IMG/VR virus record: IMGVR_UViG_3300036884_000069 | Location: 1-20,930 of that record | Direction: 5' to 3' (one strand) | DNA from: a virus | Length of the DNA: 20,930 bases | Shown here: piece after piece, positions 1 through 20,930 of the stretch | Layout: every line of letters begins with the position of its first letter | How positions within the stretch are numbered: position 1 is the stretch's first letter | The notes under the pieces: model-generated | Told to the model about the DNA's origin: nothing | Database searches by the model: none | The model's input: only the letters and a program-made list of their open reading frames with translations | Program-made: the position numbers and the translations under genes

Positions 1-381
1 TATCTTTCGGGGCACGTTCTGGTAGGCGTGCTTTACTATATCGAAGTCCGTAAGCAGAGTATGACCCGCTTCATGAAGGGCAAGTCCAACAGCAACATCG
101 AAGTCCCGCTTGGTGTTTATCTTCGCCGAGATATAGATGGATTTGCCCGCATAGTTGAAACTGTCGGGTGAATTGCAGAAATAGACGGGAATGACCTTTC
201 GGGTAAGGATACGAACGAAATTAGAAACTGCGTTGCGTATTGAAGACAACCGAATCATATCAATGCTAAAAACCAGACCTCGGTTCTTAGAATCGAGACC
301 TTCTTCGATGAAGTTAGAGTACTTATCAACATCCAACCAAAAATCAACATTAGACGGCGATAAGGAATTACGAGTTTTCAT
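1..381 (-). CDS. Putative zinc metallopeptidase (HEAGH), partner of MoxR ATPase; 3' end outside window
   Basis: I translated this from the minus strand. It is open from an ATG at 379-381 to base 1, giving 127 visible residues and running off the window edge. A stop codon lies in frame a few codons upstream of the ATG, so the start is well bounded, although no Shine-Dalgarno is visible. Residues 103-107 read HEAGH, the HExxH zinc-binding signature, inside a hydrophobic helix (VAVGLALHEAGHTLL). Just before it is a basic and aromatic segment (residues 60-90). Co-occurrence with a MoxR-type AAA+ ATPase one gene upstream fits the known pairing of MoxR ATPases with VWA or metallopeptidase-VWA proteins. 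Whether a VWA domain follows cannot be seen. The substrate is unknown. Only an HNH gene separates it from the ATPase gene, so the two probably formed one operon before that insertion. Confidence 0.75.
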   Translation of the reverse strand, partial: MKTRNSLSPSNVDFWLDVDKYSNFIEEGLDSKNRGLVFSIDMIRLSSIRNAVSNFVRILTRKVIPVYFCNSPDSFNYAGKSIYISAKINTKRDFDVAVGLALHEAGHTLLTDFDIVKHAYQNVPRKI

Positions 382-391
382 CCGAATACAG

Positions 392-1021
392 TTATACTTT
401 ATTGCTTTTCATCAAATTATCGGCGGGCCACAGCGGTTGATAATTTGTGTAATGGCACGCTTTAAGAAGCTGAACTCTATCGGACAAGTTAAACGAAGAT
501 AGCGGGATAATATGATCCAAATGCCATTTACCATAATTAACCCACGTCATTCCCGATTGAAATTTAGAAGTGATATGGGATTTGAATTCGCTAAGCGAAC
601 ACCCTAAATCTTTAACCGCCGACCCAGATTTACAAAAATTCTTTATTGCTTTATACAGCCGTGATCTAAGATTCCCCGAAATTTTATAATTAACATCAAT
701 TCTTCGTTTATATTTTTCATATTCCTTGCGGTTCGTTTTAATCTTATCACGATTATTCAAATAATATCTTCTGTTTCTCTTTCTAATTTTTTCTTCGTTG
801 AGAATTCTATACAACCTTTGTCGTTGAGAAATTTTTCCTTTGTTATTTTCAAAATACTTCTTCTTTCTTTCCGAAATACTATATTTATTAATAGATTGGT
901 AATTCTTTTTCTGTAAGTAAATTTTATTCTTATTGAGACGACTATACCTCTTATTTCTAGCTAAAATTTGCATCCTATTCTTAGCGTAATATCTCCTATC
1001 GTTTTCTTTTTTATTACGCAT
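392..1021 (-). CDS. HNH homing endonuclease with 15-residue basic repeats
   Basis: The protein has 209 residues. Its C-terminal half carries a phage HNH domain: LGCSLSEFKSHI, then GKWHLDHIIPLSSF (catalytic DHI) and HYTNYQPLWPADNLMKSNK. The N-terminal half is an unusual, strongly Lys/Arg-rich region of six consecutive 15-residue repeats of the form Y-x3-N-x3-I-x6 (roughly residues 11-100), predicted helical. The gene sits between the MoxR ATPase gene (6 bp gap) and the metallopeptidase gene (10 bp gap) and is much more AT-rich than both, which marks it as a mobile insertion into an operon. The expected activity is site-specific DNA cleavage that promotes spread of its own gene; the target would be near the MoxR-peptidase junction in phages lacking it. 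The ATG at 1021 is the first start and no Shine-Dalgarno is clear. Confidence 0.88.
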   Translation of the reverse strand: MRNKKENDRRYYAKNRMQILARNKRYSRLNKNKIYLQKKNYQSINKYSISERKKKYFENNKGKISQRQRLYRILNEEKIRKRNRRYYLNNRDKIKTNRKEYEKYKRRIDVNYKISGNLRSRLYKAIKNFCKSGSAVKDLGCSLSEFKSHITSKFQSGMTWVNYGKWHLDHIIPLSSFNLSDRVQLLKACHYTNYQPLWPADNLMKSNKV

Positions 1022-1027
1022 AATCCA

Positions 1028-1939
1028 TTAAAAAGACGCTTTCTTCTTGTTGGCTAACGGGTCATTGATAGGACTCTTCACGTTCTTAGGAAAGTACTTT
1101 TGGACCATCGCCCGACAAAAAGATCGCTCACTGTCAGCCCCACCCTCTTCGGGATACTCTGGGTAGATGGCTGCTTCGGCAATTTCCTCAAGGTTAAACC
1201 CATCCATCACCAATTCGGCCATCTCCACAATTGATGCTGCTGATATAAATGTAGATATTTTAGCATCTTCCATATTACATTGAGCGATCAAGTCGTCGGA
1301 AATAGAAACGAGGGTCTTCATCGTCGCTTTTTCTTCGTTAGTTCTCGACGGAAATAGAACACTAAAAAGATGTTCCAGTTGCTTCCCATCCAATGGGGGC
1401 ATTTCAAGCTTGACTGGAAACCTTCTTGCTATAGCTTTATCAAGTACTCGTGTGGAAGTATATTCATTCCCCACGTTGGCCGTGGCCACAAAAGAAACTC
1501 CGTCCGCTACATTTATCACACTACTATTTTCATCTTCATCCAAACGAAGACATCTCTGAATTGGGTCAATTGTTGGGAGGATAATATTCCACGAATCATG
1601 AGTACCACGAGTTAATTCGTCCAATAAAATGACAGTATTTGGAGTAGTAATTGCTTTAACGAATGCCGACTTGTGAAACATAGTACCAGTTTCTTTCTTA
1701 TAGGTTGTATTACCTATGAGAGTAGCACGGGCATCCTGAGTGGAGCCAAGGTTGAACTTCTCGAAGGGTCGCTTGAGTACTTCGGCAACACACCGAGCCG
1801 CCATTGTCTTAGCACACCCCGAGGGTCCGATAATCATCACATTCTTAGATTTAATAATGGCACGCACCAAATATTTCCATCGGAGCGCAGATATAATCAA
1901 CGTAGGCGGTATTGGGTACGAATCAAAGTTCTCTGGCAT
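1028..1939 (-). CDS. MoxR-type AAA+ ATPase
   Basis: The protein has 303 residues. Walker A is GPSGCAKT (38-45), Walker B is VILLDE (103-108), sensor 1 is VATANVG (151-157), and an ARRFP arginine-finger-like motif lies at 171-175. This is the MoxR/RavA/CbbQ-like order of motifs, used by chaperone-like remodelling ATPases that typically act with a VWA or metallopeptidase partner. Here the HEAGH peptidase gene lies two genes downstream, so the pair probably acts together on a phage or host complex, possibly in maturation or metal-centre insertion; the substrate is unknown. The ATG at 1939 is preceded in frame by a stop (TAG at the -10 box), so no longer start is possible. It has no Shine-Dalgarno and lies only 9 bp after the -10 of a near-consensus promoter, so the mRNA may be almost leaderless. 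Confidence 0.88.
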   Translation of the reverse strand: MPENFDSYPIPPTLIISALRWKYLVRAIIKSKNVMIIGPSGCAKTMAARCVAEVLKRPFEKFNLGSTQDARATLIGNTTYKKETGTMFHKSAFVKAITTPNTVILLDELTRGTHDSWNIILPTIDPIQRCLRLDEDENSSVINVADGVSFVATANVGNEYTSTRVLDKAIARRFPVKLEMPPLDGKQLEHLFSVLFPSRTNEEKATMKTLVSISDDLIAQCNMEDAKISTFISAASIVEMAELVMDGFNLEEIAEAAIYPEYPEEGGADSERSFCRAMVQKYFPKNVKSPINDPLANKKKASF

Positions 1940-1948
1940 ATTCGGGAC

Positions 1949-1977
1949 ATTCTACCATACTCAGAACCCGATGTCAA
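1949..1977 (-). promoter_or_regulatory. Near-consensus sigma70 promoter for the MoxR-peptidase operon
   Basis: On the minus strand, TTGACA (1977-1972) is followed by a 17 bp spacer and TAGAAT (1954-1949). The spacer ends in TGG, giving an extended -10. The box lies directly after the T-tract of the upstream terminator. The predicted transcription start, near 1942, is only a few bases before the ATG at 1939. The match and spacing are seen directly; activity is inferred. Confidence 0.75.
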
Positions 1978-1979
1978 AT

Positions 1980-2003
1980 AAAAAAGGCGTCCCGAAGGAC
2001 GCC
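1980..2003 (-). terminator. Intrinsic terminator after the 2023-2802 gene
   Basis: On the minus strand a perfect 7 bp stem GGCGTCC/GGACGCC closes the stable loop TTCG and is followed at once by six T residues. It lies 19 bp after the stop codon of the upstream minus-strand gene. On the plus strand only A residues flank the 5' side and no T-tract follows, so it works in one direction only. Confidence 0.88.
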
Positions 2004-2022
2004 AAAATTGTTGATGTAATCG

Positions 2023-2802
2023 TTATTTCTTTCTCCACTTGCTCGTGTCTTGTTGTGGAATCTTAACCGATAACTGAGTATTGGGCTTCTTCTCCGGGAA
2101 CTTGGTCTTTTCGTGACGGAGTGAGATTGCGCTTTTGGACTTGTGGTCAATTTGCTTTTCAAGTTTCCCCGGCTCCCTCATAGGCTTCTCGGGAAGGTCT
2201 GCTTCCTCTTTGGTCTGGGGTTCAGTATAGTTTTTGTCTTTCGACTTGGCAGTTCGGATAGGCTCGTTGGTCAATGGTTTGATCGCTGGCTTGTCTTTTT
2301 GATTAAGTCCCTTATCCGGGGCAGTCGTCTCGTCATTCTTCATGTCCTCGTTTTCCTTGGACTTGTTCCATGCCTTTTCGGTTGCGGTGGTTGCATTCTT
2401 GAGGTTAATCTTGAGGAACTCAATAACTTGTTCGAGGGTTTGATTGGTAACGTAAATTCGGTCTTCGTTGCGAATCATAGCTTCAATGTTGTAGCTATTC
2501 TCCCAACGTGGGCTGATGCGGACTCGGAACATGTCACGAGCCGAAACGGAAATATCATCGTGGTCATCCCATACGACGACAATACTGGGGTCAATGGCTT
2601 TGGTTGCCTTGGTGATGTCATCGAGGATTTCGTCTTTGGTTCGGCTGTCTCGCTCGTGAGGCACAATCTTCTTCAAGTCTTCCCCATGTGTGACCTCGGG
2701 GACACGTTGATAAGCGGTTGTACCTTCGCCGGTGGAACTGCGTCTCTCTACTTCTTCAAGCAGAGCACGGCGAATCATGTTTTGAAATTTGATGGCATTC
2801 AT
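2023..2802 (-). CDS. Unrecognised phage protein with charged disordered C-terminal half; possible capsid-targeting leader
   Basis: I do not recognise this 259-residue protein. Residues 1-19 form a short basic amphipathic helix containing L14-L15-E16, which fits the L/I-x-E rule for cleavage by T4 gp21-type prohead proteases and resembles the leader of T4 internal head proteins. Residues 40-135 look folded, with a beta-rich stretch (SIVVVWDDHDDISVS) and a possible helical end (TLEQVIEFLKINLKNA). From about residue 140 the sequence is Lys/Glu/Pro-rich, low in hydrophobics and probably disordered. It ends 19 bp before a terminator and starts 42 bp after the membrane-protein gene, so it is the last gene of its transcript. 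An ATATTTATA element lies 8 bp before the ATG and there is no Shine-Dalgarno. A virion or head-core role is a guess from the leader. Confidence 0.75.
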   Translation of the reverse strand: MNAIKFQNMIRRALLEEVERRSSTGEGTTAYQRVPEVTHGEDLKKIVPHERDSRTKDEILDDITKATKAIDPSIVVVWDDHDDISVSARDMFRVRISPRWENSYNIEAMIRNEDRIYVTNQTLEQVIEFLKINLKNATTATEKAWNKSKENEDMKNDETTAPDKGLNQKDKPAIKPLTNEPIRTAKSKDKNYTEPQTKEEADLPEKPMREPGKLEKQIDHKSKSAISLRHEKTKFPEKKPNTQLSVKIPQQDTSKWRKK

Positions 2803-2810
2803 GGCTACTT

Positions 2811-2819
2811 TATAAATAT
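2811..2819 (-). promoter_or_regulatory. ATATTTATA element upstream of the 2023-2802 gene
   Basis: The minus strand reads CATATTTATA ending 8 bp before the ATG at 2802. The same nine bases precede the starts at 3345 and 18418. It may be a -10-type promoter element, since no Shine-Dalgarno is present at these starts. A TTGTTT lies 17 bp before the TTTATA part, but the match to -35 is poor. The function is inferred from recurrence and position only. Confidence 0.4.
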
Positions 2820-2844
2820 GATAGCAACAGAGGAAACAACCATC

Positions 2845-3345
2845 TTACTTCACCGGCTGAACTATTGCTGGTGGAGATGATGGAACGGTCGGAGAAATAA
2901 CAAATCGGTTGACGATGCCAACGATTGATAAAATTATTCCGATTACGGCAATAATCATGGCGACATTTACAGAGGATTGACTGGCCTTTCCTTCGAGGTT
3001 CGCCTTTGATTCTCTCAACACCCGTATGTCATCATTTATCTTAACTAACATACCATCATGCTCGGGTCGCCCAATGAACTGAGTTTTTGTATCAGATAGT
3101 ATTTTGATGTCTTCAAGTATCCTTGAGAGTTGTGGAGCATATTCAGATTTACTGACAAGCGTTGTAACTTGGTCTTTAAGTTGTCCCCTGAATTCGTTTT
3201 GTCCTTCCAACCGTCTCTCCATCTGCCCCGCAGCAATGGTGGTTGCCTTTTCAAGTGCGGCAATTTTGATATTGAACTGAGCCTCTTGTTCCCTTAATCG
3301 GGTATCAAAATATTCCTTCAAACTGATGTCGTTGGGAGTTGTCAT
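2845..3345 (-). CDS. Coiled-coil protein with C-terminal transmembrane anchor
   Basis: The protein has 166 residues. Residues 8-120 are charged and heptad-like with repeated motifs (LEKATTIAAGQMERRLEG, then ILEDIKIL, IRVLRESKANLEGKASQ) and are probably a long coiled coil. Residues 127-149 are a single hydrophobic segment (VAMIIAVIGIILSIVGIV), followed by a short Pro-rich tail. There is no signal peptide. The layout matches small phage coiled-coil membrane proteins that I recall from many tailed phages and prophages, whose function is not established. A lysis accessory or membrane-tethering role is possible. The gene lies 42 bp upstream of the disordered protein gene, and both share the ATATTTATA element before the start, so they may be expressed together. 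Confidence 0.8.
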   Translation of the reverse strand: MTTPNDISLKEYFDTRLREQEAQFNIKIAALEKATTIAAGQMERRLEGQNEFRGQLKDQVTTLVSKSEYAPQLSRILEDIKILSDTKTQFIGRPEHDGMLVKINDDIRVLRESKANLEGKASQSSVNVAMIIAVIGIILSIVGIVNRFVISPTVPSSPPAIVQPVK

Positions 3346-3350
3346 ATACC

Positions 3351-3359
3351 TATAAATAT
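3351..3359 (-). promoter_or_regulatory. ATATTTATA element upstream of the coiled-coil membrane protein gene
   Basis: The minus strand reads TATATTTATA, ending 5 bp before the ATG at 3345. It is identical over nine bases to the elements at 2811-2819 and 18430-18438. Only AGG, 2-4 bp before the ATG, could serve as a ribosome site, and it is too close to be typical. If the element is a -10, the transcript would be leaderless or nearly so. Confidence 0.4.
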
Positions 3360-3404
3360 ATTAACCCATCCATAAAGACACAGGAAAATGATGATTAACT
3401 ACAT

Positions 3405-4328
3405 TTAGATTAACGCTGACTTTATCTTGTTTATGCACGCACTCACATCACTATAAATTTCACATTCTTTAATTCTGATAACCTTATAACCCCTATTAGT
3501 AAGAAATGTGTCTTTCCGTTTGTCTTGTACTATTCTTTTGGGTAACGAATGCCAGTAATCTCCATCCACTTCTACACATATTCGATTAGATTTATTCAAT
3601 TCATCAATCTCAAAATAATATAGAGGCTGACAACTTTCAAATCCGCTATAAATACCCTCCTTAATCATAGAACCTTTCAACATCATATGAGGTTTAGAAA
3701 GCGGGTTAATCGTTTGATTCCGTAAAGCCGTTGTGATGGCTATTTTAGACTTAATAGAATTTGCCTTTTTAACACCATAAATGTCATCATAACTCTTGCC
3801 ATTTCGCAAAGCAAAATTATGTTGCTTAAAGCAATTTGTGGAGCAAAATTTGTTGTAATTTACAGATGAATAGTTCTGGAACAGGCAACCACAATGAACA
3901 CACGTATAATCTATCAAATGCTTCGGTCTATTCTCATAAAACAATCGCATTCCTTCTTGGGAGCATTCTTTCGAACAATATTTCTTATTAAGACTTCGAT
4001 GCTTAGAGTCGGGGACGTTGATGTAGTCATTTCCACAAATACAGCACGGCTGCACAATCCGTTTCAATTTTAATTTGTGTGGGGACTTTTTCTTTGTAAT
4101 AGAAATGCATTTCCTCGTCTCAATGGGTATAGACTTACCTTTCCAATACCCCGTCTTCCCCACATGGAAATTATGTACTATGTTGTGATACCTTAACCAT
4201 TTGTGAAATGTTCTATAATCACAGCCAAATACATTTATGCAATCCTTTACATTTTTATACTTGTGAATGGCATCCAGCAATTCTTCTTTATGTGGTATTT
4301 TTCTTGTATTCATGTGCAACAAATACAT
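3405..4328 (-). CDS. Putative homing endonuclease: zinc fingers plus Vsr-like (EDxHD-type) nuclease
   Basis: The protein has 307 residues. Residues 10-60 look like a helix-turn-helix region (VKDCINVFGCDYRTFHKWLR). Two zinc-binding clusters follow: CCICGNDY...KYCSKECS (around 115-150) and YTCVHCGCLF...FCSTNC (around 165-190). Next comes a NUMOD3-like stretch (GKSYDDIYGVKKANSIKSKI). The C-terminus is a Vsr-fold PD-(D/E)XK nuclease with ICVEVDGDYWHSLP and later RGYKVIRIKECEI, as in the EDxHD homing endonucleases. It lies 34 bp downstream of the RNR gene, in the same direction, a usual landing site for free-standing homing endonucleases. The gene is AT-rich. The start could be the ATG at 4328 or at 4313, as neither has a Shine-Dalgarno. 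Target cleavage near the 3' end of nrdJ in uninvaded relatives is inferred. Confidence 0.82.
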   Translation of the reverse strand: MYLLHMNTRKIPHKEELLDAIHKYKNVKDCINVFGCDYRTFHKWLRYHNIVHNFHVGKTGYWKGKSIPIETRKCISITKKKSPHKLKLKRIVQPCCICGNDYINVPDSKHRSLNKKYCSKECSQEGMRLFYENRPKHLIDYTCVHCGCLFQNYSSVNYNKFCSTNCFKQHNFALRNGKSYDDIYGVKKANSIKSKIAITTALRNQTINPLSKPHMMLKGSMIKEGIYSGFESCQPLYYFEIDELNKSNRICVEVDGDYWHSLPKRIVQDKRKDTFLTNRGYKVIRIKECEIYSDVSACINKIKSALI

Positions 4329-4362
4329 ATAAAACTAATCTGTTAAACGCACACAAATATTA

Positions 4363-6339
4363 TCATTTTGATATTTTTATTTCACATACATCATTAGAAC
4401 AAAATTTTTCAACTTCTGCTGATTCATTCCTAATACCTTTGAACTTAACTGGTTTTAAATTAGAAATGAGTTCTTGATATTTTTTATCAGTAATACTCTC
4501 ATATGGCATTTGCTTGTGCGGAGTTACGCCGTCCAAAAGCGGAAGGAATGAAATACCTTTTAACTGATACTGATAGAAATTCAACAACGGTTGAATCTGT
4601 GTTTCCTCATCTTTTCGAAACGTAATCGTGCAAGACACTTGATTATCAGCCCAATATCTTTGAAGAAATGCTGCCATTGCCGCCTGTTCCCATACGCTTA
4701 CTTGATTGACAGACCGAATCTTGTCTCCTATTTTCACAGGCATCTCTACGACGACAGTGGAATTCTCCGAACCAAAACAAGGTTCAATTTTGTATCCTGC
4801 TTCTTTAAGCGGCTCGACAAGCTCACTATGTACAGATAACCGGATACGTCTAATGTAACAAACGTTTTCCGGAAAATGAACGCCCGGAGTCGCTCCCGCT
4901 AACAAGCTAACTGTACCGGATGGTTTAATGGAAGTCTTTTTGATGCTCTTGGGTATGGCCAACCAATCCGAATACACTTCATCATAATATTCGACTTTCT
5001 TGTATCCTTCCTCACACCATGTTTTCAATTCGTTAAGTCCACGATTAGTGACAAACTGTACGATGCCGCTCATACTACAACCAATGCGACGATTACGCAA
5101 CATAACTCTATTTGTTTCCGGCCAATGAGTTTCCCCAAGAGTCACGGTCTTGGCATAAAGATAGGCATATTTCAAAGTAACAAGATAATCGTCCAATGTT
5201 TCATGGTTAAACGGAAAAGTCTCGACAAGATTACAAACCTCGTAGGATTCAAGACTTTGCTCCAAACAGGGATTTCCGCCTTCAACTCGGAAATCCTTAT
5301 TATCCGGTCCATTATTCATTCTCGAATATCCCCGCATGTTATCTAACCATACATATCCCGGCTCTCCGTTGATTTGTGTGCGTTCCACAGAATTAGTATA
5401 ATCCATTCCCAATTCACAAAAAATAGAATTATTCGAAGTCCATCCATATTGTTCTCGATGAGGATTTACTTTATAATTCTTGAGATCGAGATATTCATCC
5501 GACTTGTAATCTCCGAATACAATTTCAGCCGTTCTCCTAACATTTCCTGCCACAACACATTTCCCGATCATATTCATTATATCCACAATGGAAGTAATAG
5601 TGATTGGAGAGTTAATGTTTTTCTTTAGTGTTGCTCGTATGCTTTTATGCAACTCTTTGAGTGGCTCTGGACCCGAAGACACCCCGCCAAATCCTTTAAT
5701 TGGAACTCCTGCTTTGCGAACAAGAGAATAGTCTAGTTTGACTTCTTTAGTTCCGAGAAAATAAGACTCGATTAAAAGACGTACAGATTCCACCCATCCC
5801 TCACGAGTATCCGGAATGACATAAACATTATCTCCGCATTCAATTGGCTTGTAAATACTTATTTTTTCGGAACCTTTAACGTCAAATCCACATCCCACTC
5901 CAAGCATAGATACATCCATAAGAAAACAGAATGGTTTAGCAAGGTCTTCTTTGATATTATTAGTTGAACAAAAACTACAATTATTAAGTGCCATGTACAA
6001 ATGACGCTCTTCAGTAATAGGACTTCCCATTGCCCACAATCCTCTACCCGGAGGAAGAAACTTCATCGTAAAAATCCGATCATACATCTCTTGCGCAGAT
6101 TTCTGTGCCTTCATCGAACTCCATCCGAGCCGATGTGTTTCAATCCACCTTTTCTGCATGTTAAAAGTTCCTTCGACCACTCGCTGTACAGTCTCATACC
6201 ATCGTTCATTTTCTCCGTTATCTTTGAGTCTTGAATAGGTTCGTAAATACACTAATTCTCCCAAACCATTAAATCCAAACGGAGGCTTAATTTTCTTATA
6301 TTTATCTAAAAATGTATCGGTCAATCTAAATTTATCCAT
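4363..6339 (-). CDS. nrdJ: Adenosylcobalamin-dependent (class II) ribonucleoside-triphosphate reductase
   Basis: The protein has 658 residues. It reduces ribonucleotides to deoxyribonucleotides using a B12-generated thiyl radical, supplying dNTPs for phage replication. All expected catalytic positions are visible: C121 (NNC motif), the N356-P-C358-L-E360 active-site loop, C369 exactly 11 residues after C358, the KPSGTVSLLAGATPGVHFP phosphate-binding stretch (472-490), and the C-terminal redox pair C647-x4-C652. The C-x4-C tail and overall order match the monomeric Lactobacillus leichmannii-type enzyme (about 740 residues); this version is shorter. No radical-carrying NrdB or glycyl-radical activase is needed, and none is present in the window. 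It follows the helicase gene after a 106 bp leader that contains a possible hairpin and has no Shine-Dalgarno. The ATG at 6339 is the natural start. Confidence 0.95.
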   Translation of the reverse strand: MDKFRLTDTFLDKYKKIKPPFGFNGLGELVYLRTYSRLKDNGENERWYETVQRVVEGTFNMQKRWIETHRLGWSSMKAQKSAQEMYDRIFTMKFLPPGRGLWAMGSPITEERHLYMALNNCSFCSTNNIKEDLAKPFCFLMDVSMLGVGCGFDVKGSEKISIYKPIECGDNVYVIPDTREGWVESVRLLIESYFLGTKEVKLDYSLVRKAGVPIKGFGGVSSGPEPLKELHKSIRATLKKNINSPITITSIVDIMNMIGKCVVAGNVRRTAEIVFGDYKSDEYLDLKNYKVNPHREQYGWTSNNSIFCELGMDYTNSVERTQINGEPGYVWLDNMRGYSRMNNGPDNKDFRVEGGNPCLEQSLESYEVCNLVETFPFNHETLDDYLVTLKYAYLYAKTVTLGETHWPETNRVMLRNRRIGCSMSGIVQFVTNRGLNELKTWCEEGYKKVEYYDEVYSDWLAIPKSIKKTSIKPSGTVSLLAGATPGVHFPENVCYIRRIRLSVHSELVEPLKEAGYKIEPCFGSENSTVVVEMPVKIGDKIRSVNQVSVWEQAAMAAFLQRYWADNQVSCTITFRKDEETQIQPLLNFYQYQLKGISFLPLLDGVTPHKQMPYESITDKKYQELISNLKPVKFKGIRNESAEVEKFCSNDVCEIKISK

Positions 6340-6387
6340 ATATTGAATTTGTTTTTGGTTAGTAAGATATAAGTAGATAATTCTAAT

Positions 6388-6425
6388 ACGTAACTCGTGG
6401 TAAAAAGTTTTCTCTACCAGTACGT
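6388..6425 (-). other. Predicted two-part stem-loop in the nrdJ leader
   Basis: An outer pairing ACGTA/TACGT (6388-6392 with 6421-6425) encloses an inner 7 bp stem (6398-6404 with 6413-6419; one G-U pair on the minus-strand RNA) with an 8-base loop and an asymmetric 5/1 internal loop. It lies between the helicase stop and the nrdJ start. No T-tract follows it on the minus strand, so it does not look like a terminator. It may control stability or translation. The pairing is seen; the role is unknown. Confidence 0.4.
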
Positions 6426-6445
6426 CTGAGGTTTCCCTATGCTAT

Positions 6446-7849
6446 TTAGCTGCCGCTTGGACCATCGTTGTCATGCGTCTCTTTCCAACGCTTGCCAAAG
6501 ATTTCCTTGAGTTGTTCCTCAGCACTTTTGACCTTGCTGATGACTTCCATACCTTCGACGCTGTTCTTCTCGAAAATCTCAATCTTGCCGCAAGAGGTAT
6601 CGAAAGCGCATGGATACCAAACGCCATCGGGACCAAAGCGATTCTTCATCACATAGACACGACCCGTGCCTGCCATCTTGTCTTCCTTCTTACGGGACAA
6701 TGACATGATGAAGTCACCAATCATAATCTTGCGATAGCTGTCAGCCACACCCATTGCCTCAATGATGTCTTCTTCGTGAACTCCACGATTGGCTTGCGAA
6801 GCAGTCCATCCCGGTACTTGAAGTTCGCCAAGCATTCCACGGAGTTCATCATAGACATTACCCGCTTCGTTGTAGGAATTGGAGTTCCGCTCTTGCATGA
6901 ATGGACGGAGAAGGTCGGCGTAGTCAACAATCACAAGGTCAATCTTGACTCCCGTGATTAGCTGCAACCGCTCAATATGCATCTTCAATGTCGCAGCCGA
7001 GGCAGTCTTGGTCGGGAAGTATTTGATGAAAAGTTTGCCGCAGCCCTTGCCTTTGATTTCGTCAAGCTTCTTCTGAATGAGAGGTTGATTCTTGCGAACT
7101 TCTTGAAACGCTATGCCAGAAAAAATGGAGTCATATCGAAGTCCAACATACTTTTCATTCAACTCCATTGTGAAGTGCATGACATTCTTGCCTTGCAACA
7201 TAGCCTCAGCACCAATACGAGCCAAGAACCATGATTTACCACTTCCAGCGGGAGCAACTACAAATCCAAGTTCCCCTTTTCCAAGACCACCATCAAGATG
7301 GGTATCAATAATACCCCAATTGGTCTTTACGACTTCTCGTGCCATTGCCGACATGCGCTGGTCCATTTCTACGAGATACTCGTGCCCGAGATTTCGTTCC
7401 ATGCCCGCCTTTGAAGCTTCATTGATGGCGTGCCATATGCCTTCATAGTCGCCTTCCTTCAACAAAATCTGCGAAGCCCAAATGGCGTTCTTCAACTTCT
7501 GATTGCGGCAGAACCCCAAGAACTGTTCCTTGACATATTTCAAATCCTTGGCGGTTGACACTTCGTTATATGCCGCTTTGACTTGCTCCCGAACAGCTAC
7601 TTGTAGTAATGGGTCTTGTACCCGCATGATTTCACACGCAAATACCGACATCGTGGGGATGTCTCGGTACGTGGGAAAGTATGTGGACACGAATTTCACG
7701 ACCCATTTATGTGCATCTGTTTCCCAAAAATCGGGAGACATGATGTCAATAATTCGTTCCAAAAATGCACGGTCAGAAAGCATTGCGGCTAAACACTTTG
7801 ATTGGAAGGCAACTCCAAACGCTTTCAAGGTATTATTTTGTTCATTCAT
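6446..7849 (-). CDS. Replicative DNA helicase, DnaB/gp41 type
   Basis: The protein has 467 residues, close to the usual DnaB or T4 gp41 length. The N-terminal part (1-170) is helical, as in the DnaB primase-interacting domain. The RecA-fold motor starts near 175 (GIIDTHLDGGLGKGELGFVV). Walker A is APAGSGKS (199-206), Walker B is LVIVDYADLL (305-314), and the strand-4 signature TASQANRG is at 349-356. It unwinds the fork 5'-3' as a hexamer; the polymerase and SSB genes are also in this window, but no primase was seen. Its start overlaps the last 8 bases of the upstream endonuclease gene, and AAGGA lies about 14 bp before the ATG. Expression is probably coupled to that endonuclease. The nrdJ gene follows after 106 bp. 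Confidence 0.94.
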   Translation of the reverse strand: MNEQNNTLKAFGVAFQSKCLAAMLSDRAFLERIIDIMSPDFWETDAHKWVVKFVSTYFPTYRDIPTMSVFACEIMRVQDPLLQVAVREQVKAAYNEVSTAKDLKYVKEQFLGFCRNQKLKNAIWASQILLKEGDYEGIWHAINEASKAGMERNLGHEYLVEMDQRMSAMAREVVKTNWGIIDTHLDGGLGKGELGFVVAPAGSGKSWFLARIGAEAMLQGKNVMHFTMELNEKYVGLRYDSIFSGIAFQEVRKNQPLIQKKLDEIKGKGCGKLFIKYFPTKTASAATLKMHIERLQLITGVKIDLVIVDYADLLRPFMQERNSNSYNEAGNVYDELRGMLGELQVPGWTASQANRGVHEEDIIEAMGVADSYRKIMIGDFIMSLSRKKEDKMAGTGRVYVMKNRFGPDGVWYPCAFDTSCGKIEIFEKNSVEGMEVISKVKSAEEQLKEIFGKRWKETHDNDGPSGS

Positions 7850-8480
7850 ACTTCTTCAATTCCTTTGTTTCCTCTCTATATCTATAAAAATCACATTTTA
7901 GAATGCTTTTGATTCCGTTCATTCTATCTATATCAACCACACGAAGATTACCACTTGATGTATAATGATGTGGCTCATCATATTCAATTACCAACCCCAT
8001 CACAGGCTCATAATAATCAACGAAATACTTTCCATTACCAACTTCATATTCCCCGCCGTTCAGAGCATAACGACCATTCCAACCTCGTTCGCAATTCAAG
8101 CGTCGAAAATATTCGCAGGCATCCCTATTATAGTTAGGATAATAATACGCATTTGTTCGTTTCAAATATGCTATCCTTGATGCTCGCATCTTTTCTCTGC
8201 TCTCATCGGTGGTTATTTTATGATGATTTCTCCACAATATCATTTCTATATTCTTAGGCAATTTTCCTTTGAGGCGGCGACTTATTTTCTTGCGACATGC
8301 GGCAGTTAGATGCTTCCCGTACTGAGGGTTATTTTCATCAATCTTGGAGCAGGACTTACATCGAGCATTGATTTTCTGAAAATAGTTTCGGTGGTCTTTT
8401 CTGCTATGCCATACTACTTTCCCACATTCGGGGCAATTCCGTGACCATTTCCCTTTCATCTCATCTGGTTGTGGTTCCAT
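7842..8480 (-). CDS. Putative homing endonuclease: zinc ribbon, NUMOD3-like motif, PD-(D/E)XK nuclease
   Basis: The protein has 212 residues. The N-terminus is a zinc ribbon (CPECGKVVWHSRKDH, then CKSCSK). NUMOD3-like DNA-binding motifs follow at about 55-72 (KHLTAACRKKISRRLKG) and 94-108 (ESREKMRASRIAYL). The C-terminal nuclease core reads KYFVDYYEPVMGLVIEYDE followed by PHHY, then VDIDRMNGIKSILKCDFYRYRE, a compact PD-(D/E)XK/Vsr-type layout. It lies immediately upstream of the helicase gene and overlaps its start by 8 bp, a typical intergenic homing position. AGAAG, about 6 bp before the ATG, could be the ribosome site, and a weak promoter lies about 30 bp upstream. It is the first gene of the minus-strand endonuclease-helicase-nrdJ block. 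The exact nuclease family is uncertain. Confidence 0.8.
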   Translation of the reverse strand: MEPQPDEMKGKWSRNCPECGKVVWHSRKDHRNYFQKINARCKSCSKIDENNPQYGKHLTAACRKKISRRLKGKLPKNIEMILWRNHHKITTDESREKMRASRIAYLKRTNAYYYPNYNRDACEYFRRLNCERGWNGRYALNGGEYEVGNGKYFVDYYEPVMGLVIEYDEPHHYTSSGNLRVVDIDRMNGIKSILKCDFYRYREETKELKKYE

Positions 8481-8506
8481 AATTCTTCTTGTAGTTTACG
8501 AGCGCC

Positions 8507-8535
8507 ATACTATCCTATAAAAAGTGAGGCAGCAA
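8507..8535 (-). promoter_or_regulatory. Candidate promoter for the endonuclease-helicase-nrdJ block
   Basis: On the minus strand TTGCTG (8535-8530) and TAGTAT (8512-8507) are 17 bp apart, followed by GG. The start would fall near 8500 and give a 20-base leader containing AGAAG before the ATG at 8480. Both boxes are weak matches, but position and spacing are right, and it diverges from the strong plus-strand promoter at 8587. Confidence 0.35.
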
Positions 8536-8586
8536 CTTATAATAACGACAATCCAAAATATAATAAATCTCCAATTATGATTTCTC

Positions 8587-8615
8587 TTGACATTTCTCCT
8601 GTACTATGCTATATA
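8587..8615 (+). promoter_or_regulatory. Strong sigma70-type promoter for the plus-strand cargo gene
   Basis: TTGACA (8587-8592), a 17 bp spacer ending in TGC (extended -10), and TATATA (8610-8615). Together with the minus-strand promoter at 1949-1977, it is one of the two best promoter matches in the window. Transcription should begin near 8622 and reach the ATG at 8670 after about 48 bases. The rest of the 8481-8669 gap holds this promoter, its divergent partner, a hairpin and a ribosome site, and no gene. Confidence 0.82.
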
Positions 8616-8621
8616 TGGTAT

Positions 8622-8640
8622 GTTCAGTAAAGTGCTGAAC
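8622..8640 (+). other. Hairpin at the predicted 5' end of the cargo mRNA
   Basis: GTTCAG (8622-8627) and CTGAAC (8635-8640) form a perfect 6 bp stem around a 7-base loop, exactly where the promoter's transcript should begin. It could protect the mRNA 5' end or be a repressor operator. The ribosome site AAAGGAG (8653-8659) lies outside the stem and 10 bp before the ATG. Confidence 0.5.
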
Positions 8641-8669
8641 ATAAAAATCTCCAAAGGAGTAAAAATAGT

Positions 8670-9785
8670 ATGACAAACGAAAACTACACAGTTGACATCC
8701 TCATCAACGATAAACCAGTGAGGAAATTCCCGTTTAATGACAAACTCTTTGTCGAAGCCCGCAAGGGGCAGGAATATTCCATCCGCATCAAAAACAATTC
8801 ATATAGCCGAATTCTGGTTGTATCTTCCGTTGATGGACTAGACGTTCTCACAGGAAAGTCAGCACTTGAAAATGGAAATGGATACGTCATAAATGGTTAT
8901 AATTCATTGACTATTGACGGCTTCCGTGTTTCCAACGAAAAGGTTGCGAAATTCCTCTTCGACTACAAAGGCGGTTCCTACGCTGCTTCCAAGGAAGATG
9001 GCTCGGAGCGCAATGTCGGCGTAATCGGAGTTCGCATTTTCACCGAGAAAGTCAAGCCCCTGCCCCCGCCTCCCGTTGTTATTCGGGAAGAGCATCACCA
9101 CCACCATGACCATTACCCCACGTATCCACCCTATGATCCTTGGTACAGGCGTCCCTATTGGTGGGACACCACCACCATCTGGTCCAGAGGTCTGACCAGT
9201 GACGGTGACACGGCTAGGTGGCAAGGGACTGTCTGCAACTCTACGGGAGACTCTCTCCGCTCTGACAGCGGCATGGGTGCCGAGTACGAGCGTGATTCTC
9301 TTCATGACTGTCTGTACTCCTGTGACAACATTCCTACCAAAGGTGCTACATCCGGTCCTCCCGGTGCAACTTTGGGAGGTCACACCAAAGGTATCAAACC
9401 CCGTGGAGTCACAAAATCGTCCGCAGTAGGACAGACTGTAAATTCCGTTAAGCAATCGTTCAACCTCATGGGCAATGCCTCTACTGCTAAAGCATCCAAT
9501 GCTTCGCAAGAGAACTTGCTCCGTTCCATGAACTGCTGCTCCAATCCTGCGCCAGAGCCTCTCGGCTTCGATATGGGAACCCGCTACGGAGAATCCAAAG
9601 AAAGTAGAGTTATCGAGGTAGAATTTGAGAAGGGAATTCTCGCTTTCACCACAAGCATCTATTACGCTAGTCGTCAAAGTTTAATTGAAATGGGCGTGCC
9701 TCTAACAAATGAGAAACAAGTCAGTTTTCCGGAACCATTTGCAGGGAACAAGTATTCTGTTCCGCCGAAGGACTGGAAGGGCTAA
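8670..9785 (+). CDS. Conserved protein of unknown function with His-rich and Tyr/Pro-rich insert; lone cargo gene
   Basis: The protein has 371 residues. Residues 8-125 form a compact beta-rich domain with strongly patterned motifs (ILVVSSVDGLDVLTGK at 48-63, GYVINGYNSLTIDGFRVS at 71-88, SYAAS, RNVGVIGVRIF). Residues 129-168 are low-complexity: PLPPPP, a HHHHHDH run, then Tyr/Pro/Trp-rich. Residues 169-295 are Ser/Gly/Thr-rich with scattered Cys. Residues 298-345 form a second conserved block (LGFDMGTRYGES, YYASRQSLIEMGV), and the C-terminus ends in PPKDW. From memory, the two blocks match a widespread bacterial and phage family with no assigned function. There is no signal peptide or membrane segment. 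It is the only plus-strand gene between 1 and 18454. It has a consensus promoter and an ideal ribosome site (AAAGGAG), so it looks like independently expressed early cargo. Confidence 0.8.
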   Translation: MTNENYTVDILINDKPVRKFPFNDKLFVEARKGQEYSIRIKNNSYSRILVVSSVDGLDVLTGKSALENGNGYVINGYNSLTIDGFRVSNEKVAKFLFDYKGGSYAASKEDGSERNVGVIGVRIFTEKVKPLPPPPVVIREEHHHHHDHYPTYPPYDPWYRRPYWWDTTTIWSRGLTSDGDTARWQGTVCNSTGDSLRSDSGMGAEYERDSLHDCLYSCDNIPTKGATSGPPGATLGGHTKGIKPRGVTKSSAVGQTVNSVKQSFNLMGNASTAKASNASQENLLRSMNCCSNPAPEPLGFDMGTRYGESKESRVIEVEFEKGILAFTTSIYYASRQSLIEMGVPLTNEKQVSFPEPFAGNKYSVPPKDWKG

Positions 9786-10398
9786 TCCACTTCCTAAAAT
9801 TATCAATAGCCCACAAAGGCTGCATATTGGTATAATGAAAACACGCTCCCTGTTCAGATGGGAGTGACAAATTAAAAGTGGCACATGCTCTAATATGATC
9901 TATATGCCACTTTCCATAATTATCCCAAGACATACCCGACAAAAATTTAGACTCTAAGTATTTTTTGAATTCATCTATACTACATCCTAACAAATCTATA
10001 GTATGATTTGTTTTTATTGTTGATTGACTTTTTACCGCCGACCATAACCTATGCCGCAAATAAGAAGAAACCTTATAATTTACATTAGTATCCATCAATA
10101 ATTTCTGATACCGTGTTCGTTTTTCTCTATTTCTAGTTCTATATTTTTTGAAATATTCTTTTCGTTTGAAATTGCTTTTCAAACAATAACCACGCATTTT
10201 ATTTCGATTATTCCGGACCCACTCTCGGCATTTTTCATAATGTTTAGATTTGTTCCTCAAATAATGTGAATGATGTTCGTTTTTTCTGCACAATTTACAC
10301 ATTTCCCTTAATCCGTCTTTAGACCTAGAGGATTTGTGAAAGTCGCCGATGGGTTTCAATTCTTTACATTTGGTGCAATGTTTCTTGGGTTCATTCAT
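9721..10398 (-). CDS. HNH homing endonuclease with N-terminal zinc finger; 3' end antisense to cargo gene
   Basis: The protein has 225 residues. Residues 8-37 form a zinc finger (CTKCKELKPIGDF...CKLC). A very basic helical stretch follows with 15- and 11-residue periodicity (for example WVRNNRNKM, YRTRNREKR). The C-terminal half is an HNH domain closely like that of the 392-1021 protein: LGCSIDEFKKYL, MSWDNYGKWHIDHIRACATF, HYTNMQPLWAIDN. After the usual end of the domain the frame continues for about 20 residues into the antisense strand of the cargo gene, overlapping its last 65 bp. The start lies 5 bp after the stop of the small gene upstream. It is AT-rich relative to neighbours, and free-standing homing activity is inferred. 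Confidence 0.86.
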   Translation of the reverse strand: MNEPKKHCTKCKELKPIGDFHKSSRSKDGLREMCKLCRKNEHHSHYLRNKSKHYEKCREWVRNNRNKMRGYCLKSNFKRKEYFKKYRTRNREKRTRYQKLLMDTNVNYKVSSYLRHRLWSAVKSQSTIKTNHTIDLLGCSIDEFKKYLESKFLSGMSWDNYGKWHIDHIRACATFNLSLPSEQGACFHYTNMQPLWAIDNFRKWISPSSPSAEQNTCSLQMVPEN

Positions 10399-10403
10399 AA
10401 AGG

Positions 10404-10670
10404 TTAACCCCCAATTAACTTCACAGTTCGTCCCTCCCTATGATTATACGCCACGACGGCGTATTCTTGGGGAAGGAATTCCCACCAATAACCATCATTT
10501 GGAACAATGCGGGACTGAATATTTATTTTGCCAGGAATGAACCCCCGACAAGTGTGACTGGCTAAAAACGTGTAACCATGCCGCTTGTTACCGCCTAGTA
10601 ACGCAATGGCAAAATCACCATTCTTGGTGATGTAACAATGCCCATGTCTAAGTAACTTATACTTTTTCAT
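10404..10670 (-). CDS. Small hypothetical protein, 88 residues
   Basis: I do not recognise this protein. I chose the ATG at 10670 because it overlaps the stop of the upstream gene as ATGA, the usual mark of translational coupling; an ATG at 10694 would overlap that gene by 28 bp. The protein starts MKKYKLLRHGHCYITKNGDF, is rich in Gly, His, aromatic and basic residues, looks beta-rich, and contains no membrane segment. Its two-gene unit with the 73-residue protein follows the exonuclease gene, so expression with the replication genes is likely. No function can be assigned. Confidence 0.7.
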   Translation of the reverse strand: MKKYKLLRHGHCYITKNGDFAIALLGGNKRHGYTFLASHTCRGFIPGKINIQSRIVPNDGYWWEFLPQEYAVVAYNHREGRTVKLIGG

Positions 10671-10888
10671 TTTATGTAATGCCGACCACCACAACGATCA
10701 CGTTTCCACATTTCTTCATCTACAAATTGTATTTGTCGTTGAGTCGCTCCTCGTCTTTTTGCCCAATTCCATATTTTCCGTTTAGCATTTTTATAAGAGT
10801 TAGACCACACCAATAACTCATAATCACCCCATCCATTCCCCCAATTATCGTTCATTCCAACAAAACTTGCAAATACTCGGAATTTCAT
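10667..10888 (-). CDS. Small hypothetical protein, 73 residues
   Basis: I do not recognise this protein. It begins MKFRVFASFVGMNDNWGNGW and is rich in Trp, Asn and Arg. The middle (about 29-47, SNSYKNAKRKIWNWAKRRG) looks like a basic helix. Its ATG lies 1 bp after the exonuclease stop, and its own stop overlaps the next start as ATGA, so the three genes are tightly coupled. The size and basic helix would fit a nucleic-acid-binding accessory factor, but that is speculation. Confidence 0.72.
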   Translation of the reverse strand: MKFRVFASFVGMNDNWGNGWGDYELLVWSNSYKNAKRKIWNWAKRRGATQRQIQFVDEEMWKRDRCGGRHYIK

Positions 10889-10889
10889 A

Positions 10890-11963
10890 CTATTCTTTTC
10901 TCGTCACCGCATCAAGTGGTCCAAATACATCCGTTATCCATCGTGTATGATTTGGTAGATTACTATCTAACATGTCTTCCCGAACCATCTTAAAGAATGT
11001 GTTTCGATCAAGCATAGGAATCTTCGATGAATCAAGGCATTCATTGCAATGCAATTGACCTATGGTTGTAAGGGCAGTCTTCTTTAACTGCATAAGCTCC
11101 ACATTCCTATCCAAAACGTTTTTCCCGTTGTAAATGTTATCGCACACCTTGTACTTGTTCTTCAAGCCATCGGCATGTTTGATGATTTCGTCAACCGTGT
11201 GTAATTTCTCTTCGTTGAGCCACGGGAAATGCTTCACGATGGTCTTAGGACCGGCGAGTTCAATACCGGGGACATTATCGGAGTCATCGCCATCAAGCGC
11301 CCGATACAGCACAAAATTGTTGGGGTGAATGCTGTAGTCAGCCAGAACCTCGGTAGGTCCGTAGATGCGTTTCTTGGTCGGGGAATAGACGCTGACACGC
11401 CCATCACAGAGTTGCAAGAAATCACGGTCAGCAGACATGATATAGATTTTATTCGAACTCTTAAAATAATCTAATGCCAAATAAGCAATAACATCATCTG
11501 ATTCCTGATGGTCGAGGGAAAGAATATTGACGGGGAGGACTTGTAAATACTGAGTGAATCGAATATATTGCCTCTTGCAACTTTCTTCTTCCGTAGGAGC
11601 ATCTGACATTTCTTCATATGCTCTATTAAGACGAATTTTATTCTTTCTGTGTGCCTTATATTCAGGAAATATTTGACGCCGTTTGTAGGAGCCACCCACT
11701 CCATCAAAAATCACAACGCAACGAGTCGGAGCGAGTAACTTAATAGTGTATCCCAAAGATTTTAAAGAACCGATTACCCCTCCGGTATGATTTCCGTTTT
11801 CATCCATAGCAGGATTCGCATTCCACGCCCTCAAAAAAAGGTTGTTTCCATCCACCAAAAGAATACTAGAATTAGTGTCTCGTTTCCAGTCTCTCGTCGG
11901 GTCATTCTTCATGTTTTGAAGGATACCATACAATTTCGATTTCTCTTCTTTAGTGAGTTCCAT
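10890..11963 (-). CDS. 5'-3' exonuclease / flap nuclease (PIN-FEN family, T4 RNase H-like)
   Basis: The protein has 357 residues. The FEN metal-site acidic residues are in order: D38 (LLVDGNN), D87 (VVIFDG), E154/D156/D157 (DHQESDDVIAYLA), D179 and D181 (MSADRDFLQL), and D224/D226/D227/D229 (ALDGDDSDN). The last leads into the helix-hairpin-helix segment VPGIELAGPKTI. The helical arch region carries the basic FPEYKAHRKNK stretch. It would remove RNA primers and 5' flaps during lagging-strand synthesis, acting with the polymerase, SSB and helicase also present here. Its first 14 bp overlap the end of the DUF723-type endonuclease gene upstream; no Shine-Dalgarno is seen, so initiation may depend on coupling. 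Two small genes follow at 1 bp and -4 bp spacing. Confidence 0.92.
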   Translation of the reverse strand: MELTKEEKSKLYGILQNMKNDPTRDWKRDTNSSILLVDGNNLFLRAWNANPAMDENGNHTGGVIGSLKSLGYTIKLLAPTRCVVIFDGVGGSYKRRQIFPEYKAHRKNKIRLNRAYEEMSDAPTEEESCKRQYIRFTQYLQVLPVNILSLDHQESDDVIAYLALDYFKSSNKIYIMSADRDFLQLCDGRVSVYSPTKKRIYGPTEVLADYSIHPNNFVLYRALDGDDSDNVPGIELAGPKTIVKHFPWLNEEKLHTVDEIIKHADGLKNKYKVCDNIYNGKNVLDRNVELMQLKKTALTTIGQLHCNECLDSSKIPMLDRNTFFKMVREDMLDSNLPNHTRWITDVFGPLDAVTRKE

Positions 11964-12696
11964 ATTTTTGAATATTGGGAATTGTATCTAACCCATTCTC
12001 AAATCTACCCCAATCATCTTCCCAAATATATTTTACGAAATATCCCATATCAGAAAGAATTTTCATTTTATGAATAGTCGCTATATGCAATTCGCCATGT
12101 GTTTTATGACAAGTTTTATTATACGAAGACCCATCAAAACAGCGAGGATTTCCATGAAAATAATTACCAAAAAATTCATAAATGGTATTTGTTTTACTAT
12201 CAAACCCATCCACCTTGTATGGGGCAATGTACCATTGCCGACTTTCAGCAGGAACTCCCACATAATTTAGGAATTTCTCTTCGGCAACCGACACTCTATG
12301 ATGACACGACGGGCAACCATTTCCAGCCAAATGGTTATCGGGAGATTGCCTGAAAGGACCATGTTTCTTACAGCTTATGACTATTCGTTTTCGATTGTTG
12401 CTATATGACACCCCCGAATAATCATATTTATTCTCATGTACAACATTTGCCTTCTGAACAAATTCCGAAATTGTTAGAGTTCGGTCTCCAACTTGTTTTT
12501 CCAATCCACACCGAAAACATCCCTTCCCATGAAGATGATTATCAGGGGTCTGTCCAAATGTGTGGTCATGAATTTTACAACGAATAACAACATTGGTGCG
12601 AGCATTACAATAAACGACTTTAGAATAATCATATCTATCTCCATGTATTTTCATGGCTTTAGAAATAAATTCATACGTCGTTAATCTTTTCGACAT
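11950..12696 (-). CDS. DUF723-type homing endonuclease, two modules plus Vsr-like nuclease
   Basis: The protein has 248 residues. Two modules of about 62 residues lie at roughly 5-65 and 72-132. Each has the pattern F-x2-KA-x3-H-x-x-(R/K)YDYS, a VxI-x-C strand, a His, QxPDNHL and a final GC-x2-C, probably one zinc ribbon per module. The nuclease domain follows: YKVDGFDSKTNTIYEFFGNY, HGNP, then a Cys/His pair and MGYFVKYIWEDDW. It is clearly related to the plus-strand protein at 18454-19194. The gene lies between the 58-residue gene (8 bp gap) and the exonuclease gene (14 bp overlap), both on the same strand, and is AT-rich. The modules probably read the target DNA. Cleavage at the exonuclease gene's 5' side in uninvaded relatives is an inference. 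Confidence 0.85.
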   Translation of the reverse strand: MSKRLTTYEFISKAMKIHGDRYDYSKVVYCNARTNVVIRCKIHDHTFGQTPDNHLHGKGCFRCGLEKQVGDRTLTISEFVQKANVVHENKYDYSGVSYSNNRKRIVISCKKHGPFRQSPDNHLAGNGCPSCHHRVSVAEEKFLNYVGVPAESRQWYIAPYKVDGFDSKTNTIYEFFGNYFHGNPRCFDGSSYNKTCHKTHGELHIATIHKMKILSDMGYFVKYIWEDDWGRFENGLDTIPNIQKYGTH

Positions 12697-12704
12697 ACCT
12701 ATTT

Positions 12705-12881
12705 TTAATGGTCAACGTTGAGTTTGAAAACAAGACTATCTGGGTCAAACTCCGTATGCTTCACGGGCATTGATGTATTGTAATCAACGCTAACTACCGT
12801 AATCTGCTTCGGGTCAATATTGGATTGAACACACTCTGTCCACGCCCTCGTAACCATCTCCGAAAGTTCGTATAAGTTCAT
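12705..12881 (-). CDS. Small hypothetical protein, 58 residues
   Basis: I translated this short gene from the minus strand: MNLYELSEMVTRAWTECVQS at the start and SLVFKLNVDH at the end. GAGGA, which overlaps the end of the recombinase gene, lies about 10 bp before the ATG, and only 3 bp separate the recombinase stop from this start, so coupling is likely. The N-terminal half looks helical and the C-terminal half beta-rich. It has no cysteine pairs, membrane segment or recognisable motif. Its place right after the recombinase suggests it is co-expressed with recombination functions; the role is unknown. Confidence 0.65.
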   Translation of the reverse strand: MNLYELSEMVTRAWTECVQSNIDPKQITVVSVDYNTSMPVKHTEFDPDSLVFKLNVDH

Positions 12882-12884
12882 AAA

Positions 12885-14078
12885 TTATTCGTCCTCTTTG
12901 ACGGCATTCTTGGTGATGTCATCATCCTCAGTATTTGTTTCCTCAACGTCTTCCACTATTTTGCTATTGGGGTCTCTGTATGCCATGATGTATTCGTTGC
13001 AGAGGGACTGATAGACCTCTTCCTTCAAGGTCTCGTCGGTGTGCATGAGTTCCACGAACTTCGGCGTATCGAATTCAACCTTGGTCCCATCTGGGCGTTT
13101 GAATGTGTATCCACTCTTGTCACCAGTAATAAGACCGTGGAGTTTCATATAGGTAAGCCAGCTTGAGAGGTCTTGGATACCACTGTCATAGTGGATTTCA
13201 AACTGTGCTTGGCGATAGCCGGGACCGCAACGATTCTTGATGACTTGGGATGAACACTTCATACCAATCACTTCATCAAGTCCGCTTCGCTTGACTTTCA
13301 ATTTTCCAAGGTTGGCGAGACGAATACGAACCGAACAAGCAAACGGCAATGCTTTTCCACCGGGAACAACCCATTTGTCTCCGAAAGGACCGGCGTTCAT
13401 GTTGTAACGAACTTGATTCGTGTACACAATGAGAACACGCTGATTGGAGACGAGATTGGTAATCTTTCTCATTGCCTTGCTGAGAATGATTGCTTTGCCA
13501 GTGTTGTATCCACTGACACCGTGCTCCGACTCCATTTCAGTCTCGACTGAGGCTTGGGCAACAGAGTCAATGAAAATGGTAAGAAGTCTTCCGTCATCCT
13601 TCTTGCGGAACACGCCGATGACGAGTTCAATCATCGTGAAGAGTTCTTCGAGAGTAGTGAACTTCTGGTAATTGACGTTTCGGATGTTTACTCCGAGGGC
13701 AGTCCAGAATTTCTTGTCAACGCTGGACTCCGAATCGAAAAACACGGCGAGTCCACCACGCTTTTGAGTCTCGGCGATGATTTGAGCACACATAAGGCTT
13801 TTGCCGGTGCTCTCCAACCCACTCAGTTCCACCATTCTTCCAACGGGGAACCCGCCGTGGGGGCGGTTCGAAATGGCTAGATCGAGAAGAGTAGAACCAG
13901 TGCTGACCCACTCTCTTACGTCAACGGGGTTGTCGTCTTCATCCAAAAAGAAAGAGACTTTCGTCCCATCTTTCTGCGCCTTGTTGAGTTCTTTTTGAAG
14001 TAGGACTGCCAATTCATCACGGTCAACATTGGCGTCACTTTCGACATGCTTACTGGGGTTCTTTTTTTTCTCAGCCAT
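12885..14078 (-). CDS. RecA/UvsX-type recombinase
   Basis: The protein has 397 residues from the ATG at 14078, which has AAGGAA 4 bp upstream. An earlier GTG at 14132 would add 18 residues read from within a hairpin, and I rejected it. Walker A is GLESTGKS (87-94), Walker B is LLTIFIDSVA (165-174), NQVR is at 221-224 and the DNA-binding loop 2 region PGGKALPF at 239-246. The tail is acidic, as in RecA. It forms filaments on single-stranded DNA and drives strand exchange, so it supports recombination-dependent replication and also the repair that lets homing endonuclease genes spread. The SSB gene lies 81 bp upstream, with a 13 bp inverted repeat between them. The 58-residue gene follows at 3 bp. 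Confidence 0.94.
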   Translation of the reverse strand: MAEKKKNPSKHVESDANVDRDELAVLLQKELNKAQKDGTKVSFFLDEDDNPVDVREWVSTGSTLLDLAISNRPHGGFPVGRMVELSGLESTGKSLMCAQIIAETQKRGGLAVFFDSESSVDKKFWTALGVNIRNVNYQKFTTLEELFTMIELVIGVFRKKDDGRLLTIFIDSVAQASVETEMESEHGVSGYNTGKAIILSKAMRKITNLVSNQRVLIVYTNQVRYNMNAGPFGDKWVVPGGKALPFACSVRIRLANLGKLKVKRSGLDEVIGMKCSSQVIKNRCGPGYRQAQFEIHYDSGIQDLSSWLTYMKLHGLITGDKSGYTFKRPDGTKVEFDTPKFVELMHTDETLKEEVYQSLCNEYIMAYRDPNSKIVEDVEETNTEDDDITKNAVKEDE

Positions 14079-14097
14079 AAAATTCCTTGTTATACGA

Positions 14098-14134
14098 TTG
14101 TGGGAATGGTAGCAGAACACCACCATTCCCACAA
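14098..14134. repeat. 13 bp perfect inverted repeat (hairpin) before the recombinase gene
   Basis: TTGTGGGAATGGT (14098-14110) and its exact reverse complement (14122-14134) flank an 11-base loop. It lies between the SSB stop and the recombinase ribosome site, 20 bp before the ATG. No T-tract follows on the minus strand, so a strong terminator is unlikely. It may be a transcript-processing, stability or regulatory hairpin, or a protein-binding palindrome. Confidence 0.75.
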
Positions 14135-14159
14135 CTTATTTTAACTTTCTCCGTAGAGA

Positions 14160-15056
14160 TTAACTCTCGAAGAACTTCTCAAACTCATTGGCAAGGTTGG
14201 CGTTTGATGGCGTAGCCGTTGCCGTTGTGGCTTGAGTTACAGGAGCAGCGGCGGCAGGAGTGGTAGCCGCTTGCGTAGGAGTTTCGGTAGGAGTTGCCGT
14301 GGTAGGAGCGGGGGTCGTAGCCGCAGTGGTTGTAGCGACATGAGCCTCGGTAGCAGCTTCGGTTGCAGCCTCAGCGTCATCGGGGTTCAGCCACTTTTCA
14401 ACAGCAGCCTTGAGTTCGTCGTAGGACTTCAATGGAAAAATGGTCAAGATGTCAACTTGCGACTTGAGTTTTTCCATGTGTTCACGGTTCTTGCTATCCA
14501 CCGCTGGGGACGTGTTGGGGTCAGCGAGAATCGTGGTCTCGGGGAATGATTTCCCGTCTTTACCTTTCTTCTTGCTTTCCTTGTGGAACTCGACTTCAAT
14601 GTCACGACCATCGGGAAGTGCAGTGATGTCGCCGTACTTGACGTTGGTCATAAGCTTCAAAAGCTGCTTATAGACTTGGACGCCGAATCCCCAGAAACGA
14701 ACCCCTTGGTCCTCTTCACCACGCACAATGATTGGTGCGTAAGTGCGAGTGACGGGAGCGAGTTTGGAGGCGATTTCCTTCTCTTCGTTGCTTCCGCTTG
14801 CACGGAGGGCTTCGATGGTTTCCAGAATGGGGTCCGGCTTACCGAAGGTACACGGAGCAAGGTAGTTGTTTCCACCAAGCTTGTAATAGAACTTGAGTTC
14901 TATGAATGGGTTTTCCGGATTGAACTTGTACGGGACAATACGGACGATTTGGGTTCCTTCTTTGGGCTTCCAGAGGAGTTTTGCGAATTCGGAAGCCTTT
15001 GCGCCTTCTTCAAATTGCTTGAGGCGCTCTGCAAGCTTTGCAACATTGACTGGCAT
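14160..15056 (-). CDS. Single-stranded DNA-binding protein, gp32-like
   Basis: The protein has 298 residues from the ATG at 15056, chosen because AAAGGA lies 9 bp upstream; a TTG at 15119 would add an unlikely 21 residues. The core (about 25-225) has the gp32-like stretch LLWKPKEGTQIVRIVPYKF and YYKLGGNNYLAPCTFG. The cysteine/histidine set of the T4 gp32 zinc finger is not visible; only C69 is present. Residues 228-285 form a Thr/Ala/Pro-rich disordered linker, and the tip is NEFEKFFES, the acidic-aromatic tail by which SSBs recruit partner proteins. It coats single-stranded DNA at forks and helps load the recombinase and helicase. The recombinase gene follows after 81 bp. The assignment rests on pattern and context. 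Confidence 0.85.
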   Translation of the reverse strand: MPVNVAKLAERLKQFEEGAKASEFAKLLWKPKEGTQIVRIVPYKFNPENPFIELKFYYKLGGNNYLAPCTFGKPDPILETIEALRASGSNEEKEIASKLAPVTRTYAPIIVRGEEDQGVRFWGFGVQVYKQLLKLMTNVKYGDITALPDGRDIEVEFHKESKKKGKDGKSFPETTILADPNTSPAVDSKNREHMEKLKSQVDILTIFPLKSYDELKAAVEKWLNPDDAEAATEAATEAHVATTTAATTPAPTTATPTETPTQAATTPAAAAPVTQATTATATPSNANLANEFEKFFES

Positions 15057-15184
15057 ATGTGGTTTTCCTTTTTTTAATGGTTTAACTAGGTAAGCGTTAA
15101 TCAGTGAACAATCGTTCAAATCTTAACTACTCGTCCTATAACTATCGCCATTTAACCAGAAACGTACCAACACCACAATTTATT

Positions 15185-15667
15185 TTAACAGAAATCTTTG
15201 ACTTTTTCTAAACCCGCATATTTGAGTAAATATGATTTTGCATTCTCAAGTAGAGCCGTATTATCACAAAAATACCCAATTCCAGAGTTGCATTTGACGC
15301 ATAGAAGTCCTCGGACTTTTCCCGTAGAATGGTCGTGGTCAACGTGAAGACTTCTTTTATAGTCGGTGCTCGGTCTGCCACAAATCTCACAGCATCCGCC
15401 TTGCTCCTTAAGCATTCGTGCATAGTCTTCAAGCGTTATGCCGTGCCGTTTTTTGAGAGTTGCCTTCCCATCTATCTCACGAGTCCGTTCGGGATTATCA
15501 ACCCTCCACTTCTGAACCCACTCTCGGTACTTGTCTTTGTGGGATTCTCTCCATTCCCCATTCCACACCCGTCGCTTCTCCTTGGTATTCTTCCTGTACC
15601 GTTGAATATTTTCTTGATGGGAGAGTCTCCACTTACGATGGTACTCTTTCGTTTCGGATGCAGTCAT
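15185..15667 (-). CDS. Endonuclease VII-like HNH nuclease
   Basis: The protein has 160 residues. Residues 9-65 form a basic helical region with Tyr/Trp positions spaced 11 or 15 residues apart (W13, Y24, W39, W54). The C-terminal domain is that of recombination endonuclease VII: CEICG, HVDHDHSTGKVRGLLC, CNSGIGYF; the four cysteines bind zinc and the DHDH histidines and aspartates are catalytic. T4 gp49 of this family resolves branched DNA at packaging, but many phage proteins with this domain and repeat N-terminus are homing-type nucleases, and I cannot tell which applies. The start overlaps the stop of the ribbon-helix-helix-like gene as ATGA. The SSB gene follows after about 130 bp. Confidence 0.85.
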   Translation of the reverse strand: MTASETKEYHRKWRLSHQENIQRYRKNTKEKRRVWNGEWRESHKDKYREWVQKWRVDNPERTREIDGKATLKKRHGITLEDYARMLKEQGGCCEICGRPSTDYKRSLHVDHDHSTGKVRGLLCVKCNSGIGYFCDNTALLENAKSYLLKYAGLEKVKDFC

Positions 15668-15993
15668 ACTTTTACATGGGTGCGGTCAATCATCTCTTGA
15701 ATGAATTCCCAACACGCTTCTTTTGCTGCTTCCTCTCCACGTTTGATATATTCCTCGTGGATTCGCATAACAACTGAGATGTCAATGTATGCTTTATCCG
15801 TGATTACCCAATTCGTTTTCCCGAAGTTATTGTACAACTTCTCCCGCATAGGGTCTTCGTGGAACTTCTCGGAGGCGATTTGGGCAAGCCACTTTGGAAC
15901 ACTCAAAGAGCGTTCGTCGCAGTACTTCTTGATGGAGTTAAAATCCTCTTGGGCGAGGTTAACGGAATGTCTTTCTGAAAGTTTTTTCTTCAT
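15664..15993 (-). CDS. Hypothetical protein, possible ribbon-helix-helix DNA-binding N-terminus
   Basis: The protein has 109 residues. Residues 1-45 fit a ribbon-helix-helix layout: a short strand (RHSVNLAQED), helix A (FNSIKKYCDERSL), a turn, and helix B (VPKWLAQIASEKF). Residues 60-105 are mixed and helical (ISVVMRIHEEYIKRGEEAAK) with no motif that I know. It is coupled by ATGA to the endonuclease VII-like gene. A palindrome with 6 bp arms covers its start codon, which would suit autoregulation if the DNA-binding guess is right. The family assignment is tentative. Confidence 0.65.
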   Translation of the reverse strand: MKKKLSERHSVNLAQEDFNSIKKYCDERSLSVPKWLAQIASEKFHEDPMREKLYNNFGKTNWVITDKAYIDISVVMRIHEEYIKRGEEAAKEACWEFIQEMIDRTHVKV

Positions 15994-16012
15994 GCCTATA
16001 ACTATCAGGCAT
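15992..16012. promoter_or_regulatory. Palindrome over the start of the RHH-like gene
   Basis: ATGCCT (15992-15997) and AGGCAT (16007-16012) are exact inverted arms around 9 bases. On the minus-strand RNA the second arm contains both the AGG and the start codon, so folding would hide initiation. The loop includes CCTATAACTATC (with the arm edge), a 12-mer also present at 15135-15146 in the leader of the SSB gene. It may be an operator or a translational switch. Confidence 0.45.
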
Positions 16013-16039
16013 AATGACCAAAAATGATTAAATCTGATT

Positions 16040-17197
16040 TTATTCCAAAATGCATGTCAATATCGAATCCAAACTTTTTCTTTGCGTATAGGGAATACGA
16101 ACCAACCTAATGTTTCGGGAGTTGGCATAATTAGTCTTGATATGGTCTCGCCGTTTCAATTCATTAAACTCTTCTCTAGTAAAAACATGCCCTCTCTTGT
16201 ATCCCAATCTAACACCACATTTGAAATGCTGTTCTCCATCGAACTCTATAAGGATGTTTTTGGATGTTAAAAAGAAGTCAAATTTCAGTCTTCCCGCCCG
16301 CTTATTTCCAGTAGAGTTCAGTAAATCGGGAAACGTTTTTTGATGGACATAGGGGATGTGGTGGTCGTCAAGCCACTTAATTATTTTTCTCTCGGCTTTC
16401 GATGATTTACACTTGGGGCACCCAGTCTCTCCATGAAGATGGAGGTTTGGCTGCTGCCAGAAGCTCCCGTGCTTTCTACAAACGATTTCTACCTTTTTCG
16501 TGTTGTGCTCATAGTGAACACGAGAATAGTCGAACAAGTTTCCATGAATCAACTTCACGGCATCAATCCATTCTTCTTGCGTAAAAGTTTGAGATTCCGC
16601 ATTTTCTTCATTCGCACATTTTGGGCATCCATTTCCATTCAAATGACTGTGTGGAGACTGCCAAAAACTTCCATGCTTACTACAAACAATCTCAATCTTT
16701 TTATCAGTATGTTCATAACAGGATTTGGAATAATCATACAAATTACCGTGAACGGATTGGGCGTCATCGAGGAATTCCTGTTGTGTAAACGTTTTGGATT
16801 TTATCCGCTGTATCTCCCCACATTCGGGACACCCCTGCCTTTGATGTATATGCAGATTCGGGGATTTCCAAAACGACCCATGACTCGGACAAACTATCTC
16901 AACTTTGACTCGGCAAGTACTATATTTTGCTCGGGAATAATCATACACATCCCCATGAATTGATTTTGCACGAAGTATAAACTCTTCGGTGGATGGAATG
17001 TTTTTCCCCGAACACTTTAGGCATCCCTGTTTTTGGTCCACATGAGAGTTGGGTTTCTGCCAAAAAGAACCGTGGGTTTTACAAATGATTTCCACTTTGG
17101 TACGATTGTTGACATAGTTCACTTTAGAATAATCATACCTATTTCCATGAACTACTATGGCGTTGTCAATGAATTTGGATAAAGTTAATCCTTTCAT
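16040..17197 (-). CDS. DUF723-type homing endonuclease with four modules and a different nuclease domain
   Basis: The protein has 385 residues from the ATG at 17197; a TTG at 17233 is a possible but poorer start. Four tandem modules of about 62-65 residues occupy roughly 1-255. Each shows (V/I)HG-x2-(Y/F)DYS, a VEI-x-C strand, HGSFW, P-x2-H and a final GC-x2-C. The nuclease domain follows: KAERKIIKWLDDHHIPYVHQ, LKFDFFL, ILIEFDGEQHF, then RRDHIKTNYANSRNIRLVRIPY, a PD-(D/E)XK core unlike that of the two other DUF723 proteins here. It sits between the 132-residue gene and the RHH-like gene, all on the minus strand. A 6 bp inverted repeat (17200-17205 with 17209-17214) lies 2 bp before the ATG and could limit translation. 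Confidence 0.87.
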   Translation of the reverse strand: MKGLTLSKFIDNAIVVHGNRYDYSKVNYVNNRTKVEIICKTHGSFWQKPNSHVDQKQGCLKCSGKNIPSTEEFILRAKSIHGDVYDYSRAKYSTCRVKVEIVCPSHGSFWKSPNLHIHQRQGCPECGEIQRIKSKTFTQQEFLDDAQSVHGNLYDYSKSCYEHTDKKIEIVCSKHGSFWQSPHSHLNGNGCPKCANEENAESQTFTQEEWIDAVKLIHGNLFDYSRVHYEHNTKKVEIVCRKHGSFWQQPNLHLHGETGCPKCKSSKAERKIIKWLDDHHIPYVHQKTFPDLLNSTGNKRAGRLKFDFFLTSKNILIEFDGEQHFKCGVRLGYKRGHVFTREEFNELKRRDHIKTNYANSRNIRLVRIPYTQRKSLDSILTCILE

Positions 17198-17244
17198 GGT
17201 CGTTATTTTAACGAACCAATAGAGAAACCGCAACTTATATTAAC

Positions 17245-17643
17245 TCAGTCCAAAATGGTGGAGATTTTGAGAGGAATAATGCGGACGGAAACGTCGCCCG
17301 TTATTATAAGAGAGTTCTCATACAGCTTCCAATTGACCTGATACGTCTTATCAGCACACCCATGTTCTTCTTCGATGAGACGGTTCATTGCGTTCAACGT
17401 GTACAAACAATTAACCTGCTTTTTACGATGAATTAAAATGGTGTTGGCAAACTTCGGAGCATCCTTTCGCATGTTCAGAACGTTGTACGTCAAATACACT
17501 TCCTTGGGGGTTTGGGCGTTAACGAAGGCAAAAATTCGATTGCTGTAAACTTCGTAAAATTTTCGTACTTCTTCGGCAACGGTACGGAAATCCTTGGCGT
17601 TGGAAAAAGTACACAATAGCTGTCTTGTATCTTGGTCTGTCAT
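17245..17643 (-). CDS. Hypothetical phage protein, 132 residues
   Basis: I do not recognise the function. The protein starts MTDQDTRQLLCTFSNAKDFR, has a helix with VRKFYEVYSNRIFAFVN, then LTYNVLNMRK, TILIHRKKQVNCLYTLNAMNRLI and a beta-rich end (SLIITGDVSVRIIPLKISTILD). It has no zinc cluster, membrane segment or catalytic signature that I know. From memory, similar proteins occur in uncultured marine phages, without annotation. It lies 19 bp after the acidic protein gene and upstream of the four-module endonuclease gene. No Shine-Dalgarno is visible before the ATG at 17643. Confidence 0.72.
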   Translation of the reverse strand: MTDQDTRQLLCTFSNAKDFRTVAEEVRKFYEVYSNRIFAFVNAQTPKEVYLTYNVLNMRKDAPKFANTILIHRKKQVNCLYTLNAMNRLIEEEHGCADKTYQVNWKLYENSLIITGDVSVRIIPLKISTILD

Positions 17644-17662
17644 AGGCTTGAAACGTGGCTTG

Positions 17663-18418
17663 TTAAGGCTTTACATATTGGGACAAAAACTTCACTGCTT
17701 CCCGAAGCCCCATCTCGTCGGCTTTCTTGAATAGCTCTTGCAGTTGTTCTTTCACTGCGGTTGTTACTGGAAGAGCAGGATTGCCGAGAGTCGTGTCATC
17801 GGTTGCAAAAAGCTGTCGTGCAACTTCCTTCTCAGCCGCAACTCGCAATGGAGTGCGTGGGGCGGGAGGAACAGTTGGCTGTGGTGGTTGGGGAGGAGTT
17901 TCTGGTGTTTCTTCTCCACGGGGAGGTTCGACATCTAGTTGCTTATCACCTTGAAAAATCGTCGGCTCTTTTCCGCCCCCATGACCGCCACCACCTGTCT
18001 CGTCATCATCTTCATCATCCTTCTCGTGCTCGTGCTCGTCATCATCGTCAGCAGGAAGTTCGCCGGGTTCTGGCTTTGAACCGGCAGGGGCTTTCTTAGG
18101 TTCTTCTTGGTCAGGTTTCTGAACTTGTGGGACGGGATTCTTCTCAAAATGAGTACCACGGGCAATTGCACGAGCCTTGTGCTGTGGGGTGGGGAAAGTG
18201 ACAAGAATGCCATCCCGATTATATGCCTGCCTCTCAGGATATTTTCCCTCTGTCATTCGGTTAGTAACATGAATAGCCGCTTCCTTGGTAATGCCTTTAC
18301 GGATGAAGTAATCACGGAGAGCATCAAGATGAGTCTGGTCATCAAGACAAAAAATTCCGTCTTTTACACGTTCGTCTAAACAAACGTCTCTTAATATTTT
18401 TTCAGCTATTTGTGACAT
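17663..18418 (-). CDS. Unrecognised phage protein: folded N-terminus, acidic disordered middle, helical C-terminus
   Basis: The protein has 251 residues. Residues 1-95 look folded and strongly patterned (LRDVCLDERVKDGIF, TNRMTEGKYPERQAYN, GILVTFPTPQHKARAIARG). Residues 96-190 are disordered, with runs of Asp/Glu/His (about 123-140), Gly (142-149) and Pro. Residues 190-251 are helical (VAAEKEVARQLF, VKEQLQELFKKADEM). The shape would suit a scaffold, chaperone-like or hub protein, but nothing proves it. Its start faces away from a plus-strand endonuclease gene, with an ATATTTATA element in the gap, the same as at two other unrecognised genes in this window. I recall similar N-termini in uncultured phages, but no assigned function. 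Confidence 0.75.
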   Translation of the reverse strand: MSQIAEKILRDVCLDERVKDGIFCLDDQTHLDALRDYFIRKGITKEAAIHVTNRMTEGKYPERQAYNRDGILVTFPTPQHKARAIARGTHFEKNPVPQVQKPDQEEPKKAPAGSKPEPGELPADDDDEHEHEKDDEDDDETGGGGHGGGKEPTIFQGDKQLDVEPPRGEETPETPPQPPQPTVPPAPRTPLRVAAEKEVARQLFATDDTTLGNPALPVTTAVKEQLQELFKKADEMGLREAVKFLSQYVKP

Positions 18419-18429
18419 AATTTGCTATG

Positions 18430-18438
18430 TATAAATAT
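18430..18438 (-). promoter_or_regulatory. ATATTTATA element between divergent genes
   Basis: The minus strand reads TATATTTATA, ending 11 bp before the ATG at 18418, as at 2811-2819 and 3351-3359. Read on the plus strand it is TATAAATA, the T4 late-promoter consensus, 16 bp before the ATG at 18454. It could therefore serve either gene. Recurrence before minus-strand starts favours the minus reading. Confidence 0.4.
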
Positions 18439-18453
18439 AGACAAAAAACCCCT

Positions 18454-19194
18454 ATGTCTCAAAAATTAACGACCCCGCAGTTTATAGAACGAGCAATTTC
18501 CATCCACGGAAACAAGTATGACTATTCTCAAGTTTCCTATTCTGGCATGAATGCCAAAGTTGTTTTTAGTTGCCATAAACACGGAGATTTTTTACAAACC
18601 CCGCTCAATCATTTACAGGGAAATGGATGTAACAAGTGCCGTTACGAAAATCATCCATCACTTCAACCAAAATCTACATCCGAATTTGTGTTAGAAGCAA
18701 AACAGAAACACAACAATAAGTATGATTATTCGCTCGTCAATTATAGGCAATCACATTCCAAAATTACTATAATCTGTCCATTCCACGGAAATTTCTATCA
18801 GACACCAAGACATCATCTGAATGGTGATGGGTGCCCCAAATGCGTCAAACGCATTTCGTTTAGAGAAACTCAGTTTTTGAATTATATCCACATTCCCGAC
18901 ACAAAAGAAAATAGACAAGTAGCAATATTGGGAAAACAAGTAGATGGAATTGACTTAGTGACAAATACCATTTATGAATTCCTTGGAGATTACTGGCACG
19001 GAAACCCCGAAAGATTTAAGTCGGGAGAGACAAACCAAATGTGTCATAAACCCCACGGGGAATTATACAACGAAACAATACAGCGACTTAAGAAACTAAA
19101 AGAAGCAGGCTACAACGTAAAATACATTTGGGAAAATGATTGGAAACGGTTTGAGTGTGGGACTGAAAAAACCCCAAGGATATTGGCTATATGA
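18454..19194 (+). CDS. DUF723-type homing endonuclease, two modules plus Vsr-like nuclease
   Basis: The protein has 246 residues from the ATG at 18454 (MSQKLTTPQFIERAISIHGN); an in-frame ATG at 18427 would place the start inside the TATAAATA element. Two modules (about 5-65 and 72-130) each carry H-x2-KYDYS, a conserved Cys after a beta strand, a His-Gly or Pro-x-H motif and a final GC-x2-C. The nuclease domain has VDGIDLVTNTIYEFLGDYWH, GNPERF, a Cys/His pair and AGYNVKYIWENDWKRFECG, closely matching the minus-strand protein at 11950-12696. Its stop overlaps the J-domain gene's start as ATGA, so the endonuclease is coupled to it. AT-rich codons support recent insertion. Confidence 0.85.
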   Translation: MSQKLTTPQFIERAISIHGNKYDYSQVSYSGMNAKVVFSCHKHGDFLQTPLNHLQGNGCNKCRYENHPSLQPKSTSEFVLEAKQKHNNKYDYSLVNYRQSHSKITIICPFHGNFYQTPRHHLNGDGCPKCVKRISFRETQFLNYIHIPDTKENRQVAILGKQVDGIDLVTNTIYEFLGDYWHGNPERFKSGETNQMCHKPHGELYNETIQRLKKLKEAGYNVKYIWENDWKRFECGTEKTPRILAI

Positions 19195-19751
19195 TACGAC
19201 TCAAAGACATACTACTTGAAGGAATGACGCCCGATGTCGCCGATACCATCTTTTCGAAATTTGGTGTTAAAAACGCATCTTCATTAGACAAGGGGGAACT
19301 GAAGAACTACTATATTGCCCTCGTCAAAAAGCACCACCCCGACAAGGGAGGAAAAGACGAAGACATGCGATTCATCAATGCCGCCTATGATGTATTGAAA
19401 AATCCTGCTGCTGCTCTTCGCCCAAAAGCCCCCGTCGTGAACCCGAAGGATTATAGAACCTATCCGAAAGGAAGTAACAAAGCCCGCCTATACAAAGTAA
19501 GTGTGCAATTTCTGTTTGATGACGAGTCTCTTATTGCTGCTGGAAAAAGCGATTACTTCGACCTTATCAAAATATTCCAAATGTTGAAACTGTTTCGGAT
19601 TATGGTGAATTTTGATCCCGTATCTCCTTACGACGAAGAAAAAGAAGAGTGGCGCACAGGCAAGATTCTGATTTATGTGAGTAGCAATGTACAGTCGAGA
19701 GACTTTATCATAAACGCCGTTCGCAGCAAAATCCGACAATACTATTCCTAA
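19191..19751 (+). CDS. J-domain (DnaJ-like) protein with possible capsid-targeting leader
   Basis: The protein has 186 residues. A J-domain spans about 13-72 with the diagnostic HPD at 49-51 (KKHHPDKGG) and the following helix FINAAYDVLKNP. No Gly/Phe region or zinc-finger domain follows; residues 95-186 form a separate folded domain (YKVSVQFLFDDES, FDLIKIFQMLKLFRIMVNF, GKILIYVSS) that I do not recognise. It should stimulate host DnaK on a specific client, perhaps in virion assembly or replication. Residues 1-11 (MIRLKDILLEG) are a short amphipathic leader containing LLE, like prohead-protease-cleaved leaders in T4-type phages. The start is coupled to the endonuclease gene by ATGA. The 3' end overlaps the convergent polymerase gene by 4 bp. 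Confidence 0.87.
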   Translation: MIRLKDILLEGMTPDVADTIFSKFGVKNASSLDKGELKNYYIALVKKHHPDKGGKDEDMRFINAAYDVLKNPAAALRPKAPVVNPKDYRTYPKGSNKARLYKVSVQFLFDDESLIAAGKSDYFDLIKIFQMLKLFRIMVNFDPVSPYDEEKEEWRTGKILIYVSSNVQSRDFIINAVRSKIRQYYS

Positions 19752-20930
19752 AGCTGAACCTGCTTCACGTCTTGGTAGGAGTTTCCCATATACGCCTTCA
19801 TCGGGAACCGCCCGTCGAAACTCATAATCTTCTGAATGTCCCGTAGAAGGTCCATCCCCTCGGGTTTATAATAATCGAACAGCACGGCATCGTACGTGTA
19901 AAGCACCGCACAGGTCTTATACCCCTTCAAGAAGTCCAAAACGGCTTTGACCTTGGGAATGCTTAATTCGCCCTCAGTCGCTTGGAGGATGTAGTTGAAT
20001 ACTTTGGGTGGGTCAGGCTCGGAAATGTGCTTAGACGTAATCCTACGCTTAAAGAAGGGGGTTAAAACGTATCCTTGGCTCTTGAATAGCTCCCATTGCT
20101 CGGTCATGAACCCCTTGGTAGAGGCAAGATACTTGATATGTGAGTACTTATCCTCGATACCGCCATAAAACTGCCGAAAGGTAATGGCTTTGGCTTCTTT
20201 GATGTCGGTCTCATCCACCGTCTTTTTGTTGAAATACAGCTTCGCCAGATACCCATAAATATCAGTGGTTATCGGAACGTCATATTTTACGAGCCTACTG
20301 ATAATTCGAGGGTGGAAGGTGGTATAGTCCAGCACCACGATTGCCCCGTTCTCTCCATACCTTGACACGAAACATTTTCGAGTGCCGTCAGTCTGATTGA
20401 GAGCCGCATAATTCACACCGCCATAGCGATTGCTCGGACGCCCTGTGGAAGTATAGACGTTGTACTGGCTATACGTGATGCCCGTGATACCGGGGTCAAT
20501 GTCATACCTTTCCTTGAACAGCTTTCGGTCCACACAGATACCTTGACTTTCCAACTCCCCAAGAGTTCCGATGATAAGGTCATTGAAACGGATGAATGGC
20601 AAGTCGGGTTCGTAGCCTTTCACCAGTTCCGTAAGGTCATCCGCCAATCCATCAAACATTTCCTTATGCTTCATCAGCGGGATAACAAGGTTCAGGCAGT
20701 CATGACCCGAGGCATTCTTACGGACAAGGTAATGGGCGGGAGTCTCGTATTCCGACGCCTCGAAGATTTCATTCGTCCGCATCCATGAGAGAGCATTGGC
20801 ATCATAAACATTTGGGACTCTCCAGTAGCACTGGTCAAAGGCTTTCTTGTCGAGCGCCCATTTGACGTTCGGCATTTGAAGAATGCTACGAGCCACTTCG
20901 GAGTTTACTTGTGGCTTGGAATCGGGGTGA
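19748..20930 (-). CDS. Family A DNA polymerase, C-terminal part; 5' end outside window
   Basis: The frame stays open to the window edge with no convincing start, so the N-terminus is missing; about 393 residues are visible. The polymerase domain is recognisable: YTSTGRPSNRYGGVNYAALN (the TGR template-binding stretch), motif A IVVLDYTTFHPRIISRL, an O-helix-like segment KEAKAITFRQFYGG, YVLTPFFKRRIT, the NYILQATEGEL helix, and a motif C position LYTYDAVLFD, where YDA replaces the usual HDE but the catalytic Asp remains. The upstream visible part is probably the end of the exonuclease or linker region (TLGELESQGICVDRKLFKERY). This is the replicative polymerase working with the helicase, SSB and 5' nuclease here. 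It is divergent from Pol I, so the exact subfamily is unsure. Confidence 0.85.
   Translation of the reverse strand, partial: HPDSKPQVNSEVARSILQMPNVKWALDKKAFDQCYWRVPNVYDANALSWMRTNEIFEASEYETPAHYLVRKNASGHDCLNLVIPLMKHKEMFDGLADDLTELVKGYEPDLPFIRFNDLIIGTLGELESQGICVDRKLFKERYDIDPGITGITYSQYNVYTSTGRPSNRYGGVNYAALNQTDGTRKCFVSRYGENGAIVVLDYTTFHPRIISRLVKYDVPITTDIYGYLAKLYFNKKTVDETDIKEAKAITFRQFYGGIEDKYSHIKYLASTKGFMTEQWELFKSQGYVLTPFFKRRITSKHISEPDPPKVFNYILQATEGELSIPKVKAVLDFLKGYKTCAVLYTYDAVLFDYYKPEGMDLLRDIQKIMSFDGRFPMKAYMGNSYQDVKQVQL

Follow-up and report, generated by a model that had tools for sequence, protein, structure and literature searches.

Arrays of a zinc module joined to Vsr/EDxHD-type nucleases in a phage contig, and a set of module positions that may determine specificity

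Three genes of a 20,930-base viral contig (hereafter the window, meaning the whole stretch analysed) encode proteins in which a small zinc module is repeated ahead of a nuclease end. Does each module read a segment of DNA, so that the number of copies would set the length of the specificity? This was the suggestion of an earlier note on the same DNA, which described arrays of 2, 2 and 4 copies joined to different, swapped nuclease ends and acting like zinc fingers. The genes are designated B2, C2 and A4, and their features are collected in Table 1.

Architecture of the arrays and their nuclease ends

Motifs of the HGx2YDYS and GCxxC type recur every 63 to 69 residues, 4 times in A4 and 2 times each in B2 and C2. 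The eight modules so defined (four in A4, two in B2 and two in C2, each of about 62 residues) are 37 to 61% identical in a nearly gap-free alignment. A4 and C2 match each other by BLASTP with E = 4e-35 and in three staggered registers, which excludes chance as an explanation of the shared modules; B2 and C2 share 49% identity along the full length, nuclease included. In Pfam, A4 scores 38.9 against DUF723 (PF05265, cut-off 20.9) and 27.1 against DUF4379 (PF14311, curated cut-off 24.5), and the latter cut-off is also exceeded by B2 (28.9) and C2 (30.6). The CapR homology domain (PF21817) gave 14.5 bits for A4, below its cut-off of 24.2, and at E 0.1 it was absent from the lists for B2 and C2. 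The arrays described in the earlier note are thus borne out. A4 was called from the ATG at 17197, a longer alternative TTG start being possible at 17233; for C2 a longer alternative start is possible at 18427.

Table 1. Predicted features of the three module-array genes in the window (core: residues at seven module positions, see text)
Feature	Coordinates	Strand	Residues	Core	Basis or remark
A4, four-module homing-endonuclease-type gene	16040..17197	-	385 aa		Pfam, module HMM, fold
A4 module 1	17009..17191	-	aa 3-63	NRKNSDK	module HMM
A4 module 2	16817..16996	-	aa 68-127	CRSNLHR	module HMM
A4 module 3	16613..16795	-	aa 135-195	TDSHSNN	module HMM
A4 module 4	16406..16591	-	aa 203-264	NTQNLHE	module HMM
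A4 nuclease domain, Vsr/EDxHD type	16043..16405	-	aa 265-385		fold and catalytic residues
A4 extra segment, approximate	15994..17244				segment missing, with about 40-60 bp between the flanking genes, in L107, L112, L113
B2, two-module homing-endonuclease-type gene	11950..12696	-	248 aa
B2 module 1	12505..12690	-		ARTDNHK	module HMM
B2 module 2	12298..12483	-		NRSDNAN	module HMM
B2 nuclease domain	11953..12297	-			subtype shared with C2
B2 segment	11964..12887				absent in L109/L170, with 5 bp between uvsX and exo
C2, two-module homing-endonuclease-type gene	18454..19194	+	246 aa
C2 module 1	18460..18642	+		MNTLNQN	module HMM
C2 module 2	18664..18846	+		SHTRHND	module HMM
C2 nuclease domain, Vsr type	18847..19191	+			fold and catalytic residues
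C2 segment	18332..19188				empty site in L100, L102, with about 141 bp instead

Each module contains a predicted zinc site, C-x2-H...C-x2-C, the putative ligands of which (C35, H38, C54 and C57) are kept at 98 to 100% in 341 modules; DUF4379 is listed in Pfam as a probable treble-clef zinc finger. In AF2 models the module folds as a helix, a beta hairpin, a short helix and a second zinc knuckle. The mean pLDDT was 94.0 for C2 and 91.6 for A4, and pTM was 0.54 and 0.57, respectively. Such a combination of high local and low global order would be expected of well-folded domains that have no fixed mutual arrangement, as beads on a string, and it agrees with the notion of modules as independent units rather than parts of one globular pack. 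The PDB fold search barely tested the module, since nuclease matches took up its lists, and for the module region there were only rows of mitoribosome chains, at Z 4.2 to 4.8. The likening to zinc fingers did not hold for the classical type: C2H2 fingers follow C-x2-4-C...H-x3-5-H, with about 30 residues per finger, whereas the modules combine their own ligand pattern with a fold of about 60 residues, probably a treble clef.

Concerning the nuclease ends, a sequence search of solved structures was of little help: the C2 profile had no match among them and the A4 profile only weak ones (AbaSI, E 0.048; I-Bth0305I, E 0.57), and folds were therefore compared. The AF2 model of the A4 nuclease superimposes on I-Bth0305I (3r3p) with Z 10.3 and an rmsd of 2.3 over 90 of 97 residues; for Vsr (1cw0) the Z score is 10.4. 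Its residues E269, D307, E318 (the x position), H324 and D351 make up the EDxHD set and are present in 40 of 40 sequences of this type. Read as a classical PD-(D/E)XK nuclease, A4 offers D307...E318-F-D320 with the expected lysine missing, and this assignment was rejected. For C2 the matches were to Vsr (Z 8.7) and I-Bth0305I (Z 7.1), only slightly above the values common for unrelated folds; the catalytic residues, together with a full-length hhalign alignment of the A4 and C2 nuclease profiles (E = 8e-5, probability 33%), add support to a predicted Vsr-like fold. In the C2 type D164, E175 and H182 are kept, E138 is found in 84%, and a threonine (Thr208) replaces the final EDxHD aspartate in 19 of 19 sequences. 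We describe the B2/C2 nuclease, from these residues, as a probable diverged Vsr-like branch and not as EDxHD proper, and its predicted activity is less certain, the final acidic residue of the set being missing.

We conclude that the A4 and B2/C2 ends are two branches of one Vsr/EDxHD family and that the window holds two nuclease subtypes, not three. Swapped ends, as proposed in the earlier note, do exist across the module-array proteins; within the window, the A4 end belongs to the nuclease family of the other two, as a diverged branch. I-Bth0305I shares with A4 the catalytic fold and the E-D-x-H-D residues, at 19% identity in the aligned core, and 3r3p is the catalytic domain alone; long, multi-domain DNA recognition has been reported for this enzyme (PMC3943268). 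Vsr has the fold common to both window subtypes, but it works in mismatch repair and has no module array.

Insertion sites and probable mobility

The window was compared with phages that are about 70 to 85% identical to it, at the nucleotide level, in the flanks. For all three genes, presence and absence at one site was seen among close relatives (Table 1). Besides the approximate A4 segment, an exact absence of 15669-17240 was found in L099, L100, L102 and L103, where window position 15668 is joined straight to 17241 and A4 is missing. At the B2 site, L110 carries an allele of B2 that is 71% identical, at the identical position. Of the A4 homologs in the fetched loci, the nearest has three modules and occupies a different intergenic site, in L111, and relatives are spread over many unrelated phages (981 phage records for A4 and 683 for C2). 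On the grounds of the empty sites, of this displaced homolog and of the 981 A4-matching records, A4, B2 and C2 are very likely free-standing insertions of the homing-endonuclease type, a prediction made from sequence comparison. They are called free-standing because they are intergenic. An intron-borne origin was considered and rejected: no Rfam family, introns included, matched the window or any of four relatives, and the genes lie between genes.

A small gene (15664-15993) adjoins A4. Its N-terminus is conserved in relatives and its C-terminus is very different, and some relatives are without it. It is missing together with A4 in L099, L100, L102 and L103. It was rejected as part of a mobile unit and treated as a neighbour gene, because its relatives (39 to 42%) adjoin the same gene without A4 in L107, L112, L113 and L117.

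Presence and absence could also result from ordinary recombinational gain and loss, the nucleases then being exclusion or anti-competitor enzymes that do not mobilise themselves. Homing endonuclease genes are placed at boundaries of genetic exchange between phages in a passage of PMC10448857, and at a capsid-gene site of Klebsiella phages, described below, whole arrays are swapped with the nuclease half retained. We nonetheless regard this explanation as rather improbable: the A4 and C2 relatives are scattered as mobile genes would be, and in the loci fetched the homolog closest to A4 is at another site. The exclusion and self-mobilising roles are not mutually exclusive.

More remote still is the idea that the arrays repress transcription, or regulate in some other way by binding DNA, and that the nuclease is secondary or inactive. 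CapR of the Vibrio cholerae satellites, a repressor, does have a related zinc module (PMC10448857), and proteins made of modules without a nuclease occur in L061. However, the nuclease domain is retained in all three window genes, the five catalytic residues of the A4 type are invariant in 40 relatives, and presence or absence at clean sites is what homing predicts. We consider this alternative very improbable.

The window is rich in other genes of this sort. Five more endonuclease-like genes (HNH-like, DUF559/MTES_1575 and EndoVII) are found at 392-1021, 3405-4328, 7842-8480, 9721-10398 and 15185-15667, and the window has at least 8 endonuclease-like genes in 21 kb. Some are missing at the same place in relatives: 9787-10398 in L109; 15185-15667 in L101, L109, L114 and L116; and 7842-8480 in L104. 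A DnaJ-domain protein (19191-19751) starts within C2, overlapping its end by 4 bases. In L113 (12918-15939) the DnaB helicase gene is interrupted near its P-loop: two genes whose ends are intein-like flank a separate Vsr-like nuclease gene, as in a 'fractured gene'. The uvsX gene is divided likewise in L107 (8980-11715), where the two parts have an intein-like tail and an intein-like head and enclose a different endonuclease-like gene. The L113 nuclease is C2-like (32%, E = 2e-12) and fused to a weakly NUMOD3-like N-terminus, which indicates that the C2-type nuclease also pairs with other DNA-binding parts.

Copy number and hypervariable positions

Copy number was surveyed against nuclease type in 96 distinct complete IMG/VR proteins, window included. 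It ranges from 1 to 6. With the A4-type nuclease, 2, 3, 4 and 5 modules occur in 7, 14, 27 and 13 proteins, respectively; with the C2-type nuclease, 1, 2, 3, 4, 5 and 6 modules occur in 1, 7, 8, 7, 2 and 1. Six other proteins have GIY-YIG or other ends and 3 or 5 modules. Among protein pairs whose nucleases are 50 to 90% identical, copy number differs in about 63%. No link between copy number and nuclease type was seen in this survey: copy number is free of nuclease type, and its variability, claimed in the earlier note from three genes, extends to 1 to 6 copies within one type. Nor is it dictated by the site occupied, since alleles of 3, 4 or 5 modules are found at a single capsid-gene site of Klebsiella phages. 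Copy number may set the length of the specificity, as suggested in the earlier note. Proteins of 5, 2 and 3 modules without a nuclease are encoded in L061 (3944-4981, 6059-6478 and 6712-7302) and are possibly repressors or module donors.

The modules do not vary evenly along their length. In the 341 modules, entropy is highest at positions 27, 28, 42, 44, 46, 47, 50, 52 and 23, and this ranking of nine positions was unchanged when L075, the window and L110 were left out. L075 (1590-6260) has four tandem module-nuclease genes with slightly overlapping ends and 5, 4, 5 and 3 modules, recently amplified and 58 to 89% identical; it represents a naturally occurring library of variant modules. In its 17 tandem modules the nine most variable positions have a pN/pS of 1.54, as against 0.28 at the remaining positions, while synonymous divergence is similar. 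The variability of these nine was equalled by none of 20000 random sets of nine positions. After L075 and other data had been viewed, the nine were narrowed to a 'core' of seven positions (27, 28, 44, 46, 47, 50 and 52), the exact membership of which is provisional; the remainder of the module is referred to as the scaffold.

Between non-orthologous modules the core difference is on average 0.82 to 0.89 (about 85%), flat from less than 5% to more than 60% scaffold divergence in 393 modules, so that the core differs by about 85% even where scaffolds are more than 90% identical. Modules 3 and 4 of A4, for instance, differ at 7 of 7 core positions and at 15 of 51 others. The earlier note's idea calls for variable residues that face the DNA: a set of seven variable positions does exist, hypervariable in paralogs and conserved in same-site alleles (see below), and its residues may face the DNA. 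The seven-position pattern was not found described in the literature searched, and a search of the text of PMC10448857 for hypervariable or diversifying was also empty.

Same-site alleles and possible target recognition

The cores of alleles at one site show the opposite behaviour to those of paralogs. Independent same-site pairs are few: one comes from the phage group of the window and a small number from phages of Klebsiella and Salmonella; another scan for further same-site alleles of B2 returned only the known phage. B2 and its L110 allele differ at 2 of 14 core positions and at 33 of 102 others, the core ARTDNHK being exact and NRSDNAN having two changes. B2 and C2, which occupy different sites, differ at 12 of 14 core positions. 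The contrast between the two comparisons gave a Fisher P of 0.0004 for the core and 0.11 for the other positions, in tests that treat positions as independent and use a small sample of alleles.

Klebsiella Jedunavirus phages (L187-L193, L196, L198-L200) have one insertion site behind the major capsid gene. It is occupied by four alternative array types, of 4, 5, 3 and 3 modules, with related C-terminal halves. Within an array type, the core has been kept in module pairs whose scaffold differs by 8 to 16%; over these pairs and one Salmonella pair, 0 of 42 core positions differ, compared to 31 of 295 others. A few isolated core changes are found where modules have diverged least, such as N to S in module 1 between L187 and L188. 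In a module pair common to the 4- and 5-module types, about one-third of the scaffold has changed, and 6 or 7 of the 7 core residues are kept, the count varying with the alignment. There are exceptions: module 3 of L187 and module 5 of L193 differ at 6 of 7 core positions, and module 1 of Xanthomonas L206 and module 1 of L204 differ at 5 of 7. These pairs may be retargeted arrays; they also weaken a simple rule of core conservation.

The simplest explanation is that core positions would contact the target, and would have to be kept while the target stays and be changed when it changes. Judged from these comparisons, the pattern is the putative signature of specificity-determining residues, and it supports the view that each module would contribute a specificity of its own. 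It might be argued instead that the modules form a general or structural nucleic-acid clamp, serving as a distance ruler or affinity enhancer, with target choice lying mainly in the nuclease or in a single module and the variable positions being relaxed surface sites. The zinc finger of I-TevI is indeed a distance determinant and not a base reader (PMC2988022), and a single site that accepts 3-, 4- and 5-module alleles would suit a clamp. Relaxed sites, however, would be expected to drift at least at the pace of the scaffold everywhere, whereas in the same-site alleles, with the 0 of 42 and 2 of 14 core changes given above, conservation of the core equals or exceeds that of the scaffold. Paralogs with nearly identical scaffolds differ at most core positions, and pN/pS exceeds 1 at the variable positions in L075. 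We consider a clamp unlikely, if less so than gain and loss by recombination.

The explanation that accounts best for the data, and which we hold with good confidence, is a free-standing homing endonuclease with a module array whose specificity is set by the core. Its starting points are demonstrated: the repeats, the conservation of the zinc ligands, the nuclease fold and catalytic residues, the empty sites and the contrast in core conservation. The N-terminal array of independently folded zinc modules would bind a long site in the DNA of a phage without a copy of the gene; the C-terminal Vsr/EDxHD nuclease would cut at the bound site; and repair from the gene-bearing phage would copy the gene into the cut. 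Specificity would come mainly from the roughly seven core residues of each module, and new specificities would arise through duplication, loss and exchange of modules together with diversification of the core.

Proteins of this kind, a nuclease with a module array, have already been described, in two papers of the literature searched, and A4, B2 and C2 belong to them. EDxHD/Vsr nucleases with 3 to 5 CapR/DUF4379/DUF723-like modules were reported in 2025 for four proteins in group II introns, in the relevant passages of PMC12350094. As described there, several modules of about 60 residues precede a C-terminal EDxHD/Vsr-like nuclease of about 100 residues, an order and a proposed role shared with the window genes; those proteins are intron-borne, whereas the window genes are free-standing and include 2-module forms, and these passages give no analysis of variable positions. 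Repeated CapR/DUF723/DUF4379 zinc modules are also known from the T5orf172 homing endonucleases (PMC10448857, 2023). That system shares the module family, a variable repeat number, recombination between repeats and domain swapping, and the beads-on-a-string idea is stated for it; its nuclease is GIY-YIG, and not Vsr/EDxHD as in the window. DNA binding by the modules and their joint specificity have been proposed in passages of both papers (PMC12350094, PMC10448857). Hef of phage U5, a free-standing homing endonuclease, is reported to cut nrdB (PMC2988022); similarly built Klebsiella phage proteins are annotated 'Hef-like', a likeness that comes from annotation of relatives.

A further step would be to regard the module as a stackable DNA-reading unit, in which a seven-residue code is carried on a constant zinc scaffold, retargeting occurs by shuffling and residue change, and arrays of 1 to 6 modules could be decoded like TALE repeats. 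We put this forward tentatively, as conceivable and rather less than probable. TALE-like readers also place variable specificity positions on a constant scaffold, a likeness of pattern for which homology is not claimed. The base pairs read by each module we can only infer, and the recognition-code reading is open but testable.

Homing endonucleases with long, changeable specificity have been hard to grasp because their DNA-binding parts are idiosyncratic. If the modules read DNA segment by segment through a few known positions, specificity could be decoded from hundreds of natural arrays, and a compact DNA reader made of zinc modules would become available. The way in which selfish genes of phages change target would also be accounted for: the nuclease stays and the array is replaced, as at the capsid site of Klebsiella phages.
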